Below, piece by piece: positions 1 through 64,000 of a DNA stretch of 64,000 bases. The translations under genes and the position numbers were made by a program. The notes beneath the pieces were generated by a model, which saw nothing but the letters and a program-made list of their open reading frames with translations, did not search any database and was not told where the DNA came from. The DNA lies in contig NC_079887.1 in assembly GCF_029227915.1 (NCBI RefSeq), forward strand, positions 19,529,650 through 19,593,649. Reading direction: 5' to 3'. This DNA is from Hydractinia symbiolongicarpus. Its lineage: Eukaryota; Cnidaria; Hydrozoa; Anthoathecata; Hydractiniidae. Within the stretch, counting starts at the first letter, position 1; each line of letters begins with the position of its first letter.

Positions 1-520
1 GCGGAAAAGTTTTTGTAACATTTAAAAATAAAAACACTGTTCAAAACCTGTTTCTACGCTCCTAAAGAATCCTGCAATATTTTATAGGAAAAGTTTCTGT
101 GCTAGATCAAAAATATCATAAAATCGGACAGCCGTAATACATTTTTAAAAAAACCTTTAATGCAACTTCGGTTTACAAAAACACAGCAGAAACAGCCTGT
201 TGTTAGCCTGTGCAGCTAAAAATCAAATAGCACTATATGTTTTGTTTGCAAACAAGTCTTCATGACAATAGGATAAAAATATCTTATTTCAGACTGAACA
301 AAAACATCATTAGAGCCACATGTGTAAGGATCGGGCCAAGTTACAAAAACAGAAATTATTGGGACATTATTTGTATACATATCGTGAAATTAGGTGAGAA
401 ATAATGAATACACTTGGAGATTTTCAATACATGTTGACGATTGAACGAGTATTGAAATAATTTTCCCTTCTGTAACTTCAGCCGCACTGGTGTATGCTCA
501 GCGGCAGGGTTAAAAAAGTT
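1..520. other. Repeat-derived intergenic DNA
   Basis: No gene is seen. The first 120 bases resemble 2640-2760 (both have a GTAACATTTAAAAATAAAAA string and a later poly-A/AGTTTCT stretch), so this is a diverged copy of a repeat that also lies downstream of the AT microsatellite. The only ORF, on the minus strand at 356-541, has no recognisable motif and is probably chance. Confidence 0.5.
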
Positions 521-1190
521 TATTTCCTGACGTGTGTACAATATATATAGCTAGCTACAATTGTCCATGAAAATATGGCTCTCTATTCCCCCTTAATGTA
601 GTTTTATCCCAGTTATGTAGTTAATTTTATGCTAGCTTTGTAGCTAGTTTTATGCTATAGCCCTTTTTTTATAGCTAGCTAAACGGTTAAAGTAAGCTAG
701 CTATATGTTATCTAAGTTCTGTTATTATGCCAGCTAAGTGGGCAGTTTTATACTAGCTAGCTTTAGGTGGCAGTAAGGATAAGAAGGGGTTATCAATGTA
801 AAGAAATAGTGATCTACTAGCTGTACATACCCTTTCTTCGTTTTCCTCAAAATACCCTTCTACCCTATCATCAAGCTATCATCAACTAAATTTTCGTTTC
901 AAGCGCTATGTATCTGAGGAAATGTCATGTGATATTAGTAAGAATAACTTATGAATCACGTGGCTAATGCTGTATGCCGACCTGATCTTAACTGAAAATG
1001 GCGTGTCTCGACCAACCGGATTTTCACGGAAGAAATGACCATAAAAAATATTTGGGTAAGTGGGTCAAAAGTCGGACGTTTTCATCAAAATTTCACATAC
1101 TAGGGGGAAACGCGGAAATTTGTCACGCTCTAATATATTTATGAGAACGAGGAAAATAGCTCCGTTCGAGCAATGGCTCTCTCTCCGCAA
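521..1190 (+). repeat. TAGCTAGC-rich repeat unit, copy 1 (5'-truncated or recombined)
   Basis: From about 521 the sequence aligns with 4910 onward and 6155 onward: the TACAATATATATA stretch, the ATATGGCTCT stretch, many TAGCTAGC strings, a block with TATGCCGACCTGATCTTAAC, and the end CTCTCTCCGCAA at 1179-1190. The 5' portion found in the complete units at 4746 and 5997 is absent. No coding potential is seen. It is one member of a four-copy local family (others near 2800-3510, 4746-5981 and 5997-7237). Confidence 0.75.
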
Positions 1191-1205
1191 ACTAGTATAG
1201 AAAGT

Positions 1206-2800
<1,595 letters not shown>

Positions 2801-3510
2801 ACTCACTGTGTAGAGCTATAGCCAGAAAATCTATTTCTTTGTAGCTAGCTAGTTTTATACTAGCCATTATGATATTGTTTTATCTTTTTTATGCTATTAG
2901 CTAGCTAGCTCTTCAATTCAAGTAGCTCTAGCTAGCTATTTAAGTTCTATTATTATTCCAGCTCAGTCAGTAGTTTTATGCTAGCTAGCCTTAGGTGTGA
3001 GTGAGAATAAGAAAGAGTTCATTACATACCCTTTCTTTTTTCGCTTTCTTGAACATAACAAGCCCTTCCGTTGGTTGCGATATGGCTTAGATTGAGTTTG
3101 AGGCGCTATGTGTCCGAGAAAATGTCATGTGATGTTAGTAAAAGTGATTTATGTATCACGTGGCTAGAAAGTGTAGGCAGATTTAACCTAAACTGGAAAC
3201 GGCACCATTTACGCTTGGTACCATATTTAAAAAACAACAAAAACTCCATCGCCGTGCTAAAATCATGTTGTCTCGCTCACTAGAAAAATGTACTTAAGAA
3301 TGACCATATGAAATCGCTGGGAGACTGGGCCCCAAAACGACGGATTTTTGATATTTTTGATGTATAGGGGGACGGGGCGCGGAAATCGTATAGAAATCCT
3401 ATATACTCTCCACCGTGCTTACTTTTTCTTTTATATTTGGCTTATTTAATGAGGAAATGGGCTCCGCTACGCTCCGGGCGCTGACGCGCCCTCCGCTACT
3501 CTCCGCAATC
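2801..3510 (+). repeat. TAGCTAGC-rich repeat unit, copy 2 (diverged, truncated)
   Basis: Shares the TAGCTAGC tract, the CGCTATGTGTCCGAG block, the downstream AAATGACCATA-like stretch and the CTCCGCAA end with the other units, but carries a distinct GC-rich stretch near 3455-3500 (CGCTACGCTCCGGGCGCTGA) where the others have the GTTCGAGCAATGGCTC sequence. A 70-residue ORF at 3071-3283 shows no motif. Confidence 0.7.
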
Positions 3511-3520
3511 AATATAGAAA

Positions 3521-3745
3521 GTGTTGCGGAGAGGTTGCCAAGGCAAAGGCATTAAGCACGGCAAGGAAAGGGCAAAGGCAGGCAAGGAAATAGGAAGAGG
3601 AATCAGGAAGGCAGGGGTAGGAAAGGCATGATGGGAGCCACAGGCAAGGACATAGTAGGCAGGCACCAGAAAAGGCATAGGAAGGGTAGGCAAAGAAAGG
3701 CACGGTCAGTGCTAGCAAGGCAATGGAACGGCAAGGCAGGGGTGC
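3521..3745 (+). repeat. GGCAA-rich degenerate minisatellite, block 2
   Basis: Same composition and start (TTGCGGAGAGGTTGCCAAGG) as blocks 1 and 3. Followed by a TTAATAGAAA..CTACAACTCAAAGAT-like flank also found after block 3 (near 4520). Minus-strand ORFs are low-complexity artefacts. Confidence 0.8.
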
Positions 3746-4125
3746 ATGACTTTAATAGAAAATCTCCACCTTACAACTCAAAGATTGCGTATACTCAATA
3801 TGTCTAAGTTAAGTATCATATTAGTCCAGGAGTATAGAAAATATTGAGGTGCAAATATTTCAAGTTCAATATCTCAAAAAAAAGTCTCAAATTTATCTCA
3901 GGTCAATACACAGTGAATCATAGCAGAATTATGTGCCATTACAAGTATTTAAACAATCGGTCATAACGACATATCATTTTTTGATAAATCTGAGATTAAC
4001 TTGGTTCCAATGACAACAACATTAAAAAGTCAAGATATAGAAATAATCAGAGAAGTCTTACTCAAAGATTACCTATTATATGAAAACCTGGTTGTTGTAG
4101 GTGCAAGATAATTATGTTTTTCCTA

Positions 4126-4193
4126 GCCCTGTCCAGGATTTGAACCTGGATCTCTCATTTGCATGAGTGTCATAGCCATTAGACCAGCAGGGC
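4126..4193 (-). other. tRNA-like sequence (degenerate or SINE-head)
   Basis: Read on the minus strand it has a 6/7-paired acceptor (GCCCTGC with ACAGGGC), a D-arm-like segment and a perfect T arm (CCAGG TTCAAAT CCTGG, box B). The anticodon arm does not fold with a 7-base loop, so a functional tRNA is unlikely. A second, truncated copy lies at 4678-4730, which supports a dispersed repeat instead of a unique tRNA gene. Confidence 0.5.
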
Positions 4194-4306
4194 ATAAACA
4201 TAAATATATATACAAAACTTTACAGGTGAGTATTATATACACTTAGGAATTTACGCTGGTTAAGCCACAAGCAACTGTGTTACCTGGCGTTAAATGCTTG
4301 ATGGAA

Positions 4307-4520
4307 CTAGTATAGAAAGTGTTGCGGAGAGGTTGCCAAGGCAAAGGCATTAAGCACGGCAAAGGCACGGCAAAGGCAGCCAAGGAAAGAGGAAGAGGAA
4401 TCAGCAAGGCAGGGGTAGGCAAGGCAAGGCAAGGGAGGCACAGGCAAGGCCATAGAAGGCAGGCAACAGAAAAGGCATAGGAAGGGTAGGCAAGGGGACG
4501 GCAAGGCAGGGGCAGGCACG
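4307..4520 (+). repeat. GGCAA-rich degenerate minisatellite, block 3
   Basis: Begins CTAGTATAGAAAGTGTTGCG like the junctions at 1192 and 4731, then GGCAA-rich repeats almost identical to block 1. It is not preceded by CTCCGCAA here, so the CTAGTATAGAAAGTG string belongs to the start of the repeat, not to the upstream unit. Confidence 0.8.
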
Positions 4521-4677
4521 TTAATAGAAACTCTCTCCCCCTACAACTCAAAGATATACTCAATGAAAAGTATTACATTTATATAAGGTCAATATACAGT
4601 GAATCATCTTAGCAGAATTATGTGCCAATATAATACAACCTGGTTGTTGTAGGTGCAAGATAATTATGTTTTTCCTA

Positions 4678-4730
4678 GCCCTGTCCAGGATTTGAACCTG
4701 GATCTCTCATTTGCATGAGTGTCATAGCCA
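4678..4730 (-). other. Truncated second copy of the tRNA-like sequence
   Basis: Nearly identical to 4126-4178, including about 45 bases of flank (GGTTGTTGTAGGTGCAAGAT). It stops at CATAGCCA and is replaced by CTAGTATAGAAAGTG of the next repeat unit, where the first copy continues CATTAGACCAGC. The break marks the left edge of the next unit. Confidence 0.6.
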
Positions 4731-4745
4731 CTAGTATAGAAAGTG

Positions 4746-5981
4746 TTGCGGAGCGTGGGACTGAGTCCCCTAGGTTCGCAAGCAAAAATTTTTAGATGCC
4801 CCTCTCAATTGAATCGTATAATGAATCGTATAAAAAACAAAGTTTCCACGTGCTTCATGGTAATCGATCAAACGGTTTCATCTTCGATTTGATGAAACAT
4901 TTCCTGGACGTGCGTACAATATATATATAACTACAATCATCCACAAAAATATGGCTCTACATTCCCCTCATGTTTAACACTGACCTTTGTGGCTCAGCAA
5001 GGTAAACGATTACACGTGACATACCTTTATGAACGTACTATCTGCAAAATATCTAGCTAGCTAGCTATGTTCTTTTTTTGCTGACTTTTTAAACTTTTTA
5101 GTTCTTGGTTTTTGGAATAAAATTGCCAGCAGAGACAAGAAATTTTGTGGATGATTGTAGATAGAACAAGCTATGTGATGGGACATTCCTACAGAGTAGA
5201 ATTATCTCACTCACTGTGTAGTATATGTATAGTCAGAAAATCTGTCCAAAAGAATTTTTCTATGCTGCTATTATGTAGCTAGCTGATTTTATGCTAGCAA
5301 AAATAGCTAATTTTATGTTAGCTATATACATTGGTAGATTTATCCCAGTTAAGTAGTTAATTCTATGCTAGCTTTGTAGCTAGTGTATTATGGTAGCTAT
5401 ATGGCACTGTTTGCTCTTTTTTATGCTAGCTAGTAAGCATAAAAATGAGCAAACAAGAAGTAGCTAGGTAGCTATAGCTATATGCTATCTAAGTTCTATT
5501 ATTCCAGCTAAGTCGGCAGTTTTATGTTAGCTAGCTTTAGGTGTGAGAAAGGCGAAGAAGGGATCATTACATGTAAAAAAATAGTGATATATTAGCTAGC
5601 TAAACATACCCTTTCTTCGTTTCTTGGAAATGCCCTTCCGTCCATTACGACCAACAAGCCAATATGGCCATATCAACGTAATTTTCATTTCAAGCGCTAT
5701 GTATCTGGAGAAATGTCACGTGATATTAGTAAGAGTAACTTATGAATCACGTGGCTAATGCTGTATGCCGACCTGATCTTAACTGAAAATGGCGTGTCTC
5801 GACCAACCGGATTTTCACGGAAGAAATGACCATAAAAAATATTTGGGTAAGTGGGTCAAAAGTCGGACGTTTTCATCAAAATTTGATGTACTAGGAGAAA
5901 ACGCGGAAATTCGTTACGCTCTAATATATTTATGGGAACGAGGAAAATAGCTCCGTTCGAGCAATGGCTCTCTCTCCGCAA
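4746..5981 (+). repeat. Complete 1.24-kb repeat unit A (TTGCGGAG...CTCCGCAA ends)
   Basis: Starts TTGCGGAG and ends CTCCGCAA, 8-bp inverted termini. Near the 5' end it has the odd palindrome GGGACTGAGTCCC (4757-4769). The middle is TAGCTAGC-rich and the last 300 bases carry the conserved TATGCCGACCTGATCTTAAC block. No ORF of note. Directly followed, after the 15-bp spacer TCAATATAGAAAGTG, by unit B in the same orientation. Could be a non-autonomous DNA element or a satellite monomer; no transposase or clear target duplication is visible. Confidence 0.75.
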
Positions 5982-5996
5982 TCAATATAGAAAGTG

Positions 5997-7237
5997 TTGC
6001 GGAGCGTGGAACTGAGTTCCCTAGGTTCGCAAGCGAAAAATTTTAGATGCCACTTTCGGTTGAATTGTACAATGAATCGTATAAAAAACAAAGTTCCCAT
6101 GTGCCTCATGGTAATCGATCAAACGGTTTCATCTTCGATTTGATGAAACATTTCCTGGACGTGCGTACAATATATATATAACTACAATCGTCCAATATGG
6201 CTCTCCATTCCCCCTCATGTTAAACACTGACCTTTGTGGCTCAGCAAGGTAAACGATTACACGTGACATACCTTCATGAACATACTATCTGCAAAATATC
6301 TAGCTAGCTACGTTCTTCTTTCCACGTTCGACTTTCTAAACTTTTTAGTTCTTGGTTTTTGGAATAAAATTGCCAGTAGAGACGAGAAATTTTGTGGATG
6401 ATTGTAGCTAGAACAATCTATGTGATGGGACATTTCTAAAGAGTAGAATTATCTCACTCACTGTGTAGTATATATATAGCTAGTTAGCTAGCTAGTTAGA
6501 AAATATGTTTAAAACAACTTTTCTATGGTGATATGTAGCTGATTTTATGCTAGCAAAAATAGCTAATTTTATGTTAGGTACATTGGTAGTTTTAACCCAT
6601 GTAAGTAGTTAATTTTATGCTAGCTGTGTAGCTAGTGTATTATGCTAGCTATATGGCACTGTTTGCTCTTTTTTTATGCTAGCTAGTTAGCATAAAAAGA
6701 GCAAACAAGAAGTAGCTATAGGTAGTTATATAGTTTGCTATCTAAGTTCTATTATTATTGCAGCTAAATCTGCAGTTTTATGCTAGCTAGCTTTAGGTGT
6801 GAGAAATGCTAAGAAGGGGATCATTACATGTAAAAATATAGTGATATATCAGGTAGCTAAACATACCTTTTCTTCGTTTCTTGAAAATGAACTTCTGTCC
6901 ATTGCGACCAACAAGCCAATATGGCTATCAACGCAAGTTCCGTTTGAAGCGCTAAGTATCTTAGAAAAGGTCACGTGATATTAGTAAAAGTGACCATGGC
7001 AAAAGCTCTATGCCGACCTGATCTCAACTGGAAACGACGTGGTCCCGATTAGCCAGATTTTCACGGAACCTTTTAAAGAAATGACCATAAAAAAAAGTGG
7101 GGTAAGTGGGTCAAAAACGCCCACGTTTTCATCAAAATTTCACGTACTAGGGGGAAACGCGGAAATTTGTCACGCTCTAATATATTTATGGGAACGAGGA
7201 AAATAGCTCCGTTCGAGCAATGGCTCTCTCTCCGCAA
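5997..7237 (+). repeat. Complete 1.24-kb repeat unit B, tandem to unit A
   Basis: Same ends and same order of blocks as unit A, 1241 versus 1236 bases. The 5' palindrome reads GGAACTGAGTTCC (6008-6020), changed on both sides relative to unit A yet still symmetrical. Past 7237 the sequence leaves the family, so this is the right edge of the local array. Confidence 0.75.
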
Positions 7238-8614
7238 AAAGAAACATGACTGGAAAACATTCTCTGTGACGCCTGGGATTGCAGAAGAAAGCAGTTTGGC
7301 AAAATAAACAGACTTTTTTGAGTTAACAAAATTATAGCATTAACTTTATAATGACAACGTTTTCAGGTACATCTGTTTACTTTTAATTCCATTGATTCTT
7401 GAGCTTTCTATTGCTGTGCTAGCAAGTTTGAGCATGAAACTGTTTATAGTTTCACTTTCAACAACTCTAAAAAGGCCTGTCTCAAACTCAAAGTTCTTGT
7501 GTTGTCTTGGGGTACCACAAGTAACAAGACATTTGATAGCAATACAATAAATCGAATAGCTGCATAACAACTTGTATGTTTGCTTTGTCGATTCAAAGCT
7601 TCTGGCAATAAACACTTTTTAAATGATTTCTTAAAATGCCACAAGGCCACAGACGAGAACACTAGTCGTGACTAGTTTTGGGAGAATAACTTCGACAAGA
7701 CTTGATGATGATTGGTTTAAAAGCTCTAATCTTATATCGAGATAATTCCTGCGAACGATGTTAATTATAAAAATTAGGAAAAAAGCATGGTTTTAATTAA
7801 TGGGTGAAATGACGAAAGTTTTTCACATTTCACTAAAGAAGTTATGCTGACAGGCATGGAAAATGCTACATATTTTTGACTGAATGTTGTGCTAAATCAG
7901 TGGTCATTCACTTGTTGTGGTAGGTTGTGTTGTTTTTAATTAGCTATTGCTGCGTAAAAACCAAATTTTATATAGCGGCCTTTACTTGTGCAAAATTCTG
8001 ATATAATTTTGCTATTTTTATTTTATTTATCTGTTGTTGTTTATGGTGCACTATGATCTAATAATACAAATAAAGCCTATTTACAATGCAGTTTGTGTTG
8101 TTGTTGTTTTTTATTTCTCTATCTTTCTCCTTTTTGATGTGATTAAATGTTTCAAATAGAATAAATATCAAAAGTTTTATTAGTAATAGATACCGTTTTG
8201 CATGTCTTTTACAGAATATAGTTTCTCCAAATTTATAGCCTTAATATTGCCCCCAAAGCAATTATATTCAATAACTTGCGAAAACAAGCCTGCAAATATT
8301 TTTCTGGATGTGGAAAAAAGACGTTTTTCTGGCTAGCTAAGTATAGTCTATTATAAGATTAAAAAGGGAAAACACGAGGCCAAATTTGTTGATTGGCTAA
8401 CTTAGAACCTCCTAATATGGACATACTATACCCAAACCTTTAGTCCCCAACTCTAAAGTATCAACAACAAGAAAGTTGCTTCAAGTTATGACACATAGCT
8501 TTGATTTGCCTAATTGGGATAAAGATGCCTTGGGTGAGCAAGTCAACCTTGTCTACCCTTAATGATGCATCTGCATAGCAACTACCAAGTATTGGGAACT
8601 GCAATTAACATGAG
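7238..8614. other. Intergenic stretch without a recognisable gene
   Basis: Two overlapping minus-strand ORFs (7346-7615 and 7444-7662) show no motif I recognise. A decayed coding fragment is possible. The rest is AT-rich and unstructured to the eye. Confidence 0.4.
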
Positions 8615-9259
8615 CTAAACTGTGTTTAGCTCCATAATAAGTTTTAGTGATTGAGAATAAATGTCGTGTTTAGCAGGAACAGACCATAATAAAACAAGAA
8701 CAGTAAAAACAAGATTATTATCAACATATATCTCATACTTTGGAACTGAGTGGATAGCATCATGACAGGCAAAAGAAGCACAATCACTTGTATAGGTAAA
8801 ACTCCAACCGACTAATTTCAATAACTGAGTTTTAGAAATAAAATCTGTAAATGACTTGTACTGATCAGTAATGACATTTTTCACTGGTTCAATTTTTTTC
8901 TGCAAAATTGATTGTGCTGATTGACGAGGCTTAGAAGATGTGGAGGATGAAGGAAAACTTTTGATAGGAAGGTTTATTGTGGGGATAGCACCGGGAACAA
9001 GTGTGGTTCTGCTAGAGTGGTTACGATTCATTTGATCTTCGCTGAAGTGCTTTTCACAAATATATATTTTCTTTCTTTGAATTCTATCCCTTAGAGCATG
9101 ATCAACTTCCCTATCTCTTATCACAACATCAACTAACTTTTCTCTCCACGACTTGTCAAATTGATTCTCACCAGCAGGAATTTTAAAAATAGATAGACCT
9201 TTATATTTAGCCCTTCGTGAAACTGTGCAACCGTATATAGAGCAATTTTCGCCAGGCAT
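8615..9259 (-). CDS. THAP zinc-finger protein, transposon-type, probably truncated
   Basis: A 214-residue ORF. The start chosen is the Met at 9259 because the THAP fold begins there (MPGENCSIYGC); an in-frame Met 20 residues upstream is less plausible. The C2CH signature is visible: Cys6 and Cys11, then a KSWREKL Trp-containing segment, then ICEKHF supplying the third Cys and the His, about 90 residues in all. THAP domains bind DNA and recur in P-element-like transposases and domesticated relatives. Past residue 100 come a Ser-rich linker and a segment with VPKYEIYVDNNLVFTVLVLLW that resembles regions of other cnidarian THAP proteins, though I cannot name it. No nuclease or DDE domain follows, so the gene is short or broken. 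A second THAP gene lies at 19.1-19.8 kb, same strand. Confidence 0.7.
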   Translation of the reverse strand: MPGENCSIYGCTVSRRAKYKGLSIFKIPAGENQFDKSWREKLVDVVIRDREVDHALRDRIQRKKIYICEKHFSEDQMNRNHSSRTTLVPGAIPTINLPIKSFPSSSTSSKPRQSAQSILQKKIEPVKNVITDQYKSFTDFISKTQLLKLVGWSFTYTSDCASFACHDAIHSVPKYEIYVDNNLVFTVLVLLWSVPAKHDIYSQSLKLIMELNTV

Positions 9260-9319
9260 GTTAAAAATAATTCTGTTTAAATGTTTGTTAATCCTATGTT
9301 GTTTACAGTAACTAACCAC

Positions 9320-10976
9320 TTAAATGCGCCATTTTTCAACACGAGCGTGCAGTCAAAGCACTGGGTACGAGGTATATTCTGCTAACAAAAACATAAACAA
9401 TAGAGCCGCGCGATTCACCAGACTCTCTTTTTCTTATGACTATGTTTGAACACTGCTAAAAAGCCTACACCCTGGAGTTAGCTAGCTATATATCTATGTA
9501 ATGTAAGTAGCAGCAGTATTTTAATTGTTTTTCTTCAGGTTAAGTTCTGTAAATTTCTTTAAAGTAGTCCCTTGAATTTCAGCTGTACGAAAAGAATGAA
9601 AGAATGTGTAAGTTTGGATTTGGGAAAGAGAGAGCACTCCCACTTTTCCACACGTCCAATTAACGTTCGGCTAAACTTCAGAAAATGTACACAAAAGAAT
9701 TTAATAAAATATAAACTGCAACACAGTTACGCACTCACTGATCTGAGTCCACTTGGAAATTCTCATTCTTTGTGTGTAGCTAGCTAGCATTGCGTATTTG
9801 CCTTTGCAGCTTTTATATGATGTTTGGAGATTTTTGTTCTTTTGAAAGTGAGTATCTGCATTTGCAGCTTTTATATGATAACCAAGATTTATCTGTATAT
9901 ACAAATTCTAAAGCTGCTCCTGGCGTTCTTCACGAGACCACCTACCCACCATGAAAAATTTCCATTTAGCTTGCAGCAACAAAGGTTTATGGGGTTGTTT
10001 ACAAAAAGTAATGTAGCTAGCATGCTCAAAGAAAAAGGAGGCAGACAGGTAGTCTAAAAGCGTATCAAAGTGTACAAGGGGAAAGGGGTCTTCTAAGGGC
10101 TTACATATCTACACTTTAAAATATTATTGCAGTTTTCTTGAGTTGATTTTTTGGGCAGGGGTGATCTGTACATTCGGGAAAAGGGTAAGTCAAGAGCAAA
10201 GCATTCAATGGAGTATAAGATTGACGATTTATAGTACGTACACATTTTTAAATAGACCCATTATAGTAGTTGTTGACAAATGATTTTTGTCTGTTTTACC
10301 CACATGTGACTGGTTAATCCTTGAACTATAACTTCGTTTTTAGATTGCTTATTTGATCAATTATATATTTTTTTAGAGTTAAAAAGAGGACAAATTTGAT
10401 GGAGATCCTAACTGGAATAATAAAAGATGTACTTGTAAATGATTAAAGAAAAAGTCCTTCTCATACGTTACAACCAGTAAACCACAAGGTTTTTTGGTTT
10501 GAAGTTGCAGAAAAACTTGCCACCATTAACATGAACTGATGCATATATCTATAGATTTTGTTTTTCCAGATTTTATAGATTATGCCTTCAAGTTTTTTAA
10601 CCTATAAATTTGATTTAAAAATGTTAAAGCTGCAGGTCTACTATTATGGTAACCGTTGGCCTGATTTTTTTTATATTTTTATGTTGTATCATATATACTT
10701 TTACATTTTTTATCCGTGTGCCTGAACAAAGTGTTATTTTGTCCCAAAATCTTATTTTTTGATGGGATTTTTTAATTAAATAATTAAAAAATTCTATTTT
10801 AAGTGCTTAACAAACTGCATTTTAAACATTTTAAAAGCATCAATTGTGCATACTAAACAGTATAAATATAATCTAATTTATAGTGAGGTAGAATGTAGCA
10901 AGAAATTCAGCCATATTTCACTGTATATAATACTGTGCAAAATAATTCTTTAAAAAACTTAACTGGAAATATTTTG
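9320..10976. other. Intergenic stretch without a recognisable gene
   Basis: AT-rich. The phrase TTGCAGCTTTTATATGATis repeated at 9805 and 9863, a short local duplication. ORFs at 9572-9787, 9701-9904 and 9824-10057 have no motif and overlap on opposite strands. Confidence 0.4.
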
Positions 10977-11168
10977 CTATTCTTTCCGGATCCTAATAGT
11001 TATAATAGACTGTTTTCTGCTCTTAAAAAATCCACTAGAAACAAAATGGAATGTGCATGTAACTTCCAGATTTAAACCTAGCATAGAAGCTTGCGGAGGT
11101 AGGATGTGCACACGTGTCCAGATAAAACGCACTGCGTATGCTTTCATTGTGCACTTCGCGTGTTGGTG

Positions 11169-11221
11169 CAACCTCGACCCCAGGGTTTATAAAAAGAGAA
11201 CCAGCCCTGGGGTCAAGGTTG
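11169..11221. mobile_element. 53-bp fold-back mini-element
   Basis: Ends CAACCTCGACCCCAGGG and CCCTGGGGTCAAGGTTG are inverted repeats of 17 bp with one mismatch around a 19-base loop. Flanks are GTGTTGGTG (11160-11168) and GTGTTGGAG (11222-11230), a 9-bp target duplication with one change. The terminal sequence and 9-bp duplication match the 2.7-kb element at 41881-44563, so both probably use the same transposase (not present here). Nine-base duplications are typical of MULE-type elements, but no superfamily can be assigned from ends alone. Confidence 0.65.
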
Positions 11222-11258
11222 GTGTTGGAGCTAATCATCGCTTTGGAAAATAAGGGGT

Positions 11259-12270
11259 GCATATGTAATCACGGAGTGCCTCAGAGCTCAGTACTAGGTC
11301 CCCTTCTCTTTTTGATATATATTAATGACCTTCACTCTTCAATTAAGTTCTCAGAAGTGCATCATTTTGCAGATGATACAAATCTTCACATAAATAGTTC
11401 TGCTAGAGGTCTAACAAAAAGGGTAAATTTAGACCTACAATTCCTTTAGCAATGGCTTAATGCCAATATGCTAATAAAACTGAATACATCATCTTCAAAC
11501 ACGCCAACAAGCCTCTAAATCATCCTGTAAAACTTAAGATTGGTGGGAAAAGAATTTTTCACAGTGAACACATTAAGTATCTCGGTGTATTGTTAGACTC
11601 CAATCTTAGCTGGAACTCTCAAATTAATAAAGTTGCAGTCAAGCTTAAATGTGCCAATGGAGCAATAGCCAAAATTAGACACGTGATGTTCTTTGGCTTA
11701 GTCTATCATGCTATTTTTCATTTTCATCTGCTATATTGTTCTCAAATCTGGGGTCAACCAAGTGCTTCTATTAAAAGGATTTATACACTCCAAAACTGGG
11801 TTATTCGTCTAATGTCTTTCGTCAATAGATGCACATCTGCTACCATTCTCTATGCAAATCTTGTTATACTTAAATCTTCTGATACTGTACATATGAATAA
11901 TGTTCTCCTCCTACATCAAATGTATCATAAAACACTTCCTGATCCTATTTGCTCAACATATGCTATTGACTTCACCTACCCCCGCACCACACGAGCACAA
12001 TACAATGGTCTTTTGAAAGTTATCTAATCACGTACCAATCAATTTGGTACTAAATCAATTCGCCATCAAGCTTTTATTTCATGGAACACCCTCCAAACTC
12101 ATATGCCTCATATTAAATTCTTTAATGCCTCGTTTATTATGCTCAAAGAGAGCCTCCAAAAACATATTCTTGCAACCTACTATACATAGTCACATGGTTT
12201 GTACCACACTCTACATGGTTCTAGATTATTTTTTTTGTCTTTGTCTGTGTAACCTAGCGTTTTCCTAGGC
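11259..12270 (+). pseudogene. Non-LTR retrotransposon reverse transcriptase, C-terminal half, decayed
   Basis: Begins at the conserved HGVPQSSVLGPLLF segment (RT motif around the primer grip region) and continues with the catalytic FADDTNL box, then the thumb-like KYLGVLLDSNLSWNSQI segment and the C-terminal helical region. A stop at 11447 and frame changes near 11460-11590 and 12025 break it. No endonuclease or upstream RT motifs are present, so it is 5' truncated, as is usual for LINEs. The family looks CR1/jockey-like. The 53-bp fold-back element sits about 40 bp upstream of the first RT motif. Confidence 0.8.
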
Positions 12271-12535
12271 CTGTCCCTGTTTGTTCTTGTCCACGGTGAC
12301 TATCATAACCCCAGCTTCTAGCTATTTTGGTAGCCTCCCTCCAACATAATCAGATGTAGTTAACATATAGTATATATAAAAATGAATTAATATTTCTAGG
12401 CTTTATATATTTACTGCATAATTGTAACCGTAGATTATTGGTAAAAAATATATTACTATTATTATGTATCAGCTTTGAAAGAACAACTGTCGTATCATGG
12501 TAAACAAGGGCGGCAAGTAGTTGCAACTATATACT

Positions 12536-13184
12536 AGTAATATAGCTATAATATGTATAATTTCAACACCTTACATGTGCGTCATAACCTCATAATTTGC
12601 TGCATGGCTTTAATATTTCAATAAAATCAAACGAGTTTGATTTTAATAATATTATTGGTGATCTGGTTTCGAATGCCTTTTGTTTGTGTGACATTATCTG
12701 CTAGCGTTGTTGTGGCAACGATGTTATGAAATTAAATGAAATTATAACGATATTTTAACAAATCATAAGTATATTGTAGAAAAATTATAACTGTATTATA
12801 GAATATATTTAATGATATTATACAAGTGTATCCTGGCCTTAACTAACCTGCAATGTTAAAATACAACTCAATAAATAAAAATAAAATTCATGAATAATTA
12901 ATTAGTTCTGCTGAATATAGCTTTAGTCTACGTGCTTGAAAAATTGTACAGAAAGAAATGACGTAACATCAAAGATGGCGCATTATAAGACGATCTTCAT
13001 TATGCTACACTGCACGAGCTTTAACTTTCGATAGCATATAAACTTTATAATAAAGTATTGTTCATTGGATAATAAAACAATCTTTGCACTGTTAGGATTC
13101 TTATTGGCTTAAAACTCATTTTAGCCTCGTTCTCAGAAAAAAATCTTTAGCCTGGATAAGTTTCGGGCGTCCAGCCTAGCTGCA
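12536..13184. repeat. 0.65-kb dispersed repeat, copy 1
   Basis: Matches 33488-34150 over its whole length at high identity: TAATATAG..TATAATATG start, the palindrome AATCAAACGAGTTTGATT, the TCTGGTTTCGAATGCC segment and the GCGTCCAGCCTAGCTGC end. Differences are point changes and small indels. In this copy the repeat is followed by the SAP-domain gene; in the other copy by different sequence. Nature unknown: a MITE-like element or piece of a larger one. Confidence 0.8.
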
Positions 13185-13515
13185 CTGTCTCTATCTCTCT
13201 ATCTCCTCAGGCGATTTTAAAGATTCCGCCTTCCCTGGCGGAAATAAAAAACAATGGGATATATTTCTCTTTATTGTGATGGTCACGGGGTCAATGTACA
13301 CAAAGTGATTTAATAAGAAAAGTTGAAGATCAAAATGGCAAAAATTCACACGGCGCGGTCAATTTCGTCTGAATTCACTTGTAGGGAAAAATTCATAATG
13401 GCTGCGATTGTTTTGGTGTACTTGGCTAGATAAATAATAATAAATCGAAGAAAAACGTTGTATATTGCAATAGTATATAGTTTATTTATGATATCGATTA
13501 TTAAAGTTTATAAAC

Positions 13516-13650
13516 ATGGACAATACAAAGGATGTTAGCAATTATAGCCGTGAAGAATGTTCAGAATGGCTAAAAAATATAGGTCAGTGTGCCACAGGAA
13601 ATGTTCAAGAACTGCAGATAAAAATTAGAAAGTTTATGCGATATCCTCGT
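13516..13650 (+). pseudogene. SAP-SWIM-YqaJ protein gene, N-terminal segment (SAP-like)
   Basis: 45 codons from the Met at 13516: a helix-extended-helix SAP-type DNA-binding motif (YSREECSEWLKNIG...NVQELQIKIRKFM). Reading is cut at CCTCGT (13645-13650), the 6-bp target duplication of the transposon inserted here. The same six bases recur at 17347-17352, and the reading frame resumes there in phase (next codons encode LVKRLEDKVNK). So 13516-13650 and 17347 onward were one continuous exon before insertion. SAP motifs occur at the N-terminus of multi-copy cnidarian SWIM/YqaJ proteins; a second fragment of this type is at 35451. Confidence 0.75.
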
Positions 13651-13677
13651 TATGGTTGCTTATATGTAGCAATATTC
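13651..13677 (+). repeat. Left terminal inverted repeat of the 3.7-kb transposon
   Basis: 27 bases beginning TATGGTTGCT and ending AGCAATATTC; pairs with 17320-17346 with one mismatch at position 11. Immediately outside is CCTCGT. Confidence 0.85.
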
Positions 13678-14000
13678 AACGGCTATTATTTTTGCATGCT
13701 ACCGTATCATATATGCATGCTACCGTATTTTATATGCATGCTAGCTCGTATTATATACATTGTGAGTTATACTACATCCATGCTAGCTATGAGTATGTTC
13801 ATGGTAGAAAAATTATGCATGATGAGGTAGATATGTCATTCGAGATTTTCATGGTAAAAGTATCTAATTTATGAGTCGCTCTTTTTTTCACATTCTACAT
13901 TCTCCCGAAAAAAAACATACCGCAGACCCTGGACCAGTCGTATCTGGTCTGCGTATTATCGAAAAAAGCAAATCGGATGTAAACATTCAATGAAATAAAA

Positions 14001-15145
14001 ATGGCTGGACGGCAGGATGATGGTTTGTGGCTTCGCAGAATAATAAGAGAAGAAATAGCGAGAGATAAGAATACCAGAGGACCTCCAGCAGCTAATCAAA
14101 TATTTAGCCGAGCTCATGAACTAATAGATAGAACTGCTGAAGTTGCTGTCAATGATTTTTCCTTCACTGCTGCTGCTCAGTCCGCTGCATCTCGGACAGC
14201 AGCCCTTGTGTCAGCTTCAGCAATTTCCCCATCTCGTATGGATTTAATGCATCACGAAGAGGTGCTGGTCGTGGCTGTTCACGCTCTTCTCCAGGACATC
14301 CATATCGCTATTCATCGAAAAGCAGGACAACAAAAAAGGATGTTGAAAAGCCACACGGATTTCGTAAACCTGCTTTCTGATTGTGGATCAACACAACTTA
14401 TTAGTGTAAGTATTAATTGTTCATTCATGACTTATAATACTGTTAATTTTAGTAAAAAATGAGGCTGGTGTTCTTATAAAGTTGTTTTAATAAAAGAAAA
14501 ACAGTGTAAATACAGGTACGGACAGTAACACCAAATGTCTGAATGTCTAACTTAAAAAGCAGTCATTAAAACAGAGCTTTTCTCCTTGGAAAAGTTTTTT
14601 ATCCTGGATTACAAAGTCGTGCCACAGTTCATCCCATTTTATATGCTTTTTTATAGGATGAAAACAGACATGATATTTACACTGCAATTCTCTTTCAAGA
14701 GGTAATTGGAAAACGTACAGCTGCACTGGAACAATTGAGAGAAGGCTTGAAAACCCTTGATGTTATAGATTGTTTGTCCAACAATCCTATGTTGTGTATG
14801 CCACTGTTTATGTATGAAGAAGAAAATGTATCATGTGAAACTGTGAAAGACATTTTACTTTTTGATACATCATGTTCTGAACAAACCAAGGAGAACTTAT
14901 TAAAATGTGTTACGCAAATGACCAAAAGTGACCTTGTTAACTTCATCCACTTCATATCAGCAAGTCGTGTGTTACCGAGAAAAAGAATCACCATTAAAGT
15001 TGATGAAGCTGATGGTGTGTTCGCTTCAACTTGTCTGTTGCAACTAGTATTACCAAAACAAGCAGATACATTTGAAAAACTTGTGTCAGCTATACACAGT
15101 GTCATTGGCAATAAAGGACAAACCAGATCCTTCACAGTGGTCTAA
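14001..15145 (+). CDS. HECT-like E3 ubiquitin ligase C-lobe protein of the transposon, two exons
   Basis: Exon 1 is 14001-14405 (ends AGT before GTAAGT), intron 14406-14656 (ends TTTTTTATAG), exon 2 is 14657-15145; phase 0, 297 residues. The C-terminal 70 residues look like a HECT C-lobe: LVNFIHFISAS, then FASTCLLQLVLP with the presumed catalytic Cys of the TC-x-L-LP type, then a helix and end. HECT ligases transfer ubiquitin through that Cys. The N-lobe that binds E2 is not recognisable, so the protein is shortened. Around 14235-14390 the +1 frame is a Ser/Arg/Gly-rich linker (RRGAGRGCSRSSPGHP) that looks more natural than the annotated frame, so a frameshift is likely. Convergent with the integrase gene. 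HECT-like ORFs near integrase-core ORFs are also familiar from fish and cnidarian genomes (recollection, not checked). Confidence 0.6.
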
Positions 15146-15569
15146 ATGACTTTTTTATATCAGTACTCTTCCGTGTTCCCACCTCCCCCTGTAATTAAGC
15201 ACGGAAGAATAATAACTTTGTTATGAAAACAGCGTTTTGTTGACATATGTCATTTTTGTGATTCTTTTTAAGCCTACATTACTCTAAAAGCTATAGAAAT
15301 ATTGATAATATTAGCTATGTTTCGGACCAGACCAAAATTTTAGCAGTAACCACCGCAAAATTACGACATTTTGGAATGAGAGTGAATAACTTTGCTCACA
15401 TATGCACCTTCTCTGATTCGTATTTCATATTTTTCAGCTATTGGAATAACATTTTTATCAACCTTGTACATACCATTAAAACTTAAATATATAATATAAA
15501 AGCGAAAAGTTGATAGTTCCTTGTGTGATTCGTGTATCGCCTTTGGTGTGCATTTCAAAGCCATGAATT
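15146..15569. other. Spacer between convergent transposon genes
   Basis: AT-rich, no gene seen; ORF 15361-15564 on the minus strand has no motif. Presumably holds the 3' ends of both convergent transcripts. Confidence 0.4.
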
Positions 15570-16992
15570 TTAAGTGGAATCTTCAATGTATGATAACACT
15601 TCTAAGAATACATCTATACCAAAATAGCAGGAATCGCGCATTATGTCGACTACGTTGATTGCTTCCTCTATATTTTGAGAGTGTGGACATCGTACATCTT
15701 CTAATTCTACGGTTGACAGCCCATTGTCTAATGGTGAGGGGGCAGTCCAATCCATTCCGAACCAAATCAAATCCTCCACGGGTCCCCCCTCATTCAATTC
15801 CATGTTCCTCATACCATTATTCCAAATCTTCCTCGGAGACCAGTTTCGCTCTGTTCTCAAAGGGTGATTGTTCCAACCGCCTATAAAAGACGTGATTACT
15901 CGATTGATCCTGGGTTGGAAAATACGATGTAATACAAATACATGAACATCGTTTTCCATATTGAGTATACCTAAAATGTAAACCGTTAACACCAAATTAA
16001 AAAAAAGAAGCCCGGCATGTCATATCGTGATTAAAGATGTTCCCACGCCCACTTTTTACTTATCACGTGCAACCGTGTAGAACTCAATGAGTAACTTCGA
16101 TTACCTTGATCTTCCATTGCTTGAAACGTATAATAAAACTGATAGGTGACATATCCAGTACGGTTTCTTTCCGATTATTTGTACTGCAATTTAAATACGT
16201 TATGAGACGCGAGTGACCATCAATAGCACCATGAATTACAAATTTCCAAGTTATCAAGCTATGGTGTCCGTCAATATGCCAAAGGCTGTTTGGTCCAGGT
16301 ACACTGTACTTTCTTCTACGTATTAGTGCAGCCCATCGAATCCGAGAGTTCTCTGGATCAATTTTGTGGAGAATTTCTGTGACTCTTCTCTGCTGAACAC
16401 GTATACCACGTGATTTAAGAAGTCCGATAACCATTGACCTCCCCAGAAAAGCACCATGACTCCTTTTTATTTCAATGATGACTCTTTCCAGCTCCTCTTT
16501 ATTTATATTTGTGTATCCAGTTATATTTTTCAAGCCCAGCTCGGCAACTCGTCTACTAACCGTCCATCGAGATACACACAACATAGTTGCAATCTCTTGC
16601 CAGCAATAGCCCAGGTCACGAAAATACAATAAAACTTCTTCGGATAAGACAAATTTCGGTCGGCCAGGTCCATCATGCTTCTCTCTCTCGACTCCTGTAC
16701 TAACTACAGCTACACGCGGAAGACATGCTCTTGTATAGCCATTGATTTCTCCTTGAAGTTTTTGCGCAAGCACCTGCAATGTCTCGATAGGTTGGTAAAT
16801 AATGGGCTGGCTGTTAGTCGCTCGGTCGTTTAAATAATAAAGATTTTGTAAACAAAACCTTATTCTGCTATTCAGAAGTTCTATTTCATCGTTGTTCTCC
16901 ACATTCCTGTTCTCTACAGCCGTCACAACATTGTGGAGATCGTTATAAAACTGTCGTAAATTAATATCACCAGCGCAAATAGCATCCGCCAT
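15570..16992 (-). pseudogene. Integrase-core (DDE-type) transposase, internally deleted
   Basis: Start taken at the Met at 16992 (MADAICAGDINL); an in-frame Met lies at 17028. An N-terminal all-alpha segment is followed by two helix-turn-helix-like blocks (GYCWQEIATMLCVSRWTVSRR; INKEELERVIIEIKRSHG) and the start of an RNase H-fold core, PNSLWHIDGHHSL, with the first catalytic Asp. After NNRKETVL the reading frame shifts near 16150 straight into QFYYTFQAMEDQG. The segment that should carry the second Asp and the Glu, roughly 70-80 residues by analogy with family members, is missing. A 134-base intron (15971-16104, GTAATC...TTTTAG) follows, joining MEDQ-G to ILNMENDV. The last exon holds the conserved NNHPLRTERNWSPRKIW and WFGMDW blocks. 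Function would be strand transfer of the 3.7-kb element; this copy must be inactive. Confidence 0.8.
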
Positions 16993-17319
16993 CTTGTTTA
17001 AAGTTCCCGCGCGGTGTTTGTGAAACAATGAAGAGCAAAGCAGACATTGTATGCTCTTTTAAAACGCAGACCAGATTTGAACACGACAAACCTTGCATAA
17101 AAATTTTTACCTTGCATAAAAAAATCATTACCATAAAAATAATGTTTTTCTTGCATACTATCTTTTTATCTTGTTTGCATTTGGAATATATAGCATGACA
17201 ATATTTTAGCTAGAAGGAATATAAGATTTCTAGCATATGTATAATACAAACTAGGATGCATATAATATAGGTTAGCATGTATATAAAAAAAGCTAGCATG
17301 CATATAATATATGCGTGTA

Positions 17320-17346
17320 GAATATTGCTACATATGAGCAACCATA
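17320..17346 (-). repeat. Right terminal inverted repeat of the 3.7-kb transposon
   Basis: Reverse complement of 13651-13677 with one mismatch; ends GAGCAACCATA followed by the CCTCGT duplication. Confidence 0.85.
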
Positions 17347-19075
17347 CCTCGTTTAGTAAAACGTCTAGAAGACAAAGTAAATAAAAATTACAAGTTTAGT
17401 TGTAGCTTAGATCTCACAGATATTCCTCCAACTACAGCTAAATGGTGTAAAAAGGATGAGGATCTACCACTTATCAATGAAGATATATTTAAGAACTACT
17501 GCAAAATGAAAACATATGGTAGTTTAGGCCAGCAAGAAAAAGCTATTAGAATGTTATAGAGTAGAAAGATAGTAACTGTTCAAACTTTAGTTGATAATTC
17601 GTGTACACATGTAAAAGCAATGGTAAAAAAGTCATATGGTACTGAAGCAAGGCCAGCAGTGCTTGTTTTTGAAAATGGGTACCCTCAAAAAGCTCATTGC
17701 AGTTGTCCAGTTGGCGCAAGTGGCTTATGCTGTCACGTTCTTTCAGTTTTGTTATTTTTAAAACATTTCCGCGGCACTGGGAATCAAATTTTGGAACTGA
17801 CTGTGACACAACAGTTACAAACATGGCATCGGCGGTCTAAAAAAGGCTCTACTCCAATGGTTCCATTAAAGGCTATATAAGTTAAGTCGGCAAATGTAAA
17901 AAGAAAAATGGAAAGGTTGTTCTTAATGCTGCAGATCCAAGTGAATCTTATTTTAAAAAAGATGTCACTTCAATTATAAAAACTTTAAAGGAAAAACTCA
18001 AAAATGAAAAACCTGTAGAACAGCATGCCTACCAAGTGTTAATGAAAACTGATTTGGGAAAAAACACCTCACTTGACCAACAACTCCAATACAAATACAC
18101 ATTAAAACTAGCCAATGCTTAAGCTGATCATGACTATTGTAGTGTAGCCTTATACAACGAAAATATTATAAGACATGACATTAACAAAGAGCAAAGAATA
18201 GTAGCATATATCCACAAACCAGTTTCTAAAACAAACACTACCAACATAATAAACGAAATTGTTAATCAAAATAAAGTAGCTGTCCAAATTGAAAAATCGT
18301 TTACAGTGTATACTTATAAAACAGATGACATTAAAAATTTACAGGCTGATATCAATAAACAAATAAACCCAAGTAATAAGGAAGTAATAATAGACATCAG
18401 TTTTTTAGAAGCTCCAAAGCGACGTGGTACAAATTATTTTAATATTTCTCAGAACACCACTGAGTGGCAATCTGCTAGATATATGAAAATTACTGGTAGT
18501 AGACTACCAGCCCTTCTTGGTATTTATGGGTTTCAAGAAATGTGGGATGTTGTGAAATTGGGTAAATGTGAAAAAGATATATCTTTCATACCAAATATAG
18601 CCCGTGGTTAATAATTTGAGAATGATGCTATCAAAAAATTTCAGTTAAAGTCAAAAGCAACTGCACAAAAATGTGGATTTTTTACAGATCTAACTGACAA
18701 CCATTATGGTGAAAGCCCTGATGCACTTGGCCCTGCAAGAATTTTATTAGAAGTCAAGACAAGAGGACAATAAAATGATGGACCACTGGAATCACTTAAT
18801 GGCTTTTCACAATACCTTGTGCAATGCCAGTTGCAAATGTAGTGTACTGATGCAGAATTCTGTATCTTACAATCCTATCACCCAGAGACTGTGTTGCATG
18901 GTGCTTTTAGATATATCCATAAAAAATGCCATTAAACCTTATGAACACCATGACGGCAAATAGTCAGGACAGCTAGTAATTCTGTTGCTTTATCTAGTGA
19001 TCTATTTAGTGATGGTGTGTGGCAACAGTCAGGATATGGGATCAGGTGAAAGTAAGGCATAAGACAGTCTAATAG
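17347..19075 (+). pseudogene. SAP-SWIM-YqaJ protein gene, main part, decayed
   Basis: Continues the ORF broken at 13650. Visible in order: an N-terminal globular stretch; a SWIM zinc finger, HCSCPVGASGLCCHVLSVLLF (17697-17759; C-x-C-xn-C-x-H); a long middle domain; then a YqaJ/lambda-exonuclease-type nuclease core with TTEWQSARYMKITGSRLPALLG (about 18460-18520) and GESPDALG...LLEVKTRG (about 18712-18768), which supplies the D and the E-x-K of a PD-(D/E)XK site. Stops or frame changes occur at about 17557, 17878-17910, 18120, 18609 and 18771, so it is a pseudogene. SWIM fingers bind DNA or protein and YqaJ nucleases resect DNA ends; the combination with SAP suggests a mobile-element recombination protein. 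The THAP/coiled-coil gene downstream is convergent. Confidence 0.8.
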
Positions 19076-19079
19076 CATG

Positions 19080-19807
19080 TTAAAATGGGGCAATGTTAAA
19101 CCACATAAATATTGAAAATTTGACGTATATATTTTTAATGTTAGAAAAAGTAAACTGTTTTGAAGTAATAGACATATTATCAGAACGTATTTTTCTTTTA
19201 TTATTTACCAAAAGCTTGTTTTGAAATTTCATTGTTGCAAGTTCCTTATTTAACCTGGCGATTTTTTCTTGGGATTCGGTAAGCTCTTTACTTAGTCTTA
19301 AAATTTCAGCATTTGCTTTTTCCAATTTTTGTCTGTATTGTAACTTTGAAGGGTTACCTTTTTTAGAAAAGATATATATACTAGACTTTGTTAGGGTTCT
19401 TCGTGCTTTTGATGATGATGGAGTATTTATATTTTGGTTCATTATATTTCTAGCAGTTTCCAACTTTTGTTTAGTGTTTCTTAATCTTTTTTTGTGAAGT
19501 TCTGTGGCTGATTTTTTTTACCAAGTTAATAGCATTCTCATATTTCTGGTTCAAGCTTTTGGAAATTTCTTTTTGAAACGACAACATCTGGCAAGTCTGT
19601 CATTGATAATCTCTTAATGGAGCTCCAGTGTTCACAGCAAATATACCCATTTTTCCAGTTAATACCATCTGTTTTTAAAATCTTCCGATATTGCGATTTT
19701 AAAGATTCTAATCTTGGTAAACGATACAATTTTAAAGGTTTCCCATCAATACCCAAAGTTGTGTGTTTGTTGAAACACAAGGCTGATGCACAAGACCACT
19801 TAACCAT
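19080..19807 (-). pseudogene. THAP zinc-finger plus coiled-coil protein, frameshifted
   Basis: The first 89 residues (19807-19538) show a THAP-like C2CH pattern: WSCASALCFN, LYRLPRLESLKSQYRKIL, then WKNGYICCEHW and the downstream LPDVV. Two A-rich runs (RC of 19470-19530) shift the frame twice before a second ORF (19463-19080) that has a strong heptad coiled coil (RQKLEKANAEILRLSKELTE, then KIARLNKELATMKFQNKLL). THAP plus coiled coil is the usual plan of THAP transposase-like or domesticated DNA-binding proteins, the coil mediating dimerisation. It ends about 10 bp beyond the convergent SAP-SWIM-YqaJ pseudogene, which may indicate that both genes belonged to one mobile element. Confidence 0.65.
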
Positions 19808-19829
19808 TTTTGTTGTAGTTTTTAGCTAG

Positions 19830-21507
19830 CTAACGTTTGTAATGACACCTTCCAGTATATTCGGAAAGGTCTTCACCAAGTGTTAAACTATACGATTATG
19901 CGGCTAAATGTTTATAATAACGTTATAACATAATATAAAGCTGGACGTTTAGTGTTTGACTCCATTTGCTTCACTTTAGAAGCCCAACAAACCCCCCATT
20001 ATGGATTGTTTTCCCCACAAGCAAAACATTAGCGCCCATTCCTCCGGCCTATGAATTTGGCTAATGTTGAACAACATGTAAAGAACTTATTTTTATTATT
20101 TTGTACTACTTAACTTGCCAATAAAACAGTGAGTAAAGATAAGGAAAGTAAAAAACCAAGGAAGAAAGATGAAGCCACCATATTGCACGTTCGATTTGTT
20201 ATTGGAGGTTTCCGGTCTGTATATTTATTCAAATTTGGCGCCATCTCATGATAACAAACTTTATCGTTCAAAGTTGGAAGTATATTGTGGAACAGGGACT
20301 CAAAACATAAAAACAATTTTGTTGTTGGTCATAGCAGATATTTCTTAAGTTCTTAGAAGTTTAAACGAAGGTTATAAACAGGGGCGTAGCCAGCGTCAGT
20401 CAGGCTCTGCGATCGACTGACCTACTTTTTTCATTTCAACACGTCGTTTTTTCCACCGCCACCGCCAACACATGGATGGGCGCACCAATTGTGCATCCGG
20501 CACAAATCTTTTCCCGGGCGGCGCACACAAGCCTCGCGCTTCGCGCGTCGTTTTCGCAGGATATAACAGTATCCACTTTGTTTTGCAGGCTGAGGTGTTG
20601 AATCTCTACTTTGTTTCGCAGATAGTCTTTTTCGCAGGATTACCTGCGAAAATTATGCCTATGTCCGTACATAGTCATAATTTTCTTGTGTCTTCCATTT
20701 ATTGTCATTTTGGACGCATCCTATTGGCTAGTAAATTTCGCAGAGAGGTTAAAAATTAGCTCCATATATGGCTATAGAACATACGCAAGAAAGTCAAAAA
20801 AAAACAAGGCTAGCGAAGTTGTGAAGGTAAAGAAAGCATGATGTTGCTGTCAAACGTGGATCTTTATAACTTGTATAGAGCTTCATGAAAATTCTCTATA
20901 CTCGAACCATCCTATTTTTGTATCTGTATGTAAATCTTCAGATTTGTTTTCCTGTGTAGAAAGCACTTTCAAGTTTTCAGTTAGCTAGCTTTTCATCCTC
21001 TTCTGTAACTCTGTGTAGACAGCAGATCTTGTAGCTATACAGAATAAAGCTATTCTTATAAGCCTTTATAACAGTTTATTTAAGAGAAATATTTTAACTT
21101 TTTATCCTGATTGTGGTCAGCTATGATTCAAGACGGTTTTAAATCAGAAGATTTTTCCTCATCTGCCTTCAAATAAAAATTTACAACAAGTATCTATTTT
21201 ATTTTGCGATAATGACAAACATTCTGGGCAATTTAAACCTAATCCCTTCAGTTTCTTTAAGTTTGAGTAAAGCTACGTTAAAGCGTTCTGCTCTATAATT
21301 TAAGCTAGGTTGTCATATGTTATGACAACAAAGCAATAGAAAAGAAAAAGGAAACGTGTGTACCATCCCGAAGTTGTTCCTTTTGCATTAACCCAAACGT
21401 TAGTTAATCAATGTGGTACTTCTAGCACTAATGACGAGACTTCTTCCATTTGTAAAAAGCAAACTTTTAACTTCAAATCTTTTTCGTCAAAGGGATTTCT
21501 AAATCGA
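19830..21507. other. Intergenic stretch without a recognisable gene
   Basis: No gene is seen. 20400-20760 is locally GC-richer with TTCGCAG strings recurring at 20548, 20618, 20637 and an inverted pair GCAGGATTACCTGC (20634-20647). ORFs at 20110-20316 and 20472-20759 show no motif. Confidence 0.4.
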
Positions 21508-21894
<387 letters not shown>

Positions 21895-22037
21895 TAGACA
21901 ATTTATTTGTTAAAGAAGGTTAGTTACAATGGCAGTTTAAAAACTGATGAAAACCTCCTGAAAATATAAAATTTAAAAAAATACATTATATACACAAATA
22001 CATGAAATTAAATGAACTTTACATAAAACTCTGTAGT

Positions 22038-22256
22038 TTAATAATACTCATAAGCATCATCTAGTGCTTTACCAGAAATAAAGGTTTGAAACTGAATTTG
22101 ATTCAAAATTAAAACGTCTTTTGTTAGGTCTAGTTTGAAGGTTTTATACGATTTCCGTTTTATATCATCTGCTAGATTGTTCCACAATACCGAGGCTCTA
22201 TAACGAAACGATGTTTTATATCGAATAGTTTTAAATTGTGGCTGTTTGATGAGCAT
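22038..22256 (-). pseudogene. LINE C-terminal segment
   Basis: 72 residues (TIRYKTSFRYRASVLWNNLADDIKRK...) matching the usual end of CR1/jockey-like ORF2, where an FRYRASxLWNxLP-type block closes the protein. Separated from the RT core by a stop near 22370 and a frame change. Defines the 3' end of the coding part about 145 bases before the GATA tail. Confidence 0.7.
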
Positions 22257-22370
22257 ATTTTTTCAATTACAGCGAGTGGTCGATCGTTTTTTAACTAGAG
22301 ATGGTAAAGGAGATAGTGACAATTCGTTGTAAATGTTATATGGTAAACACGCAACACGTCTCTTGTAGTA

Positions 22371-23225
22371 CTAGCTAACTTGTTTCCAGTTACATGTTTT
22401 AAGAACAGTTTCATCGTTCTTTTTTATTCTACCGATGAACCTGGCAGCTTTTAAATGAATACTTTCTATTGGTTTCATAAGGGTAGACGAACTGTTACCC
22501 CAAACACTTATACCATAAAGCACAGATGGAAGTATTCTAACAAAATAAATCGATTTCAAATCACCAGGTTCCATAAACCTCATTGAGTATAGCTTCTTTA
22601 CCTTTGATCGAAAATCTTTACATAATTTATGTACCTGGTTATTCCAAGACAGTTTATTGTCAATGATAAGACCAAGACATTTTGTGGAGCTGGTAACACT
22701 AATTGTATTTTCATTCAATTTAAAATGTGGATATGGACCGATGAACTGTTGACGAGACATAAACATAATTTCTGTTTTACCTGCATGAATATTGAAGCCG
22801 TTCAGAGAAGCCCATTTGCTAACTTGATTTAATACTCTTTGGATTTCAAGAAAAGCTTGTTCAAATGAACCTGTGATACAAAACGATGTTGAATCATCAG
22901 CAAACATATCAGTCTCACCATCATCAACGTTATCCGGCAGATCATTGGGATCAATGGAGAAAAAACGAGGACTGAGTAGTGAGCCTTGAGGTACTCCAAA
23001 CTCCACTTTCTCTGAAACTGATTTCTGTCCGTTCACAACAGTAAACTGATTCCGTTCACTAAGGTAGTCACTAAGCAAAGAATACATATTTCCTGAAATT
23101 CCGGAAGCTATCAATTTCTTTTTCAAGATATCATGTGAAACACAGTCAAATGCTTTCCTATAATCGATGAACAGGGCAGCAACAATCTTTCTTTGATCAA
23201 TGGCTTGTTGCCATATCTCAGTCAT
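22371..23225 (-). CDS. LINE reverse transcriptase core
   Basis: 284 residues starting inside the RT: AALFIDYRKAFDCVSHDIL (motif A with catalytic Asp), GVPQGSLLSPRFF (motif B), MFADDSTSF (motif C, catalytic ADD), then TKCLGLIIDNKLSWNNQV and the C-terminal region. The upstream RT part, including the HQWGF region, is in another frame at 23226-23400. Only the left locus has this part; the inverted copy ends before it. Confidence 0.85.
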   Translation of the reverse strand: MTEIWQQAIDQRKIVAALFIDYRKAFDCVSHDILKKKLIASGISGNMYSLLSDYLSERNQFTVVNGQKSVSEKVEFGVPQGSLLSPRFFSIDPNDLPDNVDDGETDMFADDSTSFCITGSFEQAFLEIQRVLNQVSKWASLNGFNIHAGKTEIMFMSRQQFIGPYPHFKLNENTISVTSSTKCLGLIIDNKLSWNNQVHKLCKDFRSKVKKLYSMRFMEPGDLKSIYFVRILPSVLYGISVWGNSSSTLMKPIESIHLKAARFIGRIKKNDETVLKTCNWKQVS

Positions 23226-23489
23226 GTGTAATAGGGCATATTCTGTTGATCTATTTGGTCAAAAACCCCACTGATGTTCACTTATGAGGTTGAATTGGTT
23301 AAGATGATTGTCTATTTGAGCTGAAAGTATTTTCTCAAAGATCTTACTAGGAATATTTTTATTATTTTTTTATTTTTTATTTATTATACTTAACAGTGTT
23401 ACAGGACGATAATTATCACAGTCTTGTTTCGAACCTTTCTTAAATAAACATTTTACTTTCCCTGTTTTCCAACTAGATGGATATTTAAC

Positions 23490-24230
23490 TCAGTTGATAC
23501 TTCCTTTAATTACTTCATACAGGCCACAGTTTTGAGGTCCAATAAGTTTTAAATGTTTTGCAGATATCTGATCAGCACCAAACGCTTTACCTTCTTTTAC
23601 GCTGTTTTTAAATGATTTTTCATACAACTTATAGGAACAATTAATGGTGTTAATACATGGAGTTACTCTATATATGTGCTGTATGCTATGGTCAGGTGAA
23701 ACTCTCCCATTTAACCTCTTGCCAACAGTTGCAAAGTGATGATTAAGTAAATTTGCCTTGGCTTGGTCATCTGAAATTTTTCCATGTTGTTCATCTTTTA
23801 GAGTAGCAATTTCACAATTTGATACCTTACCCTGAAAATCATTTACAGTTTTCCAGAATGACTTACTACTTGATACACCATTAAACTTTTCTTTCCAATA
23901 ATCCTTTTCTGCAAGACGAACAAGGTTTGTACATTTTTTTTTCAACTTCTTATATGCCTTCCATTCTGTTGAGCCTTTTAATGTTTTAAGAGCTTTTAAA
24001 AGCAATTTGTGTCTGTTGTTTAGTTCTTTTCGTATTTCACCATTTATCCATGGTTTTAAATTCTGTCTAACCTTAACTTTTCTGACAGTTACATGTTTTG
24101 TTGCAATCGATTTACAGAGGTGTTCCCAACACCAAAGTGAATCGTCAACATCATCGATTACAGAACAAATCTGACAAGGAACATTCTCAAAATCTTTTAT
24201 TAATTTCGATTCATCAAGGCACTTTGACAC
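23490..24230 (-). CDS. LINE linker and RT amino-terminal segment (left copy)
   Basis: 246 residues that continue the endonuclease ORF after a stop at the junction. The WKAYKKLKKKCTNLVRLAEKDYW region is the basic linker typical between endonuclease and RT of CR1-like elements, followed by SFWKTVNDF and GADQISAKHLKLIG, the first RT motif. It stops in SIN* at 23490, and the next RT motif (CDNYRPVTLLS) lies in the following 100 bases. Identical in length and position to 32604-33344 in the inverted arm. Confidence 0.8.
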   Translation of the reverse strand: MSKCLDESKLIKDFENVPCQICSVIDDVDDSLWCWEHLCKSIATKHVTVRKVKVRQNLKPWINGEIRKELNNRHKLLLKALKTLKGSTEWKAYKKLKKKCTNLVRLAEKDYWKEKFNGVSSSKSFWKTVNDFQGKVSNCEIATLKDEQHGKISDDQAKANLLNHHFATVGKRLNGRVSPDHSIQHIYRVTPCINTINCSYKLYEKSFKNSVKEGKAFGADQISAKHLKLIGPQNCGLYEVIKGSIN

Positions 24231-24231
24231 T

Positions 24232-25092
24232 TCAATGAATTTTGTTGTTCGCTTCGGTTTTTTTAAAATTAAGTGATGTATAAACCAAATGATGGTCGGA
24301 GATACATGGATCGTAACATCCAGTCAGACAAATATGAGATTTGCTGAAAAGTTGCGTTGTTATAATGAGATCTATTAGACTGCTTGATGTATCTGTCATA
24401 CGTGTTGGTTGTTTAATCAAGTTCACCAAATTAAAACTATACAAGGACTTTGCAAAACTGTTAGTTACCGCATTTTCAGTTTTGTTTGAGTTAGACAAGT
24501 CATAGTTGAAATCTCCTAAAATAACCATGTTTTTACGTTTTGAACACACTGATTCCAATATTGGCACCCATTTATTTAAGAATTTTTTTTCACTTGGAGG
24601 TCGATAAATACAAGCTACTAATGTCTTTTGAGAATTCACAATAACATTTAACCAGATGGATTCAATATTTACAATTTTATCACCAAAGTCTGATTCTGAT
24701 ACATTTAAAGCATTGGAAATGTACATTAGACAACCTCCCCAGTGGTCTTTGCCGTTGTTCCGATCCTTGCGGTATATTTTATATCCTTCTATTGAGATTT
24801 CCGAATCACATATTTCCGTTGATAAATGTGTCTCGGTTATGGCAAGAATGTCAAAGTTAACTTCATTTAATAAAATTGCAACTTCATGAAATTTTCTTTG
24901 CAGTCCATTGATATTTATATGACCAATAAGTACACCATTGGAACCAGAAAGATTTCTAACCAGTTGATCATGAACAATAACCATGTTTGGATACCAGTTT
25001 TTCAAGTAGATAAGTATTTGTGATTGATGTTCTTCTTTGTAAGATCCACATCCATTATAAGATAAGATCTTGAGTAAAAGCCAATTAAACAA
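24232..25092 (-). CDS. LINE apurinic-like endonuclease domain (left copy)
   Basis: 286 residues. APE-type endonuclease motifs are in order: GHININGLQRK, AITETHL with the catalytic Glu, YRPPS, GDFNYDL with catalytic Asp/Asn, and ISDHHLVY with the catalytic Asp-His near the C-terminus. The enzyme nicks target DNA to prime reverse transcription. The ORF starts MFNWLLLKILSYNG and ends two bases before the next ORF. It is intact, unlike the RT. Differs from the inverted copy at 31742 by one residue noted (Asn versus Tyr after GDFNYDLS). Confidence 0.85.
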   Translation of the reverse strand: MFNWLLLKILSYNGCGSYKEEHQSQILIYLKNWYPNMVIVHDQLVRNLSGSNGVLIGHININGLQRKFHEVAILLNEVNFDILAITETHLSTEICDSEISIEGYKIYRKDRNNGKDHWGGCLMYISNALNVSESDFGDKIVNIESIWLNVIVNSQKTLVACIYRPPSEKKFLNKWVPILESVCSKRKNMVILGDFNYDLSNSNKTENAVTNSFAKSLYSFNLVNLIKQPTRMTDTSSSLIDLIITTQLFSKSHICLTGCYDPCISDHHLVYTSLNFKKTEANNKIH

Positions 25093-25870
25093 AATTCAAC
25101 CAAAATTCAAGCTGGTAAGACTGATAATAGGCACCAACAGCCGTGTCAACAATTTCACAGCAAGTGGTTAGCTGTTAGGACTGCAATAACCGGATTTAGC
25201 AGCCTTAACCGTCCACTTTGTCTACATACAATTATATACCCTTAAACTTAAACTCAGGGACCTTAAACTCAGGGACCTAGAAATAGTGTGAGTTTTTATA
25301 TCTGTAGTAGATTCATTGGTACATTCATTCCCTTCAGGTTTTATTAACGGTATTGGGAATTATAATGTAGGCACTCACTACGACAAGCTCCACACCTCGG
25401 TGATCACGATTATTCTTCCTATTGTAACTTGCGAGAGGACGTCTTAAGGTTTATTCATTGTAGTGAAGGCTCTCAGGTTTGTCATTTTAAAAACCTTATG
25501 AACTTTCTCTTGATATATATACAGAATTGATAAGGTCAAAGTTATGACGATGCTGGCAATGTATCTGTTAAAATTAATTGTCATGCTAACATTTTAAAGC
25601 AAAACAGATTAGCTTTATACATATCCTTGTTCTTCTCCTTGCTTAAATTTAGTTGTCTGTAATTTATGCTTTGTACATTATTTCTGAAACATGATGAATT
25701 GAATCAAACATAACATATCTTTACAAATTTTCCAAAAGTAGTTTAAAATTTTTACGCAAGAATGTTCCTTACTTAACTATTAATCCCAACTATGTCCATA
25801 ATTTTAATATTTGTAACACGATGTGTGGAACGTATTATTAACACAAGGGTTTTCAATGATTTGTATTAAG

Positions 25871-27176
25871 CACGGTCATTTACGGCAGGAAAAAAAGTGT
25901 GCGCATGCGCCATTATTTGTTATCAAATTTTCTGCCGCAAGCGATTCATAATGGCCCCCATCGCACGTGCTTTAAATTTCCCTTAAAAACAAATGTTTTT
26001 CGAGCCTCTGCGGTAGAGATCATCTCTTAAAAAAGATTTTATTTTAGTAGAGCAGGCTTTGGACTATACAAAAACTCTGGATTCCACTACCCGATCACTT
26101 TCACTTTTGTTGGGAGGAGACAGAAAGAATAGCAATGTTTTGATCATAAAATTTTATGTGTTGGTGGAAAATGAAGATATTTGCCTTCCAACGCAAAGTC
26201 ATGCTTTAAGACATGTTTTTCCTGAAAGCTGATAGCCTATTTTATCAAATAAAACCAGTGGTTTGTGGCTGCCACTTTTTTTCTGAAAGAAATTGGTCCT
26301 TGGAAATGACCTTTCACCACAAGACTTCATAAATCGGTAAATATCATTATTTTAAATGAAAATTGTGCACTCAATAAGATAAATATAAGCAATAAACCAG
26401 TGTTAGATGTGAAAAATGTTGCTTGTGGCTACCCCCTAACCTTTCACAGTCAGGGTAAACACTTAATTAGGCGACGGTAGGCTAATTAGGGCATACCACC
26501 TATTTAGACGACTCATTGTACCCTAGTTAGACCATATGTAACCTAGTTAAGACATTACAATATTTAATGGCTTCTCACACATTCCTAAGAAAAATCGCAA
26601 AAACACTGTTCAGAATGAATAGTCTACGCAACCATGATTCCAAAATTGTCACTCGTGCCTCGATATGCTCGCGCAAGTAAGAATTATGTTAAAATGAAAT
26701 ATTACATGTCGCCTATTTAGGTGACGATAGTAAAATCCACAATAATTTAATGAAGATATTCTTTCACAAAAAACGCAAAAAAAAAGTATTTTTTTTAAGA
26801 TGGATGTGGTAACAATTTGTTTTGTAACGTTTCTTTTTTATTCACATCCTGTTTTAACATCATTAAAATCTTAGTCAAACAATACCACGTTTCCTGTGGC
26901 GTCGATGGCTGAAATCCATTATTTAAAACAACAAATATTGCCACACAAGGTTTGGGTCGCAACCAAGGGCGAAATAGTAGTCTATGGTCATCCTTCTTTA
27001 GTTTTAAAAGAAAAAAATGTTATATTTTCTTTTATTGGGCAACTAAAACAAGATAATAGAGAGTGAGGTCAATATCGATGACGTCATAATCTTATGCCGT
27101 AGGCGATTTTTTTAAAAAAATTTTTGGCGCATGCGCACACTTTATTTCCTTAAAATCGCGGTTTTGAACGACCGTG
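25871..27176. mobile_element. 1.3-kb non-autonomous DNA element, CAC ends (left arm copy)
   Basis: Ends are inverted: CACGGTCATTTACGG at 25871 and, reversed, CACGGTCGTTCAAAACCG from 27176. Both continue through gapped similarity into a GTGTGCGCATGCGCC block (25898-25912 and, inverted, 27125-27139). Flanks are TAAG (25867-25870) and TAAG (27177-27180), a 4-bp duplication. CAC termini with 4-bp duplications fit Chapaev-type elements of the CMC group, but there is no transposase. The interior carries degenerate repeats of AATTAGGCGAC/TAGTTAGACCAT type (26464-26560). Confidence 0.6.
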
Positions 27177-27316
27177 TAAGGCATTTTGTCCATGGTTCCA
27201 TTTCATTATATTTTTGAATTTTTTATTATATTTATGAAGAAAGAAGATTTTGATTTGGTTATTTTTTAATGACCTCCAATCTGCAGAAAACTTTATTTTG
27301 GTGCTAAATATGAAGA

Positions 27317-27489
27317 ATAGTCGTTGCCCGTGGAGAAATCCACGGGTTCGCACGTCCTTTATATTTACCCGTCGCAACAAAGTGGATAAAAATATATCGC
27401 ATTTGATATTCGTGTTTCCGTAACATTATTTTCAAACTCAGCGGGGGGTCCGCGCAGAGACAGACAGACAACGGCTATTATTATAGAGA
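27317..27489 (-). mobile_element. Short Helitron-like element (left arm copy)
   Basis: Minus strand. Begins TCTCTATAATAATAGCC, carries TTGTCTGTCTGTCTCTG, and ends with the hairpin CCGTGGATTTCTCCACGG followed about 8 bases later by CTAT (canonical ends are CTRR). Start and hairpin closely match the two Helitrons at 60476-61921. The base outside the TC start is T, not the expected A. Confidence 0.6.
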
Positions 27490-29344
27490 AGAAGAATGAA
27501 CATTCTAATTATTGCTTTAATAACTTTCAATCTATAAAAAACATTATGATGGTGTCGTGTTGTCTTATTGCTGGTTTGATTACACCCTTGATGATAAAGT
27601 TTTTAATGTATTTTATGTTGTCATTTATTCCCATTTTTCGATCAATTCGATCAATACTTAACGTCTATCCCGTATGTCACAAAGTTTCAGTGCTTAATGG
27701 GCGTATAAAGATGTTGGCTTCCAGGGCTCGGCCCTGGATCCGTTGGGGAGCTCACAACGCCCCCCAAACACCCAGTTGGTTATTATTATCATCTCCGGTG
27801 CGTTGTTGACCCTACGGGTCAATGGTTTTACTAAGGTTAATTTTTTTCTGAATACGCCCCTGATAAAAAGCTGTTACAACTAAAGTACATAAACCATTCA
27901 TGGTTATTTCAAATCAAAGATGTTTTTTTTGATTTTCACTAAAAAGTACATTTAAAACCTACTTATTTTCAGCCCATACAGACATGGAATTTCTGTAAAA
28001 ATGTTGTTAGAAAGATATATAGGTAGTTAGTCGTGAAATAAAGTTTTTTATTTGGTATTATAGTAGTTATCTTAGCAGATTTTAGGATTTAGAAATCTAT
28101 ATATATTTTTCTCTCGCTTAAAATTTATTTTCTGGCTGCCACAAAATAGTTTCTTGTTTGCCTCTCCTTTAATAAATTTTTGACGAAAATTGTTACTTTT
28201 TTCACTCGATAAGTCAAATCCCCTCAGTCTCGGTTATCCCAATTTTTTTCTGCTTACTTTACGCTTTTTGGGAACGGGGTCGCTATTTTTAAGAACACTG
28301 TCCCATTCGAAAATATCATTCGAATAAAACTGTGAAAAACAAAACAAACCGAAAACGTTTTTGCGTTGTTCATATGAGTTGCGTAAGTTAAGTTGGTGTC
28401 AGGTTAGGTAACAACAACAGCTCATGCAATACGTCACAAAGAACAACGAATGGTTGGAATTATATAGCATTATCTCAAAATGTATGTCAAATAAGGTTAG
28501 TAGTTCAAATAAAGTTTGATTAGTCTTTGCACAGAGGCAACGTTAGCTAAAATTTTCTACTTAAGACACAAGTAATGGAAGATAACTTTGACTTGGTCTA
28601 CAGCTTTTTGTAATTTTTTTATAAGTATGAATTAGCTAGATAAATGAATTGAGATTTTTAACGATTTTCTTTCGACTTTTGTGATACGAATAAACAGTAA
28701 AGATAAAAAAAATCATCTTTACCAATAAAGCGTATTGACGGGAATGTTTTCTATAAACGGTCCGAACCTACTTTTTCTTTCTTTGTATCTATGTACACGT
28801 AACATTGCTGAGTTTACCTTTATTTCTGCTTTGTATTAAAATGTTTTCAAGGTTTTTTACTAAGCGCGTATTCGGATTTTTTTATTCTCGTTCTCCGATT
28901 TTTCTAGATTTTTTTGTTAAACAAACAGAAAAACTCGGGAAGCGGAAAAGTGTGTTTAAATATAGACCCCTATAAGATCATCTATGCTGCAAAGTGTTTG
29001 CTGTTTATACGCTCTGAAACAAATGCATATGTAAATATCTTTTCACAGGGCTTATTTTTCGCAATCTTATAGTGGCTAAGGCCACTCCAGCACGCATATA
29101 ATATTAAAAGTAAACAAGAAACCCAGGGGCTTGAAGATTTCCGCCATTAGCCTACAAGATTTTAAAATTTGAAGTTGATCTTGAAAACGGAGAATTATTA
29201 GGTAAACAAATCATTGACTATTCTCAATTATTATTGTAAAGGGCCTGATACACTGGTACATAATCACTGAAATATAACTTATAATATCAATGTAATTTCT
29301 TAAAATATGTTCAAAATACAGTTATAATTTCTTATAATTTCTTA
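27490..29344. other. Spacer of the inverted duplication
   Basis: 1855 bases present once. No gene is recognised; ORF 27546-27809 has no motif. Contains an AT-rich stretch with ordinary composition. It would be the loop if the arms paired. Confidence 0.6.
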
Positions 29345-29517
29345 TCTCTATAATAATAGCCGTTGTCTGTCTGTCTCTGCGCGGACCCCCCGCTGAGTTT
29401 GAAAATAATGTTACGGAAACACGAATATCAAATGCGATATATTTTTATCCACTTTGTTGCGACGGGTAAATATAAAGGACGTGCGAACCCGTGGATTTCT
29501 CCACGGGCAACGACTAT
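29345..29517 (+). mobile_element. Short Helitron-like element (right arm copy)
   Basis: TC start at 29345 preceded by A, hairpin CCGTGGATTTCTCCACGG at 29490-29507, CTAT at 29514-29517. Mirror copy of 27317-27489. The A|TC junction fits Helitron insertion between A and T. Confidence 0.65.
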
Positions 29518-29657
29518 TCTTCATATTTAGCACCAAAATAAAGTTTTCTGCAGATTGGAGGTCATTAAAAAATAACCAAATCAAAATCTTCTTTCTTCAT
29601 AAATATAATAAAAAATTCAAAAATATAATGAAATGGAACCATGGACAAAATGCCTTA

Positions 29658-30963
29658 CACGGTCGTTCAAAACCGCGATTTTAAGGAAATAAAGTGTGCG
29701 CATGCGCCAAAAATTTTTTTAAAAAAATCGCCTACGGCATAAGATTATGACGTCATCGATATTGACCTCACTCTCTATTATCTTGTTTTAGTTGCCCAAT
29801 AAAAGAAAATATAACATTTTTTTCTTTTAAAACTAAAGAAGGATGACCATAGACTACTATTTCGCCCTTGGTTGCGACCCAAACCTTGTGTGGCAATATT
29901 TGTTGTTTTAAATAATGGATTTCAGCCATCGACGCCACAGGGAACGTGGTATTGTTTGACTAAGATTTTAATGATGTTAAAACAGGATGTGAATAAAAAA
30001 GAAACGTTACAAAACAAATTGTTACCACATCCATCTTAAAAAAAATACTTTTTTTTTGCGTTTTTTGTGAAAGAATATCTTCATTAAATTATTGTGGATT
30101 TTACTATCGTCACCTAAATAGGCGACATGTAATATTTCATTTTAACATAATTCTTACTTGCGCGAGCATATCGAGGCACGAGTGACAATTTTGGAATCAT
30201 GGTTGCGTAGACTATTCATTCTGAACAGTGTTTTTGCGATTTTTCTTAGGAATGTGTGAGAAGCCATTAAATATTGTAATGTCTTAACTAGGTTACATAT
30301 GGTCTAACTAGGGTACAATGAGTCGTCTAAATAGGTGGTATGCCCTAATTAGCCTACCGTCGCCTAATTAAGTGTTTACCCTGACTGTGAAAGGTTAGGG
30401 GGTAGCCACAAGCAACATTTTTCACATCTAACACTGGTTTATTGCTTATATTTATCGTATTGAGTGCACAATTTTCATTTAAAATAATGATATTTACCGA
30501 TTTATGAAGTCTTGTGGTGAAAGGTCATTTCCAAGGACCAATTTCTTTCAGAAAAAAAGTGGCAGCCACAAACCACTGGTTTTATTTGATAAAATAGGCT
30601 ATCAGCTTTCAGGAAAAACATGTCTTAAAGCATGACTTTGCGTTGGAAGGCAAATATCTTCATTTTCCACCAACACATAAAATTTTATGATCAAAACATT
30701 GCTATTCTTTCTGTCTCCTCCCAACAAAAGTGAAAGTGATCGGGTAGTGGAATCCAGAGTTTTTGTATAGTCCAAAGCCTGCTCTACTAAAATAAAATCT
30801 TTTTTAAGAGATGATCTCTACCGCAGAGGCTCGAAAAACATTTGTTTTTAAGGGAAATTTAAAGCACGTGCGATGGTGGCCATTATGAATCGCTTGCGGC
30901 AGAAAATTTGATAACAAATAATGGCGCATGCGCACACTTTTTTTCCTGCCGTAAATGACCGTG
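29658..30963. mobile_element. 1.3-kb non-autonomous DNA element, CAC ends (right arm copy)
   Basis: Mirror of 25871-27176, including the TAAG-type flanks (here read CTTA). Duplicated passively as part of the arm and not an independent insertion. Confidence 0.6.
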
Positions 30964-31741
30964 CTTAATACAAATCATTGAAAACCCTTGTGTTAATAAT
31001 ACGTTCCACACATCGTGTTACAAATATTAAAATTATGGACATAGTTGGGATTAATAGTTAAGTAAGGAACATTCTTGCGTAAAAATTTTAAACTACTTTT
31101 GGAAAATTTGTAAAGATATGTTATGTTTGATTCAATTCATCATGTTTCAGAAATAATGTACAAAGCATGAATTACAGACAACTAAATTTAAGCAAGGAGA
31201 AGAACAAGGATATGTATAAAGCTAATCTGTTTTGCTTTAAAATGTTAGCATGACAATTAATTTTAACAGATACATTGCCAGCATCGTCATAACTTTGACC
31301 TTATCAATTCTGTATATATATCAAGAGAAAGTTCATAAGGTTTTTAAAATGACAAACCTGAGAGCCTTCACTACAATGAATAAACCTTAAGACGTCCTCT
31401 CGCAAGTTACAATAGGAAGAATAATCGTGATCACCGAGGTGTGGAGCTTGTCGTAGTGAGTGCCTACATTATAATTCCCAATACCGTTAATAAAACCTGA
31501 AGGGAATGAATGTACCAATGAATCTACTACAGATATAAAAACTCACACTATTTCTAGGTCCCTGAGTTTAAGGTCCCTGAGTTTAAGTTTAAGGGTATAT
31601 AATTGTATGTAGACAAAGTGGACGGTTAAGGCTGCTAAATCCGGTTATTGCAGTCCTAACAGCTAACCACTTGCTGTGAAATTGTTGACACGGCTGTTGG
31701 TGCCTATTATCAGTCTTACCAGCTTGAATTTTGGTTGAATT

Positions 31742-33490
31742 TTGTTTAATTGGCTTTTACTCAAGATCTTATCTTATAATGGATGTGGATCTTACAAAGA
31801 AGAACATCAATCACAAATACTTATCTACTTGAAAAACTGGTATCCAAACATGGTTATTGTTCATGATCAACTGGTTAGAAATCTTTCTGGTTCCAATGGT
31901 GTACTTATTGGTCATATAAATATCAATGGACTGCAAAGAAAATTTCATGAAGTTGCAATTTTATTAAATGAAGTTAACTTTGACATTCTTGCCATAACCG
32001 AGACACATTTATCAACGGAAATATGTGATTCGGAAATCTCAATAGAAGGATATAAAATATACCGCAAGGATCGGAACAACGGCAAAGACCACTGGGGAGG
32101 TTGTCTAATGTACATTTCCAATGCTTTAAATGTATCAGAATCAGACTTTGGTGATAAAATTGTAAATATTGAATCCATCTGGTTAAATGTTATTGTGAAT
32201 TCTCAAAAGACATTAGTAGCTTGTATTTATCGACCTCCAAGTGAAAAAAAATTCTTAAATAAATGGGTGCCAATATTGGAATCAGTGTGTTCAAAACGTA
32301 AAAACATGGTTATTTTAGGAGATTTCAACTATGACTTGTCTTACTCAAACAAAACTGAAAATGCGGTAACTAACAGTTTTGCAAAGTCCTTGTATAGTTT
32401 TAATTTGGTGAACTTGATTAAACAACCAACACGTATGACAGATACATCAAGCAGTCTAATAGATCTCATTATAACAACGCAACTTTTCAGCAAATCTCAT
32501 ATTTGTCTGACTGGATGTTACGATCCATGTATCTCCGACCATCATTTGGTTTATACATCACTTAATTTTAAAAAAACCGAAGCGAACAACAAAATTCATT
32601 GAAGTGTCAAAGTGCCTTGATGAATCGAAATTAATAAAAGATTTTGAGAATGTTCCTTGTCAGATTTGTTCTGTAATCGATGATGTTGACGATTCACTTT
32701 GGTGTTGGGAACACCTCTGTAAATCGATTGCAACAAAACATGTAACTGTCAGAAAAGTTAAGGTTAGACAGAATTTAAAACCATGGATAAATGGTGAAAT
32801 ACGAAAAGAACTAAACAACAGACACAAATTGCTTTTAAAAGCTCTTAAAACATTAAAAGGCTCAACAGAATGGAAGGCATATAAGAAGTTGAAAAAAAAA
32901 TGTACAAACCTTGTTCGTCTTGCAGAAAAGGATTATTGGAAAGAAAAGTTTAATGGTGTATCAAGTAGTAAGTCATTCTGGAAAACTGTAAATGATTTTC
33001 AGGGTAAGGTATCAAATTGTGAAATTGCTACTCTAAAAGATGAACAACATGGAAAAATTTCAGATGACCAAGCCAAGGCAAATTTACTTAATCATCACTT
33101 TGCAACTGTTGGCAAGAGGTTAAATGGGAGAGTTTCACCTGACCATAGCATACAGCACATATATAGAGTAACTCCATGTATTAACACCATTAATTGTTCC
33201 TATAAGTTGTATGAAAAATCATTTAAAAACAGCGTAAAAGAAGGTAAAGCGTTTGGTGCTGATCAGATATCTGCAAAACATTTAAAACTTATTGGACCTC
33301 AAAACTGTGGCCTGTATGAAGTAATTAAAGGAAGTATCAACTGAGTTAAATATCCATCTAGTTGGAAAACAGGGAAAGTAAAATGTTTATTTAAGAAAGG
33401 TTCGAAACAAGACTGTGATAATTATCGCCCTGTAACACTGTTAAGTATAATAAATAAAAAATAAAAAAATAATAAAAATATTCCTAGTAA
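31742..33490 (+). mobile_element. Truncated inverted copy of the LINE (endonuclease and RT start)
   Basis: ORFs 31742-32602 (endonuclease, motifs AITETHL, GDFNYDL, SDHHLVY) and 32604-33344 (linker, GADQISAKHL) match the left copy almost perfectly. After CDNYRPVTLLSI and the A-rich tract the match stops at 33490, before the AFDC, GVPQGS and ADD motifs. It cannot retrotranspose. Confidence 0.9.
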
Positions 33491-34150
33491 TATTAATAAT
33501 ATAGCTATAATATGTATAATTTCAACACCTGACATGTGCGTCATAATCTCATAATTTGCTGCATGGCTATAATATTTGAATAAAATCAAACGAGTTTGAT
33601 TTTAATAATATTGTTGGTGATCTGGTTTCGAATGCCTTTTGTTTGTGTGACATTATCTGCTAGCGTGGTTGTGCCAACGATGTTATGAAATTAAATGAAA
33701 TTATAACGATATTTTAACAAATTATAAGTACATTGTAGAAAAATTATAACTGTATTATAGAATATATTTAATGATATTATACAAGTAGTGTATCCTGGCC
33801 TTAACTAACCTGCAATGTTAAAATACAACTCAATAAATAAAAATAAAATTCATGAATAATTAATTAGTTCTGCTAAATATAGCTTTAGTCTACGTGCTTG
33901 CAAAATTGTACAGAAAGAAATGACGTAACATCAAAGATGGTGCATTATAAGACGATCTTCATTATGCTACACTGCACGAGCTTTAACTTTCGATAGCATA
34001 TAATCTTTAAAATAAAGTTTTGTTCATTGGATAATGAAACAATCTGTTGCACTGTTAGGATTCTTATTGGCTTAAAACTCATTTTAGCCTCGTTCTCAGA
34101 AAAAAATCTTTAGCCTGGATAAGTTTCGAGCGTCCAGCCTAGCTGCGCTG
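33488..34150. repeat. 0.65-kb dispersed repeat, copy 2
   Basis: Matches 12536-13184. Starts at the right edge of the inverted arm with TAATATTAATAATATAGC where copy 1 has TAATATAGC directly after CTAG. Both copies end near GCTGTCTC, after which the flanks are unrelated. Because its left edge is the arm junction, its true 5' limit is unknown. Confidence 0.8.
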
Positions 34151-34154
34151 TCTC

Positions 34155-34419
34155 CAAAAGCAGTAGATGTCACCAGCAATGAAAATTATTATGGATTCTC
34201 CAGAGAAGTAGAAGGTAAAATTTTGGATATTAAGTTTTACAATCTAGTCACTTAGTTTTTTAATTATTACTCGGAAGCAATTCTTTATTTCAGCTACTGC
34301 CGCCGCTATTTTAAATATTAAAAGTATTTCATTCTCCTTAAGATTTTGAAGGGTTTGATGAACTTTTAAGTGATGACGATTTAGACAGTGATGACGAAAC
34401 TAGTGACGAAGACGAGTAA
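34155..34419 (+). pseudogene. Possible last two exons of an unrecognised gene, acidic tail
   Basis: An open frame (KAVDVTSNENYYGFSREVE) runs to 34214 and a GT donor. After an intron ending TTAAG (34342) the exon 34343-34419 continues in matching phase as DFEGFDELLSDDDLDSDDE and stops after a few more acidic residues. Thirteen of the last 25 residues are Asp or Glu. No upstream exon is identifiable, because the preceding sequence belongs to the dispersed repeat. Could be a transposon ORF end or host gene debris. Confidence 0.35.
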
Positions 34420-35450
34420 TGATAATTTAAGGTTAGATTTTTTTGTGTGATATGACAAAAAATTTACAGAATAGGATTCAATGTCATATATTCTAGAACT
34501 GAGTAACCTTTTTAATATTTTTTAATGTTGTATTGTAGTTTAAACTAGATCTTATGACTGAATGACATTTCTCATCTTTAGATGCTGATGCAGAACAATA
34601 TCAATCATGCTGCTATAACCTATTGTACATATCTATGTTTTATTAAATGCTATCAGAGCAATTCTTTTTTAATTTGATATCGCTAACTATTGTCTGACCT
34701 GATCAAGAGACCGTAATTTTTGGTTTGCTTTTGTCTAATTTGAGTCCCTGTTCAGATCTTTGTCTGACCTGCTGATAGGACCGCATTTTTTGGTAAGCTC
34801 GACCATTTATGTATTACATAGTTAGTATAGAACACAAATATTGAGTTTGGGCTTTATAGTCATTGTTTTTTTTTACCTTTAAAAGTTGTTTAAAATAGGG
34901 ATTTGGGGCGAGACGCGGTCTGACTAGGCCAAGAGACCCAAATTTTTGGTCAGCTTTATGACCACTGACATTACACTATGTTAGAGAATATTTGTGCAAA
35001 ATTTGGAGTTTGTAGCTTATGGGGACAAATTAAGGTCCTAAAATGGTCTTTGAGGGGGGTCTGACCCAGTCTTAAGACCCAATTTTTCGGTAAGCTTTAT
35101 CATTTTTCAGATTCTCTCATATAATGACACACGTACTAAGTTTTAAGCTTTGAGAATTATGGACTAAATAGGAGTCTCGAATTAGGGTAATTTTAGGGGC
35201 CTGGGACCCAAACGACCCCAAATTGAGTAAGCTGACCATGTGATTTTTGTTGTCCATGATACTACCAACCTATTTAGAGGGTCAAACCTCTTGTAGAAAA
35301 TGGGACCTAAAGTTCTGTTATGAGCTCCTGGACTATTACCTTGGTTAGAAAATATTAGCGCGGGTCATTTTACCTTCAGAAAACGAAGTATAAACATCAC
35401 ATTAACTAATCACCTTCATTGTTTTTATTATCTTACTTGATGTCTACAAA
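34420..35450. repeat. Decayed tandem repeat, about 140-bp period
   Basis: No gene. The phrase TCTGAC(C/T)..., followed by a GAGACC/GGACC-type string, TTTTTGGT(A/C)AGCTT and ATGACC/ACCATTT, recurs at about 34692, 34762, 34918, 35060 and weakly at 35195. Spacings are 70, 156, 142 and 135 bases. Divergence between copies is high. Confidence 0.55.
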
Positions 35451-35660
35451 ATGAATTATGATATAATATCTCGTATGAATGTGGAAGAGCTTAAAAAGTA
35501 TTTAACACTGCGGGTATTAAAAGTTACTGGGAGGAAAGAAGAGCTCATGTATTTTATGCTGTTGAAAACAACGTGCAACGTGCATATTAATTTTGACAGT
35601 CAAAAGTGGTTTTTTTTACCAAACTTGAATTGGTGGCATACTATCAGGAGCATTACTTGA
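35451..35660 (+). pseudogene. SAP-domain fragment of the SAP-SWIM-YqaJ type
   Basis: The first 35 residues form a clear SAP motif: MNVEELKKYLTLRVLKVTGR and KEELMYFML. After about 35565 the +1 frame (AVENNVQRAY) looks more natural than the annotated frame, pointing to a frameshift. No SWIM or nuclease region follows. A relic of the same protein family as 13516-19075. Confidence 0.55.
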
Positions 35661-35832
35661 GGACAATTTATAACAGCTAGAGCGATTGATTGCAGGAAAG
35701 AGGGAGAACATAAAAGCACATACAAAACAGCTATTTTTATAGCTACAAATTAAAAATATTTTACGCAAAAAAAAGGAAGCACTATCAACGACATTTTCTG
35801 TAAATAATATACGCCACCTTTTACTTTCTTAC

Positions 35833-35900
35833 ACTCTTGTAGTTGGTATGATCCTTTTGAAATATTCCTAAGGATCCCAGGTTCGAATCCTGGCAGGAGT
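35833..35900 (+). other. tRNA-like sequence (degenerate)
   Basis: Acceptor ends ACTCTTG and CAGGAGT pair over 7 bp (one G-T). The T arm CCAGG TTCGAAT CCTGG is perfect and contains a consensus box B. The D arm is shortened (GTTGGTATGAT) and the anticodon arm is irregular, so I do not call a functional tRNA. Confidence 0.4.
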
Positions 35901-36779
35901 TGTTTGCTATATTTATAGGCTTAACATAAAACAAAGTATCTAAAACAGAAATAAAATACATGCTTTATGCATGTTCTATGCCAAAATAATGTGTTTTATT
36001 ATTTGTAGCTATAAAAATAGCTGTTTTTCAAAAGATTGGAACCAGTTGGTTATGTTGTTTTCTTCTTCTTCTTTGATTTCGGTTTGATCAACAGAGGCTT
36101 CAAATTACAGAGTTTTCACAATATCATCCACATGGTGTAGCATGGTAATGGGTAAGACGTTCTATAGGGGGATTTAACCACACTCCTTTCTAATTTTTCC
36201 TCGTGAAGAGAACAAGATTCAGCTCTCCACTTATAAATCCTGGCATTGCTGTTATAATACCATTAACCGCGTTAAAATTCATAATGGCAGAATGATATGT
36301 CTACTTGGTGTATTCTTTCACTTGTAAATAACTCACGAGGAATGCTATTTCGCACCTTCTGCAATATTCTCCACGCCACGCGCGAAGGGCGTCAGCGGTG
36401 ATTTTATGTACGCTGACCAGCATTTTACGCATTCACATACTTCTAGCAAAAAAAAGTAAAAATACGGTCACGTACTTGTAGCCACTTCGATGATTTTTAT
36501 GGAGCGCCAGCTTATTATATAGTTAAGTTCACCTTAATTACATTGATTTTCCCTATATTTTTACCTTCAACATACATTTTAAAAGTATTAGTATGTTTAC
36601 TCTGTAATTTCAGCCGTAATTTGAGCAAAAAACTTTTTTAAAAAAAGACAAAAAAAGACTGACATTAAGATGTGCAAATAGCGCGACATGTAATGTTTGC
36701 ATTGTAACTAGTGCGATGTAAAGATGACACTAAAAGGAAAACAAAATTCTAACGTTCACGGGAGAAAAAAGAAGAGACG

Positions 36780-39700
36780 ATGCTGGCCTTAATACTTTGT
36801 ATATGCTTTTTGTTATCAGTTAACACACAGGAACTGTTGGTAAGTTTCTTTTTTACTTAGTAATAGCTTTTGGTTACACCAAATCAGCAGGATATAGCTA
36901 GCTAGCTATAATCGATAAAGCTTGTGAATCCACTTAGGCAGCAGGAACATGTCAACATTAAGATGGCCCCTAATAAATGAATGTTTACATTTTCCGCGGT
37001 AAGCCCTTCGGTCTCTATAACAACTGCGTGACAAGCAGAAAAATGTGGAAGGTCTTTTTCAACTTCTGATTGGCCTTTTTCGGCGATTCGGTTCAGCTTC
37101 GTTGCTGTAGTGATGATTCGCCTTTTTTAAAATTTTGCAGGGTGAAAACAAACCTTGTTTGTAGGGGGGAGAATGCTAAAAAATGTGGAAATGAAAGAAT
37201 AATTAGCTATAAGGAAAGGTAACCACAATAAAAATCTTTCTGGAAATGATGCTTAGCTATCTAGCTAGATTTTGCTCCAAAAAATTATCTGTGCTCAAAC
37301 TTTCTAACATTGTTCTTAAAACTTCAAAATGTGTCTAGCTCTGCACTCTTGTCACCTCCAAAAAAATTGTTATGACGTCAAACCGAATCACTGAATATTT
37401 ATATAAAGTTGTAAATGATACCTTTGTGTGAAGAAACAGATTAAAAAGGACCTCACTTCACCCATAGCCCCCATCTTTTTGCCTGCCACTCAATTGTTAA
37501 AGCCAAAAGGTCTTACCACAGAAAATGTAAACATTCAAAAAGGTCTACATGGCTTACTTCTCTCCAATTTAAAAACACTTCTTTTCTATGATCCAACAGC
37601 TCTCTTCTGTATTCTTACACATCTCTTCTGCATTTTGACATTTCTCTTCTGCACTTAACACTGGTAGCTTGGGGGTAAAACGTTCACTTCAAGAGGGTGC
37701 TGATAAGTCACAAACGCCCGCATATATAAGGACGAGTTCGGGTGACTTTTCAAATTAAATTGGCGGTTGTCCTCTGAAACCACACGCACTTTCCCGAACT
37801 CGCCCAGAGCATACCCGAAATGCAATTTCTTGTAACATACCATGTGGACGATTGTTGGAAGAAGGTGCTTTATAAGTTTATGTATAAGTTATTCATGAAG
37901 TAAATCTTATTAAAAACCATCAAAAACAGTTTGTTTTTTTGGGGCATTGTTTGGGTCTATGCAGGTTTTTTCATGCGAATCATCACTACGGCAACGAAGC
38001 TGAACCGAATCACCGAAAATGTCAATCAGAAGTTATGGATCTATACACTCCCTAATAGAAAGCCTCAAAAATGTATCGGTAGAAAGAACTGGGCTGAAAA
38101 AGACCTTCCACATTTTTCCTATGAGTTATGGAATTATATTGCTTCATGATAACATGACCATTCTCAGTACCTCTAGATGGCTATAAACTTGAGTTGTGAG
38201 GTATACATTTTAGTAAAGCTGTTTGGTATACCAATTCATGTACACAATTAAAAACAAACATCAGATTTTGGAGTTTGATGTAATCAGGAATTTTTAAAAT
38301 TTTACTAGATAGAAAAATCTACTTGATTTGTTGCAAAATTTATAATTCTAACTGATCTTTTTTGTAGTTTAAATATCTCAGATCTTAATGATATTGCTTG
38401 ACAATTTGACAATCATAAGTTAAGTGTGAGTTAAACAATGCAGCATGAATAGATTTAAGAGTAGTTCTTTGCAAATAGTATCTGAGTTTTGTCAGAATAC
38501 CATTTGCTCTAGATAGTTTTCGCTTTAGCTGATTTTAGATAGATAGATAGATAGATAGATATAGATAAATAGATAGATAGATGTGCATATTTTACATGGC
38601 TAGCCTGACAAATATCAAGGGGTATACCCTGTTTATAATTTCCAGGAGGGGCCATGGCTTACATGGAGAGTCCTAGAGTATTTAATGCTCATTTTGAGCT
38701 ACGCAGACCCAATTAGGGCCTGTGCTCTTTTGGACAACTCTTGGCAACATCCAATGGGCCACACAGTGTGCCATCTCCCCAATTTCCCTCACATGGCTTG
38801 GGTTAACCCTGGCTATGGTAACATTCACTCGCCCATGTTGAATAGCCGTCAAGAGGAATCGAACCCTGGCCTCCTGCACAAAGTACGAGAGCTATAACCA
38901 CTAATCTATGGCGCCAATAGCAAGGGTCCAAGAATGGAGCCCTGTGGTACTCCATGTTTTAGCAAATAATTGTTGGATTGATATCCATTCAAAGTAACAA
39001 ATTGTTTTCTATTATGTAAATAACTCTGGAACCAATAGTAAGACTTTCCCCTAATGCCATAGCATCTAATCTTTTGTAGTAAAATTTCATGATTGACAGT
39101 ATCAAATGCCTTTTGTAGATCAAGAAAAACACCTTTCCCTGATCTGACTCACTTCTTTTCAGTTCAGTGATGCTCATCAAGGCATGATTTATTGAGTTTT
39201 TTGATCTGAATTCAAATTGAAGGTTGTAGAAAACATTTTCTTGGTTTAAGAATGAACTGACCCTGTCATGCATTGGTTTTTCAAGAATTTTGCTAATAAT
39301 TGAGAGTAATGAAATTGGTCGGTAATTAGTACAGAAGTACAGAGTAACCCTATAGTACAGAGCTTGTCTCCTTTTTTGAAGACAGGAATAACCTTGGCAA
39401 TTTTTAGGTAATTTGGGAAATTACCAGTTTGAAAAGACATATTTATTTTTCAGTAAGGGGCTTGAAAAAAATTTCTCTGTATTTTTTTGGATGACCAGTA
39501 GCTTTTGTGTCATTGAGTTTTTTAATTAAATTTTCTACTTCTATGTTGTTGGTTGGTCTTAGGAAAAGAGATTTTTCTATTGCTCGAGGAAGATAATCAG
39601 AAAAGCTATAATTTGTGGTGATTAGTTTTATTTCTAGGCTCTCTGCTATGGTACCACAGAAAGAGTTAAAATTATTGGAAACTATTGATGGATTATTTGT

Positions 39701-42700
39701 AATTTTACAATTCAGTTTAAGAGATGTAGGTTGACTGGATTTCTTAGATCTCATGTTTACTAATTCGTTAATTCCTCAACACAATCCATTATATTTCAAA
39801 AAGGCAAAAATGCCTGGGGACGAGGGTTGTCAGTTATTCAAAAACTTGAGTTATCAAAATTCAGCTCACTTAATATTCCGGACCAGAATTGGGTCTGGGA
39901 ATTTTTTGAGTTCATGGAAGAGAAGTGCTTCTAACTTTGAAAGAGAAGTGTTTCGGACGGAAGAGAAGATTTGGGAGGAAAGAAGTGTTTTTATTAAGAC
40001 GAGGAGTGTGCCGTAGGGGCCGTCGTATCAACAATGATGGAACAATGGAAAAGATCTGGCATTTGAATTTTGATGCTGTCAGCATTGCCCCGTGGATACA
40101 CAATTTTTTTCCCTCTAATTGGTTTACCCATTGCCTCTTTTGTGTAGAGCTTAAAATGCAATCAAGAAAGCAGTCTTATCGATATTCAAAACTGGATATG
40201 TTTTGAATATATCTTTGCAAGGGAGCAGCAACGATCGGGGGAAAATGGGAGAAACAGGAAACAACATAATCAGGGGAAAAATGGGAAAATGGTTTTAGTG
40301 CGTTTTCATATTACAAATCTGTTAACAAAATGTTAAAAAGAAACTTTTGGCTTTGGGAGAAGTATAGATAGTATACCTTTAAAGCAACAGAACCAATCTA
40401 ATTTGTATGAAATACAAGTAAAATGATGGCTTTTGAAAAACATTACCTTAATTTCTGTTTGATTGAAACAAACACGCAGAAAAGTAGAAAAGAAGCATTG
40501 GAAAATATCCTTTTTAGTGATATATTTTGTAACAATTTTTATTTAGCTTAAGATATTATATTAGAGGAATTTGTCAGAAAAAGAAGGTAAATAAATTGTG
40601 TTTTTTTCACGAAATCTGGACATATATCCACGTTTAAAAATAATGGACATATATATCCATTTTCGGATATCAATCAGACTGGAATGTGTATTACTGAAGA
40701 TATTATTTCGGTTTGTCTGTTCAGTATTTATTCATATTACTGGTAATCCTGGAAATAATCATTTCTTGAACATGATAGTTTAGTAGAAGCGACGTTTTGG
40801 GAGATCCTTCTCCCATCATCAGGCAAAGTAAAATGATTTTGAGAATGTATTTATATAATTGCAGAGGATCGAAATTCATCAAAATTAACCAATCAGGAAC
40901 ACGCTGATAATTACAGTTAATTACGGTACTTAACATTTTTGGAACATGATGGAGATAACTACTTCTTCTGTAGGGCTGGTAACCAAATCTCAGGAAGTTG
41001 ATACGATATGCTATTTATGTGTTGTCACGTTCTACACTGTTAATAGTTTCTTTTATCTTCCTAGCCGTTGTTTTAAATTCTCTGTTGACAGAGTGTAATA
41101 TTAGCATTGTAGTTACCCAGAAGTCATCTACAAATTTTATTTTTACTGTGTAACCCGATTAACCTGAGCGACCTGGACAGAAGCGGGTCGTTACTTTAAG
41201 TATTCCGCAAAGGTAATTAATTTGCCCCAGGACCTTGGTGCTCTTATTCGGACTGGTAGTACCTCCCTTGTTTTTAGACAGGCTTTTTTACAGGCAACCC
41301 CAGTGCGTTCAAAGTCCTTGTCAGTTTTGTCTCAGGCTGTTTTATCAAGAACATCCAAAAAGGTGACTATGTCATTTTTTACTTTTTTCTACAGTTCGAT
41401 CTTTAGATAAATTTACCTTAAAACTTTTCAGTGGATTTCATCCCTCTGTTATATTAGTGTCACAACAAGTGAATTTTCCTCATTGCTGCTTGCTTGGAAT
41501 AACTTAATCCACACTTTTTATTTCTTTTTCCCTCACCAAGTATCCGAACTCTTACAATATCATTCATTCATGTGTGATTTTGCAGCTCAATGTACATTTC
41601 CAGCTGGTCCACTACAACCGGATGTTTCAATACCAAATGGCTTTTTATTCTACTCTTTCTTAGAATAGGGTGGATGACAATCTTTACAACTGCTATCTGC
41701 GAAATCGCTCCTATTCAAGTGTTGTGCTATCGATGTAGAACATATGCCCTTTGCCAGGTGTGACAAAGACACAGACAGGTCAACATCTTCATTTTTTAGA
41801 TCTTCAGGAGTGCAGCCCTTTTGTGCCCCCCAGACCTCTACTTCTACATCATTTGGCTTGCAGTTCTTCTGTGCCTCTCACAACCTCGATCCCAGGGCCT
41901 GTAGCGTTTTTTGATATGAGGATGAAACGCATACGAGGCCCTGGTACAACTGACTTACTCAACCAATGAGATTGCGTGTACAGCTTTTTTAAATTATGTT
42001 AAAAAGATAATTAATGCAAAAGTTTTTTTGCAAGCACTGCATTTTTTTATCCACAACAAATATGGCGATAAGCATTACGAAGATTTTGGTTACTTGTTTA
42101 TGAAGAAAATATTTATATTCACGTTATTTTTGACTTCCTTGCATTGTTTACAAATTTATCAAAGCTGTTCAAAATTTTTAAACATTACTTTTGTTTCCTT
42201 ACTGATGGTGAAAAAGACGAATGGAATAGTGCGACGAACATCCTGTCCTGTTGGGACACAATACTTAATTTTAAAAAACTGAAAATTTTATTTTTGTTTT
42301 CATATGCTAAAAGGTAAAGCAAAACTTCATACAGATGAAACTCTGTAGTGTGTAAGCTGACAGCTAACACAACAATGACAACCAATTTTTCTTAAAATGC
42401 CACATGTGTTAGGAGATATCTTTTAACAAAATACTAATATTGAAAAATAAATGGAAATAAATTAAGGAATACAGTATAGCTATAGCTGTATATATAAAAA
42501 AAATAAATATATTTGTATTATATATATATACAAGAAATCACAACTATTCTTGCGGTTGGATTTGCGTCACAGCACTGGTTGAACCAATCACGGGCCAGTA
42601 TTCAGGTTAAGCAGCCATTATGAAATGGTGTACAAATGCCGTAATCATAATGTTTTTGTGGTGAAACCTTCATAACTACAATACTGCATTTTTTAAGGAA

Positions 42701-45700
42701 TTCTTTTTTTTTTAGTCAAATCTTTAATATGTTTTAGATACTGCTTAATTTTTGTCATGTTGCGACATTTTAACGCCGTTTTGTTTGTAAATTCTGTTTA
42801 ATTAAGGCTGCTACTGTGAAGGTTTGACCCTGAAAAGTTCACTTTGTACCCCATCGGAGAGCAACGAATGAGAACATTTCGACCGCAAGAATATAACATA
42901 TTGTTTTTAGGCAATGAGAAAGAAAATATCACAACACATAAGTTTATGGTGGGTGTGTTTAGTATGTGTGGGTGTGTTGAACGTAGGCTGCATGCTGAAA
43001 CAAACTTAAAACAGTTTAGTGAAATATTCGAAAGTATTGGAACCTCAAATATCGCAATTATGCAAACTACTGTAATACTGTTGTAAATGTGGATCTGAAA
43101 ACAATTAAAGATTTTCCGCCAGATTGCTCAAATAAGCTTTCAGAAAAATTACATTGTAAAGAGCGTTATATTATCACCAAAAACTCATTAATGTCATTTT
43201 GTTTTAAACACCTAGTGCTGATATTATGTTAAGTATAATATAATCTTGCCAATGCTTCTTGCCCTCATCGACCAGACCGTCCAAATTGCTGCATATATAC
43301 ATATACATTCAATGGTCTTCAATTGTACTTGGTGGACTTATATGGTAGATTTGTTTGATAATGGTGCATAAACTGCTATGCCAAGAGCAGAGGTTGCTAT
43401 AATAACCCAAACGTCAGATTGCAACTTCAAGAAGAATTTGGTTTTACATGGTCTTTGTTTGTGGTGTGTGAAGTTGCACAATTGAACAATTACTAGATGT
43501 TGTTATGTTTTTAATGTATATACTTGTTTGTTTAATATGTTATTTTTTATAACCTTAATCTGCAATATTTCGTCCTTGCCAGCTTTTCCCTTTTTTATGC
43601 GGTATACATTTTTTCTGTTTGGATTGAGAGATTTTTGTTAAGGTTCTTATTCAAAATATAGTATGTTTCATTCTAGTCACTGTTTTTCCTGTTATCCGGT
43701 TGTTATAGATATTCTTAAGTATAAGTAAGTATAAGTAATTGGTCATATAGCTATATATATATATATAGCTATATATAAGTATATATAAAGTACAAAACAG
43801 GTGTTGAAGCAGTAAGCCTCGTCAATAACACAAGCTTTGACATTTTTTGATAAATTTCTAATTTCATTAAATATTTTTTTCTTTCACTCAAAATTGCCTC
43901 AATAATGACCATCCAATACAAATGATGAAAACACATCTTCTATATTATTGTTAAGACAGAGATCCTCAAACAACATCTGTACAGCATTCTTCTCAAAGAT
44001 TAAACCACGTAAATTGTATCAAGTCATTCCTATACATCTTCAGGAAGATTCACTTGATCTTTAATAATTGCATTTGGTAGCTAGCTAACAGTTGAAAAAT
44101 TAAAGGTTTTCCATATGCTTTTGATAAAAATCCAATGACGTCCTTGTCCTCATACTATTGAAAATTTCGGCCCCCTAAAGATCTCTTTTTCTCCAACTTT
44201 GCTGAATGGTGTCCATCCTTTCATCTGTTATTTTGCAGCTGGTGTAAATTATTCTATAATATTTATAAGTGCTGTAGTTTTTACTACATGTATGATACAC
44301 CACAAAATGACTAGAAAGTCAATAAGGGTTGTATCTATTCTGGAATTGTACGGTGTATAGCTAGGTACCTCTAGCTACAAAAACCCAGCAAAACACTTTA
44401 CAAATTCACGCCACTAAAACACCATCTTTGATTGAAACGTCACGCATACATTACTTTTCTCTGCATGCTTAGTTTTGGGTGAATTTTAAGTCTGTTGTAC
44501 CAGGGCCTCGTACGCGTTTCATCCTCATATCAAAAATCGCTACAGGCCCTGGGATCGAGGTTGTGCCTCTCAGTCTTCTTACAGGTTCCATGGGGCTTTA
44601 GCCAAGCACAGCACAGCAACTTGCAGATGCTTCAACTCAACTGGCCATTGCACCAACGGTCAGTGTTTCGCCCACAGTGTAACTTGTGTGAGCAGGCCCA
44701 TTCGGCCATACAGTATTCCATTGGGCATAAAAAATTTAATCAAATCCACTGGCAACAATCCTTAATGCTTCATCAATGTTTCTTATTTAAAGTTTTTTTA
44801 AGGGATCATCCATGTAAATTTTCAGTTTCGTATATGGTCTTGGGTCTGGCTTTGACATTGTGTCTTAAAGGCCATTCATACCTTCATCACTCTGAAATTT
44901 GTTATTGGCTTGGTGCAATCAATTTCCAGTCTGGCAAGCTATCGGTAATGAACTTGTACGTGTTCATTTATCTGGTCTATTTTTGACACCGCCCATTCAC
45001 CTATTTTACTGTTCTCCCCTGGGTGCAGTACCAAAGAAAGATGGGAGTTTTCGCCTCATTTTAATATTGTCTTCACCTAGAGGTGCCGTACTTAATAAGG
45101 GTATATACAAAAATGACTTTTCGGTCAAGTATTCCAGATTTGATGGTGCAGCCAAACTGGTGTCTGCGTTAGGTACCAATGCCTTTGTCATTAAAATTGA
45201 CATAAAATACACTTTTTAGCTCGGTCCAGTTTGACAGGATCAATGAAGCTTACTTGGGTACTGTTGGCTGGGATATTATTTTGTCGATAAATATCTCCCT
45301 TTTGGTAGCCGTTTATCCCCTGTTGTGTTCTTACATTCTCAGATCTTTTTGTTTCATTATGGTACTAGGATTCCAATCGGTAATACATTATATTGATGAT
45401 TTTTTGGGGTGTGGCAAGACTAGAGACAAGGTTGCAGGACATCTACATTCTATTCGGTCCTTATGCTTAAGAGCAGGAGTTCCCTTGGCTGAAGACAAAA
45501 CGGTTGGACCTTACAGACGCTAACATTATCTAGGTTCGAGATTGATGCATCTCAGCAAATCAATCGTTTAGTAACAGAGTTATATACAGATACAGGATAA
45601 TCTATTGTTGTAATAGGAAAAAATGCACTAAGCTGTTTTCTTTGATTAATACATTGTTTTTTGCCTCTCCGGTTCTCACGCCTTGTAGAATAGAACAAAA

Positions 45701-48700
45701 TAATGTTTTTCGTAAAAAGTAGCGAAATTTTAGCATTGTAGCTAGTTAATCCTGTAAGTTAATTCTCAATTCTGTAACAAGAACAATTTGTGGAGGAGAG
45801 CATGGCAATAATATTTTTTTCTTAAAAACGTATTCTGGCCTGTCTAGTGTCATATTATTGGGGGTTTGTTTTGCGTTTAATAAATGAGCTTCAAATTTTT
45901 ACAAAGTGCGAGTGCATCCTAGTAGGCAAGAAAAGAAGGCCCACATAGGGTAAATTGACTATTTCTGTTAATTTATAGATCTTCAGGAATGAAGATGAAA
46001 AAATCGAAATACAACTATTTATTTAAAATTCAATTCCTTTAGCTCTAGAGTGAATTTTCACATTCCGTCCAAAGTTTTTGATAGTTAAGTACTGATATTT
46101 ATTATATTTTCCGGCTTTTACATTACAAAATTGTGGTATCTTCTGATGGCCCTAAAATCAGAAGGCTTGCTGAGAGTTAGAGCTTCAGATTTTATAGATG
46201 ACTAGTAAAATCTAAAAAGATCTTTAGTAAAAACAAATATTGCAGCTCAGGTAAAATGCTAAACCAACCTCAAAAATTGTTTCTAATTTCGAATGATGTA
46301 TATTTTAAAAGTTTTAGCTTAAAAAAACAAGTTAATATGCGATCTTGTGAAAAAAGCTACTCTTTAAGGTATAATCAACATGTACTTCGGGGTATGAACA
46401 TAGTGGTTTAGTTTGATAGGAGTAAAAAATCTGAAATTAAAATTGAGCCTTTGAACAAAATAACTGTAATTCAATGGCACAAAATGCTACTGGAGAGATG
46501 CAAGATATATCGAAAATTTTTTCAGGGGATATTAACTGTTATATCAAAATCAATACTGATAGCAAGGAATTAAAGTCAATTTTCAGTTTGCATTTTCTGA
46601 AGCAGCATGTACGACACCTACAAAATTAGCAGAACAATGTAATAAAGTTTGTCCCTGGTTGACCAGGGTACTTACTTTTAAAATATCGAAAACGATGCGA
46701 GATGAAGATTACTTAAATTACTAACAACAACGTAACAATGGTAATAACTCGATTAAATGATTGAAATCACAGAACAATCGTTAATTGTTGTTCTATGGCT
46801 TTAGCGGGTCGAACTTTAAAATGGGCTTCTATTTTTGTCGCCGTTTTTACTATCGAGACTAGTGAAGCACGGAAGGGTCCAGTCTAGTGTAGGATTATTA
46901 GTTTTATTAGTTTTTAGTATTGATAACAGAACTACCCTGTTAAACGGTACAAAAGGTACAAAAACCTATTATTTTTACGAATAAATCATTTTGAATTATT
47001 ATTTCATGTTCAGTTGGTTTCACCAGTTTCACCAAGCTACAACAGTTTTTTTTTTTTTTTGTGATTTGAAATTTAGGCTAGATTTGTATTTAATTACAAG
47101 GAGTTTCAACAGGCTAAAATTCTTTTTAAAAAACGAAATAAATCAGAAATAGTTGTTTTTATTGATTTTTACGTTTCATCTAGATTTCAAAAAAGCAGTG
47201 TTTACCAGCTTGCTTGAACTCATTTTTCTACTTTCACATTTTTCTTTCGTCTTTTGTTGTGCCAGTTGAAAATAATTAATTATTAACAACGTGCCACTTT
47301 TTCTGCACAATTGGAGAACTAAAGCAAATACTCCCCCGAAATACTCCTCTCTCGCAAATACTCCTCTCTATTTTGCTCTTTGCAAATGTTGTATCCTACT
47401 AGCCTTGGTTTCACTTGTATTGTAATAAAATGCATATACTTTATTTTTCTTTTGTCACTATTATGTTGAAATATTTGACTTGCGTGCAATCATTATGGAG
47501 GACTGTAATAAAACAGTAATACGTCGTAGAACTTCCTTCCGAAACGGCTGGTTTATTTCTACTAAATTCAACATAAATTTAAAAGCAATGTTTGCAGAAA
47601 ATTTCGTTAGGTGTATATAAAGTTAAATTAAATCTTCGTGAATTGTGAAATTTTATGCTTTGGCTGCTCCCAATTTCAAACAAAATGAAGAAAGTAGGAA
47701 TAGCTTTGTTTTAAAGTTTGTTTGAGATCTGTAATAAAGTATAAAGTAACATTACTTTAGAAAAAATATTTGTTTTAAATAACAAAAGAAGAAATATTTA
47801 ATTTAACCACTGATTCCCCCTTCCACAGGAATTGCATTATCTACTACTGTTTTCGTGTTAATTTGTATTGCATCTTGCACAAATGATGGCACATAAAAAT
47901 CATTTTTTGCTCTCTCTGAGAATAGAACTTTTCAATTTTTGTCTTAACCTATAAACTTAAACAAACAACAATCTCTGCCTAAGTCTTAAACATGACAACC
48001 AAAGTAAGGATTAATATTTTGCTCTTTGCAAATGTTGTATCCTACTAGCCTTGGTTTCACTTGTATTGTAATAAAATGCATATACTTTATTTTTCTTTTG
48101 TCACTTTTATGTTGAAATATTTGACTTGCGTGCAATCATTATGGAGCGCAGTAGAAAGAGAAAGTATTATTTGACAAAATTGCTGCCTTTTCTTTTATTG
48201 TGGTCAGACTTATTTTTAGTTGGTTCTAGTTAGTTTTATTGCAGTAACGTTATAAAACAACGGTCTTTCATAGGATGCCTACAAACCAATTCAGTATGAT
48301 TTTGATGGTACTGAAACCCATACAAATCATCGAGTTCGAAGAGCTACTGAAGTGTTCAGCGAAAACATAACATATACTTGCGACACATCAAGTAAGAATA
48401 TTTCACTCTCAGGCTGATTTTAACTTGTTCGCTATCTATAGTGTTTGTTTTTTTCTGAGGTCATTAAATTTAAGCTGTTTTTAGTAGGTGATACAAATAT
48501 GTTTCGCGAATGTTGCATGAAATTTTATGTTAACGTTAAGGCTAATTTTTTTTCATGGGTCCGTGTTTTGTGTTTATTTCTACCATACAATTCTTCTACC
48601 ATACAAATCTTTTTTATACTTACCACTATGGAAAAAATGACAACATTATTTATGTCACTATTGTTAACCAACCAGTTTTATAAAAAAAATAGCTGTATCC

Positions 48701-51400
48701 TCGGGGAAGAATCCACTGTATTTCTCTTTTAATCCATGCCACAGAGATACACACATCAAAAAGCATACAACACAGCAGTGTGAATTTTACAAATCTATTC
48801 AGAAGATCTTCTTATGGAAATTAAATCACTGAAAGTAGGAACAGTGATTTGTGGTGAATATGCAGGTATTGTTTCTTATGTAAATTTTAATGAGTGCGAC
48901 ATTTTGACTTACAAACTATGATAAACCATTGTGTTGACTATGGTTATATCGTCATAAAATAAAGTTCAAGTTCAAAAAGACCTAATCTGGGAAATCTTCT
49001 CCGGAAGAAACATACATTACGGTTAATGCGAACCAGATTTCCAATACCGATTCTTTTCATCATCTTGGTTTTATCCGGAAATAACAACCTTGACCCTAAT
49101 CAAGCGTAAATAAATGAAATGTGGGCTGCTGTCAATATCCTCACCAACTTTTGTCCATCACACTGTATAACTCAATCATTATTCCGAAGTTAACTTATGG
49201 AATGGAACTGTGTTCATTCTCCTCTAGATTTCAAAAGAAGTTGAAAGTTAAAGTTTAGCTCTAAATCTTGTTAACGTATCTCGCTTTAGCAGCAATGTTT
49301 TACATGAGGTGTTCCAGTTAGTATCTGTTAAACTTGTGAGCTAGAAGCACTTTTCATTCGTCTACTACAAAACTCGACAACAAAAAAAGAGAATTTTGGA
49401 ACAACTAAAAGAAGTTGTTCCAATGTTGTTCCTATGTATATGCACGGATGAGGGATTAAACATCATGGACATTGTAGTCACAAATGAAATGCCATTGATG
49501 AGAAAAATCATCGATATTGCAAACTTTAAATTGATTGACAAAGTTAAATTTATTATTGGGAATTGGTATGACTTCGTACAACGACGACGATTTTAAAGGC
49601 GCGTAATCACCCTTATCAAAAAAAATTAACATATACATTTTTTTTTGTTTGTTTCAAAGTTCAGACGGAGTTATAACTTTCCTGAAAATTTGAGGATATT
49701 AGAATTCGAAATAATGGTACTTTAATATCTTGAATTTATTGGGTTTTTTTTCCAGCTACCATATTTAACGATCTTGTTAATCTCTTATTCCCGTCTAATA
49801 AGCGGGCCGTCGCAAAATATATGTGTGAAACTGTAGATAAACAAACGGCCTTAACTTTAAATGAGCACTGAGATGGAGTTCGATAAAATCGCCATTATGG
49901 TAGGCCCCGTTCACGCTGTTCTTTTTTTTAGTTTGTTTTTTCTTTGTAAAACATGGCATCAAAAAATTTGTATCACTTTCTCTACTTAGGTTTAATTTTC
50001 TCTTTATTCTATTTGCCATTGTTTTTAAAGACCAGAGAAGAAACAAAACAAAACAGAATAAAATTTTCAGGATAATGTTTTCTCATTTATATACAATAAA
50101 ATAGGCACCTTAAAAAAATTTGGCAACAGGGTGATTACGCGCCTTTAATCCATTTTAGAAGCGAATATTTAAAATTTAATATTATTTTTTATTTTATTTT
50201 TATTTTCTCTTTTTATGCTATTTTGTATTTTATTTTCTTTGTTTATACCGTTATGAGTTGTAAAATGAAATACATATATACAGCACCTAATAGCCGGCCA
50301 GCTAAATATAAGCTGGAGACTTAGGTAAGCCATTAAAAAGTGACAGGTGATTTTTGTGCTGTGAACGGCAGTAGTCATCACACAAGCGTATTGTAATATA
50401 GGAAGCAGCATTCTAGTTGTAAGAATGGAAAAAAGTTCAAGTTTTCCAGCATGTAATTTTGCAAATCTATAATTTTTCATGCAGAATATACAGATGTTGA
50501 TGCATTGCTAGTTAACTAAGCTTTTTTCGAGGATATCAATTTTAGTTTCTCATACGAAAGCTTAAAAATTCAAATCCACCAATTAACACAAAATAAATTC
50601 TCAGAGCAAACCCCAAATTAAATCAACCAATATGCACACAAGGCCTGTGTGGTTACATCTTACCCTCTTAAATCGTACGATTATTAATTATATTTGTTCG
50701 GGTGAGTGGGGTCATCCGCACTTAACACAAACGATTCCCCGATAATGATTACAAGAGTAAAGTTCGATAGAAGTAATAAATCAAAAAGAGCGGGAAATTC
50801 GTTTGCGACCCAGCGTAATTTTTCCTGCCTTAACTATTAATAATAATAATTTTTCCCCGTGGTAAGAAAAGTTATGCTTGGTCTCCTGGCTATTGCATTG
50901 CAATTATGCTACAACAAATGATTTTTTTTAAATTTGCGTGTTGTTTTTAATAAGCTTATTTCAAAATTTACATATTTGCGAATCTTAATAAAACTTCTGA
51001 ATTCTGCTTCCTATGAGAATTCTTTTTCATATTTGAGAATATTATTTAGTTAAATTAACTCCATAATTTTTAGACCATCCACAACCAACGGCAGAATATC
51101 CAGCAGTACTATTTGAAAATTTTAACTACAATAACTGCACACCATCTGGGAGGTTTGTGCGTTTGCGTGCAAATGATTTCATTAAGTGGGTTGAGAACAT
51201 ACCACGCCCAGGTCGAGGACGAAGGTTAACATGGAGTTCCATGCTAATGATACCAGGACTTAACGTTACATTCAGAGCATGCTGTCCTAGTGGGAATGAC
51301 TTCACCAAGTCGGTCTCCAACTGGAAGAATACAGCGAATATGAATTTATCTGTATTTCATCATCCTGATCTGCAAGGAAACAATGGCATATGGTATCAAA
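36780..51400 (+). CDS. Secreted cnidarian-type protein gene, four exons seen, 3' end not found
   Basis: Exon 1, 36780-36839: MLALILCICFLLSVNTQELL, a signal peptide with probable cleavage after the VNTQ region, ending before GTAAGT, phase 0. Exon 2, 48274-48391 (TTTCATAG acceptor): DAYKPIQYDFDG..., with RVRR as a possible furin site; ends phase 1 before GTAAGA. Exon 3, 48803-48865 (CTATTCAG acceptor), 21 codons, phase 1 at both ends. Exon 4, 51074-51400 (TTTTTAG acceptor, GTAAGG donor), 109 codons, phase 1 at both ends, with paired Cys (RACCPSG) and several N-glycosylation sequons. Frames join without a stop. No known domain is recognised; an extracellular role is inferred from the signal peptide and Cys. 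The 11.4-kb first intron is full of mobile elements. Linking exon 1 to exon 2 is inference from phase and strand. Confidence 0.6.
37038..38118. mobile_element. 1.1-kb fold-back element in the first intron
   Basis: Inverted ends: GAAAAATGTGGAAGGTC at 37038 pairs with GACCTTCCACATTTTTC ending 38118, and GGTTCAGCTTCGTTGC (37092) with its reverse complement near 37995. The right end has about 60 extra bases between the two blocks, an indel. No transposase and no clear target duplication. Interior has three CTCTTCTG repeats (37603-37650). Confidence 0.6.
38538..38582. repeat. (GATA)n microsatellite, SINE tail
   Basis: About 45 bases of GATA repeats with one interruption (GATATAGATAAATAG). On the minus strand it directly follows the SINE at 38583-38915, so it is that element's simple-repeat tail. 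Confidence 0.8.
38583..38915 (-). mobile_element. tRNA-derived SINE
   Basis: Minus strand: the head begins GGCGCCATAGATTAGTGG, has a box A-like TAGTGGTTATAGC and a perfect box B, GGTTCGATTCC (RC of about 38858-38868). A 250-base body follows (CAGGGTTAACCC, GAGGGAAATTGGGGAGATGG), then a GATA/TATC tail. This is the layout of a pol III-transcribed SINE mobilised by a LINE. It joins the LINE relic at 38930-39754 within 15 bases, so it inserted into or next to the RT just after the GVPQGSILGPL motif. Confidence 0.75.
38930..39754 (-). pseudogene. Non-LTR retrotransposon RT fragment, truncated by SINE
   Basis: Minus-strand pieces in order: ESLEIKLITT.. and LRPTNNIEVENLIKKLNDTKATG (RT start); FPNYLKIAKVIPVFKKGD; the ALMSITEL region; a damaged motif A; LNGYQSNNYLLKHGVPQGSI and LGPL. 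Several frame changes and the loss of motif A's AFD show it is dead. The ADD box is missing because the sequence stops at the SINE. CR1/L2-like by motif style. Confidence 0.75.
39755..41160. other. Intron stretch without a recognisable gene
   Basis: AT-rich. ORFs at 39753-40016, 39925-40206 and others overlap on both strands and show no motif. Position 40955-41160 may already belong to the DIRS relic that follows, but nothing confirms it. Confidence 0.35.
41161..41880 (+). pseudogene. DIRS-like retroelement, 5' (gag-like) part
   Basis: Plus-strand coding remains in changing frames: LGALIRTGSTSLVFRQAFLQ near 41230 and a C-x2-C piece near 41745 that leads toward the Cys/His-rich segment resuming after the insertion at 44573. 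Interrupted at TGCCTCTCA (41872-41880) by a 2.7-kb element. Assignment rests on the RT part downstream. Confidence 0.5.
41881..44563. mobile_element. 2.7-kb DNA element with 70-bp hairpin TIRs and 9-bp TSD
   Basis: TIRs 41881-41950 and 44494-44563 are inverted repeats of 70 bp with two mismatches, starting CAACCTCGATCCCAGGGCC. Direct repeats TGCCTCTCA at 41872-41880 and 44564-44572 are identical, so the ends are exact. Each TIR is itself nearly palindromic (CCAGGGCCT with AGGCCCTGG, inner GCGTTT with AAACGC). The interior has no transposase; ORF 42844-43086 has no motif. The 53-bp element at 11169 shares the terminal 17 bp and the 9-bp duplication. MULE-like by duplication length only. Confidence 0.85.
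44573..45530 (+). pseudogene. DIRS-like retroelement, zinc-finger end and reverse transcriptase
   Basis: After the insertion the coding remains continue: a Cys/His-rich segment (CRCFNSTGHCTNGQCF, near 44625-44672), then RT: YCSPLGAVPKKDGSFRLIL, FSVKYSRFDGAAKLV, VIKIDIKYTF (motif A region), LPFGSR-like remains near 45295, and HYIDDFLGCG (motif C, YIDD) at 45385. Several stops and at least two frame changes. The VPKKDGSFRLI and YIDDFL style is that of DIRS elements, which use tyrosine recombinases; no recombinase or inverted terminal repeats are seen. It ends about 45530. Confidence 0.75.
45531..47369. other. Intron stretch without a recognisable gene
   Basis: AT-rich, no ORF of note, no motif. 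May contain DIRS 3' remains that are too decayed to read. Confidence 0.4.
47370..47500 (+). repeat. 131-bp direct repeat, copy 1
   Basis: Nearly identical to 48016-48146 (one change noted, CACTATTATG versus CACTTTTATG). Copies are 646 bases apart start to start. Ends are not TG...CA, so an LTR is unlikely; a local duplication or the terminal direct repeats of an unknown element are possible. Confidence 0.85.
48016..48146 (+). repeat. 131-bp direct repeat, copy 2
   Basis: Pairs with 47370-47500. Lies 130 bases upstream of exon 2 of the secreted-protein gene. Confidence 0.85.
48960..49590 (+). pseudogene. Probable highly decayed LINE fragment
   Basis: Readable pieces in shifting frames (TYGMELCSFSSRFQKKL near 49192, VLHEVFQLVSVKL near 49300, KTRQQKKRILEQLKE near 49370) resemble the C-terminal region of a non-LTR RT. 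No catalytic motif survives. Lies in intron 3 of the secreted-protein gene, next to the TTAA-flanked element. Confidence 0.3.
49597..50144. mobile_element. 548-bp TTAA-flanked MITE (piggyBac-type duplication)
   Basis: TTAA at 49593-49596 and 50145-50148. Ends are inverted: AGGCGCGTAATCACCCT at 49597 and AGGGTGATTACGCGCCT ending 50144, 17 bp perfect. TTAA duplications are the mark of piggyBac transposition, although the AGG start is not the usual CCC/CCT. No transposase. Inserted in intron 3. Confidence 0.75.
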
Positions 51401-52236
51401 GTAAGGCTGTTTCTTCTTAAATTTTTATAGCATGGTGATATATCCGGAGGGATGGCAGACTAAGACTAGTTCAATGGTCTGCGGAAAAATCCATTTGAGT
51501 GCACAATTACGGAGATACATTTTAATGACGTCATAAATGTCCCATTAACACACTAAAACTTCCATTGTGCGGAGCTTGCAACACTGATTAATATTATGCA
51601 TCAGTCCTGTGTTTTTGAAAAACGGTTAAGGAGATATTGGGATTTAAAGGTTTTGTAATGACGTTACCTAACCCGCCAATTCAGAAACGGGTGGGCTGAC
51701 CCTTTAGCATCTCCCAGAAGTATGTAGACTTTAGTTCCATCCTTTCCCGTAACAAAAAGTACTAACGTAAAAAAGAAACGAAAGGTGAATATATTTTGTT
51801 ATTTCCTTCTAGAAGTTTGCTTATCCTGCACTATTGTATGCAAAAAATAGTGTGCCAAAAAATTTACATGTTATGTTGAAGTGCTAGCTCTTATTTAGTA
51901 GATACGAATGGTCGATCCTTGAGCAAAAAGCAGCTGATTCTAACTCACTTTGTTTCTAGTGCACTTTGGATCAAATTATCCAAGGCGCGCTAAAAACAAA
52001 GTGAGTTAGAATTCAGCTGCTTTTTGTGCCCGGATCAACCATTCCTATCTACTTGTTCTGATTCAAGTGGGGGACAGGGATGATAATTATATTTTTATAA
52101 CAATATTTGCGCCAGAGTTGAAAAAATTATAAGCTGAAGAAATGGATTCAACTTATATCAATGTACCACAAAAACTAAACGCAACAAAGGCTGTAATAAA
52201 CGTCAAAACAATGACAACAAATGTTTAAGTACGCAA
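51401..52236. other. Intergenic or intron stretch
   Basis: Apart from the MITE at 51897-52053 nothing is recognised. Further exons of the secreted-protein gene could lie here or past the virus-like element, but none was found. Confidence 0.35.
51897..52053. mobile_element. 157-bp fold-back MITE
   Basis: Two arms of about 65 bases, AGTAGATACGAATGG... and its inverted partner ending ...CCATTCCTATCTACT, share GCAAAAAGCAGCTGA and CTAACTCACTTTGTTT blocks with a few mismatches and a 1-base indel. The loop is about 30 bases (TGCACTTTGGATCAAATTAT). No clear target duplication. Confidence 0.7.
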
Positions 52237-52330
52237 TTACTCATCCACAACCCAAGGACCCACACAGACCATCAAAATACAAGGAAACATTAAAAATTTA
52301 AACTTTGACGGCATACCGATCCCCGTTATA

Positions 52331-52910
52331 TTAAAGGACATACCAAAATTCAAAAAACATAAAGACATGAAAGTAAACGTATTTGGACAAAATACAACCG
52401 TCACAAAATTTATTAAATGAACCAACCGGATACTCCAACCTAATGTACAAACACGAGTGCTTACTCTCTTTCAATCTCCTAATAATACCTCTCCAATCTT
52501 CAATTACACCAGTCTCCTCGTCAATCATTTTACCATCGGAATATTGGTGGGAATTAAAATAAAAAAGCATCTGTTTACGTCGAATATTTTTGGCATCGCT
52601 AAATAAATCTGGGCCAACAACCACAAAGAATGCAACCTATGTCTACCACTAATACTCAAATCCAAAAACGGTTGTCTCCTCTTATACAACATTTCATCAG
52701 CAATAATGTCATCCACAATAAACAGAACCTTGCAATTCTCTACTAAAAAACCCAATAACTTCCACTAAAAATACACAATCATCAGTCTACAAACACTTCC
52801 TTTCCAAAAAGTCTTATTCCACCTAAACTCACCGCACAACAAACCAATTTAGTATTTCCACAACCCGTTGGTCCCACAAATAACGCCGTAGAAGGATCTT
52901 TTTACAAACA
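52331..52910 (-). pseudogene. Packaging-type ATPase of a virus-like element, broken
   Basis: Minus strand, several frames. Near 52850-52890 a Walker A-like P-loop reads GPTGCGNT, with Asn where the catalytic Lys normally sits. Then LFIVDDIIADEML (Walker B-like acidic pair) and ISGRHRLHSLWLLAQ, the typical sensor-type block of FtsK/HerA-related viral packaging ATPases, at 52525-52755; the C-terminal part is at 52331-52624. Such ATPases fill capsids with DNA in adintovirus/Polinton-like elements. Stops and frame changes separate the pieces, so it is an inactive relic. First readable gene at the left edge of the virus-like block. Confidence 0.65.
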
Positions 52911-52912
52911 TT

Positions 52913-53217
52913 TTAATACAACAGATTTAAGAATTTTTCAGCCTTAATATTAATCTGTGCATCAATATACAAAAACATATATGCATTCATCTTTCCCTTA
53001 CCCTCCACTGTCCTCTCTATTTGCAAAGTAAGACACTCTGAAGCATTCTCCACCCTTCTACAGCTTTCATGAAGCTTAACATTCTCAGTAGTTCGAAAAC
53101 CAATCCACAACGCAAACGCACTCGTATAATAACCACCCATGAGAATTCCTCCCAACAACATTTCTTCTGCACATTTCCATACTCCTGCAATCGACCACTA
53201 GCAAAATGTTTCTTCAC
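52913..53217 (-). pseudogene. Unrecognised ORF remains of the virus-like element
   Basis: Two overlapping minus-strand ORFs (52913-53161, 53017-53217) precede the ATPase. No motif is recognised. Composition (C/A-rich plus strand) matches the rest of the block. Confidence 0.3.
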
Positions 53218-53887
53218 CTCTTCTCACTGATGATAACTCTTAAGATCCAAACTAAACAATTGATTCAGATGACCCTTCACGGTCACGCTCACCTTACTAA
53301 TTTTAGGATTTAAAACTTTTCACCATCTCTACCATACCCATTGCATCTTCAAACAAAATGAATATACCCTTCAACGATCTAGAGGGTGTATTAAAACAAA
53401 AATTATAAACAGTATTAACCTTATCAACAACCACTTCTTGTGTATCAAAACCCTATCGTACAATATTGCGGTATCGGTAAATTATCTAGCTCGTAGAGAC
53501 TATATATTGATAAGGAGCTAAGGTGTCTGTCCCACAATGGGATTTTTCACTAATTTTGATTTTACCGGAAAGTCGCGAATAATTTTTTTCATTTCGAGGC
53601 TTAATATGTGTTTCCTAAAAAATAAAGAAAAAAATGAGAAAAAAAAAAAGAGAAGAAAAAAATTGTTGTCATTTTTAACTACCCGGCCACTGCGGCAATC
53701 ATTGAAAGTGTTTATTTTTTAATCATATTAACAAATTTCCAACGTTTTGGCACTAAAAGTTGCGTGTATATTGGGTGGTTGTTGCTTTTTCTATAGCTTA
53801 GACTGTTAAGGGGAAAAAATTTGGGTTTAACAGTAGCACGCGCTAGTCAAAGGAATCTCGCAGCCTAGACCCGTGATCAAACCCAAC

Positions 53888-54142
53888 TTAACTACACTTA
53901 ACTTTTTTCGATGCGCAAAGAAATGGTTCGTCTAATTGTGAATAGTGAAGAGTAAAAAAATTCTGTCCAGCTGCATTTATAGAAAGCTCTGTATAAAAAT
54001 ATGGAGAAAAAAATGTAGCGTTATCGATAGGGTAGTCCTTGCTAATTTTTTTTCTAAGACGGTCTATAATACAAACATTTAAACAATAAATACACGACCA
54101 TCCCAACCTCTTATACAAAATATTCTTAGGTTCCACATTCAC
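53888..54142 (-). CDS. Unknown small ORF of the virus-like element
   Basis: 84 residues, starting MNVEPKNILYKRLGW and including PYFYTELSINAAGQNFFTLH. Not recognised; position between ATPase and coiled-coil ORFs suggests a virion-type protein remnant, which is inference. Confidence 0.3.
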   Translation of the reverse strand: MNVEPKNILYKRLGWSCIYCLNVCIIDRLRKKISKDYPIDNATFFSPYFYTELSINAAGQNFFTLHYSQLDEPFLCASKKVKCS

Positions 54143-54299
54143 AACGCTTTCATACCGAATCTCTTCTCCACCTACATGTCAAGTATATAAATTCATACAC
54201 CACATACTAAATTATCACAACTATTCAACTCTACAATCTGATTGACAACGACCTAAGACCATCAAACGTATCAAATTTTACATTCATTTTCCTCAAAGG

Positions 54300-54341
<42 letters not shown>

Positions 54342-54492
54342 CGGGAAGTTTAAAGCGTCCTTGGGGATTCCATCGTAACGGCTAGCTCTATCTCTCTCCG
54401 ACTTTAACTATGTTAAATTAGCGCTAGAGATGCGTATAGCATCTTTGAGTACAAATCGAATGCGCTACCACTACATCATCTCCGCATATTTA
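54300..54492 (-). mobile_element. SINE-like insertion with (ACTT)n tail
   Basis: On the minus strand a head with box A-like TAGTGGTAGCGCATTC (near 54465) is followed by about 110 bases and a (ACTT)n tail (plus strand AAGT at 54300-54341, about 10 units). No clear box B. Inserted within the virus-like block. Confidence 0.5.
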
Positions 54493-54543
54493 GGTATAAC
54501 AACATCATCATCAATAATAACCTTCCCTCTTTGCCTATCAAAA

Positions 54544-54780
54544 TTAATCCCCCAACAAGTTCTGTAAGATCACTAATCGTATAAAATTCTGCCTTCGTGA
54601 TCCTCCTTCAGACGAAACCCTCTCTTTCACAAAAACATTAACACGAAAAAATAAAACAAATAAATCAAAGTCTTTAATCATCAATCCTTTCAGCCCTCTC
54701 CTGATTAAATTTTTCCCTGGCATCTGTAAGTCTCTCCAAAGCCTTATCAGGTCCAACTCTCTCCTTGTTACTACCACCAA
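54544..54780 (-). CDS. Unknown small ORF of the virus-like element
   Basis: 78 residues, basic, no recognised motif. Other frames here are also partly open, so this may be a frame-shifted remnant. Confidence 0.25.
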   Translation of the reverse strand: MVVVTRRELDLIRLWRDLQMPGKNLIRRGLKGLMIKDFDLFVLFFRVNVFVKERVSSEGGSRRQNFIRLVILQNLLGD

Positions 54781-55600
54781 GCAATCACACCACCACCACT
54801 AAAAGCAACAGCATTAACCACAGCAGAACTATCAATCATCGCTATTCCACTCAGCACAAACAAAAAAAATCCAATTCCTCCACCGACCAACAAAAACAAC
54901 ACCGTCTTCTCCTCTTCATGCTATTCACCAATATTCAAAGTTCTGCTTACCTTGGGAACGTGATGACTACTAACAAAATCAACATTATGACAGGAATATC
55001 ATGATTCATCTTTGAGACGTGATTGTTAGACACATGATTACTATTAACCTCAATATTAGTCTTTCCAATCCTCATAGTAACCCCCGCAAGTTTAATACTA
55101 TAAATATAACCCTCAACAACACCAAGCCTGACCAACATATCCGACAACAAAATATTGACTCCAGAAGCCAAAGGAAAATCAACTTTATTCCTGGCATATT
55201 CAACAAACTCTCATATCTCCAAATATCACCATCAACATCAACGGCCTTCATAACAATAACCCCATATTTTTAACGATATTTCTTTCTGGAATCAGGATGA
55301 TAAATACTCCTCTTTGCACCAACCTGACTAACGATCAATAAATAACAATATTCCCTCACACTTTCAGAAATCAAAGGTCAAGCTTCCTCGTCAAACCCTA
55401 CTTATATCAATTATACACTTCGAATACATATAATTATCCAACCAATCACCCTGGTCATTCTTATCCTAATACATAAACGACCTCTCAGGGCCTATATTCA
55501 CGTTTCTATCAGCACCACGTTCATCACAAACAATTTTATAACCCTCACCCGACCAAACATTATAATATTGAGAAAATATACTCTAACCAGGTAACTTTAC

Positions 55601-55840
55601 CTAAAGAGCGTATAATATCATCCTGACACGATAATAAATATGAAACCTATGTAGAGATTTTAACATCCCAGATCCCAGATCCCAAATAGCAAACCCAAGG
55701 TGAACAGACCAATGACCGAAGTACTTTTCACTACCCCACAACCTCCAATCCTTCTTATTTTTAATAAGTACGTATACTACTGGAAATATAATGCGTAAAC
55801 ACATTGGGAACTCAATATCAAAGAAGTCCTTCAACGTCAC
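55601..55840 (-). CDS. Unknown small ORF of the virus-like element
   Basis: 79 residues; includes KKDWRLWGSEKYFGHWSVH and a Tyr/Arg-rich end (HRFHIYYRVRMILY). Trp/aromatic-rich, no family recognised. Part of the minus-strand series from 56994 to 52331. Confidence 0.3.
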   Translation of the reverse strand: MTLKDFFDIEFPMCLRIIFPVVYVLIKNKKDWRLWGSEKYFGHWSVHLGFAIWDLGSGMLKSLHRFHIYYRVRMILYAL

Positions 55841-55959
55841 ATACTTCCTATGTTTATGTAAGTCTCTTACCCTTAACAGATAACCACCAATTCTATAATC
55901 CCTTTCTTTTCAAATCAGACAACTCACACTGGATACTTATAAAAATTCATTTCCTTGTA

Positions 55960-56426
55960 AAATATAATATAGTTATTCCTCCTACATCAGCAACAAATTT
56001 CACAGTCTTCGTAGCAACAGTATTACCACCACCACCACCACCGCTACTATCACCACCCACAGCCAACACAATAGTACTAATTGTTATACCGATAACTCTA
56101 AGTATAGAGGCCATGGTAATCCCCTGCTACCTAAACAATGTCTTTACCCTTTCCCTTAACGACACATCAGTGTTCATCAACTGCCTAAACGATTTCTTTA
56201 TCTTCGCAACCTCACTAAACAGCTTACCCTTTAAAATCGAAATTTCCTCCTCATGCACACCCAAATCATCCTTTAACTTCACAATCCTATTCTCAACCCT
56301 CTTCCTCAACTCCATATAATCATCACTCAACTCATCACCCTCCCCGGCAATCAAATCTTTTGACTTCTCATACTCCAAATACGAATGATCTTTTGCCATA
56401 ACATATTTCGCTGTATCAGTCTTCAA
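55960..56426 (-). pseudogene. Coiled-coil and glycine-rich membrane-type ORF remains
   Basis: 56426-56127 encodes a charged heptad region (DDYMELRKRVENRIVKLKDD, EEEISILKGKLFSEVAK). After one stop the same frame goes on as MASILRVIGITISTIVLAVG followed by a Gly/Ser run, a hydrophobic segment that could span a membrane. Two adjacent genes or one broken gene. The arrangement resembles structural genes of virus-like elements but no family is named. Confidence 0.4.
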
Positions 56427-56682
56427 TGACGAGACCTAATAACTTCCACAATTACTTCCTAAACTCGAGCGTCCGTCCATCCACATCAATATTTTTCGCA
56501 GTTTCAACCTCTCCAACAACCTTATCCACCTCCCTAACCAAATCCCTAACTCCTCTATATCACCAGCATCCGTTATCTAATCCACTATCTCCTCCATCTT
56601 AATTTCTTCTAAAGAAATTTACCTAGATTTAAAACCCTTATCAATAGTATCCGGTTGAAAGCCAAGAGTTTCTAGTCACCTC

Positions 56683-56994
56683 TTACCCAATACCTTTAAA
56701 AATCTTTTCGTAGCCTGCAAAGTTCCACCTTAATTTTGTCAATTCTACAACATCACCAAGCTCATAAAACAACTTCCCTTCTTTCTTAAAATTATCATAA
56801 CGTTTACCAATCGGAACGGATGAATAATCCAACCAACTTATCCTCAATCCCTTTATAAGCACCTTAGTTCTCTCCACTCTTGACAGTTGCGACATACTTT
56901 CATCATTATCAGTCTCCTCAGTATCAATCTGATCAGTAAATGAAGTTTCCTGCTCGGCTGTATCATCTTGCATGTCTATAGGTTCAGCCATCAC
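56683..56994 (-). CDS. Acidic N-terminal ORF of the virus-like element
   Basis: 103 residues. The first 40 are very acidic (MMAEPIDMQDDTAEQETSFTDQIDTEETDND...), then a basic-aromatic part (RISWLDYSSVPIGKRYDNFKKEG, ELTKLRWNF). First gene of the minus-strand series, divergent from the plus-strand genes that start at 57081 with about 90 bases between, a likely bidirectional promoter region. Family not named. Confidence 0.4.
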   Translation of the reverse strand: MMAEPIDMQDDTAEQETSFTDQIDTEETDNDESMSQLSRVERTKVLIKGLRISWLDYSSVPIGKRYDNFKKEGKLFYELGDVVELTKLRWNFAGYEKIFKGIG

Positions 56995-57080
56995 TTTTTC
57001 CTAACAAATAAAAATGGAAGTCAAAGATATCTATCCCAAAATTCCCAAATATTTCAAAAAGGGCGACAAAGGAGAAGCCT

Positions 57081-57540
57081 GTGGATAAGTATAAAAAACA
57101 TTGCAAGAGGTCGTCCGTAGAGTGTAATTATGTTAGTGTGACTGAATGTGCGAGTACTTTGTTAGGTGTAGGTGCATTAGCATCAGCACCCACAATTATT
57201 GTCTTAACAGGATCTCTTGCATTGGAATCTGTGTCCTCAGCCATCGGCCTATCAATCCTACCAACATCAAAATTCATCAAAACATGTCGGAAAAAAGATA
57301 AACAAATACTCAAGCATGATCGATAAACTGAACTTATCCATAGTAAAGATCGAGAATTTAATGTCACAGGGTCTAGATGACGGATAGTTTGTTAGTGATG
57401 AGTTTAAGAAGATAAGGGATAAGTATATTGCGATTTCTAGGGAAATCAGTAAGGTGAGTATTAAGTCAAAAAGCGATCAAATGAGGCTGACATTTGAAAA
57501 AATGCAGGGCCTCAAGTCAAAGCTATACTCTGCAGCATGA
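57081..57540 (+). pseudogene. Small membrane-type protein of the virus-like element
   Basis: 81-residue ORF (57081-57326): a basic N-terminus, CNYVSVTECASTLLGVGALA, then SAPTIIVLTGSLALES and SSAIGLSIL, two hydrophobic Gly/Ala/Ser-rich segments, and a Lys-rich end. In another frame 57319-57539 continues as a helical segment (LSIVKIENLMSQGLDDG, then DEFKKIRDKYIAISREISK) with one stop. Together they look like one protein broken by a frameshift. The pattern is familiar from cnidarian virus-like elements, but I cannot name it. Confidence 0.45.
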
Positions 57541-57714
57541 TTTTTATAAGTTGTTTTTATATAAATGGATATGAAGTTGAAGATGATTTATTATGGCGAT
57601 GGTGGGTATTAAAAGGGTTTGAAACAACCAACAGTTCAAACTTACCTATCCCGATCAAAGTACGTAACAAGACCAAATTCATCATATGACTTATTCCTAA
57701 AACCCTGATTTAAT

Positions 57715-58250
57715 AATGGTCGATGAGGGAAGGGAATTTTACGGTGACGTTAAAAACTATTCAAGAATCATTCCACATCCATCCAAAAAGGTGATCCAAA
57801 ACAACATAGAAGTCAGGGTATTGTTGAAAGGCTTGATAGGACGTTAGCGGAGAGATTATTTAGTCATCAGTATAGGACCGAGATGGAAAATGGTTGGATG
57901 TGAAATGTTAAGTGAGTTACTAGGTTGCAGGGCGTGGTTCGTGGTTTAATGAGGATAAGACTAGACTTATTGAAATGAGACCTGTTGATGCGCTTAAGTT
58001 GGATAGTATTTATCAGGGTTTTTTCATTGCCATGGAGTCATGGTGAGGTGTTGTTGGACGTGGGTACCTCTGTGAAATATTTTTGGAGGGTGGTAGGAGA
58101 AGGGCGACGGATCCAAATTGGTCGGTGGATGTGTAAAAAATTGAGAAAAGGTGTGTTAGTGTCAATCAACCGACGTTGCATTATTTGGATGGCAGGGAGG
58201 AGGTATTTCGTTAGGAAGAAATTGTTGGTCGTTTAGTTTTACCTAGCTCT
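57715..58250 (+). pseudogene. Integrase (rve-type) C-terminal part of the virus-like element
   Basis: Pieces on the plus strand: DEGREFYGDV near 57722 (around the second catalytic Asp), GIVERLDRTLAERLF near 57815 (around the catalytic Glu), LIEMRPVDALKL near 57968, RRRATDPNWSVDV near 58098 and VNQPTLHYLDGREEVFR near 58160, the C-terminal SH3-like region. This order is that of retroviral-type integrases found in Polinton-like elements. Frame changes and stops (e.g. 57900, 58043, 58134, 58213) show decay. The N-terminal zinc-binding and first-Asp regions are not seen upstream. Confidence 0.65.
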
Positions 58251-58600
58251 CAACCAGACTATCTTTTGTTGTGTTTTTGATTTAATTTTGTTGTGCAGGA
58301 AATTGTGTAGGTTGTTGTTTTTTGTTGTGGGGCCTCTCAAATGGTATAAACAGTATCACGCTGACCCTCTCAAACATCAAAATATACACAAATAGTCAGG
58401 GGTATGAGGGTAAGAGACAACTAACTTTTACTTGTAAAAGTGGTCTCGTACCCTCATATCCCTAATTACTGTTGTGTAGGTTGTTGTTTTTTGTTGCATT
58501 TTTATTGTGATTTGTTGGTAGCTAGTTGGTTAGGTAGTTGTGATTTTGCTGTACAGTAATTGATTAGCTGGTTCCTAAATGATTGAGTATATAAATTTGT

Positions 58601-58840
58601 TTGTTAATGTATTTAAGTGTTGCTTCAAATACTCCTGGTTTGGGTGATAGCGAGTTGGAGGATGATTTGGAAATGAATCCTTTTTTGAATGCACAAAGCC
58701 TATTGTGCATTCAAAAAAGGATCCTTTTTTTTAAATATGGACAAAAGTGTGAAACAGCCAATGTTCTGCCAACCGGCAGGCTCCAAAGTCGCTACTTTTG
58801 CGCACACGTATCCAGGCAGATACCGTTGAAAAGTTGCTAG
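58601..58840 (+). other. ORF remnant ended by a 20-bp-stem palindrome
   Basis: The ORF starts acidic (GLGDSELEDDLEMNPFLNAQ) and then runs into a perfect inverted repeat at 58677-58722 (stem 20 bp, loop AGCCTA), after which the reading is simply the antisense of its own sequence. The first 30 residues may be a genuine gene end; the rest is not. Confidence 0.4.
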
Positions 58841-59189
58841 TCACATTTTCTAGCACGACAGCACACCGAAATAATCCACGTCGGGGCCAACGAAGCCCCC
58901 GAAAATTGTAAAAAATGATAATGCTGACGTCAGCAACAATTAGCACATTTTAGACTTTGGACTTAACCAAATATTTGACAAGTTTAAAATGTGTGAATCT
59001 AATATAGAAATAGCCTACGCAATTACTTGTGGGGGCGAAATGCGAAATTAGCTGTTTTGTATCAACATATTTTGACCAAGATTGCAGCTTTGCAAGTTAC
59101 ATGTGAATTGTATTGTAGGTTTGGTTTCTAGCATGCACCTTTAAGTGTTACTGTTATAACTGAGAAATATTTTTTGAAAAAACACTGGA

Positions 59190-59980
59190 GTGATAAAAAT
59201 GGAGAATGAGGAAATAGTGACGAAGAAGAAAAAGAATCTGAAAAGGGTGGAACAGGGGAAGAAACTAAATCGGAAGAGAAAGAAGAAGTTATTAAGAGGT
59301 AAACATATTGAGAAGAGTGAGATAGAATATGAGAGGGAGAATTGTTATTATTTATTTCACTGGTTGTCTGGTTGTGTTATTGTGTGGAGGTTTTTGGTAT
59401 TTTAGGAAAAGTCGTGATTTGGAGGTGACAAAAGCTGTTGTGGTGCAAGAGTCTACACAGGAAAAATCCAACCCTATGTAAATGAGTGAGGTTAAGGAAG
59501 TTAAGAATGACCTCTATCATGCCACCGTTGTTAGTGAAAAGTATTGGTTATGCGATGTTGTTGAAGAGTCGTTTTAGGTCTTGGACCGAATTTAGGTAAA
59601 GTGGATTTCAGTCACCCTGTCAAGTTGGTTGGAATTGTTGGTGCATCCATGTTTATAAAGGATATTTAGGTAATAAAATGTTGATTTATTTCGGTCGAGT
59701 GGTTTTTGATCACGAATATGATATTGATGACGAGTTAGTTAGGAAGGTTTTTAGCGAGATGGGGATGGATGAAAGTAGTGTCAAGAAGATTATTGCTGAT
59801 AACCCAACTCCTTTAGATACCGAAGTTGTGTTGAGGATTGTCGGGGATAATCCCCCAGACCCTATTATTAAACTTACTGAGGATACCGTGAAAAGGTACG
59901 CAAGTCCTGAGATTATTCGTATGACTGTGAAAGATTATACGATAAGTAGAGAAGAGCGTGTAGGTGCATTGTGGATATAG
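59190..59980 (+). pseudogene. Right-end ORF remains of the virus-like element
   Basis: 59190-59405 is a very basic ORF (MENEEIVTKKKKNLKRVEQG) leading into a hydrophobic stretch. 59678-59980 encodes 100 residues with YDIDDELVRKVFSEMGMDES and VKDYTISREERVGALW, probably mostly helical. No family recognised. Strand and base composition fit the block that starts at 52.3 kb, and a G/T-rich plus strand here contrasts with the C/A-rich plus strand before 57 kb, as expected for divergent genes. Confidence 0.35.
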
Positions 59981-60048
59981 TTCAAGTATAATTACGAAGG
60001 GCAATAGTAAGGTATGTGCAATAGTAAGGTATGTGCGCGATATAAACA

Positions 60049-60475
60049 AAAATAATGATTTTGAAGCTTAGGGTGATTTGTCTAACTACATTGTAAAGGA
60101 ATATGACAGGGATATAGAAAAACACTATAAAATTTTGATGTTCTAAAGCCTACCTTTGCTAGTAATGGAACCCCAGTAGACATAACGGTATCACGTAATA
60201 AAACTCGTCTTGACTCGTCCTTTTATGATTAAAACAAAGGTGAGTTTACGATAACTGTTGTGTTTCGTCATGATGTTATTATGAAAAATTGAAACAGAAA
60301 TATATCATTACTTCCAATCTATTTTCGAGGTGTCTGTATTATTCGTCTGTACCCTATTGGTTTCTTGCAAATGTGACTGCCTTTATTTCAATATCTTTTC
60401 CAATCGTCTTTGGTCATTTCTAGTGGTGTTATAGGTTTCAGGTGGTTTAGGTATATTGTTTTTGCTAGTTTCTAA
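60049..60475. other. Intergenic stretch
   Basis: No gene is seen. Probably the tail of the virus-like block; it ends at the A (60475) into which the Helitron pair inserted. Confidence 0.4.
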
Positions 60476-61199
60476 TCTATATAATAATACGGAGCTTCTG
60501 TCTGTGACTTTTGCGAAGTGGATAAAATTTCTTTGATAAAGTCTATAAAACATCGCCTATAAATTTGTTCTGTAAATTAGCAAACTTTGACGTTAAAGCA
60601 ATATTGACGTCAAAGGAAAGTATATTAAGATCAGTGAAGGCAATGCATTGCACTTTTAAAATTAAGGCTTAATAACTTAGAAACGGGTGGAAATAACTGA
60701 CGTCATTTCCTGCGTGGGTAACTAGGGACTACCTGGGACCAAGTTGGGTAAGTTTTCCAAACCTGGGTCACCAAATCCGTTTCGGAATGGACGGGTAAAT
60801 GACGTCATAAAAAAACCTTTAAACCCTAATATCTCTGCATCCGTTTGTCTCAAGTACACGATCCTATACATTTTCTTGATCAGCGTTTCAAGATCTATAC
60901 GATGAAGGCAATAGGTACACAAATTTCTTGAAAATAAATTTTTGGGTTTGACAGGCCATTGCTGACGTCAACAAAATTTTTAACACCTTATATCTCCTTA
61001 GGCTTTTGTCGGATACATATGATCCTATACATTATTGTGATCAGCGTTTTAACCTTTACACGTTATAGGCAACGAATAAACTAAACTTGGCCAATTTTTT
61101 TTGTACCTGTACTGTTGACGTTAGCAAAAAATCTAAAACAACCTATTTTTCCATTGTCCTTCTGCCTAAGTGGATTTCTCCACGGGCTTTATCGACTAG
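60476..61199 (+). mobile_element. Non-autonomous Helitron 1 (724 bp)
   Basis: 5' end TCTATATAATAATACGG preceded by A (60475). 3' end: hairpin GTGGATTTCTCCAC (61171-61184) then CTAG at 61196-61199. TC start, hairpin near the end, CTRR terminus and A/T target are the Helitron rules. No Rep/helicase gene, so mobilised in trans. Contains several GACGTCA strings. Confidence 0.85.
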
Positions 61200-61921
61200 T
61201 CTTATATAATAATACGGAGCTTCTGTCTGTGACTTTTGCAAAGTGGATAAAATTTCTTTGATTAAGTCTATAAAACATCGCTTATAAATTTGTTTTGTAA
61301 ATTAGCAGACTGACGTTAGAGCAATATTGACGTCAAAGGAAAGTATATTAAGATTAGTGAAGCCATTGCATTGCACTTTTAAATTTAAGGCTAAATAACT
61401 TGGAAACGAGTGGAAATAACTGACGTCATCTCCTGCGTGGGTAACTAGGGACTACCTGGGACCAATTTGGGTAAGTTTTCCAAACCTGGGTCACCAAATC
61501 CGTTTCGGAATGGACGGGTTAATGACGTCATAAAAAACCTTTAAACCCTAATATCTCTGCATCCGTTTGTCACAAGTACACGATCCTATACATTTTCTTG
61601 ATCAGCGTTTCAAGATCTATACGATAAAGGCAATAGGTACACAAATTTCTTGAAAATAAATTTTTGGGTTTGACAGGCCATTTCTGACGTCAACAAAATT
61701 TTTAACACCTTATATCTCCTTAGGCTTTTGTCGAATACATATGATCCTATACATTATTGTGATCAGCGTTTTAACCTTTACACGTTATAGGCAACGAATA
61801 AACTAAACTTGGCCAATTTTTTTTGTACCTGCACTGTTGACGTCAGCAAAAAATCTAAAACAACCTATTTTTCCATTGTCCTTTTGCCTAAGTGGATTTC
61901 TCCACTGGCTTTATCGACTAG
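61200..61921 (+). mobile_element. Non-autonomous Helitron 2 (722 bp), directly abutting Helitron 1
   Basis: Starts TCTTATATAATAATACGG at 61200, the base right after the CTAG of Helitron 1. Ends with hairpin GTGGATTTCTCCAC and CTAG (61918-61921) followed by T. Differs from copy 1 at scattered positions, e.g. GCAAAGTGG for GCGAAGTGG and CTCCACTGG for CTCCACGGG. ORF 61809-61997 has no meaning. Confidence 0.85.
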
Positions 61922-62028
61922 TAATAATAATAATAGTAATAATAATAATAACCGATTTATTTCAAGCATATCCATAAATTACATGGTTGTAGAATAAAGA
62001 CATCAGTAAAAGGATTAGGGTAACATCA
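61922..62028. repeat. AAT-type microsatellite after the Helitron pair
   Basis: TAATAATAATAGTAATAATAATAATAACC, then non-repetitive sequence. Lies at the Helitron target site. Confidence 0.8.
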
Positions 62029-62480
62029 TAGGCGCGTAAATGAACAAACATGAATTGGTAGCACTTGTGGACCACTTAAACACACACACAAAATAAAATA
62101 CTTAAATAAATAAACAATTACAGTTAAACATTAAATACTTGAGTATCTAAATTAAATTTAGATAGAATAAAAAATTGTTATATTGATTAGGATAGGATCA
62201 TAGGCGCGTGAATTGACAGAACAGGAATTGGAAGCACGTGGAGCATTTAAACACACACACACGCGCGCGAATAAAATACTTAATAAATAAATATATAAAT
62301 AAATAAATAAATAAATGAATAAATAAATAAAATTAAATATAAGTAAACATTAAATACTTGAGTATACGAAGAAAATCCATTTAGAATAAGAAGATTGACA
62401 TGTTAATTAGGATAGGATCATAGGCGCGAACATTGAAAGGACAAGAATCGGTAGCACTTGTGGACCACTTATACACACAC
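62029..62480. repeat. Imperfect tandem repeat, three copies
   Basis: Copies start with TAGGCGCG at 62029, 62201 and 62421 (spacing 172 and 220). Each has a GGTAGCACTTGTGGACCACTT-like segment, an ACACACAC tract and a TTAAATACTTGAGTAT segment in the same order. Spacing differs because of an AAAT microsatellite in the second copy (62283-62335). Confidence 0.8.
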
Positions 62481-62598
62481 AACAACAAAAACATTAAATT
62501 TTAGCTATGGGAGACTGTTATAACTTAAACATTTATGTCATTGCCCGTGCTAAGGCTTTGTCAACTGAGTACTTTTTAGTTTTGTTTTTTTAAAATTT

Positions 62599-63711
62599 TT
62601 AAAATTCATTAAGTTTATTACAATCCCTTATGCCCTTTGGTAAATCGTTAAAGACAGTCTTAGCTTCTGCTTGGAATGTCGTAATGCTGTCATTACAGTC
62701 GATCATTGTTCCTGTGATGTTGGTGTTATTTCGAAGGGTTCGATGATTGATCTTTCGTTTGACTTGCATGTTGCCGGGAACAATTTCATGTAAAGCTTTG
62801 AAGGCAAGCACAGATACTTGTATCTCTCAAGCCCTGTCAGCCCTGACAGTTTTATAACGTCCGCGATCTTCGCATGTCTTTGTAAAACAAAACAGCCGCT
62901 GCATTTTGGATCTTTTAAAGCCTTTTAAGTAAGTACGCTGGAGTCGTGCCGATGTACACCGAGTTGCCATAGTCCGGCTTAGACAAAACCAATGCGTTAA
63001 CAAGCTGTTTTTTAAAATAAAATGGTAGCAGTCGCTTTATGGGCTTCGATGATTTGAGAGTACGGAAGCAGTTTTTTGCGACAGAGTTGATCTGCATTTT
63101 CCATTCGAGATGTTGCTTAAACGTCACTCCAAGGGTCCTGAGCCCCTCTGATGATTTCAGGAGATGATCATCGTACGTAAGCTTGGTATCAGCGTTTTTG
63201 ATGTTATGGGTTCGGAAAAGTTGCCTTGTGCTAAATAACATGTTTTTGTTTTTTTTATTGTTAAAAACAAGGTTGGAATTTATTGACCACGATATATGGT
63301 TTTGTAAATCTTTTACGAACTCACCAGTCTTTTCTGCAACTTGTGTGGCTTTGCAGTGGTCACACACCGTCGTATCATCGGCGTATTGAAGGGATCCTGA
63401 TACGTTCAGATGATTAGGGAGGTCGATGACGTAAAGGTTGAAGATTACTGGCCCAAGTATTGATCCTTAAGGAACACCGAAACCAGTTATCGTCAATCTG
63501 TACAAAGTGCTTGCGATTGGCAATGTATTCTGTTACCTCTAGAGTTTCGACGAAAACCTCTGCAACATCGTGCCGCGCTAGAGGATTTGTTTGTACTTTG
63601 TTAGACCTTCGACGTAGATGCAAAATCCTCATGGCTTGTGATGTTGGTACTTTGTTGTGTATGAACCCTCCCTATCAACCTCTTGATTCGATTCAAATTT
63701 CTGTGCGATAG
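62599..63711 (-). pseudogene. Non-LTR retrotransposon RT fragment
   Basis: Minus strand: EYIANRKHFVQIDD, then a GVP-GSILGP motif (stop codon inside, about 63465), LYVIDLPN, SLQYADDTTVCDHCK (motif C, ADD), TLGVTFKQHLEWKMQI, and the C-terminal KPDYGNSVYIG and LAFKALHEIVPGN segments. Frame breaks at about 63470 and 62900. 5' truncated. A different family from the LINEs at 22-25 and 38.9-39.8 kb by sequence style. Confidence 0.75.
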
Positions 63712-63724
63712 ATTCAAAGTCAGC

Positions 63725-63979
63725 ATATATCACATAAGTTACTCGCATCGACCTATTAAAGTTAGTAAACATTAACTTTAAATATGGCTTTGGCATACAA
63801 ATTTTGCAGTACCGTGGTTATTTATCTGTGATGATACGAGTCTTGAACTTCCTATCCAACAATAATGACTGGTTTGTTCATCGGATAGTAGTAGAAGGTT
63901 GAATATATATCACATAAGGTACTCGCATCGACCTACTAAAGTTAGTAAACATTAACTTTAAATATGGCTTTGGCATATC
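63725..63979. repeat. Direct repeat of about 75 bp, 180-bp period
   Basis: ATATCACATAAG(T/G)TACTCGC...GGCTTTGGCATA at 63725-63797 recurs at 63905-63977, exactly 180 bases later, with three changes. Each copy contains the stem-loop AAAGTTA/TAACTTT around GTAAACAT. Probably the start of a satellite that continues past the window. Confidence 0.8.
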
Positions 63980-64000
63980 GACCACCACAACCTCTTTTAT

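Follow-up and report, generated by a model that had tools for sequence, protein, structure and literature searches.

Within the window, that is, the whole stretch of 64,000 nucleotides of Hydractinia symbiolongicarpus DNA analyzed here (C13:19529650-19593649; the genome searched comprised 480.9 Mb in 76 contigs), a large inverted duplication is present. The 4.1-kb duplication proposed in an earlier sequence-only reading is real: self-BLAST aligns 23344-27496 with 33490-29339 (minus strand) at 99.8% identity over 4153 columns, and exact comparison delimits a duplicate of 4143 bp on either side, 29345-33487 (plus) and 23347-27489 (minus), the copy being separated from its source by 6 substitutions (0.14%) and 0 indels. 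LINE, THAP and Helitron content is present in this DNA, and an Rfam scan of the window gave no match at the gathering threshold. The features of the two arms and of the DNA between them are as follows.

23347-27489, minus strand: source segment (left arm), from self-BLAST and exact comparison; the LINE in it goes on past 23347, also in relatives
27317-27489, minus strand: source short Helitron, 173 bp, with terminator CTAT and 5' flank base T (family copies compared)
27490-29344, no strand: spacer of 1855 bp between the two Helitron 5' ends, which lie head to head, its right end being the left half of the repeat E (exact comparison)
29345-33487, plus strand: inserted copy, 4143 bp, 5'-TC ... 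CTAG-3', with A 29344 and T 33488 on either side (exact comparison with the source; empty-site paralogues)
29345-29517, plus strand: copied short Helitron, 173 bp, TCTCTATAATAATAG... hairpin ...CTAT, identical to the source
29488-29507, plus strand: Helitron 3' hairpin CCCGTGGATTTCTCCACGGG, passed; the 44-nt stretch folds at -16.5 kcal/mol
29514-29517, plus strand: passed terminator CTAT, the family having mostly CTAG (family terminators compared)
29518-33487, plus strand: captured flanking DNA, 3970 bp, as follows from the exact comparison
29878-30964, plus strand: captured copy of an interspersed repeat of ~1.09 kb, with at least 29 near-full-length matches elsewhere (best 40 of 1556 candidates)
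31739-33487, plus strand: captured 5' part of a decayed LINE with an endonuclease domain, cut ahead of the reverse transcriptase (RT) domain match (open reading frames; Pfam on the left-arm counterparts)
33446-33478 (mirror 23356-23388), plus strand: 33-bp AT-rich insert, specific to this LINE copy and present in both arms (LINE copies compared)
33484-33487, plus strand: CTAG of the new 3' end, belonging to the LINE itself, found in the source and in 6/6 other LINE copies

Ends of the copy and its source

The LINE extends past the break in the left arm and ends there in the right arm, and CCTAGTAAGATC stands at the break position in 6 other LINE copies. Because the LINE runs through the break both in the left arm and in these relatives, comparison of the copies supports the left arm as the source, as had been proposed. 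In this arm the short Helitron is followed by the same flank as in the copy, and the copy includes the original terminator (CTAT, 29514-29517). A composite query made of the short Helitron, the spacer and the ~1.09-kb repeat was covered in full by two matches only, the two arms themselves (best 40 of 1556 candidates), as expected of one event.

The right arm begins at A|TCTCTATAATAATAG (29344/29345), with a Helitron-type 5' TC at 29345, and ends at CTAG|T (33484-33488), the CTAG at 33484-33487 agreeing with a Helitron 3' CTRR. The 15-base 5' end is found at 674 + 676 sites in the 480.9-Mb genome versus 3 + 1 sites for the reversed pattern, and it is therefore a real repeat terminus (1350 genome sites), in line with its earlier assignment as a Helitron-type end. 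The copy faces its source in the opposite orientation, head to head across the spacer, whose length agrees with the ~1.9 kb estimated before. Two solo relatives (L002 and L003) have the form A|TC...CTAG|T, and the source Helitron is identical to another relative, L074, over its first 137 bases. The base flanking the source Helitron is indeed T, as the sequence-only reading had cautioned, but this caveat weighs less than it seemed, since the 5' flank is also other than A in relatives (T at L005 and L077, G at L074).

At the new 3' end no hairpin precedes the CTAG: the final 44 nt give a folding energy of 0.0 kcal/mol, versus -16.5 kcal/mol at the short Helitron's own end, and the insert is for this reason not a canonical Helitron. 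The caveat raised on this point is thus true, although less weighty in view of the new ends of Helraiser, which are likewise palindrome-free. A further caveat, that many earlier CTAG or CTRR strings had been passed, likewise weighs less: CTAG was passed just 4 times from 29345 on (30288, 30308, 31554, and 33358), the CTRR strings of the whole insert numbering 45 with its own end counted. The 33-bp AT-rich insert ends 5 nt ahead of the new CTAG and is missing from 5/5 other LINE copies covering the place, the sixth, L109, being deleted there. Its presence on both sides is most simply explained if it is older than the duplication; it could have stalled copying, mark a fragile site, or be a coincidence.

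Landing site

The sequence from 33488 onward belongs to an interspersed repeat, here called E, with at least 54 matches (best 40 of 1094 candidates), and the repeat is divided by the inserted copy into the following parts.

29112-29344, plus strand: left half of the target repeat E, ending in TTTCTTA, start approximate (matches to E copies)
33488-34154, plus strand: right half of the target repeat E (matches to E copies)
33488-33496, plus strand: TAATATTAA, 9 extra bases relative to the aligned empty sites (E copies aligned)

When the two flanks are joined, they match E copies without a break (L011, 92.4% over 910 columns; L012, 93.2% over 908; L013, 92.5% over 916). An uninterrupted site of the form TTTCTTA^TAATATAG, with 2 substitutions allowed, is present in 20 of the 40 E loci tested, which include the window's own two copies, and 16 of those 20 contain the exact 15-mer TTTCTTATAATATAG. 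The remaining 20 include the two copies in the window, others that are interrupted or have diverged, and loci with a single half; the pairs L010/L110 and L016/L111 probably each represent a single E copy in two parts, and L025/L026 have common flanks and are hence not independent. Since the E paralogues supply the empty site, the insert can be placed between A and T as TC...CTAG, with zero target bases lost, no target duplication, and 9 additional bases on the 3' side. The proposed A|T insertion with TC and CTAG ends is thereby supported. Searches with the E flanks (best 40 candidates each) gave full identity to the window alone, and no haplotype lacking the insertion was found among them. Helitron-like sequences have hit the centre of E in other copies as well (L014, L033, L016/L111, and L115); L014 and L033, which are within the 20 uninterrupted loci, have such an insert a few bases off.

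Another E copy in the window, copy A, also reads CTAG|TAATATAGC (at 12531), and it was considered whether CTAG belongs to the flanking repeat; this was rejected, as the empty sites have TTTCTTA and CTAG is foreign to E. Nor was copy A itself counted as a Helitron insertion, the sequence after its probable left half starting with ATGCCG, not TC. This probable left half sits 20.8 kb upstream.

Terminators, paired units, and Helitron enzyme genes

The hairpin and CTAT of the short Helitron are alike in both arms, as had been noted. Among the first 100 listed of 484 family terminators there are 94 CTAG, 3 CTAA, 2 CTAT and 1 CTGG, with T as the next base in all, the pattern used having allowed A, G or T at three variable positions, so that forms containing C are invisible to it. 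Genome-wide, CTAT follows this hairpin end at 33 sites, 2 of which are the arms. At 6 of the other 31 a near-identical second unit follows, 18 run as CTA|TC-like junctions into a Helitron-like start, and 7 are of other kinds. In the six two-unit loci (L070, L072, L073, L075, L076, and L093) the first unit ends in CTAT. Of the five whose 5' ends were read (all except L093), four have differing flanks with A as the last base, and the fifth lies directly against another element; the 3' end is CTAG|T in 4/6, CTA|TCTC in L072, and different in L075. Near-identical pairs within different flanks argue that the CTAT-ended unit was passed and that the pair moved as one. At L069 and L078, however, a second unit with the same beginning at both loci comes after a first unit ending in CTAG. 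Pairs can thus form behind CTAG as well, and those with CTAT are no proof that CTAT causes bypass. The earlier idea that CTAT favours bypass fits the rarity of CTAT and the passing of a second CTAT lineage, but these CTAG-ended pairs speak against leaning on it, and a causal role of CTAT is only suggested by the sequence comparisons.

Genes for Helitron enzymes are present in the genome: the Pfam domain Helitron_like_N has at least 151 matches (150 of 435 candidates scored), and among the matches listed, 14 lie in open frames of at least 1500 aa with no stop inside the domain match. Some sets are alike in score and frame length across contigs (1506 aa and 2029 aa), which suggests that recent autonomous Helitrons may exist in this genome. 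These candidate enzymes would presumably serve the 173-bp family.

Discussion

The results described above point to Helitron 3' end bypass as the probable origin of the 4143-bp copy, and the read-through interpretation of the sequence-only reading is largely upheld, with the landing site as new evidence; its base-level statements were correct wherever checked. In the predicted mechanism, a transposase acting in trans would nick the non-autonomous 173-bp Helitron at its 5' TC (27489, minus strand), and termination would then fail after the hairpin, where the terminator is CTAT. Copying would proceed across the 3970 bp of flank, which holds the ~1.09-kb repeat and the LINE's 5' portion, and would end at the fifth CTAG along the path, the product finally entering between A and T of the older repeat E, 1.86 kb off, head to head. 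The divergence of 0.14% suggests that the event was recent. By rough arithmetic, with a 3-nt ambiguity included, a Helitron terminus, an A|T target and a CTRR end would coincide by chance with a probability of ~1e-6 if one terminus per arm length is assumed and ~6e-9 at the genome density. We infer that the copy was made by transposase read-through.

Several observations tell against bypass. The landing only 1.86 kb from the donor would not be expected from Helraiser, the insertions of which did not cluster near donors, although this point is softened because the reading of a single window finds near pairs only. Further points are the 9 bases added behind the new CTAG, the four CTAG passed before it and the lack of a hairpin there; the AT-rich insert so near to the break could mark a fragile site. 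An end in CTAG would also not be predicted from the work on Helraiser, whose two read-through ends were CTAC and AATG. Finally, A precedes just 589 of the 1350 5' ends genome-wide, head-to-tail arrays accounting for some of those lacking it.

The main and serious rival, which we nevertheless consider unlikely, is break repair (filler-DNA or break-induced copying) through an ordinary family Helitron already present at the same A^T of E. The resident would have been broken, the homologous inverted Helitron 1.86 kb off would have been copied together with its flank, and microhomology would have mediated rejoining at the resident's CTAG, this microhomology being CTAGTAA if TAA followed the end of the resident as in E. 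Such a route accounts for both the proximity and the inverted orientation, obtains TC and CTAG|T for free, and yields nearly the same product as bypass. In addition, filler-DNA capture is already a published model, as described in passages of PMC6544945, the centre of E has repeatedly been struck by Helitron-like sequences, and the identity with L074 makes the 5' part compatible with a resident copy. Break repair predicts, however, that the hairpin or body of the resident would be left over after the captured DNA, where CTAG at most remains, and it needs the rejoining to fall at the very end of an element of 173 bp. No second family hairpin was found between the captured DNA and E, and the arrangement is not that of filler DNA, in which capture is internal and the old 3' end is kept.

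Template switching during ordinary replication, or an inverted duplication, without any part played by Helitrons is improbable: the ends would match by chance, with the AT-rich insert as a fragile site. The copy is local and inverted, one junction has a 3-nt microhomology, and the 33-bp insert lies 5 nt from the break, all of which fit such an event; the coincidences required are nevertheless those whose joint chance was estimated above. An assembly artefact appears still more improbable. Palindromes assemble poorly and the evaluation was made from assembled sequence alone, but an artefact would hardly yield six substitutions between the copies or place the insertion at a single defined A^T of an independent repeat.

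With 3' end bypass as the preferred reading, a single capture event can be followed here from its source and its changed terminator to the new 3' end and, by way of the paralogues, to the target before insertion, and the locus makes it testable whether terminator damage drives capture and whether Helitrons give rise to large palindromes. We would go further only as a tentative and rather doubtful speculation: end bypass might insert in cis near the donor, head to head, before release of the circle, and so be an unrecognised maker of long palindromes, for which turning the terminator from CTAG into CTAT, a single-base change that leaves the hairpin intact, would be enough. In the literature searched, nearly all of it titles, together with passages of PMC6544945, no title concerned a Helitron-made palindrome, which is weak evidence of novelty; this outcome may be less known than read-through capture.

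The event is worth comparing with those in other Helitron systems. According to the parts of the Helraiser study considered here (PMC4778049), 3' transduction by end bypass is known for Helraiser and in bats (HelibatN), read-through amounting to ~11.7% of events when the end was intact and to 36% or more when the hairpin was missing; the two read-through ends described there, CTAC and AATG, are palindrome-free with a 2-nt overlap with the target, and 701 insertions showed no clustering near donors. The present copy resembles these cases in having TC beside A, flank captured beyond the terminator, a palindrome-free new end and a short target overlap, TAA after CTAG being common to source and target. 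It differs from them in that the hairpin is intact, the sole change being in the last base of CTAG, in that the new end is CTAG, and in its landing close to the donor, as opposed to the absence of local hopping in those parts of PMC4778049. In the insect Hel1 Helitrons, as described in passages of PMC6544945, captured filler DNA is internal, with end junctions of 2-13 bp at the source loci; host DNA with a traceable source is gained by the Helitron in both systems, whereas here the captured DNA spans from the old terminator to the new end. The head-to-tail arrays and pairs in this genome belong to the same family and likewise cross a unit boundary, but they join Helitron units, in contrast to the 4143-bp insert, which takes unrelated flank. 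Altogether, read-through capture is already known and the present locus is a further, unusually complete case of it, whereas the head-to-head landing 1.86 kb away, leading to an inverted repeat with 4.1-kb arms, is less usual.

Ends of the inserted copy

In a two-unit Helitron family the terminator of the first unit reads CTAT, and the two units were found paired at six genomic loci (L070, L072, L073, L075, L076 and L093). Both arms of the inverted duplication carry an AT-rich insert within their LINE copy:

33446-33478, mirrored at 23356-23388: 33-bp AT-rich insert in the LINE copy, present in both arms

Sequence comparison places this insert 5 nt before the break, and it is missing from all five of the informative LINE relatives among the LINE copies compared. 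Adjoining the new 3' end, positions 33488-33496 (TAATATTAA) constitute a surplus of nine bases relative to the aligned empty sites, that is, uninterrupted copies of the target repeat E.

Other repeats and coding remnants in the window

Self-comparison of the window revealed two tandem copies of about 740 bp (60472-61935, 95.7% identity), whose start lies close to position 60476, where TCTATATAATAATACGG resembles a Helitron 5' end, and which show CTAG and a hairpin-like stretch around 61165, as well as a tandem duplication of about 1.25 kb (4735-7237, 86.7% identity). Simple repeats comprise a perfect 387-bp ATAG array (21508-21894) and a long AT array of 623 bp (1443-2065). Minus-strand gene pieces at 14657-17058 match the Integrase core (rva_4), and an adjoining plus-strand ORF gives a weak HECT match, barely above the cut-off.

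Repeat E as the insertion target

A 9-base deletion common to both E copies of the window (A and B) occurs in none of the other copies aligned with them. Copy A seems to be split at the A^T position that received the inserted copy in the target, with 20.8 kb between its two parts (12531-13191 and G000:C13:19521106-19521342, on the same contig); its right junction reads CTAG|T, and its left side continues with ATGCCG. Helitron-like inserts have entered the centre of E in several copies (L014, L033, L016/L111 and L115), within a short AT-rich stretch, which may represent an insertion hot spot.
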